64,000 bases of DNA from Caldilineaceae bacterium (GTDB taxonomy: Bacteria; Chloroflexota; Anaerolineae; Caldilineales; Caldilineaceae), in NCBI GenBank assembly GCA_958295845.1, contig OY282376.1, positions 4,911,022 through 4,975,021 of the forward strand, given 5' to 3'. Under the pieces are notes generated by a model. It made no database searches, had not been told where the DNA came from, and saw only the letters and a program-made list of their open reading frames with translations. Shown here piece after piece: positions 1 to 64,000 of the stretch (position 1 is its first letter; each line of letters starts with the position of its first letter). Position numbers and translations under genes: made by a program.

Positions 1-1
1 G

Positions 2-397
2 TTCGGCGGGGGAGGCTTCTATATCTTTCTTATCCGCCAGTTCATTATGACCCTGCCGGTCGAGATGGAAGAGGCGGCCGTTGTGGACGGCGCTTCACGA
101 CTGCGCGTCTATCTTATGATTACGATGCCGCTGACCAAGCCTGCGATCGCGGCGGTGGGCGTTTTTTCCTTTATCCACCACTGGAACGACTTTATATCGC
201 CGCTGATCTTCACCAACCGGGAAGAGACGCGCACGTTGGCGTTGGGTCTGCGCTACTTCGGCGACGAGCAGTTCACCGAGTTCCGGCTCATCATGGCCGT
301 CGCCACGCTGATGCTTGTCCCCGTCCTCGTCGTCTTCTTCGCCGCCAACAAGTATTTCGTCTCCGGCGTCGCCCTCTCCGGCTTGGCCGGACGCTAG
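2..397 (+). CDS. Carbohydrate ABC transporter permease, MalG/UgpE family (5' end outside window)
   Basis: The window starts inside this gene: the frame is open from base 2, so the N-terminal part is missing. The product is an inner-membrane permease subunit of a sugar-type ABC importer. The visible part holds the EAA loop that docks to the ATPase (EEAAVVDGAS, then ITMPLTKPAI), preceded by the hydrophobic stretch FYIFLIRQFI. Two further hydrophobic segments and a short tail ending LAGR follow, as usual for the C-terminus of this family. The partner permease, ATPase and binding protein would lie upstream. The dioxygenase genes start about 100 bp downstream on the same strand, so the imported compound may be their substrate; that link is inference. 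Confidence 0.9.
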   Translation, partial: FGGGGFYIFLIRQFIMTLPVEMEEAAVVDGASRLRVYLMITMPLTKPAIAAVGVFSFIHHWNDFISPLIFTNREETRTLALGLRYFGDEQFTEFRLIMAVATLMLVPVLVVFFAANKYFVSGVALSGLAGR

Positions 398-497
398 AAT
401 AACTCCTGGTACGGCGTTTTCGATTCTGAGTGCCGTCTGCGGCAGCGGAACCGCCAATACCGAAATCCGACAACGAAAGTTTTCTGGAGTACACACT

Positions 498-1301
498 ATG
501 CAGAGTGCAAACGGAAACGAGGCGCCGACCGACCGCAGGGCGCTCACCGAAGAACAGATCAACCGCTTCTGGATCGACGGCTATCTGACGATTGGCAAGA
601 TCCTGGAAGATGACGAGATAGAGCTGTTGCGGCGGGAGTATGATCACGAGTTCGAGCGGGCGCGCAAGGGCCGCAATCCACGGTTCCGCAACCTGTCGAT
701 CGGCGATACCGACGACCTCGAGGCCAAGAACCAGGCCGAATCGCAGATGCTCCAGATCATGCAGATGTGCGAATACAACATCCACTTCCGCCGCCTGCTC
801 TACGACGACCGCATTCTGGATATGGTCGAAGACCTGATCGGACCCAACATCCAGCTTTTCCACGACCAGGCCCTCTTCAAGCCTGCCCACCACGGCGGGC
901 CGGTCCACTGGCACCAGGACAACGCCTACTGGAAGTGCAGCCCGCCCAATCTGGTCAGCTGCTGGCTGACGCTGGACGATGTGGACATTCACAACGGCGC
1001 CATGCAGTTCCTGCCGGGCACACATTTCCGCTCTGAAAATCACGACGAGGCGACGGACGAAAGCGTTCTGCTGGACATGGGTGACAAGGTCGAGCAGTCG
1101 AAAGCCGCGGTCATCGCGCTGCCAGCCGGCGGGGTGACGCTGCACCACTGCCAGACGTTGCACTACACCGCGCCCAACGTGACCGACCGCCAGCGCCGGG
1201 CCTTTGCCATCCACTTTATGAACCCTGGCACCAAGTCGCTGCGCGAAATGGAGTATCTGGAGGTGTCGTTCGAGCGGCCGATGCTGCGGATGCGGGTGTG
1301 A
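498..1301 (+). CDS. Phytanoyl-CoA dioxygenase family protein (copy 1)
   Basis: Non-haem Fe(II)/2-oxoglutarate-dependent oxygenase of the PhyH family, 267 aa, cytoplasmic. The metal-binding HxD is in WHQDNAYWK (about residue 135), and the distal His is in the C-terminal LHHCQTLHYTAPN segment, with Arg residues (DRQRRAFAIHF) placed to bind 2-oxoglutarate. The frame extends upstream, but the ATG at 498 follows CTGGAG at a workable distance and matches the start of the next paralogue. Compared with copy 2 it carries a short insert (DDLEAKNQAESQ) near residue 75. Bacterial members hydroxylate varied small molecules, so the substrate cannot be read from sequence. It lies in a run permease-PhyH-PhyH-PhyH. 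Confidence 0.9.
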   Translation: MQSANGNEAPTDRRALTEEQINRFWIDGYLTIGKILEDDEIELLRREYDHEFERARKGRNPRFRNLSIGDTDDLEAKNQAESQMLQIMQMCEYNIHFRRLLYDDRILDMVEDLIGPNIQLFHDQALFKPAHHGGPVHWHQDNAYWKCSPPNLVSCWLTLDDVDIHNGAMQFLPGTHFRSENHDEATDESVLLDMGDKVEQSKAAVIALPAGGVTLHHCQTLHYTAPNVTDRQRRAFAIHFMNPGTKSLREMEYLEVSFERPMLRMRV

Positions 1302-1379
1302 GGTCAGTTTTTAGTAGTCGGTTTCTGGTTTTTAGTCGTAGCGAGCGGCAGGGCAGGATCGATTTCCGGAGGACAGATA

Positions 1380-2150
1380 ATGCAGACCGCAAATGGGGAC
1401 AAAACAGCGGTCGAGCGCAAGGCGCTGACCGAAGACCAGGTCAACCGCTTCTGGACCGAGGGGTACCTGGGCATTGGCAAGATCCTGGAGAATGACGAAG
1501 TCGAGCTGTTGCGCCGGGAGTATGATCACGAGTTTGAACTGGCCAACAGCGGCCTTCATCCCAGGTTCCGCAGCCATGCCATCGGCGATACCAAGATGCT
1601 CCAGATCATGCAGATGTGCGAATACAACATCCATTTTCGCCGCCTGCTCTACGACGACCGCATCCTGGACATGGTCGAAGATCTGATTGGGCCGAACATC
1701 CAGCTGTTCCACGACCAGGCGCTTTTCAAACCGGCACGGCACGGCGGCCCCGCCCTCTGGCACCAGGACAACGCCTACTGGCGCTGCTCCCCGCCCAACC
1801 TGGTGAGTTGCTGGCTGACCCTGGACGACGTGGACGTGCATAACGGCGCGATGCAGTTCCTGCCGGGGACGCACTTCCACGCCGAGGACCACGAGCGGCT
1901 GGCCGACAACAGCGCCCTGCTCGATTTAGGGGACAAGGTCGACGACTCGAACGCGGTCGTTGTCCCCCTGCCGGCCGGTGGGGTGACGCTGCACCACTGC
2001 CAGACCCTGCACCACACCGCGCCCAACAAGACCGACCGCCAGCGCCGGGCCTTCGCCATCCACTTCATGAACCCCGGCACCAGATCGCTGCGCGATATGA
2101 AGTATCTGGATGTATCCTTCGAGCAACCGATGCTGCGGATGCGAGTGTGA
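1380..2150 (+). CDS. Phytanoyl-CoA dioxygenase family protein (copy 2)
   Basis: A 256-aa close paralogue of the preceding gene, nearly collinear with it and evidently a tandem duplicate. The Fe-binding HxD is in WHQDNAYWR and the distal His in LHHCQTLHHTAPN, so the catalytic set looks intact. The start is set by a strong ribosome binding site (GGAGGACA) just before the ATG. The 78-bp gap from copy 1 holds a TTTTTAGT-type tract. Both copies share the C-terminal end PMLRMRV. The two enzymes may act on related substrates, or one may be free to diverge; sequence alone cannot decide. Confidence 0.9.
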   Translation: MQTANGDKTAVERKALTEDQVNRFWTEGYLGIGKILENDEVELLRREYDHEFELANSGLHPRFRSHAIGDTKMLQIMQMCEYNIHFRRLLYDDRILDMVEDLIGPNIQLFHDQALFKPARHGGPALWHQDNAYWRCSPPNLVSCWLTLDDVDVHNGAMQFLPGTHFHAEDHERLADNSALLDLGDKVDDSNAVVVPLPAGGVTLHHCQTLHHTAPNKTDRQRRAFAIHFMNPGTRSLRDMKYLDVSFEQPMLRMRV

Positions 2151-2295
2151 GGTCAATTCTTAGTAACTGGTGACAACAAGCGGCCTCGACGCGGCTCGGC
2201 CTGACGGGGCAGACGAATTGGATCAAAGTGTTGACGCTGGGCGCGGCGAAGGGATAGGTCCCGCTGCCGCCTGACAACGTGGAGAGACAAGAGAT

Positions 2296-3189
2296 ATGAA
2301 GGAGATGACTGCCACTCAGACGCCGACAATCGTCGCCGGCGTCAACATTGATGAGCTGATCACCCCTGACGTACTCGCAGAGTACCGCGAACGCGGCTAT
2401 TGGGTCAGCCCCAAGCTGTACAACGATGAACAGATCGCCGAAATGCGCGCGGCGCAGCAGCGCATGTGGGACGGCGAACACGATTCCGAGATTCCGTCCC
2501 AGTACGGTGCCCGCGCGGTCGAGCCGGGCTCGCCAGACGTACGCCAGCAGTGCAACGCGTTCTGGCTGAGCAATGCGATCCGCAATGTGACCACGAGCCC
2601 GCTGCTCGGCGCCATCGGCGCGCGCTTTATGGGCGTCGACACGGTGCGCCTGTGGCATGACCAGGCCGTCTACAAGCCGGGCATCGGCCCCGACGGCAAG
2701 GACGAGACGGCCGGCAACATCGGCTGGCACCAGGACTACGGCCACTGGAAGTCGTCGAGCACGTCGAATATGTGTACGGCCTGGATCGCGCTGCAGGACA
2801 CCGACCTGCAGAACGGCGGCATGCGCACGATCGTCGGTTCGCACAAATGGGGACTGCTGGAGGACAGCGACACGTTCGGCCACAAGGACCTGGACGGCCT
2901 GCAGGACCGCTTTGCCAACCAGGACATCAGCGGCGACTGGCTGGACGAACCGTGCATCATGCAGGCGGGCCAGGTGAGCTTCCACCACGCGCTGACGCTG
3001 CACGGCTCCGGCCCCAACCTGACCTGGGAGCCGCGCATGTGCCTGATCTCACATATGATGCCGGGCGACACCAGCTATCTGCCCGGGCAGCAGCAGCATC
3101 CCAACCTGGTCTTCCTGGGCCCGAACGCGCAGAAGGGAGCGCCCTTCGCGGGGCCGTACTGGCCGCAGATGTGGCCGGTGGGCGAGTAA
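2296..3189 (+). CDS. Phytanoyl-CoA dioxygenase family protein (copy 3, divergent)
   Basis: A 297-aa member of the same Fe(II)/2-oxoglutarate oxygenase family, clearly more distant from the two upstream copies. The metal site HxD is in GWHQDYGHWK (near residue 150), followed by the family signature DLQNGGMRTIVGSHKWG, and the distal His is in FHHALTLHGSGPN. The first ATG at 2296 follows a purine-rich stretch (GGAGAGACAAGAG); an internal ATG at 2305 is also possible. A strong terminator directly downstream marks the end of this transcription unit. Clusters of several PhyH enzymes beside sugar-type transporters suggest catabolism or modification of imported natural products (inference). Confidence 0.9.
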   Translation: MKEMTATQTPTIVAGVNIDELITPDVLAEYRERGYWVSPKLYNDEQIAEMRAAQQRMWDGEHDSEIPSQYGARAVEPGSPDVRQQCNAFWLSNAIRNVTTSPLLGAIGARFMGVDTVRLWHDQAVYKPGIGPDGKDETAGNIGWHQDYGHWKSSSTSNMCTAWIALQDTDLQNGGMRTIVGSHKWGLLEDSDTFGHKDLDGLQDRFANQDISGDWLDEPCIMQAGQVSFHHALTLHGSGPNLTWEPRMCLISHMMPGDTSYLPGQQQHPNLVFLGPNAQKGAPFAGPYWPQMWPVGE

Positions 3190-3230
3190 AGAGAAGTGAT
3201 GAGAAATTGAACGGCTAGGAAACAGCATAG

Positions 3231-3267
3231 AGGAGTGAGGAGAGAGTCCCTCACTCCTCCTTTTTTA
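3231..3267 (+). terminator. Rho-independent terminator after the dioxygenase cluster
   Basis: A perfect 10-bp stem (AGGAGTGAGG with CCTCACTCCT) and an 8-base loop are followed by CC and six T on the + strand. No T-run follows on the other strand, so it serves the + strand genes. It touches the stop codon of the convergent oxidoreductase. Confidence 0.9.
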
Positions 3268-4263
3268 TTCCTTGATTTCGCCGGTGGCGCGCAGGAGAGT
3301 CTCTTGCACGAGGAGCTCGTGTGAGTACGGGCGGGCAGCCGGCTGTTTCCCCTGGATGGTTTTCAGAAAATCAATTAGTTCCAGGTCGTACAGCCCCTGG
3401 CGCGTCTGGACCTGAATGGGGACCATCGTATCCCCCTCATCGTAGCCGCCCTGCGCTTCGGTCAGGCAGAGCCGGATCTCCGTGGCCGGTTCGAGCGGTT
3501 CCATGATGGCGCTGCCGCGGCTGCCGTAGACCTCGAAGCGCCGCGCCGCGGGTCGCGTCTCCATGGCCGAGGTATCGACCAGCGCCATCGCGCTTTCGTA
3601 TTCGAAGACGCCAAGGGTGTTGTCGGGACATTCTTCGACCAGGCCGGTCTCGTTGCGCAGAAATGCGGTCACCCTTTGCGGCCGGCCCAGCAGCCAGACG
3701 ACCTGATCGAGCATGTGGCAGCCGAGCTCGTAGAAGACGCCGCCAAGATGACGGCTGACGTCGCGACGCGCCTGTTCGTTCATCGCCGTGCCGATGCGGG
3801 TGCGCAGCGCGAAAATATCCCCCAGAAAACCGGACTTCACCCACTCGTCGATCTGCTGGAAGCCGGCGTGATAGCGGAACATATAGCCCATCTGGACGGT
3901 CAGCCCCTGCTTCTCAGCCGCGGCGATGGTGCGTTGCCACTGGGCCCAGTCGTCGCCGGCCGGCTTGTCGTACCAGACATGCTTGCCCGCCTGCACGCAG
4001 CGCTCGGTCTGGTCGAGGCCGTGATGCGTGGGGCCTTCCGACGCCACCATAACGATGCTGTCGTCGTCGAGCATTTCGCTCTCGCTGCCGAACCAGTTGA
4101 CGTTCTGGTAGGGGCCGTCGGCCGCGGCCATGACCCGGCGCCGCTCTTCATCGGGCTCGAGAACGCCGGCCAGCTCGACGTTGGGATTGTCGATGATGGC
4201 GCGCAGCTTGCCCGCGGCGTGGGCGTGCTTGGTTCCGTATTGGGCTACACGAACTGCTGTCAT
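3265..4263 (-). CDS. Gfo/Idh/MocA family oxidoreductase (atypical nucleotide-binding motif)
   Basis: A 332-aa NAD(P)-dependent oxidoreductase of the Gfo/Idh/MocA family, which typically oxidises or reduces sugars and inositols. The N-terminal Rossmann strand (VRVAQYGTKHAHAAGK) lacks the usual GxGxxG. The family lysine motif is present as WYDKPAG (near residue 97), and the C-terminal substrate domain follows with GGVFYELGCHMLD, whose Asp/His positions match the catalytic region. The start follows AGGAG at good spacing. It is convergent with the dioxygenases and parallel to a second family member upstream. The changed glycine motif may alter cofactor use, but many sugar-utilisation relatives share this GTKHAH form. 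Confidence 0.88.
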   Translation of the reverse strand: MTAVRVAQYGTKHAHAAGKLRAIIDNPNVELAGVLEPDEERRRVMAAADGPYQNVNWFGSESEMLDDDSIVMVASEGPTHHGLDQTERCVQAGKHVWYDKPAGDDWAQWQRTIAAAEKQGLTVQMGYMFRYHAGFQQIDEWVKSGFLGDIFALRTRIGTAMNEQARRDVSRHLGGVFYELGCHMLDQVVWLLGRPQRVTAFLRNETGLVEECPDNTLGVFEYESAMALVDTSAMETRPAARRFEVYGSRGSAIMEPLEPATEIRLCLTEAQGGYDEGDTMVPIQVQTRQGLYDLELIDFLKTIQGKQPAARPYSHELLVQETLLRATGEIKE

Positions 4264-4284
4264 GTTTGTGGCTCCTGCTTTGAT

Positions 4285-4375
4285 GAATGCGCTACCGCTT
4301 CGCTTTTTGAGCGCTGGTGAATGCGCTGCCGTTTCGCCATTTGGGCGCCAGTCTTGAATGCGCTACCGGTTCGCT
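4285..4375. repeat. Three copies of a ~35-bp repeat between the two oxidoreductases
   Basis: The motif GAATGCGCTaCCGcTTCGC starts at 4285, 4319 and 4356, spaced 34 and 37 bp. The third copy runs into the stop region of the upstream oxidoreductase, so that gene's last codons were probably supplied or reshaped by the repeat. Confidence 0.75.
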
Positions 4376-5391
4376 ATCTGGGGCGGCAATTCAACTTTCT
4401 GCGGCTTTCCGGTGTGGACCGACTCAATGAGATTTTCGACGACCAGTGTGGCGACGATGCCGGGATAGGCCGGCACGTAGGGTTCCGTATCGTTGCGGAT
4501 GGCATCGACCAGCAGGGGCATGCGGTCGATAAAAGGCGGAGAGAACGACTCGGTGGTCAGTTCGCCGCTGACGGGATCGGGCGTGGTGATGGTAGCGCGG
4601 CTGAAATGTTCGTCGAGAACCGCGCTCTGCTGGCCGTCGTTAAAGGTGAAGAACCACTTGGTGAGCTTCTCGCTGAAGCCGGCGTCGCTCATCAGATAGG
4701 TGGCGACCGAACCGTTGGCGAAGCGGATGGTGGCGGCCACGGTATCGATGATCTCGGGCGAGGCGAGCTGGCCGGGATGGGTGACCTGGCCGCCGGTGGC
4801 GGAAATCTCGGCCGGCGGCGAGTCGTGCATCCAGCAGACCAGGTCGGCCAGGTGAACGCCGACATCGAAGAGGGGGCCGCCGCCGATGCCCGGCAGCCAC
4901 TGCCAGCGCGTGAGGTCTTCACGCCCGAGCATGACCTGCGCGTGGCTCACCATGGCCGGTTGGATGCGGCTCTTGATGGCGCGCGCGGCCCCGGAGAAAC
5001 GGATGGAGAAGTTGATCATCAGCTTCTTGCCTGCCGCCTGCATCGCTTCGTAGATGCGCAGACAGTCTGCCGTGGTCATGGCCATCGGCTTTTCGAGGTA
5101 GACGTGTTTGCCGGCCGCCAACGCGGCCAGGGCCAGCTCCGCGTGGGTGCCGTGCGTGGTGGCGATGGTGACGATCTCGATACTGTCGTCGGCCAAGACG
5201 CGGTCCACGTCCGTCGTGTAGTAGCGCCCTTCGAACTGTTCGTAGTAGCTGCTGGCGGCCTCTTCATTGATGTCGCAAAAAGCGTGCACGTCGATATCCG
5301 ATGTCCCGACGGCCCACCGGGAATGACTCCTGCCGACGCTGCCGCAACCGATAAGGGCCCAGCCAAAGGGCTGCTCGTGTGAACTGGTCAT
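4363..5391 (-). CDS. Gfo/Idh/MocA family oxidoreductase (canonical)
   Basis: A 342-aa NAD(P)-dependent oxidoreductase. The Rossmann motif is canonical (ALIGCGSVGRSH), the family motif is HVYLEKPMA (near residue 95), and the C-terminal sheet domain holds GGGPLFDVGVHLADLV with the expected Asp and His. I chose the ATG at 5391 because the ribosome binding site AAGGAG lies between it and an in-frame ATG seven codons upstream (5412). It precedes the atypical family member on the same strand with about 100 bp between, so the two are probably co-transcribed and may act in one sugar pathway. The physiological substrate is unknown. Confidence 0.9.
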   Translation of the reverse strand: MTSSHEQPFGWALIGCGSVGRSHSRWAVGTSDIDVHAFCDINEEAASSYYEQFEGRYYTTDVDRVLADDSIEIVTIATTHGTHAELALAALAAGKHVYLEKPMAMTTADCLRIYEAMQAAGKKLMINFSIRFSGAARAIKSRIQPAMVSHAQVMLGREDLTRWQWLPGIGGGPLFDVGVHLADLVCWMHDSPPAEISATGGQVTHPGQLASPEIIDTVAATIRFANGSVATYLMSDAGFSEKLTKWFFTFNDGQQSAVLDEHFSRATITTPDPVSGELTTESFSPPFIDRMPLLVDAIRNDTEPYVPAYPGIVATLVVENLIESVHTGKPQKVELPPQIANR

Positions 5392-5530
5392 GCTGCCTTT
5401 CTCCTTCTGCATTTACGCGCGCACGCGGTTGTGTTGGCTGTGTGAACGACCTGGAGAGATGTGTGTACTGGACAGAAATAATTGTGCGGTATTTGATAAG
5501 TAAAGACAAGTCGCCTGAAGGACACGAGCG

Positions 5531-5650
5531 CATCCCAAAACGGGGATAAACTCTCCCATACCACTGATATCGACCAGACCGCATCCAGTCCTCTCATCCA
5601 TCTTCGAAAAGTCGCCTATCTACTGACCACTGACCACCGACCCCTGACCA
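5531..5650. repeat. Dispersed repeat, copy A (partner at 7004-7125)
   Basis: The stretch from GCATCCCAAAACGGGG through a CATACCACTGATATCGACC-like segment to the CTGACCACTGACC heptamers recurs in the same orientation at 7004-7125, and a fragment lies inverted near 61730. The two larger copies bracket the orphan antitoxin at 6479. Apart from this and the following repeats, 5392-6478 holds no gene I can support. Confidence 0.6.
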
Positions 5651-5658
5651 CTGCAGTT

Positions 5659-5786
5659 CTGGGCGTTCGGGCCTTCGGCCCTCTCTTGTGCGGGGGCTGC
5701 GCCCCCGCAACGCCCCGCCCTTACTAGACCACCGTGCTGGCTATTCACGATCATCGTGTCTAGAGAAAAGTGCTTAGCCAACAGTA
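5659..5786 (-). repeat. Cloverleaf-type dispersed element (full copy, minus orientation)
   Basis: Inverse copy of the element also found at 37385-37500 and 58942-59056. Its conserved half has outer arms GGGCGTT/AACGCCC enclosing two hairpins: a G-rich/C-rich hairpin around CGCAG and GGGCC-GAA-GGCCC. Its other half carries CACTGTTGGCTA and a GCACGGTGG segment. Confidence 0.75.
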
Positions 5787-5800
5787 TTCCCTCCAGACCC

Positions 5801-6260
5801 TCCCGTAGGGGCAGGCCCCCTGTCAACACTGTGCCTGCCCTCCCCGCCACCCACAATGTCTTCCCCATCCCCTCAACCGGCCCCGTAGGGGCAGGCCTTG
5901 TGCCTGCCCTCCCCCGCCTCCCACAGTGTCTTCGCCATCCCTCAACCGGTCCCGTAGGGGCAGGCCTTGTGCCTGCCCTCCCCCGCCACCCACAGAGTCT
6001 TCGCCATCCCTCAACCGCTCCCGTAGGGGCAGGCCTTGTGCCTGCCCTCCCCCGCCACCCACAGTGTCTTCGCCATCCCCTCAACCGGTCCTGTAGGGGC
6101 AGGCCTTGTGCCTGCCCTCCCCCGCCACTCACAGTGTCTTCGCCATCCCCTCAACCGGTCCCGTAGGGGCAGGCCTTGTGCCTGCCCTCCCCCGCCACCC
6201 ACAGAGTCTTCGCCATCCCCTCAACCGGTCCCGTAGGGGCAGGCCTTGTGCCTGCCCTGC
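5801..6260. repeat. Seven-copy ~70-bp tandem array with GGGGCAGGC hairpins
   Basis: The motif CGTAGGGGCAGGC starts at about 5804, 5884, 5953, 6022, 6092, 6162 and 6232, spacing 80, 69, 69, 70, 70 and 70. Each unit holds an inverted repeat GGGCAGGC-CTTGT-GCCTGCCC plus a spacer ending in TCAACCGGT. Units are too alike for CRISPR spacers. Open frames here are repeat translations. Confidence 0.92.
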
Positions 6261-6410
6261 GCCGCCCCAAGAGCCGGCAAACAGTTCCAGCCCCCGCCGG
6301 CACAGTCTCCCCGCCAGACCACTCCAACCCCAAACCTGAGAAGCCCCCGAAGGACAGGATAAATCCCGGCAATAGTAAGCCAAATTGACGGCCTTCTTTC
6401 GACCGAAAAG

Positions 6411-6440
6411 AAAAAAGCCCCCGCTGTCAAAGAGGCAGGG
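6411..6440 (-). terminator. Probable terminator for the orphan antitoxin
   Basis: On the minus strand CCCTGC pairs with GCGGGG around a 10-base loop, followed by GGC and a run of six T. It lies about 40 bp beyond the antitoxin stop. Confidence 0.55.
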
Positions 6441-6478
6441 ACGTTTCTGCATACAACAGAGAGAACGCCAAGAGACGA

Positions 6479-6760
6479 TTAACCGCCCGCTGTAATGGCA
6501 AGCCGGATGTTCAGGGCTTCCAGAATCTTAAACAGCGTGTCAATCCGGGGGTTGCCTTCTTCCGAGAGCGCCCGGTAAAGCGACTGTCGCCCCACACCAC
6601 TCACTTCGGAAACTGAGGACATCCCTTTGGCGCGTGCTACATTGCCCAGGGCTTTGGCAAAGTACTTTGGGTCGTTTTCCGCCAGCGCCGCGTTCAGGTA
6701 TTCGACTAACGCCTCATCGCTGTCCAGGAAATCGATTACGTCAAGCTTCTTGAGTGTCAT
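6479..6760 (-). CDS. Orphan HigA2-type antitoxin (XRE/HTH)
   Basis: A 93-aa helix-turn-helix protein of the addiction-module antidote family. The N-terminal segment LDVIDFLDSDEALVEYLNA is followed by an XRE-type HTH (SEVSGVGRQSLYRALS, residues 51-66) and the end PRIDTLFKILEALNIRL. It is roughly 85% identical to the antitoxin at 9926-10207, but no toxin gene precedes it here. The ATG at 6760 is chosen because it aligns with that paralogue; an in-frame GTG lies five codons upstream. Without a toxin it may act as an anti-addiction factor or a free repressor. It sits between two copies of a dispersed repeat. Confidence 0.85.
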   Translation of the reverse strand: MTLKKLDVIDFLDSDEALVEYLNAALAENDPKYFAKALGNVARAKGMSSVSEVSGVGRQSLYRALSEEGNPRIDTLFKILEALNIRLAITAGG

Positions 6761-7003
6761 CGCTGAATTGGGCACTTTTCGGGTTCATGGGGAATGTAAA
6801 TGGTCACCGATGAATGATCATCTGGAACGTCAGTCGTTCCTGATTCATCTGTGTAACAGAAATCCGCGGGCATCCCTGGCAAAAGAAAAGCGACTAGGTT
6901 CGGGGGATAGGCCCCGATAAGAGACGCTTGGCGACTCTTCCCAGACGCACCCGAATCATACCACTGGAACCGGTGATGCCAAGAGTTTTCGGGTGGAGGG
7001 TCA

Positions 7004-7125
7004 TCCCAAAATGAGGGTGAAGTCTCTTATTCCTATGGTATCGACTAGACCATATCCAGACCTCACATCCATCCCCGATAGATCGCCTACCTACTGACCA
7101 CCGACCCCTGACCACTGCAGTACTG
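7004..7125. repeat. Dispersed repeat, copy B
   Basis: Same-orientation, diverged copy of 5531-5650 (CATCCCAAAATGAGGG, then a GGTATCGACTAGACC-like part, then ACTGACCACCGACC). The rest of 6761-7270 shows no supportable gene. Confidence 0.6.
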
Positions 7126-7270
7126 GGCGTTTGTCTGAACTGTGACTGTTCGGATTTAAGGGTTGGACAGGATTGTAGACAACGGAATGATTCCCACGCG
7201 GTAGACCATTTTTCGTCGGACAAAAGGCCATATTGCAAAGGCCCGACATATTGGGATCCACGCGCGCAAT

Positions 7271-7729
7271 CTACTTTTTACTTTTCTGACCCGATCTGTA
7301 GGACTCGGTCTCGTCAACAAACTTGTCGAGGGGTGTCAGCGCGGCGACTTCGGCGACCAGGTCGAGCGGCAGGTCTTCGAGCTTACGAAAACGAACGCAG
7401 GATTTGCCCATGTTCATCTTCTTGCCGCTGGCGAGATAGCGCTCCTTGAACCAGTCCGACAGCGATTCGTCGGTGTAAACGGAGGTCAGATAGAGGGACA
7501 TGTACTGCTTCTGTGAAGCGAGGGCGATGTACATCAGCCGCTGGCCGTTATAGGTCTCGGGGACCACGCTGCTTGGCACGACGTAGGAGATCATGCCGTA
7601 CTGCATGACTTCCTCGTAACCGTCGGGCAGGTTGTCGAGGATAACGCTGCGCACGGCGGAGATGGCCTCGCGCCTGGTGGGGTCTAATTCCGACAGGTAT
7701 TCGTCCGGGGTTTTGGCGTCGCTCTGCAT
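7271..7729 (-). CDS. DUF1801 (YdhG-like) family protein
   Basis: A 152-aa cytoplasmic protein with the DUF1801/YdhG fold: TPDEYLSELDPTRREAISA near the start, then GYEEVMQYGMISYVV, and C-terminal KSCVRFRKLEDLPLDLVAE. The molecular function of the family is not firmly established; members are small stand-alone proteins sometimes linked to metal or iron metabolism. The frame stays open far upstream through heptamer repeats, but the ATG at 7729 has an excellent ribosome binding site (GGAGGAAATCC), which fixes the start. The C-terminus is Lys/Ser-rich. There is no clear operon partner. Confidence 0.85.
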   Translation of the reverse strand: MQSDAKTPDEYLSELDPTRREAISAVRSVILDNLPDGYEEVMQYGMISYVVPSSVVPETYNGQRLMYIALASQKQYMSLYLTSVYTDESLSDWFKERYLASGKKMNMGKSCVRFRKLEDLPLDLVAEVAALTPLDKFVDETESYRSGQKSKK

Positions 7730-7830
7730 GATTGGATTTCCTCCAGGAAAGTTTTCAGTCTCTATCCCTCTGGCAACAAAAGAGCCATAACCATTTCGCG
7801 GGCCAGTTTGGAACGGCACCGTTGTCCCTA

Positions 7831-7875
7831 ACCACTGACCACTGACCACTGACCACTGACCACTGACCACTGACC
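7831..7875. repeat. Heptanucleotide tract (ACCACTG)n
   Basis: About six units of period 7, the reverse complement of the (CAGTGGT)n tract at 35068-35156. It fills the upstream gap of the DUF1801 gene; 7730-8064 otherwise shows nothing genic. Confidence 0.9.
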
Positions 7876-8064
7876 TTTGACCATTGCCGTTCCTCCATTT
7901 TAACAGGGGGCAGGTGGGGGGCAAGTCGGATGGAGTGCGGATCATATGCTGGGCGTGCAGGGCCGATTTCAATGGTTTGTTGTGGCGGCGGCAAGCGGTT
8001 ACAGTTGGTCATCCACGAAGGGCACGAAGTCAGATGAAGAAAGCCGAGGGTTGGAGGGAGAGCC

Positions 8065-9003
8065 ATGGACGATCAGAGCCGGCTGGATAATTTCTCGCTT
8101 GAAGGCGACCAGGTCGCGCTGCCAAAGGGGGCGTGGGCGCAGTCGCACCGGCTGAACGTGCGCTGGCAGGGCAAGGACCTCACCGCGCTGAGCCAGGGCG
8201 CCTTTCGCGCCTACCTGTTCCCGGTCTACACGCCGGCCGGCTTTGCCGTGACCAGCGAGTCGCCGCTCGACCATCCGCACCACAATTCCCTGTGGATCGG
8301 CGCCGACCACTTCAACTGCTATCTGCCCTATTCCAGCGGCGCGCTGGAGGAGGCCAACTATAACTTCTACGTCAACGACATCTTCCAGGGCCGGGCGCCG
8401 GGACGCATTCTGAACGTGGACGTAGACGCGGAAGAGGTGGCGGCCGACCACCTGCGGCTGGTGCAAACGCTGCACTGGCAGGGTCCGATCGAGTGGGGCG
8501 CGCCGCAGCGGCGCACACTGGCTGTCGAGACGAGGACGATCGACATCCGCCCCGGCGAAGTCGCCAACCTGTTCGACGTCCGCTCGCAGCTGCGCGCGGC
8601 CGAGTGGGACCTGCACATCGGGCCGACCCGCCACGCCTACTTCGGCCTGCGCATGACAGAGCCCCTGCGCGTGACCAGCGGCGCCACCATGGTCGATTCC
8701 GAAGGCCGCACTGGGGCCGCCGCCATCAGCGGCCAGGTGTCCAACTGGGTCGACTGTTCAGGCACAATCGCCGCCGGCAGGCGGGCGGGCGGGGCGCTGT
8801 TTCCGTATCCTAGCGCGCAAGGGTTCCCCTGGTTCGTGGCGGACTGGGGAACGTTGACAGTGAATCCGCTGGCAAGCAAGGGATATGCCTTGAAACAGGG
8901 GGATGTGCTGGATTTTGCCGTGCGCTTTGTGGTGCATGACGGGGATGCTGAGGAGGCAGATGTTGCGGGTTTGTGGGGGGCGTTTGAGGGGAAAGGACAG
9001 TGA
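8065..9003 (+). CDS. DUF6807 (PmoA-family) protein
   Basis: A 312-aa protein of the DUF6807 family, often labelled PmoA in annotations although it is not particulate methane monooxygenase. Recognisable parts are LDHPHHNSLWIGADHFN (residues 70-86), GPTRHAYFGLRMTEPL and the end PYPSAQGFPWFVADWGTL. The His-rich segment suggests metal or sugar contact; such genes often stand near sugar oxidoreductases, but the activity is unknown to me. The start is set by GGAGGGAGAGCC immediately before the ATG. Its last ~250 bp recur as a broken copy at 10614-10865, with toxin-antitoxin genes in between. Confidence 0.8.
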   Translation: MDDQSRLDNFSLEGDQVALPKGAWAQSHRLNVRWQGKDLTALSQGAFRAYLFPVYTPAGFAVTSESPLDHPHHNSLWIGADHFNCYLPYSSGALEEANYNFYVNDIFQGRAPGRILNVDVDAEEVAADHLRLVQTLHWQGPIEWGAPQRRTLAVETRTIDIRPGEVANLFDVRSQLRAAEWDLHIGPTRHAYFGLRMTEPLRVTSGATMVDSEGRTGAAAISGQVSNWVDCSGTIAAGRRAGGALFPYPSAQGFPWFVADWGTLTVNPLASKGYALKQGDVLDFAVRFVVHDGDAEEADVAGLWGAFEGKGQ

Positions 9004-9106
9004 GTTGGGATGCACGCAAGCCTTTCACCAACTTGACACAGGTGACAAACTAACTTGGTCTGGTGGCTAGCCAGGTGGCTAGTCAGACAAATAGCAAATG
9101 GAGTGA

Positions 9107-9346
9107 ATGATAGGCAGAATATGGCCGGTTCAGGATGCCAAGTCGAAGTTTAGCGAGTTGTTGGATACCACGCTCGCCGAAGGGCCGCAGATCGTGACCA
9201 GGCGCGGGGTCGAAACCGCAGTGCTCCTTCCGATCGAGCAGTGGCGCAGGCTGGAGCAGATGACCAAGCCGGACCTGAAGGAGCTGCTCCTCGCTCCTGA
9301 GGCACGCACCGAAGACCTTACGCCGCCGCGTCGGCAATCATCATGA
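9107..9346 (+). CDS. Phd/YefM-type antitoxin
   Basis: A 79-aa antitoxin of the Phd/YefM family, which binds DNA with its N-terminus and neutralises a PIN or RelE-type toxin with its C-terminus. Diagnostic features are PVQDAKSKFSELLDTTLAEGPQ at the start and IVTRRGVETAVLLPIEQW. The start follows GGAG at seven bases. Its stop overlaps the ATG of a 28-codon toxin remnant (ATGA), which shows that the partner was once a FitB/VapC-type toxin. The gene itself looks intact, so it is an antitoxin left without a working toxin. Confidence 0.88.
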   Translation: MIGRIWPVQDAKSKFSELLDTTLAEGPQIVTRRGVETAVLLPIEQWRRLEQMTKPDLKELLLAPEARTEDLTPPRRQSS

Positions 9347-9426
9347 ACCGGCTGACTTTGGTCACTCGAAATATGAGTGACTTTGGTCAGTTTTGCGTGG
9401 AATTGCATAATCCCTTCGAAGCTTAG
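9343..9426 (+). pseudogene. Internally deleted PIN-domain toxin (FitB/VapC type)
   Basis: This 28-codon frame starts in the ATGA overlap with the antitoxin stop, the usual arrangement for these operons. It reads MNRLTLVTRNMSDFGQF and ends HNPFEA. LTLVTRNxxDF…NPxEA is the characteristic C-terminus of FitB/VapC-like PIN toxins. The start codon is thus preserved but everything between it and the last ~25 residues, including the first catalytic Asp residues, is gone. Too short to be active; I read it as the scar of an in-frame deletion. Confidence 0.75.
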
Positions 9427-9545
9427 CGCCAGTGACGACAACGAGCCAGAGACACCACCCGGTTCGATCCGGCGCGCCGGCGCGCTAGCGGTTTACGAGA
9501 CTGAGTTGCGGCACGCAGGCGAAACCTCTTTGCTGGAGGCAACTG

Positions 9546-9803
9546 ATGAATCTGAATATCAGCGACCCTGAGACCTGCCGGCTGGCCGATGAACTGGCCC
9601 GGCTGACGGGAGAAACGACTGCGGGCGCGGTTACAACTGCGTTACGCGAGCAGCTGGAACGCGAGCGGCGCAAACGAGACGCCGCTTTGCTGGCGCAGGA
9701 ACTACATACCATCGGACAACGCTGCGCAGCTCTCCTCGCGCCGGGGCCGGCTGCAGTCGAGCACAGGGACCTGCTTTACAACGAGCGAGGGTTGCCCGGG
9801 TGA
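9546..9803 (+). CDS. VapB-type antitoxin (Rv0623-like) without toxin
   Basis: An 85-aa antitoxin of the VapB family. Typical features are MNLNISDPETCRLADELARL at the start, TGETTAGAVTTALREQLERE as the DNA-binding/dimer helix, and HRDLLYNERGLPG at the end, the usual toxin-binding tail. The start follows TGGAGG. The stop overlaps a GTG (GTGA), where a vapC gene would normally begin, but the frame from that GTG closes after 38 codons with no PIN motif. I therefore see an orphan antitoxin, the second in a row on this strand. Confidence 0.85.
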   Translation: MNLNISDPETCRLADELARLTGETTAGAVTTALREQLERERRKRDAALLAQELHTIGQRCAALLAPGPAAVEHRDLLYNERGLPG

Positions 9804-9854
9804 TCTCTGACGTTCGCCTAGTGCGCAAATACTGGCGGCCTACACTTATCCGGG

Positions 9855-9893
9855 ATGAAAAAGTCCTCGCTGCCAAGACAGCGAGGACTTTAT
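9855..9893 (-). terminator. Terminator of the HigBA-type operon
   Basis: A perfect 12-bp stem (AAGTCCTCGCTG with CAGCGAGGACTT) and a six-base loop. On the minus strand it ends in a T-run (CTTTTTCATC), placing it about 35 bp beyond the antitoxin stop. Confidence 0.88.
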
Positions 9894-9925
9894 TCTATCA
9901 ACAGAGAGAGAACTGAAGGAGGCTG

Positions 9926-10207
9926 TCACCTGTTCACCGCGATTGAAAGCCGGATGTTCAAGGCTTCCAGGACTTTGAACAGTGTATCAATCCGGGGGTT
10001 GCCTTCGTCCGAGAGTGCCCGGTAAAGGGATTGCCGCCCTACTCCACTGATATCGGAAATAGAGGACATCCCTTTGGCGCGTGCTACGTTGCCGAGCGCC
10101 TTGGCGAAGTACTTCGGGTCGTTTTCCGCTAGCGCAGCGTTCAGGTACTCCACTAGTGCTTCATCGCTGTCTAAGAAATCGACTACGTCGAACTTCGTTA
10201 GTTTCAT
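9926..10207 (-). CDS. HigA2-type antitoxin of a complete toxin-antitoxin pair
   Basis: A 93-aa XRE-type antitoxin, second gene of a toxin-antitoxin operon. The HTH is SDISGVGRQSLYRALS (residues 51-66), preceded by FLDSDEALVEYLNAALAEND and followed by the helix PRIDTLFKVLEALNIRL. It follows its toxin by 24 bp, the toxin-first order normal for HigBA-like modules. It should bind both the toxin and its own promoter (family knowledge). A close paralogue without toxin lies at 6479-6760, so the module was duplicated. Confidence 0.92.
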   Translation of the reverse strand: MKLTKFDVVDFLDSDEALVEYLNAALAENDPKYFAKALGNVARAKGMSSISDISGVGRQSLYRALSDEGNPRIDTLFKVLEALNIRLSIAVNR

Positions 10208-10231
10208 CGCTCCTCCGTGAGAGTCTTTTTC

Positions 10232-10543
10232 CTACTGTTTATCTATTGAGCCTCCATCAAGTTCACTAACAATCTGCTGCGCTCGATTTATGTCTCTCTG
10301 TTGACTCGACTTATCCCCGCCACAGAGCAAGATTATCACTTTGCGACGTCGGATCACGTAGTAGACGCGATACCCCGGCCCGATGTGGATACGGAGTTCG
10401 CTAATCCCGCCACCAACCGAATTACTGTCTCCAAAGTTGCCATCTTCGATACGCTCAATGCGGGTCAAAATTGCGGCTTTGGCCTGCAGGTCACGCAGTC
10501 TCTTAAGCCACTTCGCGAAGAGTTCGGTCTGAAGGACTTCCAT
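10232..10543 (-). CDS. HigB/RelE-type toxin (addiction module killer protein)
   Basis: A 103-aa RelE/ParE-superfamily toxin, expected to cleave mRNA on the ribosome. It shows FAKWLKRLRDLQAKAAILTRI at the N-terminus, the core ELRIHIGPGYRVYYVIRRRK and the strand IILLCGGDKSSQQRDINRA, all typical of this group. Basic residues in the GPGYRVYY strand and the Lys in GGDKSSQ are the usual functional positions. The full-length pair with the downstream antitoxin and its own terminator suggests an intact module. Confidence 0.9.
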   Translation of the reverse strand: MEVLQTELFAKWLKRLRDLQAKAAILTRIERIEDGNFGDSNSVGGGISELRIHIGPGYRVYYVIRRRKVIILLCGGDKSSQQRDINRAQQIVSELDGGSIDKQ

Positions 10544-10613
10544 ACATCTATTGTCTCATATAAGAGACAGAGGGGCAACCTGGAAGAAAGATGAGGTTTG
10601 TCCCAGATTTTAG

Positions 10614-10865
10614 GTGGACTTCTCAAGCACAATCACGGCGGGCAGACAGGCCGGCGCGGCGCTGTTTCCGTATCCGAGCGCGCAGGGATTCCCCTGGTTC
10701 GTGGCAGACTGGGGGACGCTGACGGTGAACCCGATGGCGGGCAAGGGATATGCCTTGAAGCAGGGGGATGTGCTGGATTTTGCGGTGCGCTTTGTGGTGC
10801 ATGACGGGGATGCGGAGGAGGCTGATGTTGCGGGTTTGTGGGGAGATCTTATTGGGGAGGGTTAG
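10614..10865 (+). pseudogene. Duplicated 3' fragment of the DUF6807 gene
   Basis: About 250 bp match the end of the gene at 8065-9003 (8750-9003), including the encoded PYPSAQGFPWFVADWGTLT and the VVHDGDAEEADVAGLWG end. Homology starts abruptly at about 10613 with no upstream coding part. The two copies differ at many positions, so the duplication is not recent. The toxin-antitoxin segment lies between them. Confidence 0.85.
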
Positions 10866-11041
10866 GGGTAGGGGGTGAGCTATGACCCGAAAACTAGAAT
10901 GCGTTTGATTTGGATTCCCGCTCTTATTGCCCTACGTATTGCGGAGAGACGGACAGGACATCAACTATTCCATTGAGCAACTGGCGCGAAATGTCTTGCG
11001 GTCAGACGGGATTTGCATTCCCATTTATCCCGCTTGCGTTC

Positions 11042-11323
11042 CTAACTATCTCCTCCAGAGTGGTACACCTCGAATCGTAGTCTACGCTCCTGAAGCGTTT
11101 CCTCCTCATATTTCCAGTAGAGCGACCCTTGTACGGGGAATTCCAATTTACATGCCCGGCGCGCGGAAACGCTTAGACTTGTCACTTCCCCTTCGTACAC
11201 TACGTGCGCTGGGTACTGCTGGCAAACCACACAAGTGATGTCCTCATTTTCCGTCAACGAGAGGATGGCACCCAGAGGAACGCCGATCATTTCAAGGTTG
11301 ATTCTTGGCCTCTTTGTTGTCAT
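11042..11323 (-). CDS. Small protein of a type seen beside restriction systems
   Basis: A 93-aa protein. Its core YEGEVTSLSVSARRACK, then QGSLYWKYEEETLQERRLR, matches a small family I know from restriction-modification neighbourhoods (pattern YxGExTSLS…GxxYWxYxxExLxxRR), for which I have no function. The ATG at 11323 follows AGGG at nine bases; in-frame alternatives lie at 11332 and 11356. It is on the same strand as the defence operon, 184 bp beyond the DUF3644 gene, with an IS end between. It may be a small accessory or DNA-binding subunit (inference). Confidence 0.65.
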   Translation of the reverse strand: MTTKRPRINLEMIGVPLGAILSLTENEDITCVVCQQYPAHVVYEGEVTSLSVSARRACKLEFPVQGSLYWKYEEETLQERRLRFEVYHSGGDS

Positions 11324-11386
11324 TTCTTTCATCCCTAGAATCGTATGCACTTTCACTGAATTACACGGCTTCCCCTAGATCGTCGT

Positions 11387-11425
11387 ATGAGCTTGGCCCC
11401 AAAAACTAGACCACAAATTAATGTG
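11387..11425. mobile_element. Probable IS3-family end remnant
   Basis: TGAGCTTGGCCCCAAAAACT followed by AGACCAC closely matches the sequence upstream of the IS3-type transposase remnant at 62839 and has the usual look of IS3/IS150 inverted-repeat ends. No transposase remains here. Confidence 0.5.
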
Positions 11426-11506
11426 GGCAGTGGAGCAGTTCACCGAATAGGTGACGGGATCGATCCAGTGGCCAAGATACGGCGCGCTGCGGCTTTCCGC
11501 AAATCT

Positions 11507-12487
11507 CTACTCTCTGGAATAGTGATTGTCAAGTTCTCTAAGGATATTTGGATTATAGAATTGTTTATTGGCACTCTTGGGATTGTCGGGATCAAGGTAA
11601 CGAACTCGACAGAACTTCTCGTTCTTGAGGAGCGGTTTTCTAACACCGTGGTACTTTGAGTTTTCTTTAAAGTCTTTGTATCGCTTGCGACACCTATCTG
11701 TGAGTTCTCTATAGTCCCATGGGTAGTTTTCCCGAATTTGCACCTCAGTCATACGGACTTCGGTTGCATTAGGGTCATTCGTAACCCGAACTTCCGGCAC
11801 GTCCTTTGCCTTGGAACGCGTAAATCTCACCTCATAGTTGATCATGACAGCATATTCGGAATCGTACCTCTTCGTCCTCTCCTCAAGATGCTGCACATAT
11901 CTGAGAAAGTTCCTCTCCTCCCTGTTGAGAACGATGGCTTCCGCTTGTCGAGGCAACTCGACAAAGGAGAGAGGCATCAGATAGAAATTGAATTCGCTCA
12001 AATCGTGGGCAAACCACTCTTGCACAGTCAGGACGAAGTTTTTGAGGCTGGCAGCACCTATTTCCTGCAGGCTTTCCGCCAATCTTGATTCGGACTGATG
12101 AAAGAAATGGACGGAAATATCCCGTAACTCAAGCAAGGCATCTAAATTGTCCTTTGCAATTGGGTCCAAATGCCTTTGCGCGACCAGTTTTTTTGCAAGG
12201 TAGTCCAACCCATGGGTGAAGGGAATCCGTGCACGAGTGCGTTTGATTGTCTTTCGCTTGCTCTTGGACCCATCGCTATTCCTGCCGTATTCCTTAACAT
12301 AAAGGGATTGAATCCGGTTGCCATTTTCTTTCAGCCACTTCGCTTTGAGCAGTAATTCCCAGCCATTGATTGCCAAAATGCAAAAGGTTTCCGACCGGTA
12401 TGGAAACTCCGGCTTGTTATAAATCTCTATGGCGGCAACCGTCGCGGCAATCGCGCGGTCGAGCAACTCTTTGGAACGGGACTTCAT
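11507..12487 (-). CDS. DUF3644 domain protein of the defence operon
   Basis: A 326-aa protein with the DUF3644 domain in its N-terminal half: LLDRAIAATVAAIEIYNKPE, then ETFCILAINGWELLLKAKWL and LLELRDISVHFFHQ, all helical. The C-terminal part holds YPWDYRELTDRCRKRY, a predicted winged-helix-like segment common in this family, and ends with the variable FCRVRYLDPDNPKS. The start overlaps the methyltransferase stop by four bases (ATGA), so the two are translationally coupled. DUF3644 proteins often accompany restriction and phage-defence genes; a nuclease or regulator role is proposed by context only. Confidence 0.82.
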   Translation of the reverse strand: MKSRSKELLDRAIAATVAAIEIYNKPEFPYRSETFCILAINGWELLLKAKWLKENGNRIQSLYVKEYGRNSDGSKSKRKTIKRTRARIPFTHGLDYLAKKLVAQRHLDPIAKDNLDALLELRDISVHFFHQSESRLAESLQEIGAASLKNFVLTVQEWFAHDLSEFNFYLMPLSFVELPRQAEAIVLNREERNFLRYVQHLEERTKRYDSEYAVMINYEVRFTRSKAKDVPEVRVTNDPNATEVRMTEVQIRENYPWDYRELTDRCRKRYKDFKENSKYHGVRKPLLKNEKFCRVRYLDPDNPKSANKQFYNPNILRELDNHYSRE

Positions 12488-15400
12488 GCTCTTTCTTCCA
12501 CCACCGCTATCTCATTCTCCGACAGCCCATACAGATTATAGACTAGCCGGTCAATCCCCTTTTCCAACTCACTGGTATCCGTGAAGGGATCGGCCTCTTT
12601 GGCAGCTAGAATGCACTCCACTAACTGGATGAACCGATTCTGATCCGAGGCAGGGATTCTGGGGACGGGCAGTCGTTCGACATGTACTTTCTCCCAGTGA
12701 AAAGTACCCGTACCAGATGTTGGCAATGATCGACGCATATACCAGCCGACCAGCTTAGAGTTTAGCACAGCGCACAAGTACTTTAGCGAATTTCCTCGCA
12801 GCATGTAAACGGCATTCACACATTGATATTCATCCTTGACATAAGCCACCATTCCTTCGCTAGCCACTCGTCTCCAAAACAGCTTTGCCTTGGTGAATTC
12901 CTCATGGTAAGCACAATCTCGAAGGTTGTAAGGTGTTACGCCCTGGTCTTTTCTCTTTACTAAACTGCTATAGAACTTATCGAGGTGCTGTTTAACGCTC
13001 ATATAGTCGTTCACATCAACTGGAGGTACACACCCGTAACCGTTATGGGTATCAATTAGCCAGTGGTCGGCCCACTGTGCTTGGTAGCGTTGAATATCTT
13101 TACCGCGCATGACGCGTTTTATGATTTCCTTGGCTTTGGGATTCTCGGCTATTATCGCTTCTCTTGTATCTCTGTTGATGACAAAGGCGGGATTGTAGCC
13201 CGTCTTAATTCCATACTTAATGGATATATCCCACTCTTTCAGAGACGGGCCAGCAGCCTCCATCTTATCGATGATCTTTCGTTCGGTGGGCGACAGAGCA
13301 ATCCAATGTTTCTCGCCGTCGACGCGCAGTTGCCCCCAAACGCTCTGCTCAGGAGGAAAATGCTTGTCGGAGAGTCGATCCATATCTACGGCCAAGCTAC
13401 ACTCGCCGCTCTTGCCCGCTCGCACCATCAAGATGCTGGTGTCGACAATAGCATTTTCGAAGATGTCCTTGCCCATTTCTAACAACCGTAGCGGCGTGTG
13501 CCTTTTTGCAAGGTAGCGGCGCAAGGGCTTCCCGTATTCCGCCTTCAACCAACTGTTGGAGGTAATATACGATAGAAAGCCACGATCAGGTTCAAGCATC
13601 CGACATCCCTTCTCATAAAATAGCAGATAGATGTCACCAGTGCTGGCGAAAGTTGTATAGCCAGCGTCCTTGTAGAGTTTGCGCAATTTGCCACCGTCTT
13701 TGCTCAACTGGATATAAGGGGGGTTGCCAATGACCAGATCAAAGCCCCCTACAATTCCAAACATATAGCCGGCGTCAAACCAGTTGGCTTGGGCGTTCTG
13801 GTCGTAGGGATCCCAGCTGGAAATGTTGGCGGCGTCGGCCGCGGGCAAGCCAACGACTTGGTGCAAGGCGGTTGCCAGCTTGTCCCGCAATGCCCTATCA
13901 TGGTCGCGACAATTTTTTTTCTTTTGCCGCGTGGTGGCGTGGAAGTGGCGCTCGCGGTTGGCGTTCAGTTCTTCTTGCAGTTGGGTTACTTCTGGGGTTG
14001 TCAAACTCATCTGCATGCCGGATGTGTCCAGCGCCAACAGCGTATTGGCAGCCACGAAACGGGTTTCCAGATTGGGCAGCGGCTTGATTCCATAATTGTC
14101 AGCGATCTCCACTCCGGGCTCCTGCTCAATAGCCAGCGAGATAAAAAAGCGCAGGCGAGCGATCTGACAAGCGATCGGCTGTATGTCGACGCCGTAGATA
14201 CTGTTCTGGATCAGATATAGTTTGCGCCCAAAGTCGGAGCCGCGATACTTTCCGAAAGTGGCGCTGATCTCCTTCAGTTCGGCGTCTCGTTCAGCTTGGC
14301 CGCGTGTGTCGAAAGCCTTCTCGGCGCGCTGGATAGCCAATTCCTTTTGCAACTCTTCCCAGCGCTCATTTCTAGGATCAAGACGGCGCAAAGCAAGTGT
14401 CAGCTTGTGCAGCGCGCCCATGGGGAATGCCCCGGAGCCAACCGCTGGGTCGATCACCTTAATTCCAGCGATGGCACGGACAAGGCGTTTCTTTTCAATG
14501 TCGGTAAAGCGTTCTACGGCGTCGTCTTCGAAGTCAACTTCATAATCCAACAGATCAAGTAGGCGGTCTCGCCAGCTATCAGTATTGCCCTTTGACGGCG
14601 CGCACTTCTGTGCCAGAGACGTCACTATCGCCTCGTCCACCATATAGTCGACCACAGCACGCGGCGTGTAGAATGAGCCAGTCTGTTTGCGCGCATTTTC
14701 TTCGGTTTCTTCGACGTTGGCAGCGAGCAGATTCTCAAAGACTTTGCCCAACAACTCCGGGTCCAGCGCGACTTCCTGTTCGGTAGGCGTGTTCTCCTCG
14801 ACCGTGAACTGGAAACGGTCAAAAATGCTGATTAGTCCCTCGTTGTCAAAGAATAGGCGGTTGGGGATCGACAGGATACCGAAATCTCTGCTTCGTGGAT
14901 TAACCATGTTGTCAGTAAAGTAGTCAACGCGGTAACCGCCGTCCCTTGGCGCTTCAAAGCTGTCCAGACAGTCGAAGAGACCGCCGTTTATAAAGGGCGT
15001 CTTGGCAAACAATTCGAGAAGCCTATCGGGATCGGCAATCTCCGCCCTATAGCGGTACCGGGAGAAATCGCGGTGCGTCGTATTGTTTTCCTTGCTGAAA
15101 CCGCGCTCCCCAATCTCGCTGTTCAGGGTGGCAAAGAATAGGTTTTGCAGCACTGCCCGATAATAGGAATCCCCGTTTTCACAATCATAATTGCGCAGCA
15201 GTGTACCAATCTGCTCCTCGATGAACAGGTCCCGCGCGATCAGTCCCTTCTCCTTAATGAACCAGACGAACAACATGCGTGTGATGAGACGGATGACATG
15301 TACTTTGGGCAGGAGCGTATTGTCCTGATCGTCAGGAAATCTCGCCTCATCGATGGCACGCTCGAACCAGTCGAAAAGCCGGTTATAGAAGCTGCGGTTC

Positions 15401-16080
15401 AGTTCCTCAGTGTCGAGCGCGTCCAGCCAGGCGGCAAGCAGGCCGTCGAAGTTGCGCGGCTTGTGATGGAGGCCCATCCAGGATAGGCGCTCAGCTAAGG
15501 CAAGTTTTCGCAGAATTCGCAGATGAGCGGGGTGGGGATTGCCAATTTTGATTTCACGAATCAGTGAAACGCTGCCGAGTACGTTGCGAGTCCGGTCGCG
15601 CTTGTGCGGGCGACGGTGGACAAATGCAATGGTAAGCAGGTCTTCGGCCGTCCTGAACAACACTACCGTCGGCTGGCTCAACAGTTTGTTTACCTCGCGC
15701 GTGAGTTTGGCATATACCCCACGAGCGTAGTTCTTTCCTTGAAGCTCAACGGCGATAAACATGAAGCTGCGAGCGTCGCCTTTGTCGAATTCTCCGGTAT
15801 CGAGTAAGGAAGGCTGTGACTCGGAGATTTCGGAATCGGTAACTTGGAACAGGATGTGCACGGAGTTTGCCAGCTGACGGAATTGCATTCTCGATTGGGT
15901 GTCATCGTTTCGGGCGGACACACCCTTTATAAAATCGTCAACATCGCCGGACAATTCCAGAGTGCGGTCGCTACGGTAGCCCAATGTTTCGAGCAAGCGG
16001 CGCCCGCCCTCTACTAAATCGTCCTGTGGAAAGACTGCCAAAGTGGCCTCAATCTTTTCCAACAAACCGTGGGTTGTCAT
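12484..16080 (-). CDS. Eco57I/PglX-like adenine-specific DNA methyltransferase
   Basis: About 1198 aa. The N-terminal ~450 residues are a helical/mixed region with a segment (ELQGKNYARGVYAKLTREV, later AFVHRRPHKRD) known from this group and of unclear activity. The N6-adenine methyltransferase core follows: motif I DPAVGSGAFPMGAL near residue 545 and the catalytic NPPY (VIGNPPYIQ) near 785. The C-terminal third has a TaqI/Eco57I-type specificity region (YGIKTGYNPAFVI). I chose the ATG at 16080 because GGGGG precedes it and it clears the helicase stop by 17 bp; an upstream in-frame start at 16131 would overlap that gene. It should mark self DNA for the neighbouring helicase-nuclease. No PD-(D/E)XK motif is obvious. 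Confidence 0.9.
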   Translation of the reverse strand: MTTHGLLEKIEATLAVFPQDDLVEGGRRLLETLGYRSDRTLELSGDVDDFIKGVSARNDDTQSRMQFRQLANSVHILFQVTDSEISESQPSLLDTGEFDKGDARSFMFIAVELQGKNYARGVYAKLTREVNKLLSQPTVVLFRTAEDLLTIAFVHRRPHKRDRTRNVLGSVSLIREIKIGNPHPAHLRILRKLALAERLSWMGLHHKPRNFDGLLAAWLDALDTEELNRSFYNRLFDWFERAIDEARFPDDQDNTLLPKVHVIRLITRMLFVWFIKEKGLIARDLFIEEQIGTLLRNYDCENGDSYYRAVLQNLFFATLNSEIGERGFSKENNTTHRDFSRYRYRAEIADPDRLLELFAKTPFINGGLFDCLDSFEAPRDGGYRVDYFTDNMVNPRSRDFGILSIPNRLFFDNEGLISIFDRFQFTVEENTPTEQEVALDPELLGKVFENLLAANVEETEENARKQTGSFYTPRAVVDYMVDEAIVTSLAQKCAPSKGNTDSWRDRLLDLLDYEVDFEDDAVERFTDIEKKRLVRAIAGIKVIDPAVGSGAFPMGALHKLTLALRRLDPRNERWEELQKELAIQRAEKAFDTRGQAERDAELKEISATFGKYRGSDFGRKLYLIQNSIYGVDIQPIACQIARLRFFISLAIEQEPGVEIADNYGIKPLPNLETRFVAANTLLALDTSGMQMSLTTPEVTQLQEELNANRERHFHATTRQKKKNCRDHDRALRDKLATALHQVVGLPAADAANISSWDPYDQNAQANWFDAGYMFGIVGGFDLVIGNPPYIQLSKDGGKLRKLYKDAGYTTFASTGDIYLLFYEKGCRMLEPDRGFLSYITSNSWLKAEYGKPLRRYLAKRHTPLRLLEMGKDIFENAIVDTSILMVRAGKSGECSLAVDMDRLSDKHFPPEQSVWGQLRVDGEKHWIALSPTERKIIDKMEAAGPSLKEWDISIKYGIKTGYNPAFVINRDTREAIIAENPKAKEIIKRVMRGKDIQRYQAQWADHWLIDTHNGYGCVPPVDVNDYMSVKQHLDKFYSSLVKRKDQGVTPYNLRDCAYHEEFTKAKLFWRRVASEGMVAYVKDEYQCVNAVYMLRGNSLKYLCAVLNSKLVGWYMRRSLPTSGTGTFHWEKVHVERLPVPRIPASDQNRFIQLVECILAAKEADPFTDTSELEKGIDRLVYNLYGLSENEIAVVEERA

Positions 16081-16097
16081 TGCTAGCCCCCATTGTC

Positions 16098-19000
16098 TCA
16101 ATCGTTTTTCCGCGACAGAATCACCAACCATGTCACGAGTTCAAAATCTTCGGCGCTTCCCGGTGTCTCAGAGGATCTAGGCAGCTTGAAGTCGCTAGGA
16201 CCTTGTAGCCCCATCACTGCCATCTGGGTCTTGACATTGGTTTGGCCAACATGCCTTATGACGGCGTCGAGCAGGTTGTCGTAAGCGGACATGTCGGTGC
16301 CGTTCTCGGTTTCGCGATTGAATTCGTCGCACAGTTTGTGGATCGCCTCGGTCTTGCCAATGCTCAATTCCTGAAACAGATCAAGCGTCTGTTTGACGCT
16401 GGCACAGCCGTGACGAATCTTCCCACTGTCGCGCACGTGGACGATGTAGAAAGGGTGCACGGGGCTGGCGACTTGGGTCTGCTTGTCCTGGCTGGCATTG
16501 CGCTGGCGCAGTACCCAGATGACGCCTGAATCCTTTTCGCTGTCGACCACAGCGTACGCGCCCACGGCGGTCTGTTCAAGCTCTTCGCGATTTTTCTCCA
16601 GGTAATGCAGCAACTGTGTAAAGAACTGGTCGAGCGTAAAGTCGCTCATCGTCACGCCGTCGTCGGTTAGATCATCCAGGTCGAGGTCCTCATCCAGCAG
16701 TTGCTTCAGCTGCTGCGCCCGGAAGCTGAGTTCCCCCTCGATGCCTTCGTAGTTGTCGAGGGGGTTCTCGTCCCCACTGGCGGCGGCGTCGGCCAGCGCC
16801 ATGCGCGCCTCTACACGTGTCTGCAGTCGCAGATACTCCTCCATCTCCTCCGTGGGCCAGTAGTTTATCATGCGCACTGAGTCGCTCTGGCTGCCGATGC
16901 GGTCGATGCGGCCGAAACGCTGAATAATACGGATGGGATTCCAGTGGATGTCGTAGTTGAGAACGGTATCGCAGTCCTGCAGGTTCTGTCCTTCGGAGAT
17001 GCAGTCGGTCGCGATGAGGAGATCGATGTCGCAGCCACTGTCAGTGTCGCTGCGCCCGCGGGCTACCGGCGCGAAGTTGTCGAGAATACTGTTGAAGTTG
17101 TTGGGGACTGCTGCAGTAAGGGTGGCATCGCCCGAGACCATAGCCATGTTCAGATTCAGATTGCCCGCCAAGTCCTGCAGATTGTTGTAAAGGTATTCGG
17201 CGGTGTCTTTGAACGTCGTAAAGACCAACAGTTTACGGTTTTCGCAGCCATTGCGGTCGGTGGTCGGATTGGCGGCTCTATCTTTGATCTGCTGTCTGAT
17301 GCGCGCCAGCTTGCCGTCCCTTTGAGGCGTAATCTGCGCGACGCGGGCGCGGGCGTCGCTGAGCGTCTCTTTGTCCTGGAGCAAGTCCTTCTTCCAATTG
17401 CACAGGTCCAGATCGGCCAGATTGTAGGGATGGCGAGCGCGGTTGATCAAAAACTCCTCGTCGTCCTCGTCGTCGTCCGGCAGGATGTCGGCCTGGGAGT
17501 CTTCCCTATTCTGGCGGTTCTCATAGCGGTCGATCTTTTCCAGCAGCGCATCCATCTTGCCGATGGTGCGTTCCAGTGTCAGGGTCAGGGAATGCGCCGA
17601 GCTTTCCAGCCGCTTCAGAAAATTGGTGCGGATCATGGCGATAAGGAACTGTTCACGGTCGGCCTGATTAAAGTTGCGCGCTTTTTTCTCCTCTTCCAAC
17701 TGCTGCAAGCCCTTGTCGCTGACTACATAGTCTGATGGACGATAGATCGAGAGAGTGAACTCACTGATAAGCTCTGCCAGTTCCTTATAGGACAGACTCC
17801 TCTCCGCGTCGGTCGGTGGGTAGACGTTGACCGGTTTCTCTCGGTCAGGAAAGCGCCCTATGCGGTCTATCTCCGCTGCGTAGGACTCCTCGATGTGCCT
17901 CCGAGAGCGGGCGATGGATACGCCGCCGAGCAGCCGGTAAAAGTCGCTGCCTAGATTTTCGAGGAGTTCCTTCTTATTCCGTTGACCATTGAGCGGTGCT
18001 TGCGACTCCCACTGCTTGAATTGGGTCTGCGCCCGTTTCAGCACACCGCCGATGTCAGAAACCCCCAAACTTTCACGAAAGCTGTTCTGGCGATTCTCGG
18101 TCATCAGGTAGATCTGGTTGCGCAGATCGATCAGTGAGGTATTGACTGGCGTGGCCGACAGCATGAGGACCTTTGTCTTAACACCCTTGCTAATCACCCT
18201 GTTGATCAGCCTTTCGTAACGTTGGCCCTCGTGATTGCGGAAGTTGTGGGATTCGTCTATGACGATCAGATCGAAGTTTTGCCAGTTGAAGTTGGCAAGA
18301 TCTATGTCGCCGACTTTTCCACCGTCGCGAGAAAGATCAGTATGGGAGAGAAGGGTGTAAGCAAAGCGGTCATCGGTGAAAGGGTTGCGAGTGTGTCCAA
18401 TTTGGTCCAGGTAAAGCGACCAGTTCTCGCGAAGTTTGCGCGGGCACAACACCAGAACCCGTTCGTTTCTCAGCTCGAAATGCTTGATCACCGCCAGCGC
18501 GGTGTAGGTCTTTCCCAGTCCTACGCTATCGGCGAGAATGCAGCCATTGTGGCGTTCCAGCCTTGTAATCGCGCTGAGGGCGCCGTCCTTCTGGAACTGG
18601 TAGAGCGTGTTCCAGATTGCAGTGTCGCCGAGCTCCACATCGCCTATGCGGCCTTCCTGGGCGAGCCGGGCTTCGATATCGGCACGGAAGAGCTCGTAGA
18701 GCGTCTTGTAATAGATGAGTTCAGGAGCGTGTTCCCTGGCAATGCGACCAAGGGCATCCAGGACCTGCTGCTTGGCGTCGGTGGTAAGCTTGACGTCGGC
18801 CCAGATAAGGTCAAACCACTCTCGCAGTTCAGCGTAAGTCTCAGCATCGTCGCTGGCAAGGTTGATCTCGATGTTGGCGCGGGTGCTGGCGCCGAGGCCG
18901 CGCTGGGTAAAGTTCGAACTGCCGACAAGGCTGCGAATCGGCGAGGAGGTAAGGTAGAGCTTACCATGCAGAAAGTTTGCCTGGGCAATGGAACGAATAC

Positions 19001-19322
19001 TAACGGTGTCGCGGCCTACCCATTCGGCGCAGCGCTCGGCGAGAAACTTCTGTTGCAGGGCATGGTTGGGGATGAGGCCCTTTTCGGTCACGTCAAATGA
19101 CTTTGGCTCTGCGCTGCCCGGGTCGACGTCTTCTACCGAGGCCGGATCACCGAAGAGAAAGCGCACTTCGTCAACAGTGTCCAGAGCCTCCTCCAGTTGT
19201 GCGTAGCCGTATATGCTGAAATAGGCCGATACGAGGCGGAAAGCCTCGGCGCTCTGTAGATTCTTTCGCAAGTAGTCGGCGACGGTGTGGGTCCGATTAT
19301 CTATAATATGTTGGTATGCCAT
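16098..19322 (-). CDS. PLD-nuclease/SNF2-type helicase fusion of a defence operon
   Basis: A 1074-aa two-part protein. Residues ~20-190 form a phospholipase-D-like domain with the half-site HGKLYLTSS (His119, Lys121) and VGSSNFTQRG; PLD nucleases normally need two such sites and may dimerise. A superfamily-2 SNF2-type helicase follows: Walker A SVGLGKTYTALAV (Lys271), VIDESHNFRN, LSATPVNTSL, and C-terminal motifs TDCISEGQNLQDCD and QRFGRIDRIGSQ. It is the first gene of a three-gene operon with the methyltransferase and DUF3644 genes. By analogy with DISARM drmC/drmD it should translocate on and restrict unmodified DNA. This PLD-SNF2 fusion plus a lone methyltransferase does not match classical DISARM or BREX layouts. 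Confidence 0.88.
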   Translation of the reverse strand: MAYQHIIDNRTHTVADYLRKNLQSAEAFRLVSAYFSIYGYAQLEEALDTVDEVRFLFGDPASVEDVDPGSAEPKSFDVTEKGLIPNHALQQKFLAERCAEWVGRDTVSIRSIAQANFLHGKLYLTSSPIRSLVGSSNFTQRGLGASTRANIEINLASDDAETYAELREWFDLIWADVKLTTDAKQQVLDALGRIAREHAPELIYYKTLYELFRADIEARLAQEGRIGDVELGDTAIWNTLYQFQKDGALSAITRLERHNGCILADSVGLGKTYTALAVIKHFELRNERVLVLCPRKLRENWSLYLDQIGHTRNPFTDDRFAYTLLSHTDLSRDGGKVGDIDLANFNWQNFDLIVIDESHNFRNHEGQRYERLINRVISKGVKTKVLMLSATPVNTSLIDLRNQIYLMTENRQNSFRESLGVSDIGGVLKRAQTQFKQWESQAPLNGQRNKKELLENLGSDFYRLLGGVSIARSRRHIEESYAAEIDRIGRFPDREKPVNVYPPTDAERSLSYKELAELISEFTLSIYRPSDYVVSDKGLQQLEEEKKARNFNQADREQFLIAMIRTNFLKRLESSAHSLTLTLERTIGKMDALLEKIDRYENRQNREDSQADILPDDDEDDEEFLINRARHPYNLADLDLCNWKKDLLQDKETLSDARARVAQITPQRDGKLARIRQQIKDRAANPTTDRNGCENRKLLVFTTFKDTAEYLYNNLQDLAGNLNLNMAMVSGDATLTAAVPNNFNSILDNFAPVARGRSDTDSGCDIDLLIATDCISEGQNLQDCDTVLNYDIHWNPIRIIQRFGRIDRIGSQSDSVRMINYWPTEEMEEYLRLQTRVEARMALADAAASGDENPLDNYEGIEGELSFRAQQLKQLLDEDLDLDDLTDDGVTMSDFTLDQFFTQLLHYLEKNREELEQTAVGAYAVVDSEKDSGVIWVLRQRNASQDKQTQVASPVHPFYIVHVRDSGKIRHGCASVKQTLDLFQELSIGKTEAIHKLCDEFNRETENGTDMSAYDNLLDAVIRHVGQTNVKTQMAVMGLQGPSDFKLPRSSETPGSAEDFELVTWLVILSRKND

Positions 19323-19990
19323 GTTCCTACTTCGCGGGAGGTTTCTAAAGGACTGATTCCTGTGTGCAGGGACCGGCAGATGGCCGCCGATCTCCCCCTA
19401 AAGGGTAGCGAATTGTACCATATGCATAGAAAAATTATAGATTCTGACGATTTGCCGTGTTTTTTCGGGGAAATCCGCGAAAGCCTGATGCCCAATCCTA
19501 TGCTGCAGGCTCGACGGCGACGAGTAACCAGGTATGCCACACAATAGCAACAGACGCGAGCCCACCTTGGCGCTAGGGCAATTGCATCGAACTGGGCATA
19601 AATCTCGTAAATCCTCCAGATTCGGGTAGAAGTGCCCCTCGCGAGCCCAAATCCTGTGCTATAATAGTGTCCGAAATGAGTTGCGTTTCCTCTGACCCTG
19701 AGAAGCCATGACTCTCGCCAAAAGAATATCTGAAGCCGAAGGAGGGGCGCTGTACATCTGTGAACTGCCCACTCTTCATCTTCCGATACCTATATAAGGC
19801 GGCGAGGAAACGTCTGCGAACGCAATCATGTAAGGGACGACAAAAAGGAAACACGCCGACATAATCCGTCGCAACCCGCCCGAACCCAAGGCAATTGCAA
19901 CGAATTGGAACAAACCTCGTGAGGCTGCCTGAATCGGCTGGAGGAACCGTCTGCGAACTCAAGAAAAAAGTCCAAAAAAAAGAAATCCCG

Positions 19991-20080
19991 TCGACTTGGA
20001 TCGACCTAGATCGACCTAGATCGACCTAGATCGACCTAGATCGACTTAGATCGACTTAGATCGACTTAGATCGACCAAAC
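19991..20080. repeat. Decamer tandem array TCGAC(C/T)TAGA
   Basis: Nine successive 10-bp units, four with TCGACCTAGA and three with TCGACTTAGA between boundary variants. All TCGA cores are exactly 10 bp apart. Confidence 0.95.
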
Positions 20081-20485
20081 CAGGATAATTGCATCGACTT
20101 GGGAAGAGGCCTCGATAGGCTGCCTGAATCGAATAGGTACCCCTTTTGGGCCCACAAGGGGGGCCGCTTTGTGGACATTCGAGGCGCACAAACTGAGAAG
20201 CCACTGCTCTCGCCCAAAGAAAATCTGAAGCCGAAGTAAGGCCGCTGTAAGTCTGTGAATTGCCCATACTTCATCTGCCGATACGCATCAGAGACGGCGA
20301 AGAAACATCTCCGAACTCAAGCATGTAGGGGCCAATAAAAGAGGAAACACGCCGACATAATCCGTCGCAACCCGCCCTAACCCAAGGCAATTGCAACGAA
20401 TGGGAACAGGCCTCGTGAGGCTGCCTGAATCGGCTGGAGGAACCGTCTGCGAACTCAAGAAAATAGTCAAAAAAAAGAAATCCCG

Positions 20486-20535
20486 TCGACTTACGTCGAC
20501 TTGCGTCGACTTGGGTCGACTTGGGTCGACCTAAC
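20486..20535. repeat. Decamer tandem array TCGACTTGGG-type
   Basis: Five 10-bp units with TCGACTTACG, TCGACTTGCG and TCGACTTGGG consensus, at the position equivalent to the first array but with a different unit sequence. Confidence 0.92.
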
Positions 20536-21071
20536 CCAGGATAATTGCATCGAATTCGGACAAGGCCTCGAAAGGCTGCCTGAATCCAAAAAGTACCCTT
20601 GGCAGGCCCACATTGTGGACATTCGAGGCGCACGAACTGAAAAGCCACTGCTCTCGCCCAAAGAAAATTTGAAGGCGAAAGCCGTCAGCTGAAACGATGT
20701 GAAATGCACCCAAAACGTCCTCCTGGAATCCATTAGGACGCCGAGGAACTGTTCGGTAAGACGCAAGATAGCGTCCCAAAAAACTGAAATTGGCGCGACA
20801 TACGTATACATTTGTATACATTTCGCGACATTTGTAGACATTTCGCGGCCAGAACACGGGCAAGCGAATCCAGCAATGACGAGTACCCGTTGACGTTTGT
20901 CACCAAAGCAATTAGTGGAAGAAAAATGCTCTTCCGCGGAGGGCCGCGCAGCCAACCATAGAAAATCCGTTACGCCTTCGGTGTTCCTGGCCGCCCTTCG
21001 CATGACTTCGCTAGTCGATTGGTTCTGTCTACGGCAACACGCAAGCGAGGAAAATCCCTGGTGGTAACTCT

Positions 21072-22240
21072 CGTCCAACGCTCATAGGAGACAACCTGCA
21101 TCGGCAAGGCCCCAGTCACAGCACATCAGGCAAATCCCATGAACTGCAGCGCAGACAACCCGAAAACGCTCGCATACACTCATAAACTCACGTACAACAT
21201 TCGTATCGACTCTCCCGCACCAGCGAGACACCCGCCATCCTGAAAATCCAATAAATCCAGCAAATCCTGATTCAGACAATCTCTCGAAAACACTCGTAAA
21301 CGCTCATGATCTCTCATAAACACTCGTCCAACGCTCATACGAGACTACCTGCATCGGCAAAGCACCGGTCACAGCTCATCAGGCAAATCCCGTGAACTTC
21401 AGCGCAGACAACCCGAATACGCTCGTAAACGCTCATGATCTCTCGTAAACTCTCGTCCAACGCTCATACGAGACAACCTGCATCGCAAAGGCCCCAGTCA
21501 CAGCCCATCAGGCAATTCCCATGAACTGCAGCGCAGTCAACACGAAAACGCTCGTAAACGCTCATGATCTCTCGTAAACTCACGTCCAACGCTCATACGA
21601 GACAACCTGCATCGGCAAGGCCCCAGTCACAGCCCATCAGGCAATTCCCATGAACTGCAGTCCAGACAACACCAAAACGCACGTAAACGCTCATGATCTC
21701 TCGTAAACTCTCGTCCAACGCTCATACGAGACAACCTGCATCGGCAAGGCCCCAGTCACAGCCCATCAGGCAAATCCCATGAACTGCAGCCCAGACAACA
21801 CCAAAACGCTCGTAAACGCTCATGATCTCTCGTAAACTCTCGTCCAACGCTCATACGAGACTACCTGAGTCGGCAAGGCCCCAGTCACAGCCCAGCAGCA
21901 AATCCCATGAACTACAGTGCAGTCAACCCGAAAACGCTCGTAAACGCTCATGAACTCTCGTAAACTCTCGCCCAACGCTCATACGAGACTACCTGAGTCG
22001 GCAAGGCCCCAGTCACAGCCCATCAAGCAATTCCCATGAACTGCAGCGCAGTCAACCCGAAAACGCTCGTGATCTCTCGTAAACTCTCGTCCTACGCTCA
22101 TACGAGACAACCTGCATCGGCAAGGCCCCAGTCACAGCCCAGCAGGCAAATCCCATGAACTGCAGCCCAGTCAACACCAAAACGCTCGTAAACGCTCATG
22201 AACTCTTGTAAACTCTCGTCCTACGCTCATACGAGATAAC
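21072..22240. repeat. 129-bp tandem array (eight or nine units)
   Basis: CGTCCAACGCTCATACGAGA-type landmarks start at 21072, 21325, 21454, 21583, 21712, 21841, 21969, 22089 and 22218. The spacing is mostly 129 bp; the first interval is about two units with a decayed middle copy. Each unit combines ACGCTCGTAAACGCTCATGA-like motifs, a CAGGCAAATCCCATGAACTG segment and a small inverted repeat TCTCGT/ACGAGA. Units are near-identical throughout, so this is not a CRISPR array. The last unit ends at the truncated DUF1016 gene. Confidence 0.93.
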
Positions 22241-22639
22241 ATGCGTCTCTTTTACATAAACTATTCTTCAGACAAGATTCTCCAGACGGTGTCTGGCAAA
22301 TCAAATGGCAGTTCCATCGAATTGCAGTTGAAGGAACTTCTCACAGCTTTCCCTCTGCCCTGGTCTGCTTACGTGCGGTTGCTGACGGTCAAAAACGTGC
22401 ATGCGCGTGAATTCTATGAGGAAGAGGCATTGCGGGGAGGATGGTCGATTCGTCAGCTTAACAGGCAGATCAATTCCCAATTTTTCGAGGGCACCGCACT
22501 GTCCAAGAACAAGGCGGCCATGTTGGCGAAGGAGGAAGAACCTCATCCAGAAGACCTCCTGATCCCTCAAGAGGCGATAAAAGACCCGTTCATTTTTGAG
22601 TTTCTCGACCTGAAAGATGAGTACGCCGACAGCAGATGA
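22241..22639 (+). pseudogene. Truncated DUF1016 (YhcG-like) nuclease, N-terminal domain only
   Basis: A 132-residue frame with the N-terminal DNA-binding domain of DUF1016: FPLPWSAYVRLLTVKN, REFYEEEALRGGWSIRQLNR, TALSKNKAAMLAK and the linker IKDPFIFEFLDLKDEYADS. In the family the C-terminal PD-(D/E)XK nuclease domain starts right after this linker; here a stop follows and no nuclease motif appears in later frames. The 5' end abuts the repeat array, so the ATG at 22241 was probably created at the junction. I see a gene broken at both ends. Confidence 0.85.
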
Positions 22640-22824
22640 TCAGACAGAATGAGAGAGGCAACACGTGGGTAAACGGAGAAAATGCTTGGTTAAATGCACA
22701 AGCAGGGACACTCCACTTGGCTTAATCGTGCTCCGCGTGCCTGGCCCCCTAATCACTAGACGACGAAATTAGAAAACAGAGCGCATCCGGTCCGGTTGGG
22801 TGACATCCCCGCCACCGGTGTGTC

Positions 22825-22853
22825 TTGACCCGTGTATGCATCGCCTTTATAAT
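22825..22853 (+). promoter_or_regulatory. Sigma-70-type promoter of the nuo genes
   Basis: TTGACC (22825-22830), a 17-bp spacer and TATAAT (22848-22853), a near-consensus promoter. Transcription would start near 22860, leaving a ~160-base leader before nuoB. Confidence 0.78.
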
Positions 22854-23019
22854 CCACTTGTAACGAAATTCACTTGCTTTTCGCCCTGCGGTAGGGTATA
22901 TTTGGAGTACGGTGGGCAAATGGACGCATGGGGCGTTCCGTTTTTATTCTGTACGCGACCCACGGTCTCAGACTTGTGTGGAGACAGGAGTCGCGGGAGC
23001 ATTTGACAGGGATCCCGGC

Positions 23020-23814
23020 ATGGCATCACTTCCGCCCAATTTTCAACAGCTGAAACAGGACCAACTACGACCTTTTCTGCACGACGAGATCAACGTTCCC
23101 GATGAGCTCGAGGCGAACGTCCTGATCACGACGGTGGACAAAATATACAACTGGAGCCGGCGCTCGAGCATGTGGCCGCTTCTCTTCGGGCTGGCCTGCT
23201 GCGCGATCGAGATGATCGCGACCGCCGCAAGCCGCTACGACCTGGCCCGCTTCGGGATGGAGGTTATGCGGCCCAGCCCCAGGCAGAGCGATCTGATGAT
23301 CGTGTCCGGCACGGTGACGAAGAAGATGGTGCCGGCGATCGTGCGCATCTATAACCAGATGGCGGAGCCTCGCTACGTGCTGAGCATGGGCGCCTGCGCA
23401 ACCGGCGGCGGACCGTTCAAAGAGGGCTATAACGTGGTCAGCGGCATCGACAAGTATATCCCGGTCGACGTGTATGTGCCGGGCTGCCCGCCGACGCCGG
23501 AAGCGCTGATCTACGGCCTGATGAAGATGCACGAAAAGGTGGACCGCCAGAGCGTGGTGTCGGTGCCCTGGTACCAGAAGGACTCGTCGCAGTTTGTGCC
23601 GGTGCCGCGGCTGGGGCCGGACGTTTTCGACCCGCGCCAGGTGGAGCTGATCAAGGACACGACGCTGAAGGCGGCTTCGAACGGAGCCGCGGCTGCCAGC
23701 AACGGGGCCGGCGCCGCCGCGAGTCAAGCGCGCGGGCCGGTGGAGCTGTCCGAAAAGGCGATAGCCCGCATGGACGAAGCGAAGAGACGCTGGCGCGCCA
23801 AGCAGGGGAATTGA
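23020..23814 (+). CDS. nuoB: NADH-quinone oxidoreductase subunit B
   Basis: A 264-aa subunit of respiratory complex I that carries the N2 [4Fe-4S] cluster passing electrons to quinone. The cluster ligands are visible: the adjacent Cys pair in [10 protein letters not shown], the Cys in [11 protein letters not shown] and the Cys in [11 protein letters not shown]. The C-terminal ~80 residues extend beyond the usual NuoB length as an Ala/Asn-rich linker ([12 protein letters not shown]) and a basic helix ending RWRAKQGN. The frame opens upstream at 22912, but the ATG at 23020 after AGGGAT gives the normal N-terminus. It leads the nuoB-nuoCD-nuoI-like set; nuoA, nuoH and others are not in the window. 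Confidence 0.94.
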
Positions 23815-23906
23815 ACGGCCGTTCTTGGTAGTCAGTTTTTAGTGAACTGCTGTGCCGGGCCGGTTGAGACGTAAGAGATAAAATACAGATATATTGAGAG
23901 TGTGGA

Positions 23907-25685
23907 ATGACGGAAGCAACTGCTGTGGCGGAAGCGCCCGCTAACAATTTGGGGCTTGAACAGGATATGGCAGACGCGGTCCTGGGCACGTGGGCCGAGG
24001 ATACGGAGACGGCGGTCGTCATTGCGCCCGACAGAATCCTCGACGTGCTGACCCGTCTGCGCGATGCGCATGGCTACGACTTTCTCTCCAATCTGACCTG
24101 CGTCGACTACGAGGGCTACGGCGGCAAGCTGCGCGGCGATATCGACGACCGCCTGGAGGTCGTCTACCACCTCTACAGCACGAGCCGCGGCGGCGGCTCC
24201 GTCGCGCTGCACGTGCGCGTGCCGGAGGACGATACCATCCCCAGCGCCACCTCGGTTTTCCCGGGCGCGAATCTGCAGGAGCGGGAAGTCTACGACCTCT
24301 ACGGCGTCAAGTTTGAGGGCCATCCCAATCTGCGGCGCATCCTGCTGTGGGACGGGTTCAACGGGCACCCGATGCGCAAGGACTGGCATGAGGCCTACTA
24401 CGAGGAGGACGCCAAGCCGTTCCGCAGCCGCCATCCACAGGGCGATTACGCCTTCCAGGAAGACAAGCTTCCCTGGTCCAAAAACACGACCTATCCGGCC
24501 GGATGGGACCCGGACTCGTGGGAAGAGGCTGTCGCCTATGTGCCGGTGAGCCAGGCGCCCCAGCATGAGGACGGGGCGCACCTGGATACCGAGAGCATCG
24601 TGGTCAACCTCGGCCCGCATCACCCCAGCACGCACGGCGTGTTCCGCATGCTGACGCGGATCGAGGGCGAGACGATCCTGGCGCTCGAGCCGGAAATGGG
24701 CTACCTACACCGCAATCACGAGAAGATCGGTGAGCGCAACTCCTGGCTGATGAACATGCCGTTCACCGACCGGCTCGACTATCTGAACTCGATGAGCAAC
24801 AACTGGGCCTACGCGCTGGCGGTGGAAAAGCTGGCGGGCATCGAAGTGCCGGAACGGGCCGAGTATCTGCGTGTGATCATGGCGGAGTTCACCCGCATCG
24901 TCAATCACACCTGGTCGATCGGCTTTATCCTCAACGACCTCGGCGCGCTGCAGACGCCGGCGCTCTACGCCATCGAAGAGCGGGAGATGATCCTGGACCT
25001 GTTCGAGGCGGTGTCCGGCGCACGCATGATGTGCAACTACATGCGCTTTGGCGGCGTGGTGCGCGATCTGCCGGAGGGCTGGCACGAGCAGGCGGCCTAT
25101 CTGGCCAACGAGCGCCTGCCGCGGGCACTGGATGAGCTGGACACGCTGCTGACCGAGAACGAGATCCTGAAGGCGCGCGGCCGCGGCGTCGGTTACCTTT
25201 CGGTCGAGGACCTGATCTCGCTCAGCGTGAGCGGGCCGATGATCCGGGCCGGTGGGCTGGCCTACGACATCCGCAAGGCCGAGCCCTACGGCATCTACGA
25301 CCGCTTCGATTTCGACATCCCGACGCTGCCGAACAGCGACATTTACGACCGCTATTACATACGGCTGCTGGAAGCGATGGAGAGTGTGCGCATCCTGCAG
25401 CAGGCGCTGCGCGACATGCCCGAGGGCGAGACGCTCGGCGGCCGCGGCGGCTACACGCTGCGGGCGCCGGAAGGCGAGGTCTACGGCCGGCTGGAAGCGC
25501 CGAAGGGCGAGCTGGGATTCTATCTGGCCAGCGACGGCAAGACGCAGCCGTGGCGCTATCACGTGCGCTCGCCCAGCTACATCAACCTCAACGCGCTCGG
25601 CCCGATGAGCGTCGGCTACAAAGTAGCGGACGCAATCGTAATCCTGGGCGCCATCGACATCGTGCTGGGCGAAGTGGATAGGTAG
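23907..25685 (+). CDS. nuoCD: NADH-quinone oxidoreductase subunit C/D fusion
   Basis: A 592-aa fusion of two complex I peripheral-arm subunits. Residues ~30-185 are NuoC (FLSNLTCVDYEGYG, ATSVFPGANLQEREVYDLYG, then GHPNLRRILLWDGF). NuoD begins near residue 228 with VNLGPHHPSTHGVFRML and continues through GYLHRNHEKIGE and the C-terminal SPSYINLNALGPMSVG. The NuoD His/Tyr region helps form the quinone pocket near N2. C-D fusions occur in several phyla, so this is not a fault. It lies 92 bp after nuoB. Confidence 0.94.
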   Translation: MTEATAVAEAPANNLGLEQDMADAVLGTWAEDTETAVVIAPDRILDVLTRLRDAHGYDFLSNLTCVDYEGYGGKLRGDIDDRLEVVYHLYSTSRGGGSVALHVRVPEDDTIPSATSVFPGANLQEREVYDLYGVKFEGHPNLRRILLWDGFNGHPMRKDWHEAYYEEDAKPFRSRHPQGDYAFQEDKLPWSKNTTYPAGWDPDSWEEAVAYVPVSQAPQHEDGAHLDTESIVVNLGPHHPSTHGVFRMLTRIEGETILALEPEMGYLHRNHEKIGERNSWLMNMPFTDRLDYLNSMSNNWAYALAVEKLAGIEVPERAEYLRVIMAEFTRIVNHTWSIGFILNDLGALQTPALYAIEEREMILDLFEAVSGARMMCNYMRFGGVVRDLPEGWHEQAAYLANERLPRALDELDTLLTENEILKARGRGVGYLSVEDLISLSVSGPMIRAGGLAYDIRKAEPYGIYDRFDFDIPTLPNSDIYDRYYIRLLEAMESVRILQQALRDMPEGETLGGRGGYTLRAPEGEVYGRLEAPKGELGFYLASDGKTQPWRYHVRSPSYINLNALGPMSVGYKVADAIVILGAIDIVLGEVDR

Positions 25686-25862
25686 TTTTTAGTTTCTAGT
25701 TTTTAGTTTTTAGTAACTGCCTGGAGGCATCGGTTCTGACGTTGCTAAAGACTGATTCCAGATATAGCTCTTCGTTTCCAGTTCTTGGTTCTTAGTGGCT
25801 GCATTGGGCAAACGGTTTTGCCGTTACTAGAAACTAAAAACTGACTACTAAAAACTGCAGTC
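25686..25862. repeat. AGTTTTT-type heptamer tracts between nuoCD and nuoI
   Basis: Runs such as TTTTTAGTTTCTAGTTTTTAG fill much of the gap, with an inverse form (GAAACTAAAAACTGACTACT) near 25837. Related tracts occur near 1306, 23823, 40322, 48062, 51250 and 58540, usually next to GAACTGC or CTGCAG. Confidence 0.8.
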
Positions 25863-25875
25863 AGGAGTCTACTGT

Positions 25876-26742
25876 ATGTTTGGAACAGGACTTTTGAAGG
25901 GACTGGGCGTGACTTTGAAGCACGCTCTGGATACGTTTGAGGACGACCGGGAGAGTGTGCCCGACCGCTACAGGGGCAGCATTGAGCTGGGCAACAATCG
26001 CCGCGTGATCAAGCAGCCGATCGACCAGGAAGGGCTGCTGACGATCCAGTATCCGGAAGAGAAGCGGCTGCTACCGGAGCGTTTCCGCTACATCCCGATG
26101 CTGATCTGGGACTCGGAGAAGCAGGAGGACCGCTGCACGGCCTGCGGCATCTGCGCCAAGGTGTGTCCGCCCCAGTGCATCTGGATCGTGCGCGACAGCG
26201 ACGAGAACGGCAAGCCGGTCACGCGTTGCTCGGATTTCTACATCGACGCGGCGGTCTGTATGAGCTGCAGCTTCTGTGTCGAGTTCTGCCCCTTCGACGC
26301 CATCAAGATGAACCATGACTACGAGCTGGCGGTCTATGATCGCTATCCGCATCTTGTCTATGATATGGCGGAACTGACGGTGCCGCTGGAGTACTACGCG
26401 GCGCTGTGGCCGACGCAGTACGAAGAGGAGCAGGCGCGGCGCAAGGAAGAAGAGGAGCAGAAGCGCAAGCAGGATGAAGAGAAGGCTGCCAAGGCAGCGG
26501 CCAGAGCCGCGGCCAAGAGTGCGGCGGCCGCCGACGAGTCGGCTGCGAAACCGAAGCGCTCGGCCGCAGAGCTGCAGGCGCTGGCCAAAGAACGGGCTGC
26601 GCAGCGCCAGGCCCAGGGTCAAGCCGCTGACGGCGGCGGCAGCGGTGACGACGAAGCTGACGCCAAGCGGGCGCGCATGGAGGAGTTGAAGCGCAGGGCG
26701 CAGGAGCGGGCGCGGCAGCGTAAAGAGCAGTCCGGAGAGTAG
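25876..26742 (+). CDS. nuoI: NuoI-like two-[4Fe-4S] subunit with a long charged tail
   Basis: A 288-aa ferredoxin-type subunit that would relay electrons through clusters N6a/N6b to NuoB. Two full CxxCxxCxxxCP motifs are visible: CTACGICAKVCP (residues 92-103) and CMSCSFCVEFCP (near 131-142). Typical NuoI proteins are ~160-180 aa; here ~100 extra C-terminal residues are almost purely Glu/Lys/Arg/Ala (EEEQARRKEEEEQKRKQDEE, later MEELKRRAQERARQRK), predicted as a long helix or coiled coil. It follows nuoCD after a 190-bp repeat-filled gap. The tail could hold a missing module or bind nucleic acid or membrane; unknown. Confidence 0.88.
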   Translation: MFGTGLLKGLGVTLKHALDTFEDDRESVPDRYRGSIELGNNRRVIKQPIDQEGLLTIQYPEEKRLLPERFRYIPMLIWDSEKQEDRCTACGICAKVCPPQCIWIVRDSDENGKPVTRCSDFYIDAAVCMSCSFCVEFCPFDAIKMNHDYELAVYDRYPHLVYDMAELTVPLEYYAALWPTQYEEEQARRKEEEEQKRKQDEEKAAKAAARAAAKSAAAADESAAKPKRSAAELQALAKERAAQRQAQGQAADGGGSGDDEADAKRARMEELKRRAQERARQRKEQSGE

Positions 26743-26846
26743 GGACTGCGGTTTCTAGTATTCAGCATTGAGTAGAACCCTTTGGTCGAGTCTTTGGCGG
26801 TTACCGAAAACCGGCAATCTGAGACTCCCGAATAAAGGAATGCACG

Positions 26847-27545
26847 ATGACGGTTAAGATTACATTTTACGGACATGCGACGTTTGGAGTGGACGCTGAT
26901 GGGACGAAGCTGCTGATCGACCCGTTTCTGTCGCCGAACAACCCGGTCGCGCCGGCCGACGCGACCGCGGACAGCGTTGACGCCGATGTGATCATTGTTA
27001 CGCACGGGCACGCGGACCACATGGCCGATGCAGTCCCGGTTGCCAAACGCACCGGCTGCCTGGTCATCTGCAACTTTGAGATCGGCGACTGGTTGATGGC
27101 GCAAGGCGTAGAGAACGTTCACCAGATGCACATTGGCGGCGGCTACAACTTCGACTTCGGCCGCGTGAAGCTGACGATTGCGCATCACGGCAGCGGGTTG
27201 CCGGACGGCAGCTACGGCGGCAATCCGGCCGGTGTTCTGGTCCATTTCAATGACGGCACCGACGTCTACTTCGCCGGCGATACCGGCCTGACCTATGACA
27301 TGCGTCTTATCGGCGACGTCGGCGGCGTGGATCTGGCGGCGCTGCCGATCGGGGACAACTTCACCATGGGGCCGGACGACGCCATCCAGGCGGCCCAGTT
27401 CGTGAAGGCCAAGAAGGTGCTCCCCTTCCACTACAACACATTCCCGCCGATTGAACAGGATGTCGAAGCCTTTGCCCAGAAGCTGCAGGACGAGACCGAT
27501 ATTGAATGCGAAATTCTGAATCCCGGCGACAGTATGGACGTATAG
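26847..27545 (+). CDS. UPF0173 metal-dependent hydrolase
   Basis: A 232-aa metallo-beta-lactamase-fold hydrolase of the UPF0173 (UlaG-like) family. The metal-binding HxHxDH is in IVTHGHADHMAD (His53, His55, Asp57, His58), with further ligands in IAHHGSGLPDG and YFAGDTGLTYD. The C-terminal segment is VLPFHYNTFPPIEQD. The substrate is not established for the family. The start follows AAAGGA. It sits 104 bp after the nuoI-like gene on the same strand, possibly in the same transcript. Confidence 0.9.
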   Translation: MTVKITFYGHATFGVDADGTKLLIDPFLSPNNPVAPADATADSVDADVIIVTHGHADHMADAVPVAKRTGCLVICNFEIGDWLMAQGVENVHQMHIGGGYNFDFGRVKLTIAHHGSGLPDGSYGGNPAGVLVHFNDGTDVYFAGDTGLTYDMRLIGDVGGVDLAALPIGDNFTMGPDDAIQAAQFVKAKKVLPFHYNTFPPIEQDVEAFAQKLQDETDIECEILNPGDSMDV

Positions 27546-27648
27546 AGAAAGGACAGTTGCCGAAGCGGGCGTCTTTGAAGTTGACATACGCCCCGGCGCT
27601 GGACGGTGCGCCATTGTGAGGTGAGTTGGACGAGTGAAGGGAGGACGT

Positions 27649-28011
27649 ATGGTTGATGTAAATGATGCGGTGCTCGACGGAAAGGCGGAGCTGTTCTTCC
27701 CGGCCTACCTGATCCCGTCGTTGCGGGATCTGCGCGGGGACAGCTGGCGTGAGCTGGTCGATCGAGTTTCCATGTTGCCCGATACGCACCCGGATAGTCT
27801 GGCTTTTGTTCTGATGATGATCAACCTGGGCGACTGTATGAAGTGTCATAGCAACTACTATAAGTTCCTGCGGGGCTGCGCGTTCTGCTCGCTGCAGACA
27901 ATCCGCACGTACAAAGGGACGGACGCGGACCTGCTGCGGCTCTACAGCAACGCGCAGGAAGAGATCGACCGCCAGCTGAGCGGCTTGGGAACACTGACAC
28001 TGGCCGCCTGA
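27649..28011 (+). CDS. Conserved-looking small Cys-rich protein
   Basis: A 120-aa protein I do not recognise by name. It has a four-cysteine cluster CMKCH-x12-CAFC (residues ~63-84) within an alpha-helical protein. The CxxCH looks like a haem c site, but there is no signal peptide and the second CxxC pair makes a zinc site more likely. The start is set by GGGAGG ahead of the ATG at 27649; an in-frame GTG at 27634 lies before that site. A strong terminator follows at 28056, so it closes the nuo/UPF0173 gene run. Confidence 0.75.
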   Translation: MVDVNDAVLDGKAELFFPAYLIPSLRDLRGDSWRELVDRVSMLPDTHPDSLAFVLMMINLGDCMKCHSNYYKFLRGCAFCSLQTIRTYKGTDADLLRLYSNAQEEIDRQLSGLGTLTLAA

Positions 28012-28055
28012 ACGCCTTGTTGTGCGGGGGAAGGCAGCGCTCCGCGAATTGAGAT

Positions 28056-28086
28056 AGACCAGCGCCTTTGTGCGCTGGTTTTTTCT
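28056..28086 (+). terminator. Rho-independent terminator closing the nuo gene run
   Basis: ACCAGCGC pairs with GCGCTGGT around a six-base loop, followed by a T-rich tract (TTTTTTCTTTCT). 28087-28390 otherwise holds GCGGAGG-type repeats and no gene. Confidence 0.9.
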
Positions 28087-28390
28087 TTCTCCGGCGGGTT
28101 GGTTAGCGGCGGAACTGGGTCGTTGTCTGAACACGGAAAACGCCTTAAACCCTTTTGGTCCGCGGCGGACGCGGAGGGGCGCGGAGAACGCCTTAGACCC
28201 ATTGATCCGCGGACAGGGCGGAGAACACTTTTTGTGGTCAACGCTGATTATGGTCTTGGAAGGCGAGATTAAGGCGAGAAACGGTCGCATTCTGACCGAA
28301 GCCGTCCTGCTGATGTTGCACCTTGGGCAGGATACTCCGAATGTCAATGTTGCCTGGCAGCACAGCGGTTCACAGCAGGAAAGAACGTTA

Positions 28391-29743
28391 ATGGGTTCTC
28401 AAGAAGAGGGACCGGTTCGCATCGCAATTATTGGCGGCGGGGTTGCCGGTCTGACGGCGGCCTATGAGCTCGCGGGCGACGGCGATGCGGAGGTGCATAT
28501 CTTTGAGAACGGGCCGGAGCTGGGCGGGCTGGCGTCGGGTTTCAAGGGCCGGGATAGCTGGGAATGGCCGCTGGAGAAGTTCTATCATCATCTCTTCACC
28601 AACGACTACGATATTCTGCGGTTGACCGAGCAGATCGGAGCCGACGATCTGTTGCAGATCCACCGGCCTTCGACCGTCATGCACTTCCAGGGCGGGAACT
28701 ATCCTCTCGACAGCCCGGCGAACCTCCTGCGGTTTCCGCACCTGTCGCTGCCCGAGAAGCTGCGCATGGGCCTGGTGCTGGCCTATCTGAAATACCATCC
28801 GCGCCCGCCGTGGCGGGTCTTTGACCGGCTGGTGGCGGATGAGTGGCTGGCGCGGTGGATGGGAGAGACGGCCTACGGCAAGCTGTGGCAGCCGATGTTG
28901 GAAGGCAAGTTCGGCCCGTTTTTCGAGGAAGTCAACCTGGCCTGGTTCTGGGCGCGGGTGTACAAGCGGACGCCGCGGCTCGGCTACTACCAAGGAGGCT
29001 TTCAGGCGTTCGTGGACAGGCTGGGCGCGGCGACGCGCGAGCGTGGGGTGACGATCGAGACGAATGCGCCTGTGCGGTCTGTTTCGCCGCTGCCGGAGGG
29101 CGGGTTCCGGATCGAGAGCGGAGAGAAGGGCGAGGCAGGCGAGTCCCCGCATGCCCGCGATTTCGACGTCGTCCTTGCGACGGTCAGCCCGGGGTTGATG
29201 CAGCGGCTTGTGCCGGCGCTGCCGGAAAGTTATCTGGCGCAGCTGGGTTCGCTGCGGCACATGGGGGCGGTGGTGATGACGGTGGCGCTGGACCGGCCTC
29301 TGCTCAAGGACACCTATTGGGTGAATGTGCCCAAGGCGGAGGGACTGCCGTTCCTGGTGCTGGTCGAGCACACCAACATGATCGACCCGGGCCACTATGG
29401 GGGCGATCACCTGCTCTATCTGGGCGATTACCTGGAGCCGTCGCACCGCTATTTCTCGATGTCGCAGGAGGAGCTCCTGGCGGAATTTCTGCCGGCGCTG
29501 CCGCGCTTCAACCGCGAGTTCCGACCCGAGTGGGTGACGGGCGCGTGGCTGCACAGGGCTACGTATGCGCAGCCGGTGCCGGTACGAGGCTACGCTGAGA
29601 TGATCCCGGATCTGCGCACACCGTTGCGGGGACTGTACTTTGCCTCGATGAGCCAGGTGTACCCGTGGGACCGCGGCACGAATTACGCGGTGGAGATCGG
29701 ACAGCGGGCGGCGAGAATGATTGTCAACGACAGTGGTCAGTAG
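28391..29743 (+). CDS. FAD-dependent amine oxidase / protoporphyrinogen oxidase-like protein
   Basis: A 450-aa flavoprotein of the NAD(P)/FAD-dependent oxidoreductase superfamily. The N-terminal dinucleotide fold is RIAIIGGGVAGLTAAYELAG, followed by the FAD-ribose Glu/Asn region (VHIFENGPELGG), and the C-terminal FAD motif is GLYFASMSQVYPWDRGTNYAV. HemY-like and UDP-galactopyranose-mutase-like enzymes share this frame, so the reaction cannot be fixed; no haem genes are nearby. The ATG at 28391 after AGGAAAG is chosen over an upstream extension through repeat DNA. Confidence 0.85.
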   Translation: MGSQEEGPVRIAIIGGGVAGLTAAYELAGDGDAEVHIFENGPELGGLASGFKGRDSWEWPLEKFYHHLFTNDYDILRLTEQIGADDLLQIHRPSTVMHFQGGNYPLDSPANLLRFPHLSLPEKLRMGLVLAYLKYHPRPPWRVFDRLVADEWLARWMGETAYGKLWQPMLEGKFGPFFEEVNLAWFWARVYKRTPRLGYYQGGFQAFVDRLGAATRERGVTIETNAPVRSVSPLPEGGFRIESGEKGEAGESPHARDFDVVLATVSPGLMQRLVPALPESYLAQLGSLRHMGAVVMTVALDRPLLKDTYWVNVPKAEGLPFLVLVEHTNMIDPGHYGGDHLLYLGDYLEPSHRYFSMSQEELLAEFLPALPRFNREFRPEWVTGAWLHRATYAQPVPVRGYAEMIPDLRTPLRGLYFASMSQVYPWDRGTNYAVEIGQRAARMIVNDSGQ

Positions 29744-29927
29744 TCAGTGGTTAGTGGTCAGTGAACTGCAGGGGATAGGAGAGTTGATGCGACCTCGGTG
29801 TAAGCGGATGCGCAGAGGAAAGTTTTTGACAGGCGAATAGGGGAAGAGTAAGGTAGCGACAGGCATTCAACTTACAGGCACGGCAGTTTTACAGAGCCTG
29901 GCGGGATTCGAAGGATAGGAACTGATT

Positions 29928-30767
29928 ATGGCGAGTGACAATGTGGACGGCGCCGGCGATGCAGCGGGAGGGGTCCCTTTCGACCCGCGGATTGAGGCGA
30001 AGCTGGGGATACCGATCAAGAATATTGTGGCGGTTGCGAGCGGCAAGGGCGGTGTCGGCAAGAGCACGGTCAGCGCGAACCTGGCGGTGAGCCTGGCGCA
30101 GACGGGCGCCGCGGTGGGCCTGCTGGACGCGGACATCTACGGGCCGAACATCCCGATGATGATGGGCGTGGAGGCGATGCCGCCGGTGGAGGCGGGCAAG
30201 CTGATCCCGGCGGAGGCGCACGGCGTGCGGTTCATGAGCATGGGCTTTCTGCTGCCGCCGGAGCAGGCGCTGATCTGGCGGGGGCCGATGCTGCACAAGG
30301 CGATCCAGCAGCTGTTCAGCGACGTGCGCTGGGGCGAGCTGGACTACCTGATCGTGGACCTGCCGCCGGGGACGGGAGACGCGCAGCTTTCGCTGGCGCA
30401 GATTGCGCCGCTGACAGGCGGGTTGATCGTGACGATGCCGCAGATGGTGTCGGTTGCTGATGCGCGGCGCGGCGCGGCGGCGTTTGAGCAGCTGGAGGTG
30501 CCGATCCTGGGCGTAATCGAGAATATGAGCGGAGAGGTTTTTGGCAGCGGCGGCGGCCAGACCGCGGCCGGTGAACTGGGGACGGAGTTACTGGGCGTTG
30601 TCGCCCTGGAGTCCGCAATCAGCGCGTCGGGCGACCGGGGCAGGCCGATCGTTGCGGCCAACCCCGCAGGCGCAGCCGCGCGCACGTTCGGTACGCTGGC
30701 ACAGAAAGTGGTGGCGCAGCTGCGGGCGGTGTCGGGAGGCAGTCAGCCGCAGCTGAAGATCGTTTGA
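29928..30767 (+). CDS. Mrp/NBP35-type P-loop ATPase (Fe-S carrier family)
   Basis: A 279-aa ATPase of the Mrp/ApbC family, which carries and transfers [4Fe-4S] clusters to apo-proteins. The deviant Walker A is [18 protein letters not shown] (near residue 40), followed by [16 protein letters not shown] and [16 protein letters not shown]. The N-terminal DUF59 domain of longer members is absent. The CxxC normally found after ENMS is also missing: the sequence runs [13 protein letters not shown]. Since that CxxC bridges the cluster, this protein may use other ligands or have another role. The start follows AGGA. A bidirectional terminator lies beyond. Confidence 0.9.
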
Positions 30768-30925
30768 AACTACAGTTTCTGGTTCTTAGTGAACACCTCT
30801 CGAACTCAGTGGCTGGTCGGTTGGGGGGTAGTTTATTGGGACCTGGTTTCGGACTGAATTTGCATTTGTAAGGGTTGGAAGGGCACGACGATACAGGAAT
30901 AGCTGGTAGCAACTGCTATAGAGTG

Positions 30926-30979
30926 GAAAGCACACCCGGTAGACGTCGAGGAGGCTGTCGTCCGCCGGGTGTGCTTTTG
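30926..30979. terminator. Bidirectional terminator between the Mrp ATPase and the binding protein
   Basis: A perfect stem AAAGCACACCCGG with CCGGGTGTGCTTT around a 25-base loop, ending in CTTTT on the + strand and CTTT on the - strand. The two flanking genes converge on it. Confidence 0.88.
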
Positions 30980-31003
30980 GGGCAAAAGAGGAAAACACTA
31001 CCT

Positions 31004-32050
31004 TTACTGCAGCGCGTTTACCTCTTGCAGAAGCTGGAGCGTTCCTTGTAGGTCGTCGAGGTCGGTCAGGTCAAGATCGGGTGTGTTGACTTCGGCCAGG
31101 GGCAGGAGCCCCTCGGCGGTGGTCGGCACGCCGTTTACGATGGGATATTCGTTGGTCTGCTCGGAGAAGTAGGTCTGCGCCTCGTCTGAGAGCAGGAAGG
31201 CGACGAAGGCCTCGGCTGCGGCCTGGTCTTTGGCGGTATCGAGAATGCCGACACCGGCGACATTGATCATTGCGCCGGCGTCACCGGCGGACGGGTGGTG
31301 ATTCGCGGCCTGGAAGTCGGGATCCTCGGCCAGGAATCTGTAGAGATAGTAGTGGTTGACGAGACCCAGTTCGATTTCGCCGCGGCCGGTGGCCTCGACG
31401 ATCGGGGTGTTCTTGGCATAGATCTGCACGTCGTTGGCGATCATAGCTTCGAGCCATTCGCGAGCACCTTCCTCGCCTTCAAGGACGCGGACGGCTGTGA
31501 CAAAAGCCTGGAAGCTGCCATTGGTGGGCGCCCAGCCAATCTTCCCCTGCCACTTGGGTGCCGTCAGTTCCCAGATGTCGTTGGGCAGTTCGTCCTCGTT
31601 GACCATTTCGGTGTTGTAAACGAAGACGCGGGCGCGTCCGCTGACGCCGACCCAGTCGCCGCTGCCACTCTGGAAGCGGGGATCGACCCGGTCCAGAACC
31701 TCTGTGGGCAGCTGTGTAAAGCGCCCGGCCAGAGCGAGCGCGCCGAGCGCGCCAGCGTCCTGGCCGAAGAAAATGTCGGCGGGCGAGTTCTGTCCTTCTT
31801 CCATAATTGTTGCGGCCAGTTCGGCGGTGCCGCCGTAGCGTACATTGACGGTGACGCCGCTGGCTTCCTGGTAGCGTTCCAGCAGGGGTCCGACCAGATT
31901 CTCGTTGCGGCCTGAGTAGATGGTCAGCTCTGTGGCTTCCATGGCGCTCTCCGAATCCGCCGGCGCCTGAATCGGCGTGCAGGCGGTCAGAAGCAGGCCG
32001 GCCAGAAGGACCAGAGTAAACTGCACCCTACCGATGCTCTTGACAAACAT
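31004..32050 (-). CDS. Iron(III)-type ABC transporter substrate-binding lipoprotein
   Basis: A 348-aa periplasmic-binding-protein-fold protein of the Fe3+ (FbpA/FutA) family. The N-terminus is a lipoprotein signal with lipobox LLLTAC (Cys near residue 24). The mature part begins LTIYSGRNENLVGPLLERY, typical for this family, with DIFFGQDAGALGAL and the Tyr pair in LVNHYYLYRF that matches the iron-binding tyrosines. The C-terminal EQTNEYPIVNGV segment is also usual. No permease or ATPase gene adjoins, so the transporter partners are elsewhere. No iron-regulator box is evident. Confidence 0.9.
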   Translation of the reverse strand: MFVKSIGRVQFTLVLLAGLLLTACTPIQAPADSESAMEATELTIYSGRNENLVGPLLERYQEASGVTVNVRYGGTAELAATIMEEGQNSPADIFFGQDAGALGALALAGRFTQLPTEVLDRVDPRFQSGSGDWVGVSGRARVFVYNTEMVNEDELPNDIWELTAPKWQGKIGWAPTNGSFQAFVTAVRVLEGEEGAREWLEAMIANDVQIYAKNTPIVEATGRGEIELGLVNHYYLYRFLAEDPDFQAANHHPSAGDAGAMINVAGVGILDTAKDQAAAEAFVAFLLSDEAQTYFSEQTNEYPIVNGVPTTAEGLLPLAEVNTPDLDLTDLDDLQGTLQLLQEVNALQ

Positions 32051-32465
32051 GAGAGACTTCCCCCAGTCTTAAATGTTTTGAGCACGCCTTCGCTAAGGAA
32101 GGCGAGATTTGGAGCCGGTCTGCGTTCCGTCCGGATCGGAGTTGGCAGACGGGCCTGTAAGCAGATCCGCCCTGCAAACAGGTACGCGCTGGCACTGCCT
32201 TGTGCAATGCCGCGCGCCAAAGAAGTCTAGCACACAAAAAGGCTGAAATCTGGCGAAAATGGAAGCAGTTTTTTGCGGCAGGCGTAAAGGCGGCTGTTAA
32301 GGTAGGTTTACTGAGGAATTAACTTCCGTTGCGGAACGGCAGTGGGAACGGCAGTGGTCGGTGGTCAGTGGTCAGTGGATGGTTGCCAGAGATGGCGCGG
32401 GGGTTCGACACCGGTCGCTGGCCTCAAACTTTACAGTTGTCTGCGATGGCTGGGCTTGCAGAGGG

Positions 32466-32525
32466 GGGCGTTGCGTGGGGAATCCCCCCGCACAAGGGAG
32501 GGCCGAAGGTCCGACCGCCCAAAAG
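32466..32525 (+). repeat. Cloverleaf-type element, diverged short copy
   Basis: Contains the two inner hairpins. The first reads GCGTGGGG-AAT-CCCCCCGC, where the closing pair has changed from C-G (other copies) to G-C, a compensatory change. The gap 32051-32658 also holds a CAGTGGT tract near 32360 but no gene. Confidence 0.7.
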
Positions 32526-32658
32526 CGAGGCGTGAGTAAAGAAACGTGAGGAGAGAGAAACATCTTTTCTCTCCTCACTATAGTTCATGAATTGGCTATG
32601 GCTGAGTAGTAACGCTTTTCGTGCCCCTAATCGTCTAGTGTTACCGCGGTGACGGAAG

Positions 32659-33597
32659 TCAGGCTGGGACGGGCGCGTGCACGGAGTGGGAGAGCAGGCG
32701 GTATTGGGGGACGCGCTCGGTGTCGGGTTTGCGGCAGCTCAACGGGATGATGAACTCGGATTCTTCGGCGAGGACGAAGAGCTCGTGAACGAGGTCGTCG
32801 CCGTTGGAGCGGAAGCGGCAGGTCCATACGTCGTCCTGCTGGTTGGCTTCGAGGAGGGAAAAGGCGTCGAGCGATTGCTGGTGCGTTTCGGCGCGCAGGT
32901 AGTATTCGGCGGCCTGGACGGGCGCCTTATAGCAGGAGCGGCCGCGGTAATGGTCGAGGGCGTATACGTCGCCGGCGTTGTAGGAGTCGACGATGGCGGT
33001 GGCGTCCTCTGCGCCGAGGCGGCCGTAGTAGACGCCATGCGGCAGGACGATCATGGTGGCGGCGAAGCGGTGGCCGCCGGTGTGGGTGGTCTGCCAGACC
33101 TGGTCGCCGGCATAGGCGGCCATGGTGAGGTAGACGGGCACGCCGAGTGTGGCGCAGCAGCGATCGCGGCTGCCGTTGGTGCAGACGAGGAAGAGCGGCT
33201 CGTCGTGTTTGTGGGCGGCGTAGCGCTCGGGCGCGGTGCGCAGTTCGGTCACCATGGCGGGCAGGTCCATCGCGGCCAGGTCGGTGAAGTCCTGCAACTC
33301 GAAGCGATAGAGGGCGGCGACGTCCTCCTGGGAGAGGCCGATGAAAAAGCTGGTGGAGGAGCCGTTGCGGGACTCGCCGTGTTTAATGAGCTGGAGGCGG
33401 GCGCCGGGCGTGGCGGCGACGGCCTGCTGGAGGTGTTCTTTGAGCGCGTCGTCGAGCTTGCTCTCTTCCATGGCTTTGCCGCCCCAGACGCCGGGGTATT
33501 CGAGCACAAACCAGACGTCTGTGCCGTTGCCTGCTGTACCGTAGATGGCTTCACCAGAGGTGTGCGAAAGTTGTGAACAGACGTGGCCCATTGTCAT
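32659..33597 (-). CDS. Sucrase/ferredoxin-like (thioredoxin-fold) protein
   Basis: A 312-aa protein of the sucrase/ferredoxin-like family, whose members carry a thioredoxin-like [2Fe-2S] ferredoxin fold. The key segment is FLVCTNGSRDRCCATLGVPV (three Cys, residues 138-153), followed by QTTHTGGHRFAATMIVLPHG, the family hallmark with conserved His residues. The usual start is MGHVCSQLSHTSGE, which adds another Cys; two ATGs two codons apart compete. The role is unknown in bacteria, perhaps electron transfer. It is divergent from nothing and lies 63 bp from the MFS gene on the same strand. Confidence 0.85.
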   Translation of the reverse strand: MTMGHVCSQLSHTSGEAIYGTAGNGTDVWFVLEYPGVWGGKAMEESKLDDALKEHLQQAVAATPGARLQLIKHGESRNGSSTSFFIGLSQEDVAALYRFELQDFTDLAAMDLPAMVTELRTAPERYAAHKHDEPLFLVCTNGSRDRCCATLGVPVYLTMAAYAGDQVWQTTHTGGHRFAATMIVLPHGVYYGRLGAEDATAIVDSYNAGDVYALDHYRGRSCYKAPVQAAEYYLRAETHQQSLDAFSLLEANQQDDVWTCRFRSNGDDLVHELFVLAEESEFIIPLSCRKPDTERVPQYRLLSHSVHAPVPA

Positions 33598-33660
33598 TGT
33601 ATGTCTCCCTGGAGTTGGCGCTTTTGAGAATTTCTACCACGAACGGGCACGGGGCGCAAG

Positions 33661-35049
33661 TCAGGCGTTTCCGTCACTGTTTCGTTCACTGCTTCGGACA
33701 CCGTTTCCATCTGCGCCGGTGTGGCGGGGATCAGCGACCCAGAATGCCATGAGCAGGACGCCGAGCAGGCCCGCGACGGCGCTGAGGGCGAAGAGATAGC
33801 CGTAGCTGAAGGTGGCCAGCCAGCTGCCGACAAGAGGGATGACGACATTGATGGCGCCGATGATGGAGTTGGTGATGCCCACGTAGGTGGGGCGCTGCTC
33901 GGGCCCGGTGAACTCGAGCACGATCATGAGTCCGGAGATGAAGGTGGCGCTGAAATAGACGCCGAGGAATATGAAAACCAGGTAGAAGAGGAACGGCACG
34001 GCGGCGAGGCCGGCGATGACATAGCCCAAGGAGGCGGCAAGACCGCCAAGCACGAGCGCAAGTTTGTGTCCTTTACGGTCGGCGAGCAGGCCGAACAGGA
34101 GATTGCTGGCGGACTGGCCGACCAGGAGGGCGACGGTGTAGCTACCGACGGTGCCGCCGGAGACGTCCCATTTGCTGATGGCGGCCGCTGTGACGAAGGC
34201 CATGCCCATGCCGCCGACGGCGAGCATGCCGCGGGCGATGAGAAAGCGGCGGAAATTCTGATCGCGGCGCAGGATGCGGCCGAGCCTGGTCCAGATGCGC
34301 AGGCGGTTTTCGGCGGTGCGGGGCACGCGGCGGACAGGTTCGCGGGTGAGGGCGAGGACGGCCCAGCCGAGGAACATGAGGATGGTGGCCAGCCCGAACA
34401 GGATGAGGAAGTTGCGGGGGAAGGGCAGTGTCTCCAGAATGCGGCTGCTGCCGATTGCGCCGAGCGCGCCGGTGATGCCGCCGACGAACATGGTTACGCC
34501 CATGAGGCGCCCGCGGCGGGTGGCGGGGAAACAGACCGCGAGGAGGTCCTGCCAGGCTGGCGCGATGATGCCGGCGCCGAGATTGTAGATGGCGAATGCG
34601 AGGAGGAAGAGGGCGAGGGCCCAGGAGGGAGAGCTGACTGCGAGAAGTGCTGTTGCGGTGAGGAGGACGAGCGGCATGCGTTCGAGGAAGAATCCGAGGT
34701 TGATCAGCCAGGGCTTTTTGCGGTCGGTGCGTTCGATCGGGCCGGCGCTGAGAAGCTGGGGGAAGAACCAGCCGCCGTTGGCGATGACTGCGAGCAGGCC
34801 GAAGTAGAAGGGGTTATCGGTGAGCTTGCTGACGAAGAAGGGGAGGATGGTGGTCGCCGACATGAGGCTCTGGGCCAGGAGGAAGAGGGAGCCGTCGATG
34901 ACGTTGACAGAGAAGTTCCAGTTGTAGTTGCGCCATACTTCGGCTTCGACATCTTCATCGGAGCGGACGGAAGTTGGCAGATCGACCTGCAGCATGCGGC
35001 GCACCATCGCGATGGCGAACCGGCGGGCAGGGATTATGGTTCCGAGCAT
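33661..35049 (-). CDS. MFS transporter
   Basis: A 462-aa integral membrane protein of the major facilitator superfamily with about twelve hydrophobic segments. The first TM region begins VNVIDGSLFLLAQSLM after a ~45-residue cytoplasmic head. The loop 2-3 area has PIERTDRKKPWLIN and the second half has GLLADRKGHKLALVLGG, both matching the basic A-motif. The substrate is not predictable. The gene probably shares a transcript with the sucrase/ferredoxin-like gene downstream (63-bp gap). Its upstream region is the longest heptamer tract in the window. Confidence 0.9.
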   Translation of the reverse strand: MLGTIIPARRFAIAMVRRMLQVDLPTSVRSDEDVEAEVWRNYNWNFSVNVIDGSLFLLAQSLMSATTILPFFVSKLTDNPFYFGLLAVIANGGWFFPQLLSAGPIERTDRKKPWLINLGFFLERMPLVLLTATALLAVSSPSWALALFLLAFAIYNLGAGIIAPAWQDLLAVCFPATRRGRLMGVTMFVGGITGALGAIGSSRILETLPFPRNFLILFGLATILMFLGWAVLALTREPVRRVPRTAENRLRIWTRLGRILRRDQNFRRFLIARGMLAVGGMGMAFVTAAAISKWDVSGGTVGSYTVALLVGQSASNLLFGLLADRKGHKLALVLGGLAASLGYVIAGLAAVPFLFYLVFIFLGVYFSATFISGLMIVLEFTGPEQRPTYVGITNSIIGAINVVIPLVGSWLATFSYGYLFALSAVAGLLGVLLMAFWVADPRHTGADGNGVRSSERNSDGNA

Positions 35050-35067
35050 CGGGGATTCCGTGGACTG

Positions 35068-35156
35068 CAGTGGTCAGTGGTCAGTGGTCAGTGGTCAGTG
35101 GTCAGTGGTCAGTGGTCAGTGGTCAGTGGTCAGTGGTCAGTGGTCAGTGGTCAGTG
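35068..35156. repeat. Heptanucleotide array (CAGTGGT)n, about 12.7 units
   Basis: Perfect 7-bp periodicity over 89 bases. Shorter forms occur near 7831, 29742, 32356, 37323 and 39771, always intergenic. It lies between divergent genes (MFS on minus, Fe-S protein on plus). Confidence 0.97.
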
Positions 35157-35293
35157 AAAGTATAAGTTGGTTCGGGGTCCTGCGCTACTTTGTGGGGACG
35201 TGTATAATTGTGCGGCGCTCTGGTGTTGGGGAGGGCGAGGAGGGGTGGAGAGGTCGGTCTCTATACTAAACAGGGAAGTGAGTGTGAACTGCC

Positions 35294-37336
35294 ATGCTGA
35301 CTCTTGTCGAGAAGCTACTTTTTCTGGCCGCGGTTGCGGTGTCGATCTATCTGAGCTTTGTTCAGTTCCGGCGCGTTTATGACGTAGTGCGGCGGGGGGC
35401 GGGGGAGTTGCCGACGCGGGGTGAGGTTGCGGGGCGGCTGTGGCATGCTGCAGGCAGGTGGCTTACATTCGGCAATATGTGGAAGAGCCGCGATGGGGCC
35501 GGTGTCTTTCACGCGCTGATCGCGTGGGGGTTCGTCTTCTATCTGCTGGTGAACGTGGGCGATGTGGTGCAGGGCTTTTTTGCGGTCCGCTTTCTGGGCG
35601 CGGGCTCGGTTGGGGCCGCGTACCGTTTTGCGGCGGACATCGTGACGGTGGGCATTTTGATTGGCATGGTCTATTTTCTGGTGCGGCGCTTTGTGGTGCG
35701 CGAGCGGGCGCTGGGCTATAGCGACAATGTGATGCTGGTGGAGAAGGTGAAGGCAGGGGGGATCGGGCGGGACTCGCTGCTTGTGGGGCTGTTCATTTTG
35801 CTGCACGTGGGGTTCCGGCTGCTGGGCGAGAGTTTTGCGATCGCGCTGGAGCGGCAGGTGGCCGGTCATGGGGATGCGGCGCAGCCGTTCGCGAACGGGA
35901 TGAGCCTGTTGTGGGGTGGGTTGGACGCGGCGGTTCTGACGGTGGGGCAGCATGTAGGCTGGTGGGTGGCGTTAGGGCTGGTGCTGGCGTTTGTGCCGTG
36001 GTTCCCGCGCACGAAGCATCTGCATCTGATCATGTCGGGCGTGAACTTTTTGGCGCGGCCGCAGCGGAGCTCGCTGGGTGAGCTGCCGCCGCTGGACTTT
36101 GAGGACGAGACGATCGAGGAGTTCGGCGCGGCGCGGCTGGAACAGCTGCCGTGGCCGCATTTGGTGGACGCGTACGCGTGCATCATGTGCAACCGCTGCC
36201 AGGATGTATGCCCGGCTTACGTGACGGGCAAGGAGCTGTCGCCGGCGGCGCTGGAAGTGAACAAGCGCTACGCGATCAATGAGCGGGCGGAGGCGATGGC
36301 GGCGGGCGAGGAGACGCCGCCGCTGCTGGAATACGCGATCAGCGAGTCGGCGGTGTGGGCGTGCACGGCGTGCGGCGCGTGCGTTGACATCTGTCCGGTG
36401 GGCAACGAGCCGATGTTCGACATCATGCATTTGCGGCGCTACCAGGCGCTGACGGAGAACAGTTTTCCAGGGACGCTGCAACAGGCTTACCGCGGGATCG
36501 AACGGCAGGGGAATCCGTGGAACCAGAGTGCGCGCGAGCGGTTGGCGTGGGCGGAAGGGCTGGCGGTGCCGACGGTGGAGGATAAGCCGGATGCCGATGT
36601 GCTGTGGTGGGTGGGCTGCGCGCCGAGCTACGATCCGCGGGCGCGGGAGACGGCGCGGGCCTTTGCCAAGGTGCTGAACCACGCGGGCGTGAGTTTCGCG
36701 GTGCTGGGCGAGATGGAGAGCTGTACGGGCGACGCGGCGCGGCGTTCGGGGCGGGAAGACCTGTTCTGGGGGATGGCGGAGAGCAATATGGAGGTGCTGA
36801 ATGAAGTAGCGCCGCGGCGGATCGTGACGACGTGCCCGCACTGTCTGCACAGCATTGGTAAAGAGTATCACCAGTACAGCGGGGGAGGGACGCCACAGTG
36901 GGAGGTGATCCACCATACGCAGCTGCTGTCTGAGCTGGTGGCGGACCGTAAGCTGGAATATAACGTTGAGCAGGATGGGGTGGTTACGTTCCACGATCCG
37001 TGTTATCTAGGTCGGCATAACGGTATTGTGGACGCGCCGCGGACGTTGCTGGAGGCGGGCAATATCGCGCTGGAGGAGATGCCGCGGCACGGGCAGCAGA
37101 GTTTTTGTTGCGGGGCGGGCGGCGCGCAGTTCTGGAAGGAGGAGGAGCCGGGCGAGCGAGCGGTGAGTGCGGAGCGGTATGCAGAGGCGCGGGCGACGGG
37201 CGCGGATACGGTGGCCGTGGGCTGCCCGTTCTGTCTGACGATGATGTCGGATGCGGCGAATGCGGCGCAGGATGGTGTGGAGGTGAAGGATGTGGTGGAG
37301 TTGATTGCGGAGGGGTTGGACGGCAGTGGTCAGTGA
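35294..37336 (+). CDS. Membrane-bound heterodisulfide-reductase-related Fe-S oxidoreductase
   Basis: A 680-aa protein. The N-terminal ~270 residues form about five membrane helices resembling a NarI-type cytochrome b domain (AFVFYLLVNVGDVVQGFFAV follows HALIAW). Two [4Fe-4S] motifs come next: CIMCNRCQDVCP (from residue 295) and CTACGACVDICP (from ~357). The C-terminal half holds two CCG-type domains, with VGCAPSY, CTGDAARRSG, CPHCLHSIG and then FHDPCYLGRHNG and CCGAGG. This layout passes electrons between a quinone pool and a cytoplasmic partner, as in FadF-like or HdrD-related proteins; the partner is unknown. The ATG at 35294 follows AAGTGAGTG, a weak site. Confidence 0.88.
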   Translation: MLTLVEKLLFLAAVAVSIYLSFVQFRRVYDVVRRGAGELPTRGEVAGRLWHAAGRWLTFGNMWKSRDGAGVFHALIAWGFVFYLLVNVGDVVQGFFAVRFLGAGSVGAAYRFAADIVTVGILIGMVYFLVRRFVVRERALGYSDNVMLVEKVKAGGIGRDSLLVGLFILLHVGFRLLGESFAIALERQVAGHGDAAQPFANGMSLLWGGLDAAVLTVGQHVGWWVALGLVLAFVPWFPRTKHLHLIMSGVNFLARPQRSSLGELPPLDFEDETIEEFGAARLEQLPWPHLVDAYACIMCNRCQDVCPAYVTGKELSPAALEVNKRYAINERAEAMAAGEETPPLLEYAISESAVWACTACGACVDICPVGNEPMFDIMHLRRYQALTENSFPGTLQQAYRGIERQGNPWNQSARERLAWAEGLAVPTVEDKPDADVLWWVGCAPSYDPRARETARAFAKVLNHAGVSFAVLGEMESCTGDAARRSGREDLFWGMAESNMEVLNEVAPRRIVTTCPHCLHSIGKEYHQYSGGGTPQWEVIHHTQLLSELVADRKLEYNVEQDGVVTFHDPCYLGRHNGIVDAPRTLLEAGNIALEEMPRHGQQSFCCGAGGAQFWKEEEPGERAVSAERYAEARATGADTVAVGCPFCLTMMSDAANAAQDGVEVKDVVELIAEGLDGSGQ

Positions 37337-37384
37337 TCAGTGGTCGGTGGTCAGTGGCTGGAGACAGCAAGTGGGGGGAGTAGT

Positions 37385-37500
37385 CACTGTTGGCTAGACA
37401 TTTTGCTGGAGAAGAATTAGCACCGTGGCTAGCAAGGGCGGGGCGTTGCGGGGGCGCAGCCCCTGCACAAGGGAGGGCCGAAGGCCCGAACGCCCAAAAC
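37385..37500 (+). repeat. Cloverleaf-type dispersed element (full copy)
   Basis: Runs from CACTGTTGGCTAGACA through GCACCGTGGCTAGCAAGG-like sequence to the structured half: outer arms GGGCGTT/AACGCCC, hairpin GCGGGGGC-GCA-GCCCCTGC and hairpin GGGCC-GAA-GGCCC, then CCAAAA. Confidence 0.85.
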
Positions 37501-37572
37501 AGCAGTGATCAGTGGTTAGTGGTCGGTAACTGCGCGATCAGTTGGGGGCTTGGGGATTGGATTGGGGGGAGG

Positions 37573-38391
37573 TCAGCAGAGGAAGGCTGCGAACCTGGAG
37601 GGGGAGGCGATGAGTTCTGCGGTCTGGAAGGCGGTGTAGAAGAGGAGCGCGCAGAGGAGGGTCCAGGAGAGGCCGCGGACGATGCGGGGTTCGCGGACGA
37701 GGGGCTGGCGACCGAAGTTGAGGACGGAGGGCGGGCGGTAGCGGGGCAGGAGGCCGATGGCGATGATGACGCCGCCGACGAGGCCGCCCATGTGGCCCCA
37801 GTTGTCGACGTTGGCGACCGAGAAGCCAAGGACGAGGTTGATGACGAGGATGGCGAGCGCGGACTGGAGCATCGACTGCCCCTGGCGGCCCATGTTATCG
37901 CGGAAGCGATAGAAGTAGATGATGGTTGCGCCAAGCAGGGCGAAGACAGCGCCGGATGCGCCTGCGGAGGGGGCGGGCGAGAAGGCGAAGCTGGCGATGC
38001 TGCCGAGCAGGCCGCCGAGGAGGTAGATGGCGGTGAAGCGCAGGTGGCCGAAATGGCCTTCGATGATAGGGCCGAGCCAGAAAAGGCCGATGAGGTTGGA
38101 GATGAGGTGAATGGGGCCGATGTGGAGGAACATGGCGGTAAAGAGCCGCCAGCTCTCGCCCTGCATGATATGCCAGTTGGACTTCATGCCGAGGTCGCAG
38201 AGGACGCGCAGGTTGGTGGGGCCGTTCCAGACGCCGTATTCGAGCAGACCGTAGATGAAGGTGGCGGCGAAGACGAGGAGGTTGACGGCGATCAGGGCGC
38301 GGCTGACGCGCGGGCGGACGAGGGGGATGTAGAAGGTCGGCGCGGGCGGCGGACCGTCCGGCCGAGGCGGGGGGTTGAAGAGGTTTTTCAC
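37573..38391 (-). CDS. Rhomboid-family intramembrane serine protease
   Basis: A 272-aa membrane protease that cleaves substrates within the bilayer. The catalytic Ser is in PSAGASGAVFALLG (GxSG, near residue 146), the catalytic His in NWGHMGGLVGG (near 201), and the stabilising H-x5-HxxxN region is FLHIGPIHLISNLIGL. About six to seven hydrophobic segments are visible after a Pro-rich cytoplasmic head (NPPPRPDGPPPAP). It begins eight bases after the gmk stop, so it is expressed with guanylate kinase. Confidence 0.92.
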   Translation of the reverse strand: MKNLFNPPPRPDGPPPAPTFYIPLVRPRVSRALIAVNLLVFAATFIYGLLEYGVWNGPTNLRVLCDLGMKSNWHIMQGESWRLFTAMFLHIGPIHLISNLIGLFWLGPIIEGHFGHLRFTAIYLLGGLLGSIASFAFSPAPSAGASGAVFALLGATIIYFYRFRDNMGRQGQSMLQSALAILVINLVLGFSVANVDNWGHMGGLVGGVIIAIGLLPRYRPPSVLNFGRQPLVREPRIVRGLSWTLLCALLFYTAFQTAELIASPSRFAAFLC

Positions 38392-38398
38392 GTGTGGG

Positions 38399-39040
38399 CT
38401 ACAGATCTACGGGCGACCAGTCTACGCGACATTTTTCGGCTTGAATGATGCTGATCACCTTGTCGACCGTCTCTTCCTGGCGGTCGTCGCGGTTGACGAC
38501 GACGTACTGGAAGTTTTGCAGTTGCTGCAACTCTTTGCGAGCGGTGGCGATGCGCATTTTGAGCCTGTCGGAGGTCTCGGTCTTGCGCTCGCGCAGCCGC
38601 CGCATCTGCTCCACTTCGTTGTCGGCGACGAGGAAGATGGTCACGGCCTCGGGTATGAGGCGGCGGATGGTGGCGGCGCCCTGGACGTCGATACGGAGGA
38701 TCACGTCCTTGCCGCTGGCGAGGGCCTTGCGGACGTGGGTTTTGGGGATGCCTTTGTAGTCGCCGTAGACGACGGCATATTCCAACAGTTCATTGGCGTC
38801 GATCATTTCGGCGAATTCGCCGACGGAGACGAAGTGGTAGTCGACGCCTTCTTCCTCAGCTGGGCGGCGGGGCCGGGTGGTGGCGGTTACGACGAAGTGG
38901 AAGGGGAGGTTCCGCTGCTTCATCAGCGAAAGGATGGTGTCTTTGCCGACGCCGCTGGGCCCGGATATCACCACCAGAATTGGACGGGGTTGATTCTGCT
39001 GGTTGTAGATCGGAGTCACATCATCCTGGATATCGAACAT
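38399..39040 (-). CDS. gmk: Guanylate kinase
   Basis: A 213-aa enzyme phosphorylating GMP to GDP with ATP in guanine nucleotide synthesis. The P-loop is VISGPSGVGKDTILSLM (near residues 23-39; Asp replaces the more common Ser/Thr after Lys, as in many homologues). The GMP-binding region TTRPRRPAEEEGVDYHFVS and the end part HVRKALASGKDVILRIDVQG are canonical. Length is normal. The start is the first ATG of the frame. The rhomboid protease follows directly. Confidence 0.95.
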   Translation of the reverse strand: MFDIQDDVTPIYNQQNQPRPILVVISGPSGVGKDTILSLMKQRNLPFHFVVTATTRPRRPAEEEGVDYHFVSVGEFAEMIDANELLEYAVVYGDYKGIPKTHVRKALASGKDVILRIDVQGAATIRRLIPEAVTIFLVADNEVEQMRRLRERKTETSDRLKMRIATARKELQQLQNFQYVVVNRDDRQEETVDKVISIIQAEKCRVDWSPVDL

Positions 39041-39177
39041 AGAAGACGCATCCCATTGGAGTTTTGAGTTTCCGGTGTTCAGTTATCGTTAGCGGCACGG
39101 GAGAGGCCGCTTGCTGACTGAGAACTGACTACTGACAGTTAGAAACGAAAACCACTCTGGCAGGCATCACCATCGCT

Positions 39178-39205
39178 TTGTGCCGGGCATTTCGCTGGAT
39201 ATAAT
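39178..39205 (+). promoter_or_regulatory. Possible promoter upstream of the zinc-ribbon gene
   Basis: TTGTGC, a 16-bp spacer and a consensus TATAAT at 39200-39205. The -35 is weak and the leader would be ~190 bases. Otherwise 39041-39403 shows nothing genic. Confidence 0.35.
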
Positions 39206-39403
39206 GATGGGCAGTCGAACGTCCATACTGGCATAAGGTACGCGGTTCAGTATAGTGCAGATTAATGGTGAGCGAAAAATCGGGAGCGTAATCGTTGCGC
39301 GGTGGGGGTGACATGCGCCCATTTAACGCCGGGCTTCATGCAGCGGGGAAGCTGGGGATGCGCCTGTGTTCGGAAGAGACGCTAGGGCGGTACTGAGGGA
39401 ACG

Positions 39404-39775
39404 ATGCCAATTTACGAGTATTACTGTTTTGACTGCAAGAAGCGGGTGAGTGTGCTGTTCCGCACGATGGCGGAGGCGGAGGCGGGCGCGCCGGCGTGCC
39501 CGGAGTGCGCGGGGGAGCGGCTGCGGCGGCTGATGAGCCGGTTGCGGGTGCTGCGCTCGGAGGAGAACCGGATCGAGTCGATGGCGGAGGACTCTTCGCT
39601 GCTGTCCGGGTTGGAGCAGGAGGACCCGCGGGCGCTGGCGCATTTCATGCGCAAGATGAGCGATGAGACGGGTGAGCCGCTGGATGGGGAGATGGATGAG
39701 GTGGTGGACCGGCTGGAGTCGGGGGAGAGCCCGGAGTCGATTGAGTCTTCGATGGAGGACGGCAGTAGTCAGTAG
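39404..39775 (+). CDS. FmdB-type zinc ribbon protein
   Basis: A 123-aa protein whose first ~45 residues are the FmdB zinc ribbon: MPIYEYYCFDCKKR, then CPECAGERLRRLMSR, giving two CxxC pairs for zinc. The tail is acidic (MDEVVDRLESGESPESIES) and contains a helix with EDPRALAHFMRKMSDE. FmdB was first linked to formamidase regulation, but most family members are uncharacterised. The ATG follows a weak site (GAGGGAACG). It is a single-gene unit ending near the bidirectional terminator at 39940. Confidence 0.9.
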   Translation: MPIYEYYCFDCKKRVSVLFRTMAEAEAGAPACPECAGERLRRLMSRLRVLRSEENRIESMAEDSSLLSGLEQEDPRALAHFMRKMSDETGEPLDGEMDEVVDRLESGESPESIESSMEDGSSQ

Positions 39776-39939
39776 TCAGTAGTCAGTGGTCGGTGGTCAG
39801 TGAACTGCGGAACACCTTAACACCTTTTGAACCACGGAGGGCCACGGAGGAACACGGAGGAACACCTTTAACACCCTTTTGGCTGCGGGGAACGCCTTTC
39901 ACACTTTTGTTTTGTTGGTGGCTGCTCAGGGACATGGAG

Positions 39940-39970
39940 AAAACCCTCTTGGAATTGGGAGGGTTTTTTT
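39940..39970. terminator. Bidirectional terminator between fmdB-type and c-di-AMP receptor genes
   Basis: AAAACCCTC pairs with GAGGGTTTT around a 10-base loop, followed by seven T on the + strand; the - strand reads GGGTTTTC. Upstream, 39776-39940 holds a CAGTAGT/CAGTGGT tract and a CCACGGAGG repeat. Confidence 0.88.
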
Positions 39971-39993
39971 GATTGGGGAGGTTTGGAGGGGGG

Positions 39994-40323
39994 TTATATC
40001 TTTTCGAAGTGGTCGACGGGGACGACGAAGATGGTGGCGCCGCCTACCTGTTTTTCGACGGGGGTGGGGATGTGCATTTCGCCGGGTTCCATGACGGGCG
40101 GGAGGGGTGTTACGTATTGGACGCGGCTGGTGCAGCTTTCGCGGAAGACGGTGAGGACGTCCTCGACCTGTTCGTCCTGGACGCCGCAGAAGATGGTTGC
40201 GTTGCCGATGCGGAGGAAGCCGCCGCGGGTGCCGGTTATGGTGGCGGAGTAGCCGCGGCGTCCGAGGCGGTCGAGGAGGTTGGGGCTGTCTTCTTCGTTG
40301 ACGATGGCGATGACTAACTTCAT
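39994..40323 (-). CDS. Cyclic-di-AMP receptor (DarA/PstA type PII-like protein)
   Basis: A 109-aa PII-like signalling protein of the family that binds cyclic-di-AMP as a trimer. The N-terminal MKLVIAIVNEEDSPNLLDRL is characteristic, followed by YSATITGTRGGFLRIGNATI, where Thr, Arg and Gly contact the ligand in known structures. The end strand is GGATIFVVPVDHFEKI. Presence of this gene implies c-di-AMP signalling in the organism, though no diadenylate cyclase lies in the window. The upstream region has a TTTTTAG-type tract. Confidence 0.93.
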   Translation of the reverse strand: MKLVIAIVNEEDSPNLLDRLGRRGYSATITGTRGGFLRIGNATIFCGVQDEQVEDVLTVFRESCTSRVQYVTPLPPVMEPGEMHIPTPVEKQVGGATIFVVPVDHFEKI

Positions 40324-40982
40324 GTTTTTAGTTCTTGATTTCTAGTTTTTGGTAAACCCACTTGTACGGGACAGGTTGCTGAATGCCAGTCTGGCTGCGC
40401 TTCTTCTTTTGGCGACCTGTTGTTGTTACATTCTTGAACAGTCTTTTTCTTTCGTCAACTTAGCCTCGGGGCGGGTGGCCGCCACTCAGAGCCGGGGCTG
40501 GGGACGAAGGCCCTTTAGTCGCAGGGCTACTTGCCGCTTTCGCTATGGCCACTCTCACCGACTATTGGACGGTCTTGGTCGAAGAATGACATGTTCGCAG
40601 GCCGCTGCAACAGGGCCCCCATACAAATGCGGACGATGACGGTGCGGACGATGACGGCCAGCTGGCAATTGCTTTCTCATGCCAGTTGAGATGTCTCATC
40701 GAAGAGGTCGAAGGCCGCCCTGAGTAGGCCATTACGGATTGACCTCCTGTTCGAGCTCTCGACTGCCGATGCTTTCCGGCTGGCTCATGGGAGGGCACCC
40801 GAATCATATCTCATTTTGGCTACTTCTGTCTATGTCGTATGTGTGGTCATTTGGCGGCATTTGTAGGGAGTAGGGGTTGTATTCGGGACGGGCGGAGCCT
40901 GGGCAGGTCTGTGTCCACGGGATCCTGGCGGGTATAGGGCCCAGCGACGAAGGGCCAGGCTGGGCTCAGGCGACGGCGATGC
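40324..40982. other. Intergenic stretch without a supported gene
   Basis: After a heptamer tract near 40322 I see no conserved coding frame, no RNA gene and no long tandem repeat. A GGGCCCAGC…GGCCAGGCTGGGC stem near 40937 could end the long gene at 40983, but no T-run follows. Confidence 0.5.
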
Positions 40983-43900
40983 CTAGTCATTTGCGGGCAC
41001 CTCACTCTCAGATTGGGACAGGACGACTGAGTCCATTCCTTCTTGCGTGAGGATTTTGGGCGCGCCCTCGAGGCTTGCGTCGTAGAGGCCGACGATGAGA
41101 CGCAGCGGACCGGGGGGCAGGGTTGCGGGCAGTTGAAGGGCAGTGCTGCTGAATCCTTCTGCCGAATTCAACTGCAGGAGTGGGTCTGCCTGGGAGAGAA
41201 TGCCGCCGGACTCGTTGAGCAGGTGGACGAATATCTTCTCCCCGCCGGTAAGTATTTCCTGATTTCCAATCCAGTCCATGTGTATGACGAAAATGCCGGC
41301 GGCGGCTATCTCTTGCGGGCTCAGTTGGGCTCTCTTGAGCGTAACACCGTTTTCGAACGGTGCGTCTACTTCTTGCCAGCCCTGGGGGTCTGGTCGAGCG
41401 TAGAGGCGTACGGGAAAGTTGCCGACTCGCTCCTGCAGAACCATGTGGAATCCGGCGGCGAGCGCGTCGGGAGCGATGCCGGTGGCATCCCAGTTGGGAG
41501 CGGGCGCGGCGGGCAGAATGACCCGGAACACGCTGTCGTGGATGATGGAATCGACGACCTGCGCGGCGCCGTCGGCGTCATGGGGCCCGGGGGGAATCAT
41601 GAACTGTTGGACATCGCCTTTGTAGTAGTACTCGAGGGTCGGGTCGGGGAAGTTCACGGCGATACGGACGTCTTGCGCGGGCAGGCCGGCGCTCCAGCGA
41701 TCCAGGGTTTCGGCCAGCGCCCGCCATCCCGGTGATCTGGTTTCAAAATAGTGTATGCGCAGGCTGTAGAGGTTGGTGGCAAGGACAAGGATTATCAGCG
41801 CGGCGGCGGCGATGCGGCCGAGCGGGATGCGCGCGAGAGGCGTGGCGGGATCGGAGGCGGAATCTTGTCCGCTGCTTGCGCCTGCTTCGCGGTCGACCCA
41901 GTAGCGCCAGCGCCAGCCCAGGTGCGTATCGATCCAACTGCTCATGCTGGCCGCGCTGACGGTTATCAGCAGCAGGAATGGCGGGAGCGCGGCGACCAGG
42001 TAGCGTTCATCGAATATGGGACGCTGGCGCGCGCCGAACCAGGTCGCCAGGAGAGGGATGAGCAGGTAGAGGAGCAGGAAGACGGTTGCGCTTGACTGGC
42101 CGGGAGGTGTCTGCTGTTGGTCTCCTGGGCCCTTTGGGATGCTTTCGCCGGTTTGGGTTTCGGGGTCGCCCGGGACGGTTTCGTTGCTGTTTTCGGCGCT
42201 GTTTTGGTTGCGAATGCCAAAGAGGATTCCGGCGACGATGACAGCCCCGGCCAGCAGCCCGCCGGCGAAACGCCAGATCGGATGGGGGACCATTTCGCTC
42301 AAGGCGAAGACGCCGAGAGAGCGCCACAGCATCGCCCCGAAGGCGGGGGAGTCGCCGTTACCGCCGTAGCGGATAAGGGTCTGCCAGGCGCTGATAAACC
42401 AGGGCGCGCATAGGGCAGCGGTCAGCAGTTGGGCGAGGCTCCAGCGCGTGAACAGCGCGCCATCGCCGGAACGCCACGTTTTGAGGAACTGGCCGGCGGG
42501 GTGAAGGGTCCGGCGCGTCCAGATGTTGCGCAGCAGCAGGAAGAGGACAAAGAGGTTGTGCGCCAGAATGACGAATGCGGCGTAGTAGTGGACCTGGAGG
42601 GCGACGGCCGCGCAGAGGGCGTAGGCTGCGGGAGCCGGCCAGAGCTTGGGCTGGTGGACGACCCGCAGGGCCAGGACTGAGGCGGCCGCGGTGAGCGCCA
42701 GGCTGAGCGAGTACATACGGGCATCCTGGCTGTGCCAGATGGTGTAGGTGTTCAGGGCCAGGAGCAGGCTGGCGATGAGGGCGGTCGGGGCGCCGAGGCG
42801 AAGCCGCCTGGCCAGACGGAAGACCAATGGGATGGCAAGCGTGCCCGCCAGGACGGGGACAAATCGCAATGCGAACTCGGTCGTTCCGGCGACCTGGAGC
42901 CAGGCGTGCTGCAGGAGGTAACTGCCAGCGGGATGCGGTTCTCGCAACGACAATGTTCGGGCGACGATCTGGGCAGGGGCGTGCAGGCTGAAGAAGAAGC
43001 CGAAGCTCTCGTCCCCCCGAAGTTCGCGAAAACCGAGGCGGAAGAGCCTCAGCGCAAAGCCGAGCAGGATAATTGCCAGCAGGGCGCCGCGCTGGAGATG
43101 CACGTTAGATAGCACGCGCTGGCCGGCGCGCTGCAGATGCTCGCGGGGGAAGGCGGGACGTTGGGCCGGCTTGCGCTTGAGCCCGTCAAATCCTTCGTGG
43201 GCGCGTCGCCAAGTGGTTCGCGCCGCGGCCAGGAGCTGGGAGCGCAGGGCGAAGAAGAGCCCGAGCCAGCCGATCGCGCTGGCTGCCAGGCCCCAGACAA
43301 CACTTTGGGGTCGATAGATCAGTTCGAGGACGCCGGATCCGGCGGGCACGGGTATGGCGAGGAAGGCCCGGTTGGCGCGGGCCACCGGGAGGGACTGATC
43401 CCCTTGCCAGCGGGCCTGCCAGCCGGGCAGCCACTTCTCGCTGAGGAAGAGAAGGCCGGGTTGGGCGCTCTGGATGCGGATACGGAGATGTCCCGCGGCA
43501 ACGCGCTCAACCTGCAGGTCGGCCTGGCCGCCGTCGCCTAGTGTCATGCGCCCGTCCTGCCAGGCGCCGCCCAGGGCTTGGGCATGGGAGGGGGGGATCA
43601 GGAGCTCATCGCGGATGTTGAAGGCGGGGTCGGCGAGCAGCGCGAGGGCTTCGCCGTCATCGACAGTGCGTGCGCGCTGCGTCCACCACAGCCGGGGGGT
43701 TATTGCGTTGAGCACGTGAAGGTAGGTGGTCGAGGTTTCCGGCCGATTGAATTCGGCCAGTAGCTGGCTTTCGACGGGCAGTTCGTGCCGCCAGGTGAGA
43801 ACGGTGCCGGTGCCGGTCAGCTCCCACATGCGATCGAGGGGAAATTCGGTGATGAAGGCGTTGTACCTGGCGTGGCGCAGGGGGCTTTTGCCGAGGACGT

Positions 43901-45671
43901 CCTCCCAGCCGAGGAGCAGGCCGCTGTTGCGCGAGACACGATGCTCGTTGTAGACGCGGGGCGGGAGGGAATCGGAGTTCCGGGCGAGAGACTGGGAGGC
44001 TTCGAGCGCGGCCGCGGCCTCGGAGGGCACTAGCCCATCCCTTACGCGTGGACCGAAGGAGAGGTTTGTCGTGAAGTTGACAGTGAAGAGGTCGACCAGC
44101 ACCAGGGGGACCAGTAGGATGAGACGCGTGCGCGCGATCGGTTGGTCGGACAGCCATTTGGCGCGCCCGAGACGGGGTCCTGCCAGGATGGCGAAGGCGA
44201 GGGCGATGAGCAGTGCCATCGCGGCGGGCGGGAGCAGGGCCGCGTCGGGGATATCGGCGCGGGCGGGCAGCTGACGCCAGACCCAGAGGAGCGTCAGGCC
44301 GACGGCGATGGCGGCGGCGAATCCGTAGCAGAGGGTTCGCCGCTTCTGTGCGGTCAGGGTGGGCAACAGCGCCAAACCATAGCCGCTGAGGGCGCTCAGC
44401 GAGAAGGCGACCAGGACGATGGCCCGCTCCTGGCCGCGAAAGAGTTCGCCGCCGGGCGTGAACCGATAAAAGAGGCTGTAGAGGGGCAGTCTGCTGCCAT
44501 AGGAGAGCAGGAGAGCAGCAAGCCCGCAGATTACGAAGAAGAAAGCAGCGGCGCGTGCGTGTGGATCGGACCCCGGCAGCGAGAAGTTTGAAGAGAACAG
44601 GGTGGCGACGGTGATGAAGGCCAGGCCGAGGGCAACCACGCCCACGTATTGCGGGGAATATTCGGTGAGCAGGCCGGGCAGGAGGTACTGCAGGGTATCC
44701 CTAAAGGGGAAGCCGCCGCCGGCCTGTTGGAAGGTGAGGGAGGAGCGAACGGAGTGTTGCACGAATTCATAGACCGGCCAGAGTTGGGCCAGCGTCAGGA
44801 GGACCAGGAGGGTGACATAGGCCGAGACCATGCCGGCGTAGAGCAGCGCTCTCGCGCCGACAGCCTTGTACACGTCCTTGCTGGCAGGGCCAGCTGCTCT
44901 TTGCCTGCTCAAATCGCTGACGCATAGCATCAGCATCCAGCCGCCGACGGCGTAGGAGAGGAAGAGGAAGGTCTGGGGGTGGCCGCCGAAAAAGGCGATC
45001 GCGTGCACGCCCGCCGCGGCCAGCCAGCGTTTCCAGTGGGGGAACAGGCGGTCGAGACCGGTAGCGGCGGGCGGCGCCTGTGCTGCGCCGGCGCTGGATT
45101 GGGCGCTCTCCTTTTCCGTGCCACTTGCTTGCGGCAGAAGGAGAAGGAGGATCGCGGGCAGCCAGACGACGACGCGCAGGATGCCGAGCTGCAGGGGCAC
45201 GTAGCCGGTGAGGTAGCCGGAGAATCCGAATACGGCGCCGGCGATGAATGCGGCCATTTTTCTGCCGGTCAGGCGACGGACAAGGAGGTAGGTGAATAGG
45301 CAGGCAAGGAAAATATGGAGTGCGGCCTCGGCCTGGAGGAAGTAGAGCCGGCCGGCGGGGCTGCGGTCGAAGCTGGTGAGGAGGAGCAGCGCGTTGCTGA
45401 CAGGGTAGAACACGGCGGATTGGGCGTCGGCGAGGAAGGGGTGACCGGCGAAGGTGTGCGGGTCCCACAGGGGCAGCCGCAGCTCCAGGAGGGCGGACTG
45501 TTGAAAGAGGCTGAAGGGCAGGAAGTGGCGGGTGAAGTCGCTGTCGTGGAAGGCCGCGAGGCCCAACAGGTGCGGCGCAAAGAAGAGGAGGACAAGCGCG
45601 GCGTAGGCCGGTGCGACAGGAAAGGCCGGCGGCTGAAGCTTCCGCTTCGGCTGTCTGTGGCTGGCGGTCAT
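40983..45671 (-). CDS. YfhO-like / glycosyltransferase-39-like fusion membrane protein
   Basis: An exceptional 1562-aa membrane protein made of two transferase-like halves. Residues ~20-850 resemble YfhO, a multi-TM protein: FHDSDFTRHFLPFSLFQQS after the first helix, WDPHTFAGHPFLADAQSAVF, and a periplasmic region near 700-800. Residues ~870-1562 resemble the GT39/PMT-like lipid-linked glycosyltransferases: LFRLGFRELRGDESFGFFF holds the catalytic Asp-Glu, with NTYTIWHSQDARMYSLSLAL in the next loop. A C-terminal soluble part follows (residues ~1370-1562). Such enzymes add sugars from a lipid carrier to surface polymers. The gene follows tmk by 104 bp. The halves are usually separate genes; frame is continuous here. 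Confidence 0.85.
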   Translation of the reverse strand: MTASHRQPKRKLQPPAFPVAPAYAALVLLFFAPHLLGLAAFHDSDFTRHFLPFSLFQQSALLELRLPLWDPHTFAGHPFLADAQSAVFYPVSNALLLLTSFDRSPAGRLYFLQAEAALHIFLACLFTYLLVRRLTGRKMAAFIAGAVFGFSGYLTGYVPLQLGILRVVVWLPAILLLLLPQASGTEKESAQSSAGAAQAPPAATGLDRLFPHWKRWLAAAGVHAIAFFGGHPQTFLFLSYAVGGWMLMLCVSDLSRQRAAGPASKDVYKAVGARALLYAGMVSAYVTLLVLLTLAQLWPVYEFVQHSVRSSLTFQQAGGGFPFRDTLQYLLPGLLTEYSPQYVGVVALGLAFITVATLFSSNFSLPGSDPHARAAAFFFVICGLAALLLSYGSRLPLYSLFYRFTPGGELFRGQERAIVLVAFSLSALSGYGLALLPTLTAQKRRTLCYGFAAAIAVGLTLLWVWRQLPARADIPDAALLPPAAMALLIALAFAILAGPRLGRAKWLSDQPIARTRLILLVPLVLVDLFTVNFTTNLSFGPRVRDGLVPSEAAAALEASQSLARNSDSLPPRVYNEHRVSRNSGLLLGWEDVLGKSPLRHARYNAFITEFPLDRMWELTGTGTVLTWRHELPVESQLLAEFNRPETSTTYLHVLNAITPRLWWTQRARTVDDGEALALLADPAFNIRDELLIPPSHAQALGGAWQDGRMTLGDGGQADLQVERVAAGHLRIRIQSAQPGLLFLSEKWLPGWQARWQGDQSLPVARANRAFLAIPVPAGSGVLELIYRPQSVVWGLAASAIGWLGLFFALRSQLLAAARTTWRRAHEGFDGLKRKPAQRPAFPREHLQRAGQRVLSNVHLQRGALLAIILLGFALRLFRLGFRELRGDESFGFFFSLHAPAQIVARTLSLREPHPAGSYLLQHAWLQVAGTTEFALRFVPVLAGTLAIPLVFRLARRLRLGAPTALIASLLLALNTYTIWHSQDARMYSLSLALTAAASVLALRVVHQPKLWPAPAAYALCAAVALQVHYYAAFVILAHNLFVLFLLLRNIWTRRTLHPAGQFLKTWRSGDGALFTRWSLAQLLTAALCAPWFISAWQTLIRYGGNGDSPAFGAMLWRSLGVFALSEMVPHPIWRFAGGLLAGAVIVAGILFGIRNQNSAENSNETVPGDPETQTGESIPKGPGDQQQTPPGQSSATVFLLLYLLIPLLATWFGARQRPIFDERYLVAALPPFLLLITVSAASMSSWIDTHLGWRWRYWVDREAGASSGQDSASDPATPLARIPLGRIAAAALIILVLATNLYSLRIHYFETRSPGWRALAETLDRWSAGLPAQDVRIAVNFPDPTLEYYYKGDVQQFMIPPGPHDADGAAQVVDSIIHDSVFRVILPAAPAPNWDATGIAPDALAAGFHMVLQERVGNFPVRLYARPDPQGWQEVDAPFENGVTLKRAQLSPQEIAAAGIFVIHMDWIGNQEILTGGEKIFVHLLNESGGILSQADPLLQLNSAEGFSSTALQLPATLPPGPLRLIVGLYDASLEGAPKILTQEGMDSVVLSQSESEVPAND

Positions 45672-45775
45672 AGGCGGGTGCGCGCGGTTACGGGTTCCAA
45701 GGCGGGGGCGGCCGCTTTGGGGAGGGGGGGATTGAAGTGCGTCATTTACCGGTTTGACATGTCGACAGTTTGGCT

Positions 45776-46411
45776 TCAGGGGCTGGGCGCGAGGGCGGGC
45801 AGTTTGGGCTGGACGGCGCGGACGATGTCTTGATGGACGTGGTCGCGGTGCTGGGTGGCGTTGATGACGGCCCAGCGTTGGGGCTGTTGGGCGATGAGTT
45901 GGCGGTAGCCGGTTTCCACCCTCTGATAGAAGGATAGCTCCTGGGCGTCGAGGCGGTTCCAGTCGCCGTCGGCGCGGCCGCGGTTGCGGCGGATGCCGTC
46001 TTCGGGCGGGATGTCGAGGTAGACGGTCAGGTCGGGTTGGAGGCCGCCGGTGGCGTAGGCGATGAGGCGCTGGAGCTCGGCGATGTCCTGCTGATGGCCG
46101 TAGCCCTGGTAGGCGAGGGTGCTGTCGGCGAAGCGGTCGCAGAGGACGGTTTTGCCGGCGGCGAGGGCGGGGCGGATGACCTCGGCGACGATCTGGGCGC
46201 GGGCGGCGTTGAAGAGCAGGGTTTCGGCGCGGGCGTGCATTTCGGTGTGGGCGAGGTCGAGCAGGAGCTGGCGGATGCCGTCGCCGATGCGGGTGCCGCC
46301 TGGTTCGCGGGTGGTGAGTACGGTGTGGCCGGCGGTGCGCAGGTGGTCGGCGAGCAGGTGGATCTGGGTGGTCTTGCCGCTGCCGTCGGAGCCTTCGAAG
46401 GTTACGAACAT
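45776..46411 (-). CDS. tmk: Thymidylate kinase
   Basis: A 211-aa kinase converting dTMP to dTDP for DNA synthesis. The P-loop is FVTFEGSDGSGKTTQIHLL (residues 2-20), the dTMP-binding loop is TTREPGGTRIGDGIRQLLL, and DRFADSTLAYQGYGH carries the DRY/F-type motif. The lid has RNRGRADGDWNRLD. Start and length are normal. It begins 31 bp after the R3H ATPase gene on the same strand, a neighbourhood often kept in this phylum (recollection, not checked). Confidence 0.95.
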   Translation of the reverse strand: MFVTFEGSDGSGKTTQIHLLADHLRTAGHTVLTTREPGGTRIGDGIRQLLLDLAHTEMHARAETLLFNAARAQIVAEVIRPALAAGKTVLCDRFADSTLAYQGYGHQQDIAELQRLIAYATGGLQPDLTVYLDIPPEDGIRRNRGRADGDWNRLDAQELSFYQRVETGYRQLIAQQPQRWAVINATQHRDHVHQDIVRAVQPKLPALAPSP

Positions 46412-46442
46412 GGAATAAATAATTCTAATGTGCGTCCGGCGG

Positions 46443-48062
46443 TCAGGACGGGCTGAAGATGCGGACGCAGCGGTTCGGTTCGCGGCCGTAGCTGTGGCTG
46501 ATGAGGTTGGCGGTGCGGGCGAGCTGGTGTTGCTGGCTGCGGATGGAGGCCGCCTGGGGGCTGAGCTCGACGGATTTTTCGCCTTTGAGGAGGCGCTGGA
46601 TGGCGTGCTGGGTTTCGCGCATGGCGGAGTCGAAGATGAGGTCGGGGTCGTCGCGGCGCAGCTGAAAGACGTCGAGCAGGTAGTGCTCCATCTGGGTGAC
46701 GGTGTTGCTGCGGAGGACGTAGACGGGCACGTTCTGGCGTTCGGCGTCGGCGATGGGCTGGGGTTTCTGGCGGAAGTAGTTTTTCAGGGTCATGACGATA
46801 TCGGCGTTGCGCAGCTCTTTGACGACTTCGATAGGGACTTTGAGATTCTGGGCGGCGGTGCGCAGGCGGTTCTGGCCGATGCCGTAGGGGAAAACGCGCA
46901 CGGCTTTGCGTCTGCCGTCGCCGTTGGGTTGGGCGGCGCCGTCGGCGATGTTTTGGGCGAGCTGGGCGGCGCGTTCTTCGGTGCGTTTGCCGCGCTGGCG
47001 GCGGCGGCCGCCGCCGGTTTCGGGGCCCTGGCGGCTCTGGCCGATGCGGCCGGGCTTTTCCTGGTTTTCGACGGATTCGACGTGGACCTGGTTGTCGCTG
47101 TTGACGTAGCGGATCTCGGGGGAGAGGGTCCAGCCGCGCAGGAGTGAGTCGACGGCTTCGGCGACTTTGTGGTGGACGATCATGCGCTGGCGTTCCTGGA
47201 TTTCGATGAGGACGTCGAAGGTGGGCGGAGCTTTGCGCTCGAGGACGGTTTTCTGGGTGCCGCGGCGGCGGGCTTCCTCGTCGGACAGGGTGACGGTGTC
47301 GATGCCGCCGACCAGGTCGGAGAGGGTCGGGTTCATGAGCAGGTTTTCGAGGGTATTGCCGTGGGCAGTGCCGATGAGCTGGACGCCGCGTTCGGCGATG
47401 GTGCGGGCGGCGACGGCTTCGAGCTCGCGGCCGATTTCGTCGATGATGATGGCTTCGGGCATGTGGTTTTCGACGGCTTCGATCATGACCTCGTGCTGCA
47501 GGGTAGGGGTTGCGACCTGCATGCGGCGGGCGCGGCCGATGGAGGGGTGGGGGATGTCGCCGTCGCCGGCGATCTCGTTGCTGGTGTCGACGATGACGAC
47601 GCGTTTTTTGTCGCTGAGGACGCGGGAGGCCTCGCGCAGGAGGGTGGTCTTGCCGACGCCGGGGCGGCCGAGGAGGAGCAGGCTGCTGCCGCTCATGATG
47701 ATGTCCTGAACGATGTCGATGACGCCGTAGACGGCGCGGCCGACGCGGCAGGTGAGGCCGATGACGGTGCCCTTGCGGTTGCGGATGGCAGAGATGCGGT
47801 GGAGGGTGCGTTCGATGCCGGCGCGGTTGTCGGCGCCGAAGTCGCCGATGTTGTCGATGACGTGCTGGAGGTCATCGCGGGTGGTCTCTTCGGTGCTGAG
47901 GCAGACTTCGCTGTCGGGGAAGCGCGCTTCGGGCAGGCGGCCGAGGTCCATGACGATCTCGATGAGATCGCTGGCGCGGCCGAGCTTCTGCAGTGAGGCG
48001 CGGATGCGTTCCGGGAGGACGGCTAGGAGTAGGTCGAGGTCGTCTGCGATGCGTAGGGTCAT
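46443..48062 (-). CDS. Ycf45/SpoIIIAA-like AAA ATPase with C-terminal R3H domain
   Basis: A 539-aa protein. Residues ~20-300 form a SpoIIIAA/Ycf45-type ATPase: Walker A LLLGRPGVGKTTLLREASRV (near 130), VVIVDTSNEIAGDGD, Walker B AIIIDEIGRELEAVAART and LIGTAHGNTLENLL. Then come a low-complexity basic linker (GGGRRRQRGKRTEE, near 355) and a domain ending in R3H: RSQQHQLARTANLISHSYG followed by REPNRCVRIF, with the Arg-x3-His arrangement that binds single-stranded nucleic acid. The cellular role is not settled. It leads the transcript R3H-tmk-YfhO/GT. Confidence 0.9.
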   Translation of the reverse strand: MTLRIADDLDLLLAVLPERIRASLQKLGRASDLIEIVMDLGRLPEARFPDSEVCLSTEETTRDDLQHVIDNIGDFGADNRAGIERTLHRISAIRNRKGTVIGLTCRVGRAVYGVIDIVQDIIMSGSSLLLLGRPGVGKTTLLREASRVLSDKKRVVIVDTSNEIAGDGDIPHPSIGRARRMQVATPTLQHEVMIEAVENHMPEAIIIDEIGRELEAVAARTIAERGVQLIGTAHGNTLENLLMNPTLSDLVGGIDTVTLSDEEARRRGTQKTVLERKAPPTFDVLIEIQERQRMIVHHKVAEAVDSLLRGWTLSPEIRYVNSDNQVHVESVENQEKPGRIGQSRQGPETGGGRRRQRGKRTEERAAQLAQNIADGAAQPNGDGRRKAVRVFPYGIGQNRLRTAAQNLKVPIEVVKELRNADIVMTLKNYFRQKPQPIADAERQNVPVYVLRSNTVTQMEHYLLDVFQLRRDDPDLIFDSAMRETQHAIQRLLKGEKSVELSPQAASIRSQQHQLARTANLISHSYGREPNRCVRIFSPS

Positions 48063-48159
48063 GTGAGTTTTGAGTTTTTAGTTTCCAGTTTTTAGTGACA
48101 CCGCTCGTGCGCGGTGGTTGGTCAAGACGGTTGTCTGATGGTCTCGGATGATGTTGATG

Positions 48160-49377
48160 TCAGTGGCTCCCGCGGGTGCGTTGGTCGGTTGCGGGGCGGG
48201 TGGATGTGGGGCGATGGCGGCGGTGGGCGCAGGCTTCGGCGTAGCGCAGGCCGTGTGTGTTTGACTGCCGCCAGGCAGCTGGTTGTTGGCGGGTGTCCGA
48301 CTGGTGGAGTCGGCGGCGTTCTGTTTGATGGCCGCCAAGGTCCGGCAGATGGAGTCGGCGGCCATCAAATTTTGGCAGGGCGAGGGAGCCGGGTACGGCT
48401 TCGCGTACGGCTTCGAGTTTGGGCATGCGGTGGTCGACTGTGCGGCGCTGCCATTGGAGGATGTTGCGCACCATTACCATTCTGTCGGTGAAGGGTGCGA
48501 AGCCGTAGTCGCTGAGGTGGGCGTTGAGGCCGGCCTGGTAGGCGCGCACGCCGATGTAGGCGCGGTGGACGTGGGGGGCTTCGTCGATGCGCTGCAGGGC
48601 GAAGTCGAGCAGCTGGCGGGCGTCTTGCGGGTCGGGATTGTTGGTGTCGACCCAGAGGCGGATCCAGGCGCTGCGTTTGCCCCAGAAGATCTGGACGGAG
48701 CCGGCGAGCCCGGAGCCGCGGTCGTCGTCGAGCACGTAGCTGGACATGGGGACGTGGTGCGGGTTGGCGAGGGTGGGCGGGATGCGGTCCTCGTCGGGCT
48801 GATTGGGCGCCATTTCCAGCTGCTGGACGGGCATGGGCGTTATGCGCTGGTAGAGTTTTTCCAGGTCGGGCGCGTCGGCGGTTTGCTGGGGGCGCACGTT
48901 CGAGTTGGATGGGGCGAGCGGCGCGCTGTCGAGGCGCCAGACGGTGACCTGGGTGAGGGGCACGAAGCCGGCCTGTCTGAAGGTATTGACGAGGAGCGGC
49001 TGGTCGGGCAGGTCGCTGAAGAGGCGGCAGACGTTTTGGCGGAAGATATTTTTGGCGCTGTAGGTGAGCAGTTTTTGCCAGATGGCCGGGTGGCCCTGGG
49101 GTGCGTCGAGGGCGGGGGAGAGCAGGGTCACGTCGGCTTCGTGGGAGTTGGGGCGGATGCGCAGCTGGATGAGCCCTTCGCGGGCGAGGCCGTTTTCTTC
49201 CTGGCGCAGGACGTAGGTGAAGGAGCTGTGGCGGTACCAGGGGAAGCAGGAGCGGATCGCGGTACGCACAGGCGAAATTGATTCCAGCAGGGTGCGCTCA
49301 ATCTGGAGAGGCGAAGAAACGTTGCGCAGGCGCTGCAGGAGCAGGGCATCGCCTAGATAGAAGGGGCGGAACGACAA
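48160..49377 (-). CDS. GNAT-type acetyltransferase-like protein with odd C-terminus
   Basis: A 405-residue frame; the first ~335 residues look real and resemble two-domain GNAT proteins (FRPFYLGDALLLQRLRNVS at the start, then EGLIQLRIRPNSHEADVTLL and DDDRGSGLAGSVQIFWGKRS). No ATG fits; TTG at 49377 after CAGGAG is the best start, since upstream sequence is repeat DNA. The last ~70 residues are Arg/His/Gln-rich (TRQQPAAWRQSNTHG) and are encoded through a perfect 13-bp inverted repeat at 48324-48369. I suspect the original C-terminus was replaced by insertion or frameshift. Substrate unknown. Confidence 0.65.
   Translation of the reverse strand: MSFRPFYLGDALLLQRLRNVSSPLQIERTLLESISPVRTAIRSCFPWYRHSSFTYVLRQEENGLAREGLIQLRIRPNSHEADVTLLSPALDAPQGHPAIWQKLLTYSAKNIFRQNVCRLFSDLPDQPLLVNTFRQAGFVPLTQVTVWRLDSAPLAPSNSNVRPQQTADAPDLEKLYQRITPMPVQQLEMAPNQPDEDRIPPTLANPHHVPMSSYVLDDDRGSGLAGSVQIFWGKRSAWIRLWVDTNNPDPQDARQLLDFALQRIDEAPHVHRAYIGVRAYQAGLNAHLSDYGFAPFTDRMVMVRNILQWQRRTVDHRMPKLEAVREAVPGSLALPKFDGRRLHLPDLGGHQTERRRLHQSDTRQQPAAWRQSNTHGLRYAEACAHRRHRPTSTRPATDQRTRGSH
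48324..48369. repeat. Perfect 13-bp inverted repeat inside the GNAT-like frame
   Basis: TTTGATGGCCGCC at 48324-48336 pairs with GGCGGCCATCAAA at 48357-48369 around a 20-base loop. GGAGTCGGCGGC also occurs twice directly (48306 and 48351). Confidence 0.85.
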
Positions 49378-49519
49378 ATGGGCGTTCTCCTGAACGGATC
49401 GCGGTACGCGTTTGGGGGTATTGTACTTGATTGTGACGGGCGTTGCAAGTGGGTATTCAGATATTGGTTGCGTCTTGTGGTGGACGGAACTGATTGATCG
49501 GCGAAGGGGCGCGAAGAAC

Positions 49520-49700
49520 TGCTTTTTAACCACGGAGGGCCACGGAGGAACACGGAGAACACCTTTTTGTCCACGAAGGGCCACGAAGGACCACGAAGAA
49601 CTGCTTTTTTTGCCACGGAGGGCCACGGAGGAGCACGGAGAACTGCTTTCTGTCCACGGAGGGCCACGGAGGGCTTTTTTCTTTAATCCGCGAAGGGTCC
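49520..49700. repeat. CCACGGAGGGCCACGGAGGA-type repeat cluster
   Basis: Four blocks of the CCACGGAGG or CCACGAAGG motif separated by GAACTGCTTTTT-like spacers. Related copies lie near 39830 and 28140. Open frames here (SVALRGQK-type) are repeat translations. Confidence 0.9.
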
Positions 49701-49782
49701 CGAAGAACAACAGGGGCGTATCGGGGTTTGCTGGATTTTTGGGGATGACGGGTGTGTGGTTGGAGCGGGCGGATCGATACGA

Positions 49783-49827
49783 ATGCTTTACGAGCGTTCA
49801 TGAGCGTTTATGAGCGTTTACGAGAAG
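49783..49827. repeat. Inverse short copy of the 129-bp array motif
   Basis: TACGAGCGTTCATGAGCGTT followed by TATGAGCGTTTACGAGAAG is the reverse complement of the CTCGTAAACGCTCATGA core of the array at 21072-22240. Confidence 0.75.
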
Positions 49828-49842
49828 ATTGGAGGGAAGATT

Positions 49843-50015
49843 GGGGTGGGGGGGTGTGGCGGGGTTGATGGGGGTGTTTTGGGGGTGATGGCGGGTGGGC
49901 GGGGCGGTTGGGGGGCGATTTTGGGGGGTGAGGGGGGTGAGTGGGGGTGTTTGGGGGTGTATTGGGGCTTGGGAGGGCTGTTGGCGGGTGGGTGGAGGGT
50001 AGGGGGATATGGCCG
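49843..50015 (+). other. G-run-rich tract (potential G-quadruplexes)
   Basis: More than fifteen runs of three or more G on the + strand within about 170 bases (such as TTGGGGGGCGATTTTGGGGG) with short loops. No coding frame is credible. Similar but shorter tracts occur near 52740, 53640 and 61180. Confidence 0.75.
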
Positions 50016-50076
50016 CTGCTCTTGGGGCGGCGGATTTCTGTTATATTTTATTTAGTTTTGTTAGGTTTCTGGCCTG

Positions 50077-51084
50077 TTATGGCCAGGCGGGTGCTGACTG
50101 AGGCATTGCTCCGTAGTGATCGGCAGTTATTGATGCAAGGTCCGAGGCAGGGGCTCGGCCTGCAAGAGACGGGTTGTTGGCCAGTTCGGCCACTTTTTTT
50201 TGGTGCACTTCCTGGAGCCTTTGGAGCAGTTGGTTGACCTGGCTCAGTCGATTCTCCAGAGTTTCTGCGGAGGGGGCGGCGCCGGGGGCGTCATACTCTG
50301 ACGTCAGGCTGGCTTTCACGCAGGCGGGCGGTTGGGACATGGTTTGGCCGGTCAAGGGATCGCGCGGCGGGTTGGGCACACGGTCGGCGTAGACCAGTGC
50401 GAGTTCGGTGCGTTCCTTCATATCGACCAGTTCCATTGCCATTTCGGACATATCATCCAGTTTGAAAGGATCATCATCATCCAGGATTTCTGCCCATTCG
50501 TCGAGGTCGGCCTGTGTGTAGTTGCAGGAATGACGGTAGCCGAAGCGGCGCCGACCTTCTTCGGTGAGGACAGTTTGCGGGGGGTCTTGGGGGTGGGACG
50601 GAGTTTCGATGCGGGCGAGGCCCTGGTCGATGAGGTACTGGCTGCGGTACTGGTCCTGGCGGGCGGCGTAGTCATCGGCGGCTTCGAGGAGCTCGAGGTT
50701 GGCGTGGATGCCGGCGATTTCGGCGGCGGCCTGTTCGGTCTCTTCGAGGCGGATGGTATCCATGTCTTCGTCGGCGAGGCGGTAGAGGTCGATTTTTGCT
50801 TTGGCGCCGCGGCACATGGCGGAGAGGGCGGCGGGTTCGAGGGTGCCTGCGAGGACGCGGGCCATGGCGTCATCGATCTGGTCGATGGCTTTTTTGAGGC
50901 GTTCGGGGATGCGTTTGTCGAGGCGGGCGGCTGTTGCGGAGTTATGGCCGCCGAGGGAGCGCCACTGGTGGGTCTGGTCGGGGAGCGGTCCGTGGGCGAT
51001 GCAGTAGCCGTCGTATTGGGGCAGGCCGCGGCCCTGGCAGGGCGAGCCGTCTTTTCTGATACCTTTGCAAAGGGTTTTGGCCAT
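50077..51084 (-). CDS. Hypothetical protein with N-terminal Cys/His zinc-type motif
   Basis: A 335-aa protein of unknown function. The first ~35 residues form a compact CxxxxxxxGxxC…GYCxxHG motif (LCKGIRKDGSPCQGRG, then DGYCIAHG), typical of short zinc-binding heads on proteins in mobile or accessory DNA. A long helical middle (LDKRIPERLKKAIDQIDDAM, then LEETEQAAAEIAGIHANLE) follows, and the tail carries LSQVNQLLQRLQEVHQKKV, likely coiled coil. The ATG at 51084 begins the zinc motif; the frame extends upstream through repeats. A broken copy of the same head lies at 53283-53378. Confidence 0.75.
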   Translation of the reverse strand: MAKTLCKGIRKDGSPCQGRGLPQYDGYCIAHGPLPDQTHQWRSLGGHNSATAARLDKRIPERLKKAIDQIDDAMARVLAGTLEPAALSAMCRGAKAKIDLYRLADEDMDTIRLEETEQAAAEIAGIHANLELLEAADDYAARQDQYRSQYLIDQGLARIETPSHPQDPPQTVLTEEGRRRFGYRHSCNYTQADLDEWAEILDDDDPFKLDDMSEMAMELVDMKERTELALVYADRVPNPPRDPLTGQTMSQPPACVKASLTSEYDAPGAAPSAETLENRLSQVNQLLQRLQEVHQKKVAELANNPSLAGRAPASDLASITADHYGAMPQSAPAWP

Positions 51085-51618
51085 TGGTATGGTCCTCCAT
51101 GGCGTGTGGGCACCATCCATCGTGTGTAGGGATGGATGGGGGAATATGTTGAACACGCCCGGCCCGCCAAATAGGAATTCATACCTGCGCGAGGAAAGAT
51201 GCGAGGTAGTGGAACTAGTGTACTGTTTTGTGGGGGGTTTGTCAAGGGGGTAGCAGTTTTTAGTAGTCAGTTTTTTGTTTTTAGTGGGCTGCATTGTTTG
51301 TTGTCTGAACGGGGATTTGGGGGGATTTGAGGGATGGGCTGCAGTTGCAGGCGAACCGGCTCTTGGCCGCCTTATCATACGGGGACGGGGGCGGTAGAGA
51401 CGGGCATGGCGGAAGACAATCAGAGGCACACCTTCGCTCCGCTAATTCTAACGGTTCCGGCGCGACGCGAAAGGAGTAGACGGCCGTGTGTCGAGAGCTT
51501 TTCTTGACCATGGGACAGTGCTGCGACCTGCTTGATGCACTGCTTCTGAATCGAGCTAGCTCATGGTCCAGCCTTTAGGGCCAAGTATAATATGCTAGAA
51601 AGTCACCTGGCCGGGATG

Positions 51619-51655
51619 ACACAGCCGCCGGAAGTTATACCGGCGGCTGTTTGTT
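51619..51655. terminator. Strong hairpin downstream of the methyltransferase gene
   Basis: ACAGCCGCCGG pairs with CCGGCGGCTGT around an eight-base loop. TTTGTT follows on the + strand; the - strand, which would serve the neighbouring gene, has no T-run. 51085-51618 holds AGTTTTT and TTGTCTGAA-type repeats and no gene. Confidence 0.5.
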
Positions 51656-51693
51656 CTCAGGAATGGTTCTCACTTGTCTTCATGGACACGGGT

Positions 51694-52491
51694 TCACTTA
51701 CGATTTCGTGTCCAGAACGATAGGTACGGGGGGCTGACCGCAGCGAAATGCTCCCAGGAGCCAGGCTCTGGATTTTCCACTTTCGTCCTATGCTCGTCAA
51801 AAGCAAGAATCTCGAAGCCATTAGCGATGAGCCCGTTGATAAACGTTCGTATGGTATGCCTAAATTCGCGCGGGCCCGGTACCTCAACCATCGAGCCGTC
51901 TTCGTATTCGACGCTCCAGTTCTCGTTGCCGTAGACCGCTACTGCGTCAATCTCGCCGTCGACGTAGATTGAATTCAAAGCATAGCCACGGTCGGGATCG
52001 TAATTGTCAGCGTCCATAGTCTGGGTGAATGGGTTGTGCCACTGGACGTAATAGAGTCCACCGCCTTTCAAGACGCGGCTAACCTCGGCAAATACAGTCC
52101 CTACTTCAGGCACAAAATTGATTGAATAGGGCTGAAAAACTATGTCAAAGTGATTGCTACCGAATCGGGACAGGTCGCGCATGTCACCTTGCTGTAGTTC
52201 GGGAGACAGTCCGTAGTGTTCGGAGACTACCTTGTCCTGAGCCAGCATCTCGTCCGACAGATCATAGACGGTAACCTGCGCGCCTAGTAGGCCAAATGCA
52301 GCTGACTGCTGACCTCCGGCTCCGCCAAGCAGCAGGACACGGCTATTCCGCACGTCCCCGAGTAGCCCCGATTCGTCCACCATGACCCGCGCTGATTCTT
52401 TGTCTAACTCCAGGTTGGGCCGCGAGAATGGTACGCCTGCGAGTACAAGCCCATTCCAGCGTTCTCGATTTAGCTCAAATAGATCATCCAT
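51694..52491 (-). CDS. Class I SAM-dependent methyltransferase
   Basis: A 265-aa methyltransferase of the UbiE/Methyltransf_11 type. Motif I is SRVLLLGGAGGQQSAAFGLL (near residues 52-71), the acidic SAM-ribose residue is in VTVYDLSDEML, and FDIVFQPYSINFVPEVGTVF with VSRVLKGGGLYYVQWHNP covers motifs II-III. The substrate is unknown; the C-terminal part (GNENWSVEYEDGSMVEVPGP) resembles small-molecule methyltransferases. The ATG at 52491 follows GGAG at nine bases; an upstream in-frame TTG contains that site and is rejected. Confidence 0.9.
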   Translation of the reverse strand: MDDLFELNRERWNGLVLAGVPFSRPNLELDKESARVMVDESGLLGDVRNSRVLLLGGAGGQQSAAFGLLGAQVTVYDLSDEMLAQDKVVSEHYGLSPELQQGDMRDLSRFGSNHFDIVFQPYSINFVPEVGTVFAEVSRVLKGGGLYYVQWHNPFTQTMDADNYDPDRGYALNSIYVDGEIDAVAVYGNENWSVEYEDGSMVEVPGPREFRHTIRTFINGLIANGFEILAFDEHRTKVENPEPGSWEHFAAVSPPYLSFWTRNRK

Positions 52492-52679
52492 TTCCCATTG
52501 CTCCAATAGTGATGTGTGGGAATACGCTTATTCAGAACACGGACTGAGGTATTTTTGCAATGAAGCACTGTAACAGAAAGACGGGATGAGTCATAAACAG
52601 TTCAGTTCTGGATTTCAACTCAGAATGGGGTGGATCCAGGGCAGGCGCAACTTTTTAGAACGGGGCTGGAGGCGCGGTG

Positions 52680-52810
52680 CGGTTCAGGCGGGCAGGAGGG
52701 CGGGCGGGTCGTCTGGGGGGATGGGCGGTTGTCTGAACTGTGATTTGGGGGGATTGGGGGGATGTGCGGGATGGAGGGGGGCGGGATGGAGGGGGGCGGG
52801 TCGGTGGCGT
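52680..52810. repeat. Dispersed G-rich repeat region
   Basis: Includes a TTGTCTGAACTGTGATTTGG block followed by GGGGGGATTGG-like runs and a doubled GGATGGAGGGGGGCGG. It belongs to the family near 51297, 53610, 56090 and 61258. No gene seen in 52492-52825. Confidence 0.7.
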
Positions 52811-52825
52811 GCCGACCTGTCTTTT

Positions 52826-53263
52826 CTATTCTGGTTCGGTTTGCAGGCAGGCGGTGAGGGCCATTTCGAGCATTTCGTAGGCTGAGGGTTCGTTTTCGGT
52901 TTGGTCGTTGGCGGCGGAATCTTCGGTAAAGGCGTCTTCGAATGCCTGAGAGAAAAATTGCGCCATCGACAGCATACCACCGAAAAAGATCGACACGGCA
53001 ACCATCTCGCTTTCGGAGTATTCCGGGCTATCTTCTTCGGTGAACACGTCGGCTTGCATGCAAGCGACGAACTCGTCCATGAGATGTGTATATTGTTGGA
53101 TGTCGTCGGATTCATCGATTTTGGCTAGCGCGCTGGCGAGGTCGGAGAGGCCGGCGTTGGATTCGGCGGCGGTGGGCTCTGGGGGGGTAGCGGGGATGGG
53201 GACACAGGCTGACAGGACAAGGGAAAGGGTCAGGATGATGGTGAAGATTGGGTGTCGATTCAC
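52826..53263 (-). CDS. Small lipoprotein of unknown function
   Basis: A 145-aa predicted lipoprotein. The GTG start at 53263 gives RHPIFTIILTLSLVLSAC, a signal peptide with lipobox LSAC (Cys ~20), and is preceded by GAGGAAATCAA; the frame's upstream ATG at 53371 runs over the remnant of another gene and is rejected. The mature part begins with a Pro/Thr/Glu linker (VPIPATPPEPTAAE), then is acidic and helical (HLMDEFVACMQADVFTEED) with two further Cys residues near the helices' ends. I do not recognise the family. Confidence 0.75.
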   Translation of the reverse strand: MNRHPIFTIILTLSLVLSACVPIPATPPEPTAAESNAGLSDLASALAKIDESDDIQQYTHLMDEFVACMQADVFTEEDSPEYSESEMVAVSIFFGGMLSMAQFFSQAFEDAFTEDSAANDQTENEPSAYEMLEMALTACLQTEPE

Positions 53264-53282
53264 TTGATTTCCTCGGGGGTTT

Positions 53283-53378
53283 CTAATCCAGGTGGGCGAT
53301 GCAGTAGCCATCGAACTGCTCGGGCCCTGGTTCATGACAGGGGCACCTGTCTTTAACAAACACTTTTGCATAGGACGC
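53283..53378 (-). pseudogene. Remnant of the Cys/His-motif head (copy of 51084 gene start)
   Basis: The frame reads YAKVFVKDRCPCHEPGPEQF then DGYCIAHLD and a stop, aligning residue by residue with the first ~28 residues of the protein at 50077-51084 (DGYCIAH identical). The start codon and the first Cys are lost, and nothing downstream matches. Confidence 0.7.
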
Positions 53379-53441
53379 CGGCCAAGGTGTGTTCCTCCTG
53401 GCTTGCGGTGGCGAGGCGTCGTCGGGCGGCAGGGCTGGGTG

Positions 53442-53590
53442 GGTCGTGGAACTGGGTGACGGCCGCCGGGGACGTTGGCCTAGGCGACGGAATGTGCGAG
53501 GCCTGTTGGACAAGCTTATGAGGGGTATTGGGCTAAGTCAAGGCCCAGTATTGGTCATTAATTGTCTGGAGTGGGATTTGGGGGATGGGC
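53442..53590. repeat. ~150-bp direct repeat, left copy
   Basis: Shares with 55963-56110 a block including GGGGACGTT, then CAAGCTTATGAGGGGTATTG, AAGTCAAGGCCCAGTATTGG and GGGATTTGGGGGATGG. The last ~90 bp are nearly identical. The copies flank the DprA-like remnant and the two-gene DUF4365 cassette. Confidence 0.85.
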
Positions 53591-53669
53591 TGTGATTGAT
53601 GGAATTGTCTGAATCAGGATTTGCGGGATTTGGGGGATTTTCAGGATGGGGGTGGGGGGGATGGGGTGG

Positions 53670-53977
53670 GTGTTATGGGTAGAGGGGAGGGTGTAGACGG
53701 GCTTGGCGGCGGCGAGGGCCTGCTGGCAGAGGGCTTCGGTTTTGCTGCCGTGTGCGACGTGGAGGATGAGGATGCGGTGGGCAAGGGCGGCGATGCAGGC
53801 GTTGTACCAGAACGAACTGGCCGGAACGTTCGACTGCTGGCGTTTAGAGGATGTTGTCCGGCCGTGGTCTACACTCCAGCCAAGGCCATGCGGCCAGTCG
53901 AGGGCGATCTGCTCGACTTCGGCTTTGCCGAGGGTGGTCTTTGCAGAGAGGGAGAGAATTGCAAGACGTTGTTCATA
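53670..53977 (-). pseudogene. Remnant of a DprA/Smf-like Rossmann protein
   Basis: No start codon is available: a stop lies two codons before the readable part. The frame then reads YEQRLAILSLSAKTTLGKAE, WYNACIAALAHRILILHVAH and GSKTEALCQQALAAAKPVYT. The pattern NxxIAALAxxxLIxHxxxGSKTEAL…GKPVYT matches the nucleotide-binding half of DprA-like proteins found in accessory DNA. The 3' end passes into G-rich repeat without a domain end. A tiny piece (NACVAALSH) recurs near 61345 on the minus strand. Confidence 0.55.
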
Positions 53978-54112
53978 TGATCATCCATGCACGTCAGACG
54001 ATATTGCTGTTATCGAAGGGACGTGTCATTAACGACAAAATGGCTAGCTGTTGATAGATGTACGCTGGAGGGGTGCAACCGACGTACTACACGAGATAGG
54101 TTAGGATCTACA

Positions 54113-55246
54113 TCAGGATGGTGGTTCCTCATTTGCGATGATTTTCTTTATGCGGGCATTGAGCAGATTCCAGCGCTGGCCGACGCGTTCGAGGTCACCT
54201 TCGGCAATAACTATTGCTTGTTCGGCGTGGGCTTGGATGGCACGGGCGTATTCGGACTGGTCGAGAACGGCATTTACGGCGTGCATTTGTCCGTCAATTT
54301 CCGCTTTCAGTCTTATTTTCCCTTCTTCCTGATCCTCGGTGCGATTCAGGATATTCACGAAGCCAACGAGGCTTTCGTCGTGGCGCGGGCCCCGTTGTCG
54401 CAAGGCACGTGCCGCTTCCCGCAAAATGGGCGCATCGTCGTTGGAAAACCGGATGACTTCGCGCGCGCTTGACATAGGACGCGTGCGCGCCCAGACAAAA
54501 CTGACGTCCATTGTTGAGAATGGCATGATCATTCTATCGAGAGCTTCGCAGAGGTTGGCGCTTACGCCTTTATCTACAACTTCTGCAAAGGCGTCAGATT
54601 CTCCGCCAACTGTACCTTCGATAGCTTGGCGGGCAGCTTTCAGGGAGGTGGCCAGATGTTTGGTTATCCTGCGCTCAAGGGCGTCGTCCGGAAGCTCTTC
54701 CGGGTCGAGATCAAGAGTAAGTTGCATCGGCGGGGGCACAACAGGGGAGAGTAGCGTGACAACATAGCTGCCCTGTTCGGTCTGCCCCAAGCGCATCTGG
54801 CGCAGATAATCCCGCGCCTCTCTGTTCGCCCCGGCGCGAAAGAGAGGTTGTGGTCTGTGATAGGAGCAGGCAGCGGCAAGAATAATCTCGCTCGCGCCAC
54901 GCACGAAGTCGACCCCTTCGATCATGGAAACTGTCCCGTCATCGCTGTCGGCGGCCCGCATCCGGATAACGTCCCGATCAGCTGTAACCAAGTTGCGATA
55001 GAGGGTGAGTTCGTCCACATCGGCGACGCGCGCGAAGATCCCGATAAGTGTTGAGACCACGTCTGCATAATCGCCGAGGTTTTCGGTTCGAGGCAGGATG
55101 ATTTCCGGTAGCCCATCGGCTACGTATATGTCAGAGAAGTCACCATAGGCTTCCGCCTTTGACCATCCTTCGGCGCGGGCATAGGCCGATAGCGCTACAG
55201 GAGACACCGCCAGCAACGCGTCTCTGTCCTGTATACTGGTTTTCAT
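54113..55246 (-). CDS. Unknown protein paired with a DUF4365 gene
   Basis: A 377-aa soluble protein without a family I can name. The N-terminal third has YGDFSDIYVADGLPEIILPR and DYADVVSTLIGIFARVADVD, a mixed fold; the middle is helical (LERRITKHLATSLKAARQAI). The C-terminal ~80 residues look like a beta-rich binding module (KIRLKAEIDGQMHAVNAVL, then VIAEGDLERVGQRWNLL). Its ATG overlaps the DUF4365 stop by four bases, so the two proteins are made together and probably act together. The cassette is flanked by direct repeats. A defence role is inferred only from the partner and setting. Confidence 0.8.
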   Translation of the reverse strand: MKTSIQDRDALLAVSPVALSAYARAEGWSKAEAYGDFSDIYVADGLPEIILPRTENLGDYADVVSTLIGIFARVADVDELTLYRNLVTADRDVIRMRAADSDDGTVSMIEGVDFVRGASEIILAAACSYHRPQPLFRAGANREARDYLRQMRLGQTEQGSYVVTLLSPVVPPPMQLTLDLDPEELPDDALERRITKHLATSLKAARQAIEGTVGGESDAFAEVVDKGVSANLCEALDRMIMPFSTMDVSFVWARTRPMSSAREVIRFSNDDAPILREAARALRQRGPRHDESLVGFVNILNRTEDQEEGKIRLKAEIDGQMHAVNAVLDQSEYARAIQAHAEQAIVIAEGDLERVGQRWNLLNARIKKIIANEEPPS

Positions 55247-55743
55247 TGGATGTTCCCTTTCCGAGACTGTTCCATTAACAAGCGCAGATTGTCAACGTTG
55301 AACAGATTCTGTTCAGGGATATGAACGGTGATAGACGATTTGTTCTCCGTCTCATCATGGCCCCTAAGGTTAAGCCAATAGGCGCTGCGCCGCAATATAA
55401 GTTCATCGGCTGTTATTGTCAACCACTTTGTGCGGTCTCTTGGTAGACCGAGAACAACGAGCAGGCGCGGCGTTTGGCTCGGCCCACACAGAAGATTGTG
55501 GTTCTCAGACCTGAGCGGATAGTGAAAAAACCCATTCGAAGGGTTGCCCAGGTTAATGGTCGCCTTCAGTTGTATGTCTATGGCCGGACGCATCTTTCCG
55601 CCAGCCCGAATGAGTATGTCAATACCATCTCGATCCTGCGAGTAGTCAGCAGTCGTGTATCCGGCACGGGCCGCCACGGCCTGGACGTAGACGCGGGACA
55701 GCGCTTCTTCAATGTCAGTCGGAGCCAGTAGGGAGTCGGTCAT
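55243..55743 (-). CDS. DUF4365 (PD-(D/E)XK nuclease-like) protein
   Basis: A 166-aa protein of the DUF4365 family. RDGIDILIRAGGKMRPAIDI then QLKATINL matches the D-x(n)-(D/E)xK-like core (Asp in GID, then IQLK); a QLK in place of ExK is common in this group. YPLRSENHNLLCGP and PRLLVVLGLPRDRTKWLTI follow, the usual family order. The ATG at 55743 after GGAAA is preferred; an upstream ATG at 55791 would add 16 residues. It overlaps the 377-aa gene by ATGA. DUF4365 occurs in several candidate anti-phage systems. Confidence 0.82.
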   Translation of the reverse strand: MTDSLLAPTDIEEALSRVYVQAVAARAGYTTADYSQDRDGIDILIRAGGKMRPAIDIQLKATINLGNPSNGFFHYPLRSENHNLLCGPSQTPRLLVVLGLPRDRTKWLTITADELILRRSAYWLNLRGHDETENKSSITVHIPEQNLFNVDNLRLLMEQSRKGNIQ

Positions 55744-55962
55744 ACACAAGTTTCCAGGCTGTATTTTCGTTTTGGTGTGACAGCTGCACACTGAGCTGGC
55801 CGCCTGTTTCGACTTCTACAACCATGAGGAACCCCATCATAGTCTCAACTATCTCACGCCGGCGGAAGAGCACTTCGTGCTCTGATCAGAGCCGGCCGCA
55901 TCCGACAGGGCGCACTTTATTTTTCCCATGTCGCGGTCTAGCAGTTGGGGCCAACCATAGAG

Positions 55963-56110
55963 TGGGTAGCGGAACTGGATGATGGGCGCCGGGGACGTTC
56001 GCCTGCATGCCGGAAAATGCGGGACCTGTAGGACAAGCTTATGAGGGGTATTGGGCGAAGTCAAGGCCCAGTATTGGTCAATTGTTGTCTGAACCGGGAT
56101 TTGGGGGATG
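55963..56110. repeat. ~150-bp direct repeat, right copy
   Basis: Partner of 53442-53590. In between 55744 and 55962 I see a small AGAGCAC-TTC-GTGCTCT hairpin (55867-55883) upstream of the cassette and no gene. Confidence 0.85.
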
Positions 56111-56198
56111 GCGGAGGGCGGGCTGAAGCGTTGCCGCGGCGTCGCGCGCGGCGGCAGTTCTGCCAGTTCAGGCGGTTGGGCGCTCCAGCAGATACGGG

Positions 56199-57737
56199 CT
56201 ACTCACAGACAACGCCGTCGCTGTCACCGTCTCGCATATACTGATAGGCGGGATGGCTGCGGGGCACCGGTGCGATGCCGTGCCGCTCCGCTTCGGCGCA
56301 TGTGATGCGGCCGTTGCCGTTGTCGTCGTAGCAGCCAAGTGGATTGCTATCGCAGTTGCCGCCGGCGCCGGACGCCGGCGGCGGCGTTGCGGTTGGAGGC
56401 GGCGCCGGCGCGGAGCCTGGATCGGTAAACTGCATGGCGGTGCTGCTGCAGCCGGCCAGCACCCTTTCTGCGGCTGTGGCCTCGGCCCGGTCCATCGAAA
56501 GATTGTACTTGCGTTTGACCATCACGACCTGGTTCACGTACCAGCACGGGTTCAGGGCGGGCAGCCACTGGGCTACGTCCTTGTCGACCTTCTGGTGTCT
56601 GTTCACACTGGGGCTGGCCAGGGTGAGGTTGAGCAGATCGCGAGCGAATGCGCGGCGGGTGTTGTTGTCGGCGGCGCAGAGGCCGCTGTCGTGGGCTTCG
56701 CTGCGGGCGACGATGTGTTCGATGTCAGTTTCGCCGCGGTTGGCGAAGTAGCGGCCGGTGTACGGGCTGTATATGCGGCCGCCCTGTTGGGCGATGATCT
56801 GGGGCTCGACGCTTTGGGGGTAGGAATAGTCGTCGGCGTTGTAGTGCGAGCAGCGGTTTTCGGACACGATTGTGATGCCGCCCAGGTTGCCGCCGCTGCT
56901 CCCACCCGAGGATGATGCGGTGGCGGTGGGAGGGACGGGCGCGGCAGTGGGCGGGATGGGTGTGTTGGTGGCAGTGGGGGGAACGGGCGTGGCCGTGGCT
57001 GTGGGGACGGCCGGGATGTCGGTTGCGACAGGAATGGCGGACAGTTCATGGCTTACGATCAGGAGCGGCGCGTAGACCCAGCCGCTCTGCTCGTTTACGC
57101 AGCAGAACTGCAGCCAGGTGGCTCTGAGGCTGTTGGCGGGGTTGCGGGCGCTGATGTCGAAGCGCTCGCGCTGGGCTACGGTTCCGATGATCGGGTATGT
57201 GTTTCCAGGCCCGGTGCGCACGTTGACCAGCCCGGTGTTGACGGTGAAATAGGGGTCGGGTTCCGGTGTGTGGGTCGCGGTGGGCGCGCTGGTGGCTGTT
57301 CGGGTCGGTCTGGGCGTGCGTGTGGCTGTGGGTGCGGTGGTCGGCCCGGGCGTAGGCGAGGCCGTGGGCGCGCTGGTGGCAGTCGATGTGCTGGTGGGTG
57401 CGCTTGTCGGCGAGGGCCCGGGCGTGTTGGTCAGGGTGGGCGTTGGGGTCGGTCCGGACGCGGTGGGCGTGCGGGTGGGTGTACTGGTCGGCGCGGGCGG
57501 AGGCGTGGAGGATGAGGATGCGGTGGGCGAGGGCGTGGGTGTCATGGACGGCGGTTCGGGTGCGGGCACGGCCCTGCCGGTGTTCGCCTCTTCGAGCCTT
57601 TGCACGCGTTGCGCCAGCTCGTCGACCTGCGTCGACAGCTCGTTGATCTGTAGTGTCATGCCCGCCACCGCCACCAAGAGTGCGACGAAGGCGAGGAGCG
57701 CGATGAGAATCGCGACGAATCGGAGAAAACGCTTCAT
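56199..57737 (-). CDS. Membrane-anchored SH3/HNH-type nuclease with Excalibur domain
   Basis: A 512-aa multi-domain protein. Order: membrane anchor (residues ~6-28), short coiled coil (INELSTQVDELAQRVQRLEE), Pro/Thr/Ser linker (~55-165), bacterial SH3 domain (~168-232; GLVNVRTGPGNTYPIIGTV and FCCVNEQSGWVYAP), second linker, HNH/DUF1524-type nuclease (~300-440) with the motif GETDIEHIVARSEAHDSGLC and DLLNLTLASPSVNRHQK, and a C-terminal Excalibur calcium-binding motif (MRDGDSDGVVCE). The nuclease would act outside the membrane, on extracellular or incoming DNA. A sister architecture with a peptidase lies at 59264. The promoter area is unclear. Confidence 0.85.
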   Translation of the reverse strand: MKRFLRFVAILIALLAFVALLVAVAGMTLQINELSTQVDELAQRVQRLEEANTGRAVPAPEPPSMTPTPSPTASSSSTPPPAPTSTPTRTPTASGPTPTPTLTNTPGPSPTSAPTSTSTATSAPTASPTPGPTTAPTATRTPRPTRTATSAPTATHTPEPDPYFTVNTGLVNVRTGPGNTYPIIGTVAQRERFDISARNPANSLRATWLQFCCVNEQSGWVYAPLLIVSHELSAIPVATDIPAVPTATATPVPPTATNTPIPPTAAPVPPTATASSSGGSSGGNLGGITIVSENRCSHYNADDYSYPQSVEPQIIAQQGGRIYSPYTGRYFANRGETDIEHIVARSEAHDSGLCAADNNTRRAFARDLLNLTLASPSVNRHQKVDKDVAQWLPALNPCWYVNQVVMVKRKYNLSMDRAEATAAERVLAGCSSTAMQFTDPGSAPAPPPTATPPPASGAGGNCDSNPLGCYDDNGNGRITCAEAERHGIAPVPRSHPAYQYMRDGDSDGVVCE

Positions 57738-58154
57738 GGATGTTCTGCTTTATGGCGCCTTGCGGTCCGGTTATCCGAAGTGGCATGCGAGCGCCACTTC
57801 CATCCAAGCGCGGCGGAGGCCGGACTTGGTGGTCTCTTGCGCTGCGGCGAGCTGTCAGAGCTTGTTGTGGGTGCTGTGCGGCGGCGAGACCAGCTGTGCA
57901 CTGCACAGACACCAGGAGAAGATGAGGGCAGTAAGGGCAGTGGGAAACGTGAGGCGCTTCAGAGGCTCCTCTTCTCAGACCGGGAACCTGCACACACATT
58001 ACCCAATTCCTGGGCGGCGGGCGGGCTGCCTTGGCGCAGTTCCATGCCCTGCGAACGTTGACGCCAGCGGCCAATCGGCGCGAATCGCAGCGTGCTATCC
58101 CGCTTAAGGAACCGAAAACGGCGCTAAAGGGCCCTCGGGCATGAAAAAGTCTGA

Positions 58155-58183
58155 CCAATATCGGTCATATTAACCGATATTGG
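58155..58183. promoter_or_regulatory. Perfect 11-bp AT-rich inverted repeat (candidate operator)
   Basis: CCAATATCGGT (58155-58165), seven bases, then ACCGATATTGG (58173-58183). A TTGACA lies at 58191-58196. It stands in the long gap 57738-58212 with no other feature seen and is AT-rich compared with its surroundings. Confidence 0.5.
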
Positions 58184-58212
58184 AAACTTATTGACAATTG
58201 GGGCTATTCGGG

Positions 58213-58530
58213 GAACTGCGGGGGTCAGGGGTCAGGGGTCGGTGGTCAGTAACTTCTGCGGTTGTAGGTCGATGGTTAGCGGGTTGAGACGGCATAGGGG
58301 GGCAAACACTGTTGGCTAGACACGTTGCCGGGGAAGAATACGCACGGTGGCTAACAAGGGCGCGGAACTGCAGGGGTCAGGGGTCAGGGGTCGGTGGTCA
58401 ATAACTTCTGCGGTTGTAGGTCGATGGTTAGCGGGTTGAGACGGCATAGGGGTATAAACATCTTTCTGTAGACACGTTGCCGGCAAAGAAAAAGCACGGT
58501 GGCTAGCAAGGGCGGGGCGTTGCGGGGGCG
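58213..58530. repeat. Two diverged copies of the 161-bp repeat
   Basis: Two imperfect forms with GGGTCAGGGGTCGGTGGTCA at the start and a GTTGAGACGGCATAGGGG block, directly before the exact triplication. Confidence 0.85.
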
Positions 58531-59013
58531 CGGAACGGCAGTTTTTAGTAGTCAGTTTTTAGTTTTTAGTGAACTGCGGACGGCAGTCGTCGGTGGGTTG
58601 AGACGGCATAGGGGGCAAACACTGTTGACTAGACACAATGCCGGGGAAGAATACGCACGGTGGCTAGCTAGGGCGGGGCGTTGCGGGGGCGCGGAACGGC
58701 AGTTTTTAGTAGTCAGTTTTTAGTTTTTAGTGAACTGCGGACGGCAGTCGTCGGTGGGTTGAGACGGCATAGGGGGCAAACACTGTTGACTAGACACAAT
58801 GCCGGGGAAGAATACGCACGGTGGCTAGCTAGGGCGGGGCGTTGCGGGGGCGCGGAACGGCAGTTTTTAGTAGTCAGTTTTTAGTTTTTAGTGAACTGCG
58901 GACGGCAGTCGTCGGTGGGTTGAGACGGCATAGGGGGCAAACACTGTTGACTAGACACAATGCCGGGGAAGAATACGCACGGTGGCTAGCTAGGGCGGGG
59001 CGTTGCGGGGGCG
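58531..59013. repeat. 161-bp unit repeated three times, effectively identical
   Basis: Starts at 58531, 58692 and 58853. Each unit runs from CGGAACGGCAGTTTTTAGTA to GGGCGTTGCGGGGGCG and contains a TTTTTAGT tract, GTTGAGACGGCATAGGGGGC and the first half of the cloverleaf element. The third unit continues into a complete element. Confidence 0.97.
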
Positions 59014-59056
59014 CAGCCCCTGCACAAGGGAGGGCCGAAGGCCCGGACGCCCAAAA
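58942..59056 (+). repeat. Cloverleaf-type dispersed element (full copy)
   Basis: Full element at the end of the 161-bp array: CACTGTTGACTAGACACAAT through GCACGGTGGCTAG to the arms GGGCGTT/GACGCCC and both hairpins. 59057-59263 has no gene. Confidence 0.82.
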
Positions 59057-59263
59057 ATGCGAGGAAAGAGGGAAGAGGAGTGAGGGAAACCTGCGCCCGG
59101 CTCACTCAGGGTTGCGGAGAGGGCGTATGGCAAGGAACGGGTCGGAACGACGATCGAATTCTGGCTATAGGAGGGCGAGTCGCTGGGAGAGCGCAGGCGG
59201 TGATTTGAAGCGTATCATTGCGACCACGAGTAAGGGGAGGCGGCCGGGCGGTCGCGGTGTTGA

Positions 59264-61063
59264 TTACTGGCAGTCCATCAGGGGGGACCAGTCGAATCCA
59301 TTGGGGATGGTTATGGTATATCCGCTCAGATCCTGGCCCGTCACTTCGACACGAAGTTCCTGACCCAAGTGCTTGACTGCCGATTTGTTTTGGCCGGCAA
59401 ACCCAGCTATTGAACAGGCAGGGGACCATTCGGCGGGTTCGCCTCGCCATATCCCCAAGGTGAAGAAGTCGGCTGCTGCCAGCAGGCCGGGGTCCACAGC
59501 CTCTACAGTCCAGAATTTGCCGTCCATCCCGGTGAATGTCGCCACCACATCTTCGGAATGACGCAGCGACCTGAAACGATCACCCTCGCTTCTCCAAGCT
59601 GACAGCGTGACCCAAACTTTGGGCATGGGATTGCCTTTGTCATCCAACACCCTGCCCCTGATAGAGAACTGCCTGGTCTTACAGAATTCAGGTAGGGTCG
59701 GGTTGCCCAAATAGTGTTGAATCAAGTGGGCCGCTTTGCTGTCGTACTCCGACAGGTTTCTCAGACCGAATTGGGATTGAAACACGTCCGGTCGAAGCCA
59801 GTGCACGACCATTTCGGCCCAGTATTCGTGGCTCACGGTAGATCCATATCTGCCAGCCCACAGTCCAGCATCCTTCGCGCTCAAGTAGGTTTGATTGCGA
59901 GCCTGCTTGAATCCGGATTCACGAAAGGCCTTCCCGTCTTGTACACGAAGCGCATAGTCCAAGGCGTGGGCTATCTCATGAATCAGTGTCTCGTTGCAGT
60001 GATAGATTGTCATCGCGGGCGCGGCCACTGCTCCTCCATAGGATGTTTCGCCCCACACTCCCGCATAGTTTGAATTAGAACTGTCGGCAAATTCTGGCAA
60101 CTGCGCAAGGCCACCCCTTTGTCTGTCGTATAGCAGTATCCTGGTGTTCTGCGATGCCAGCACGTCCAGCAGGTCAGGACGGTCGGCGACCATAGCCAGA
60201 AGGGTGGCCTGCGTGCGCCGCAGTTCCTCGTCCGGGACTGTTTCTGGGGCTAGAATCGGTATGCCGGCTGCATCCAGGTATTTCTGGTAGTAGGGGTCTG
60301 CATTCAGGTGGGAGGGCGGCCCGCTGCCGGTGTGATATGCATTGACCAGGCTGCTGTGCAACCAGCCTGGTGTGTCTCCGTCCAGACAGCAGAATCTGTA
60401 CCATCCGCCCGATTCTTCTACCACTTCGTCCAGCCGGTCGCCAGCCTGAACGTTTCCGATAATGTCGTAGTTCATTCCGGGGCCGGTGCGAACGTTCCCG
60501 AGCTCGACGTGGACGACCAGCACCTTGTCGATGGTGATCCTGGTGGGGATTGGGACAGGTGTCGGCGTCGGGCTGGCAGTCTCCATTTGGCTGCGTTGGA
60601 CTTGCGCTTCGTTCTGGTCCGACGATGACTCGACGTGATTTGCCGTTTGGTCGCGGTCAACGAACTCCAGCACCAGTGCCTGCATGTTGGTTTCGAAGGT
60701 GTGAATCAGGTCTTCTGCTCTGGTCTCGTAGCCAAGCTTTATGTTTTTCCAGTCCAGGACAGTCGGGAGAGCAAGGAGCCGGTTCGCTATGGTTTCTATA
60801 TTTGCTTTTGTGTTTTGGGTCAGGGCAGTGGACTGCTGGATGGAGATTGTTGGACTGGACAGGTAGAGGGTCAGGTAGATGGCCAGCGCTGTCAGGAGCG
60901 CGAATCGAACTAGCCGTCTCATTTTGAAAGGCCGGCGACTGCGGGCACCGCCAAACCCCTGTCCACATCTGACGCAATGGGTCTCGTCGAGATGGTTGGG
61001 CTGGCCGCACGGGCAGTGCTTGATGCCGATTTTCCAGTCGAGTTGTACTTTTCTTGGACTCAT
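59264..61063 (-). CDS. Membrane-anchored SH3/zinc metallopeptidase
   Basis: A 599-aa multi-domain protein. Order: N-terminal zinc ribbon in the cytoplasm (HCPCGQPN and CVRCGQGFGG), one membrane helix (FALLTALAIYLTLYLSS, ~53-70), helical stalk, short Pro/Thr linker, SH3 domain (~180-245; GNVRTGPGMNYDIIGNV and YRFCCLDGDTPGWLHSS), peptidase domain with the HExxH zinc motif in ETLIHEIAHALDYAL (near residue 365), and a C-terminal Ig-like carboxypeptidase-regulatory segment (FSIRGRVLDDKGNPMPKV). The downstream Glu in SHEYWAEMVVHWLRP is the likely third ligand region. It would cleave a surface or extracellular protein. Shared SH3 type with the 56199 gene suggests a common anchoring target. Confidence 0.85.
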   Translation of the reverse strand: MSPRKVQLDWKIGIKHCPCGQPNHLDETHCVRCGQGFGGARSRRPFKMRRLVRFALLTALAIYLTLYLSSPTISIQQSTALTQNTKANIETIANRLLALPTVLDWKNIKLGYETRAEDLIHTFETNMQALVLEFVDRDQTANHVESSSDQNEAQVQRSQMETASPTPTPVPIPTRITIDKVLVVHVELGNVRTGPGMNYDIIGNVQAGDRLDEVVEESGGWYRFCCLDGDTPGWLHSSLVNAYHTGSGPPSHLNADPYYQKYLDAAGIPILAPETVPDEELRRTQATLLAMVADRPDLLDVLASQNTRILLYDRQRGGLAQLPEFADSSNSNYAGVWGETSYGGAVAAPAMTIYHCNETLIHEIAHALDYALRVQDGKAFRESGFKQARNQTYLSAKDAGLWAGRYGSTVSHEYWAEMVVHWLRPDVFQSQFGLRNLSEYDSKAAHLIQHYLGNPTLPEFCKTRQFSIRGRVLDDKGNPMPKVWVTLSAWRSEGDRFRSLRHSEDVVATFTGMDGKFWTVEAVDPGLLAAADFFTLGIWRGEPAEWSPACSIAGFAGQNKSAVKHLGQELRVEVTGQDLSGYTITIPNGFDWSPLMDCQ

Positions 61064-61257
61064 CTTGGTATCGCCTGTACCAGATGTAGACGAGAGTTGA
61101 GGGGGGTGTGTTCCGTGTCAGGGTGAGTGTAAGGCACTGGTGCAGGTTTTGCAACGCTTTGGTGGGGGGGGTCTTTTGATTTGGGGGGATGGGGTGTGAG
61201 GGCGGGCGGGGGGGGGTGTCTGGAGCGGGGATTGGGGGGGATTTGCGTTGGGCGCGG

Positions 61258-61305
61258 ATTGTCTGAATCAGGATTTGCGGGATTGTGGAGAATTTTCAGG
61301 ATGGG
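61258..61305. repeat. TTGTCTGAATCAGGATTTGCGG-type dispersed repeat (short form)
   Basis: The block TTGTCTGAATCAGGATTTGC then ATTTTCAGGATGGG recurs near 53610 and, in variants, at 51297, 52730 and 56090, and inverted near 21245. Upstream to 61160 is G-rich. 61064-61592 holds no supported gene. Confidence 0.8.
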
Positions 61306-61592
61306 AGGGCGGGGCAAGGTGGGAATGGGGAGTGGATGGGAGAGGGCGGCGACGCAGGCGTTGCGACGAGGTAGACGATTCCCGACCTTCCTTTTGGGAA
61401 CTATAGTCTTAACTTCGCAAACCTTCTAGTCTATACGTAACTACTAAGCCATAAACAGTGCCTGTTTTGACCAGACCTTCGGTCACGGCGCCACTCGGGC
61501 TATCTCATCGTGTACTCGTTGGCCGCCGCTAACTTGGATGAGACACACCGCCAAAATTATGGCGTACGGTGGATCAGGCGTGTGCTTGGAGT

Positions 61593-61650
61593 GGCCGTTG
61601 CGGGGGCGTAGCCCCTGCACAGGGGAGGACCGAAGGCCCGAACGCCCAAA
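61593..61650 (+). repeat. Cloverleaf-type element, partial copy
   Basis: Only the structured half is present: GCCGTTGCGGGGGCGTAGCC to CCGAAGGCCCGAACGCCC, with both hairpins conserved. A piece of the 5531 repeat follows inverted near 61730. Confidence 0.75.
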
Positions 61651-62036
61651 TGCGAGGAGAGAGTGAAGAGGAGAGCGGAGGGATTGAAACCGATTGGTCT
61701 GCCGGAGCTTGGTTGCAGTTAGAGGTATACGAGAGTTCTTCCCCATTTTGGGATGCACCCATAAGAATCCCCGACTGTACCTCGAAAATAGAATGTGGTA
61801 CACTGCGTAACCTACCGGTAGTGCGTCCGGTTTTTCGAGCGCCGTTTTCATGTACATGGTAGCCGCCACATAGAATACGCCCATGGCAACCAAACGGTTA
61901 GAATTTTCGAGGCACTGAAGCACGGAGTTCCCGTGAGAGGGGAAACAGACCAAAAGTTCAATACAGCTCCTAGACCATTTCCCCGTCTCTGCGCACGTGC
62001 GATTCTGAGCCGCAGACTTGTCGGCGACTTAGCGCA

Positions 62037-62196
62037 ACAACGACTTAAACGAAACAGCGACCTAAACGAAACAACGACCTAAACGAAACAACGACCTAAA
62101 CGAAACAACGACCTAAACGAAACAACGACCTAAACGAAACAGCGACCTAAACGAAACAGCGACCTAAACGAAACAGCGACCTAAACGAAACAACGA
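62037..62196. repeat. 17-bp tandem array directly upstream of hicB
   Basis: About nine units of AACGACCTAAACGAAAC with A/G variation at one position (AACAGCGACC). The array ends 16 bases before the hicB ATG, so its promoter or operator region is made of repeats. Confidence 0.95.
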
Positions 62197-62212
62197 CAAG
62201 GAAGTGAACGGT

Positions 62213-62524
62213 ATGAAAACAATGATGTGGAAGCTTGACTGCTCCATATGGAGGGAGGGTGACTGGTATGTATCTGAATGCAAGGATTTAGAAGTAGCTA
62301 GTCAAGGAGAATCCTTGCAGGAGGCGCAAGACAACCTAAAGGAAGCAATTCAACTGTTTCTTGACGCTGCTTCCTTTTCAGAAGTAATGAGCTATCTTGT
62401 CCGGGTCGAACTCGACACTTCAGTTACACCTCTTGAAACTCAATTACACCTTGAGGTTCAGTTTCCTCCCATCGGTCAAGAGTCCCATCAGACATCTGGT
62501 GAGGTCACTCTTGCTTATGCCTAG
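62213..62524 (+). CDS. hicB: HicB-type antitoxin
   Basis: A 103-aa antitoxin of the HicB family, partly degraded RNase-H-like fold. It shows WREGDWYVSECKDLEVASQG then ESLQEAQDNLKEAIQLFLDA, the classical pattern (YVAxCxDLxVASQGxTxxEAxxNLxEA). The ATG at 62213 after AAGGAAG is chosen over GTG at 62204. It precedes the toxin (the reverse of many hicAB operons) and overlaps it by eight bases. A C-terminal DNA-binding domain is absent, so regulation may depend on the complex. The repeat array directly upstream may serve as its operator. Confidence 0.88.
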   Translation: MKTMMWKLDCSIWREGDWYVSECKDLEVASQGESLQEAQDNLKEAIQLFLDAASFSEVMSYLVRVELDTSVTPLETQLHLEVQFPPIGQESHQTSGEVTLAYA

Positions 62525-62756
62525 ATTGAGTCCTATTTCGTCACGAAGAGTTATCAGGATTCTTATGGAACACGGGTTTGAAAAAGACAGGCAATCAGGA
62601 AGTCACATTGCAATGAAAGCCCACACGTTCGATGAATCCGGTCAATCGACTACCAGAACGGTGGTTGTACCCCAAAAGAAGGAAATCCCTGTTGGGACAC
62701 TCAGAAGCATCATCAAACATTCTGGGTTAGATCGGGGACTCTTCGTACAAACGTAA
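62517..62756 (+). CDS. hicA: HicA-type mRNA interferase toxin
   Basis: A 79-aa toxin with the double-stranded-RNA-binding-like HicA fold. The core is LMEHGFEKDRQSGSHIAMKA with the catalytic His in GSH (near residue 29), and the end PVGTLRSIIKHSGLDRGLF is typical. The frame opens upstream, but the ATG at 62517 gives the normal N-terminus PRLSPISSRRVIRILM. It overlaps hicB and is followed by a strong terminator, so the pair is a compact unit and looks intact. Confidence 0.88.
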   Translation: MPRLSPISSRRVIRILMEHGFEKDRQSGSHIAMKAHTFDESGQSTTRTVVVPQKKEIPVGTLRSIIKHSGLDRGLFVQT

Positions 62757-62773
62757 CCAAGTACAGCTGTACT

Positions 62774-62807
62774 TAGCCCGCTGGCAGCATTGCCGGCGGG
62801 CTTTTTT
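62774..62807 (+). terminator. Rho-independent terminator of the hicBA operon
   Basis: AGCCCGCTGGCA pairs with TGCCGGCGGGCT (one mismatch) around GCAT, then six T on the + strand. Confidence 0.92.
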
Positions 62808-62838
62808 GTTTCCCGGCCGTCGGATTCATGTGCTGAAC

Positions 62839-63117
62839 CATGAGCTTGGCTCCGAAAGCTGGACCACGAGCTAAGGTGGATAATGGAGTAATACACCAAG
62901 CCTGTGAAGGGGCAGTTCGATGGTCAAGAAACGACGGCAACACTCGGCGGCCTTTAAGTTTCGGGTTGGACTGAAGGCGCTTGAAGGCAGCAAGACGATA
63001 CGCCAATTATTCAGTGAACACAAGATTCATGTCAACCTGATACGGGCCTGGAAACGGCAACTGCTGGAAGACGGGCACAGAGTCTACATTTCGAACGGCG
63101 CTATGCGCCCTGTTTAG
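62839..63117 (+). mobile_element. IS3-family remnant (end plus truncated orfA)
   Basis: Begins with an IS3/IS150-like end (TGAGCTTGGCTCCGAAAGCT then GGACCACG) and continues into a 65-residue transposase OrfA start at 62920: KKRRQHSAAFKFRVGLKALE, GSKTIRQLFSEHKIH and NLIRAWKRQLLEDG, an HTH_Tnp_1-type helix-turn-helix. Homology stops at VYISNGAMRPV; orfB and the right end are missing. A matching end lies at 11387. Confidence 0.8.
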
Positions 63118-63221
63118 CCCTAAACGCATCCGCCTGGACGAACCTTTTCATCCATTTCGTAGTCTGATGATTGGGAGGTTATATGCCAAAGTGTCATCGG
63201 GGGTTTGACGCCGTGACTCCT

Positions 63222-63965
63222 TTAGTTGGTGTTGTGTTCCTGCTCTTCGGCAGTATAGATTTCGTCTGCTATCCTAAGAAATTCTTGGTTCTTATCGAAC
63301 TTTTGTTCTGCCCAATGGTAGACTGAACCGACGTAATCTGGAAGTTCCTTGGCTTTTTCAGAAAAGAAGTCTATATCTAACCACCAGTAATTGCTAGGCA
63401 ACTCCATGTATTTGTTCTGAGCAGCCTCTAACTCATTGCATGTTTGGGCGTTTTCTATCATTGTCCAAACAGGTTCTTGTACTCTCCACGTATCGCCCTC
63501 TCGCTTTTGTTGTCCAGCAAGTATTTCTTTTGTCTTCTGATTGGTGTGCCGATGTTTTCTGGAATTACATGATCGGCAAAGTAACTGGAGGTTTTCTGGT
63601 TCACTAGGGCCGTCAGGGTCGATGTGGTCTAAAGTAGCGTTTCTGCCACTCACCTTTTCATGGCAATGCCTACACTGTCCGCCATCTCGTTCGATTATGT
63701 AGCTTCTGTGTTTCTTAGTGTAGTACAGTCGCTTCTGTTTAGCTGCGTCTACCGCTCTTAATTCAGCCTTCAGGGGATGCCCTTCGGGAATCATAGTGGT
63801 GTAACGAAAGGTCTTGTACAACAAAGCCTTGCGGGCACTCGATTCAGTCATTACTTCCTTTAGTGCCGTTATAGCCGCAGCCAGGTCGTCGGTTTCATAC
63901 AAGATGGTACGAGCGTTCAACACTGGTTCTTTGAACTCTTTGAGGTTTTTGGGTACGCCGGGCAT
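63222..63965 (-). CDS. HNH endonuclease domain protein
   Basis: A 247-aa protein with a central HNH nuclease: RDGGQCRHCHEKVSGRNATL then DHIDPDGPSEPENLQLLCRS and CNSRKHRH (residues ~90-140). The two CxxC pairs bind structural zinc, and the Asp-His of LDHIDP plus the Asn are catalytic. Flanking segments are helical and charged (an N-terminal TALKEVMTESSARKALL) and unlike phage HNH proteins I know. The ATG at 63965 follows GGAGG. It lies next to an IS3 remnant at the window edge; a role in defence or a mobile element is possible. Confidence 0.85.
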   Translation of the reverse strand: MPGVPKNLKEFKEPVLNARTILYETDDLAAAITALKEVMTESSARKALLYKTFRYTTMIPEGHPLKAELRAVDAAKQKRLYYTKKHRSYIIERDGGQCRHCHEKVSGRNATLDHIDPDGPSEPENLQLLCRSCNSRKHRHTNQKTKEILAGQQKREGDTWRVQEPVWTMIENAQTCNELEAAQNKYMELPSNYWWLDIDFFSEKAKELPDYVGSVYHWAEQKFDKNQEFLRIADEIYTAEEQEHNTN

Positions 63966-64000
63966 TGCGCTAATCCTCCATGTTGTTCAAAAGGGCAATG

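Follow-up and report, generated by a model that had tools for sequence, protein, structure and literature searches.

In class 1 DISARM (DrmD plus DrmMI), an SNF2-like helicase lies beside an adenine methyltransferase, while the type ISP enzymes LlaGI and LlaBIII combine nuclease, translocase, gamma-class adenine methyltransferase and a C-terminal recognition domain. In CglI/NgoAVII-type systems, a helicase-like motor driven by ATP works beside a separate methyltransferase. The nuclease, which is of the PLD type in NgoAVII, and the motor are distinct proteins in these systems, with DNA recognition in the nuclease subunit (partly after PMC5737866). Type-2 DUF499-centred BREX-related systems carry HKD-SNF2 fusion effectors, the HKD nuclease N-terminal to the SNF2 helicase, together with an N6-adenine methyltransferase, DUF499 and DUF3780; 'Hma' belongs to the wider DUF499 group, and HEPN RNases have been reported as backup effectors in DUF499-centred systems (PMC12839542). 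A precedent for a HEPN RNase backing restriction-modification (R-M) is PrrC behind EcoprrI (PMC3710099), a HEPN anticodon nuclease whose gene is embedded in a type Ic R-M operon and which has been proposed as a second line of defence.

The window analysed here, a 64,000-nucleotide stretch from a Caldilineaceae bacterium, probably one of the sponge type, contains three intact ORFs on the minus strand (Table 1). A sequence-only reading had placed an operon of PLD-SNF2, Eco57I-type methyltransferase and DUF3644 genes at these positions; the ORFs confirm its layout, with a 17-bp gap between genes 1 and 2 if the latter begins at its likelier start (16080, giving 1198 aa) and a 4-bp overlap between genes 2 and 3. 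The gene identities are confirmed by Pfam, which finds PLDc_2 and SNF2/Helicase_C on gene 1, Eco57I and TaqI_C on gene 2, and DUF3644 on gene 3. Each protein also has a PADLOC profile of its own (C3a139 'HKD+Snf2', REase_MTase_IIG and PDC-S19, respectively), and, with regard to the BREX ATPase BrxC, the window has no ORF of >600 aa from 5 to 28 kb apart from genes 1 and 2. We consider it fairly likely that genes 1 and 2 form an ATP-dependent R-M system backed by a HEPN RNase, gene 3, much as PrrC backs EcoprrI. The support is sequence-based and consists of domains and motifs, conservation of the core, a specificity swap, the state of the PLD motif by partner, the HEPN motif and fold match, and the exchange of DUF3644 among operons.

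Table 1. Features of the three-gene locus, in positions of the window.
Feature	Position	Strand	Details
Gene 1, fusion of PLD (HKD) nuclease and SNF2-family ATPase	16098-19322	-	1074 aa; predicted restriction subunit
PLD nuclease domain	18801-19253	-	residues 24-174; HxK at 119-121; PLDc_2 2.8e-9, RE_NgoFVII 3.8e-6
SNF2-type helicase/translocase module	16863-18587	-	~residues 246-820; SNF2-rel_dom 8.3e-12, Helicase_C 1.2e-13
Gene 2, adenine methyltransferase of Eco57I type, carrying a TaqI_C target-recognition domain	12484-16131	-	1215 aa from first ATG
Allele-swapped specificity segment (apparent)	12556-14043	-	~residues 696-1192; motif IV half and target-recognition domain
TaqI_C specificity domain	12664-13113	-	residues 1007-1156; Pfam 4.5e-14
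Gene 3, DUF3644 protein, predicted HEPN ribonuclease with C-terminal winged-helix-like region	11507-12487	-	326 aa; swappable accessory
HEPN R-x4-H motif	12107-12124	-	R122-DISV-H127; R122 and H127 invariant in 80/80 aligned relatives

Like class 1 DISARM, the window sets an SNF2-like helicase beside an adenine methyltransferase, but it lacks DrmA-DrmB, and its PLD domain is fused rather than separate. A whole-genome search found no DUF1998 (DrmB) gene at the locus, the only DUF1998/MZB match being a 962-aa ORF ~780 kb away, and gene 1 reaches 144 bits against the DrmD profile (cut-off 610); DISARM membership was rejected on these grounds. BREX was rejected as well, as the whole genome contains no PglZ (PF08665) and the PglX profile matches at 74.6 bits against a cut-off of 500. 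The sequence-only reading had held that the locus is neither DISARM nor BREX, and this is borne out. With the Type-2 DUF499-centred systems the window shares both the order of HKD nuclease and SNF2 helicase and the paired N6-adenine methyltransferase, but it has the two-gene core only, in a genome without any DUF499 (PF04465) ATPase, and DUF499/Hma membership was likewise rejected. With no DUF1998 nearby, no PglZ and no DUF499, the locus belongs to none of the three groups.

The complement of functions is that of type ISP enzymes, but split over two proteins and with a PLD instead of an Mrr nuclease; Type_ISP_C and ISP_coupler gave no Pfam match in the window proteins (a type ISP enzyme, L110, served as positive control). 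The separate motor and methyltransferase are as in CglI/NgoAVII-type systems, and the window PLD domain matches RE_NgoFVII. As in EcoprrI-PrrC, a gene for a predicted HEPN RNase sits in an R-M operon, although DUF3644 is a different HEPN family and the window's core is of another type than type I (DUF3644 does occur in type I operons elsewhere). The nearest sister group of the window PLD-SNF2 protein is found in type III R-M systems of E. coli, Acinetobacter and archaeal plasmids (L013-L017, L186-L191), which carry an accessory HKD-SNF2 protein and DUF4391. Taken together, the locus joins parts of familiar types in a novel way and does not represent a new form of immunity. Its earlier description as unclassified does not wholly hold, as each of the three proteins already has its own PADLOC model and HKD-SNF2 effectors paired with N6-methyltransferases are on record from the DUF499-centred systems.

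The three genes recur in identical order and spacing in another Caldilineaceae chromosome (L068; genes 1 and 3 at 87% identity), and in a Latescibacterota genome (L071) the same gene families (~60%) keep their order, interrupted there by an AIPR gene and a partial methyltransferase. This recurrence is more than chance. A small ORF at 11042, which had been suggested as a possible further component, is present in the window and matches only the C-terminal half of one PADLOC candidate family. It was rejected as a component of the system, its region being missing from the syntenic L068 locus and none of the loci fetched from other genomes containing a relative.

As far as sequence comparison can tell, the conserved unit is genes 1 and 2, a widespread two-gene core. 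A PLD-SNF2 homologue lies near the methyltransferase in all 16 fetched methyltransferase-anchored Chloroflexota regions, usually adjacent and overlapping, and DUF3644 is found in 0/16. The pair also occurs, partly in a different gene order, on plasmids of Parabacteroides, Nostoc and Lactococcus (three other phyla); prevalence outside Chloroflexota is based on plasmids and the DUF3644 scan. The idea of a three-gene, restriction-like system of its own is supported as to its restriction-type look, and not supported as to the three genes being the defining unit. One might still suppose that all three genes form a single obligate complex, with DUF3644 serving the restriction machine as a structural subunit or as a regulatory one that binds RNA or DNA, and not as a toxin. 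This would suit the order and spacing kept in L068, the order kept in L071, and the winged-helix-like secondary structure towards the C-terminus of gene 3. It is made highly improbable by the invariant RNase motif of DUF3644 and by close relatives of the PLD-SNF2/methyltransferase pair (56-61% and 48-59% identity) that have no DUF3644 at all. No named PLD-SNF2 plus Eco57I two-gene system was found in the literature searched, mainly open-access journal papers; the core is widespread yet nameless there, and annotation tools label its two genes separately, as a helicase candidate and a type IIG enzyme.

Within gene 1, the motifs H119-G-K, GSSNF, DSVGLGKT, DESH and QRFGRIDRIG are conserved among relatives, so that the active sites of both nuclease and motor are retained, the latter including Walker A, DESH and arginine-finger motifs. 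Where the HKD motif canonically has its aspartate, the window protein has a serine, and this was counted against our preferred explanation. The PLD HxK is kept in 28/28 relatives paired with an Eco57I/MmeI-type methyltransferase and lost in all 11 of those whose partners are type III Mod/Res and DUF4391, which indicates that the PLD domain is probably the restriction nuclease of the pair. The type III-linked proteins are 35-42% identical to the window protein and match the same PADLOC profile, but differ in this lost motif and in their partners. The PLD-SNF2 tree has a single change of partner, and loss of HxK by partner type offers a test, set up by nature, of which subunit is the DNA-cutting one. 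A scan of viral contigs with gene 1 returned one weak relative only.

Gene 2 retains the conserved motifs DPAVGSGAF and NPPY, i.e., adenine methyltransferase motifs I and IV are intact alongside a recognition domain. Compared with L068, a clean replacement of 1.5 kb is seen: the specificity segment has no DNA match, while its flanks are 84% (14044-16028) and 87% (11509-12555) identical. At the amino acid level, identity is 21-36% inside the segment and 93-99% at residues 201-500. An apparent exchange of the specificity half between near-identical operons is typical of R-M. As the full-length structure model is of low confidence (pLDDT 39), a second nuclease could lie in the N-terminus, a point counted against the preferred explanation. 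Alternatively, the methyltransferase might be a type IIG restriction enzyme with its own N-terminal nuclease and PLD-SNF2 as an accessory. The best PADLOC profile (REase_MTase_IIG) and the alpha-beta secondary structure of the N-terminus would fit, but Pfam finds no nuclease family in residues 1-450, an 'FxxAVEL' strand lacks E-x-K in relatives, and the PLD motifs are conserved only where another nuclease partner is missing; we regard this reading as very unlikely.

DUF3644 is the sole Pfam family found on gene 3 (1.5e-46; 158.7 bits against a cut-off of 27.6), and PDC-S19 matches at 4.9e-131. DUF3644 has been named as a HEPN family (PMC3710099). The top structural matches of the gene 3 model (pLDDT 84) are mostly HEPN-superfamily proteins, including MntA-HepT toxins and Csm6, or uncharacterised homologues of such proteins. 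The best is 2hsb (Z 11.4, rmsd 2.7, 123 aligned), to be read with the caution due to helical bundles; with Foldseek by itself, nothing fell below E 0.001. By motif and model, DUF3644 is a HEPN ribonuclease family and gene 3 a predicted RNase. The 326-aa protein (DUF3644 alone by Pfam) lacks the N-terminal ABC ATPase fused to HEPN in PrrC and RloC, through which those proteins are controlled, a point counted against the preferred explanation.

Under our preferred explanation, the methyltransferase would mark host sites with N6-methyladenine through its C-terminal target-recognition domain and double as the recognition module for restriction. The PLD-SNF2 protein would be recruited to unmarked sites and translocate with ATP, and its PLD domain would cut the DNA. 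As long as the restriction complex stays intact, gene 3 would be kept inactive; once a phage blocks or swamps restriction, the predicted RNase would be set free and would then cleave cellular RNA and stop growth, a last-resort suicide as with PrrC behind EcoprrI.

Judging by its gene neighbourhoods, DUF3644 is a swappable accessory, exchanged between several types of R-M system and in many cases found on its own. It is embedded in a type I operon (hsdM-hsdS-DUF3644-hsdR, with 4-bp overlaps), follows a type ISP enzyme by 7 bp (L110), and occurs as the third gene after SNF2 and an MmeI-like methyltransferase. An R-M operon setting is found for 23/41 proteins in one supported half of the DUF3644 tree vs. 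0/33 in the other (Fisher 3e-8, with rows that are not independent). About half of the proteins in the R-M-rich half have no R-M gene alongside, and DUF3644 is thus probably able to work independently; this too was counted against the preferred explanation. DUF3644 (PADLOC candidate PDC-S19) may instead be an abortive-infection gene complete in itself, which detects phage unaided and merely travels in the operon, leaving genes 1 and 2 as an ordinary two-gene R-M system. Solitary genes are common and make up all of one tree half, plasmid copies are solitary or without PLD-SNF2, and a single-gene candidate profile exists, all in keeping with such independence. We nevertheless find it rather unlikely, given that R-M-linked copies cluster in one supported tree half, that eight fetched copies share an exact 4-bp overlap with the upstream R-M gene, and that some lie between hsdS and hsdR. 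More tentatively, the R-M-linked clade could possibly be a generic plug-in suicide module, in which one HEPN family senses failure of type I, type ISP, SNF2-MmeI and PLD-SNF2-Eco57I systems via a common signal (e.g., unmodified or cut DNA read by the C-terminal winged-helix-like domain) and would hence be exchangeable. Exchange across unrelated R-M types makes restriction-complex control of HEPN toxins testable in a compact three-gene operon.

The operon is real, well conserved and of restriction type, and it combines known parts in a new way. Its three genes are intact and follow one another at operon spacing, with the proposed 4-bp overlap between the end of gene 2 and the start of gene 3, and with a 17-bp gap when gene 2 is read from its likelier start, the ATG at 16080 (1198 aa). 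The earlier description of the system as unclassified needs qualifying, as PADLOC profiles matched each protein individually: C3a139 'HKD+Snf2' for gene 1 (1.5e-113), REase_MTase_IIG for gene 2 (1.6e-136) and PDC-S19 for gene 3 (4.9e-131).

Features of the operon, its surroundings and homologous loci (window positions, or positions local to each locus)
Sequence	Position	Strand	Length	Feature
Window	11507-19322	minus		Three-gene operon
Window		minus	1074 aa	Gene 1: PLD nuclease domain, then SNF2-type helicase
Window		minus	1215 aa from first ATG	Gene 2: Eco57I-type adenine methyltransferase with TaqI_C specificity domain
Window		minus	326 aa	Gene 3: DUF3644 protein
Window	12556-14043			Gene 2 residues about 696-1192, without DNA match in L068
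Window	11042-11356		104 aa	Small ORF
Window	6479-6775			Near-identical copy of HI1420-like antidote
Window	8065-9003		312 aa	Gene with C-terminus repeated at 10598-10865
Window	9107-10543			Toxin-antitoxin genes: Phd/YefM antitoxin; HI1420-like antidote with Gp49/ParE-type toxin
Window	10598-10865			Fragment
Window	19991-20076			10-bp repeat array
Window	20484-20530			10-bp repeat array
Window	21066-22244			Tandem array, ~9.3 copies of a 129-bp unit
L060	7104-12830			Methyltransferase with inverted second recognition domain
L062	5641-10755			Methyltransferase with inverted second recognition domain
L069	4524-10834			DUF3644 beside GmrSD
L071	2868-6213			AIPR gene and partial methyltransferase copy between PLD-SNF2 and intact methyltransferase

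Neither DISARM nor BREX accounts for the operon, as the sequence-only reading had held: the only DUF1998 match lies ~780 kb away on the single 5.40-Mb contig of the source genome, PglZ is absent, and DrmD and PglX scored far under the cut-off. The DUF499-centred BREX-related and Hma systems were likewise rejected, no DUF499 being found. The nearest named relative in design is nevertheless the Type-2 DUF499-centred group, which has an HKD-SNF2 effector and an N6-methyltransferase in common with the window (PMC12839542). HKD-SF2 effectors with a methylase have also been described in CxC-ABC/Pbe systems (PMC10853773), and type ISP enzymes follow a similar logic, but in one chain and with an Mrr nuclease.

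The three genes had been proposed to form a unit; gene order across genomes instead points to genes 1 and 2 as the conserved unit. When gene 2 was searched against 400 Chloroflexota genomes, all 16 methyltransferase-anchored regions fetched had a PLD-SNF2 homologue close by, mostly adjacent and overlapping, and none had DUF3644. Identity in close pairs is as high as 56-61% and 48-59%, and the pair also occurs, in partly different order, on plasmids of Parabacteroides, Nostoc and Lactococcus. Conserved motifs include HxK, GSxN, Walker A, DESH and the arginine finger in gene 1, and DPAxGSGAF and NPPY in the methyltransferase. The pair's neighbors differ (SMC-like ATPase with Fic, STAND ATPase with Fic, GmrSD, Schlafen-AlbA with TIR, AbiC, AIPR), so that genes 1 and 2 look like the core of a restriction system whose variable slot takes extra effectors, DUF3644 in this case.

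The PLD domain is probably the nuclease, judging from its HxK motif. Among relatives with an identifiable partner, HxK is intact in 28 of 28 PLD-SNF2 proteins paired with an Eco57I/MmeI-type methyltransferase (window included) and lost in all 11 that accompany DUF4391 and type III Mod/Res (L013-L017, L186-L191). In the tree of the helicase part the type III group adjoins the window's group and the partner changed once; the loss therefore counts as one or two evolutionary events, not as 11 separate cases. This agrees with the PLD site having been lost when a Res subunit took over as nuclease.

Comparison with L068, a Caldilineaceae chromosome carrying the complete three-gene set, points to a specificity swap in gene 2. 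DNA identity is 86% for gene 1, 87% for gene 3 and 84% for the 5' half of gene 2, with no match at 12556-14043, and protein identity within gene 2 falls from 93-99% to 21-36% across the swap boundary. Restriction systems that change specificity typically show such a pattern, the recognition half alone replaced and the flanks almost the same. In two other loci (L060, L062) a second, inverted target-recognition domain lies beside the methyltransferase gene with a phage-type integrase, which suggests switchable, possibly phase-variable specificity in the same family.

Gene 3 is a HEPN-family accessory, an assignment for which motif and predicted fold were taken jointly, since helical bundles call for caution. 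DUF3644 was recognized as a HEPN family in 2013 (PMC3710099), and all 80 relatives have both R122 and H127 of its R-x4-H motif. HEPN proteins head the structural match list of the gene 3 model (mean pLDDT 84; best Z 11.4), followed by HepT toxins and Csm6; Foldseek alone gave no match with E <0.001.

A DUF3644 scan of 84,980 species genomes yielded 80 loci from many phyla. L068 carries all three genes, as does a Latescibacterota locus (L071), where an AIPR gene and an incomplete copy of the methyltransferase separate PLD-SNF2 from the intact methyltransferase; elsewhere DUF3644 has other partners or none. In type I systems (L063, L076, L084, L088) it separates hsdS from hsdR; in other loci it follows an SNF2 and MmeI-like pair (L083, L122), lies 7 bp downstream of a type ISP enzyme (L110) or adjoins another methyltransferase (L078). 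In a Caldilineaceae MAG (L069), a DUF3644 82% identical to the window's adjoins GmrSD rather than PLD-SNF2, with a type ISP methyltransferase nearby; partners therefore change quickly. Every restriction-linked member falls in one supported half of the DUF3644 tree (23 of 41 with usable context, system types intermixed), compared to 0 of 33 in the other.

Most likely, genes 1 and 2 would carry out ATP-dependent restriction-modification, the methyltransferase modifying DNA and the PLD-SNF2 protein translocating and cleaving it, and gene 3 would be an RNase kept in reserve under the restriction complex's control, for which PrrC behind EcoprrI is the precedent (PMC3710099, section 10). The main rival reading makes gene 3 an abortive-infection gene that acts on its own, which is plausible given the solitary DUF3644 copies; however, 4-bp overlaps and the clade split favor coupling in the window's branch. 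It seems to us rather unlikely that restriction machines of different mechanism share one HEPN family as a plug-in sensor of their failure.

The small gene at 11042, suggested earlier as a possible component, is probably an unrelated, truncated remnant: it matches PADLOC candidate PDC-S57 over the C-terminal half only (2e-17), the loci fetched from other genomes contain no relative, and it lies in a region that does not align with L068. The nearby fragment at 10598-10865 appears to be a duplication or insertion scar at a defence-island edge, and toxin-antitoxin genes lie beside the operon. Flanking DNA is ~92% identical to L068, so the source genome is probably Caldilineaceae. The 129-bp array lies just upstream of the operon, and similar repeats precede the operon in L068.
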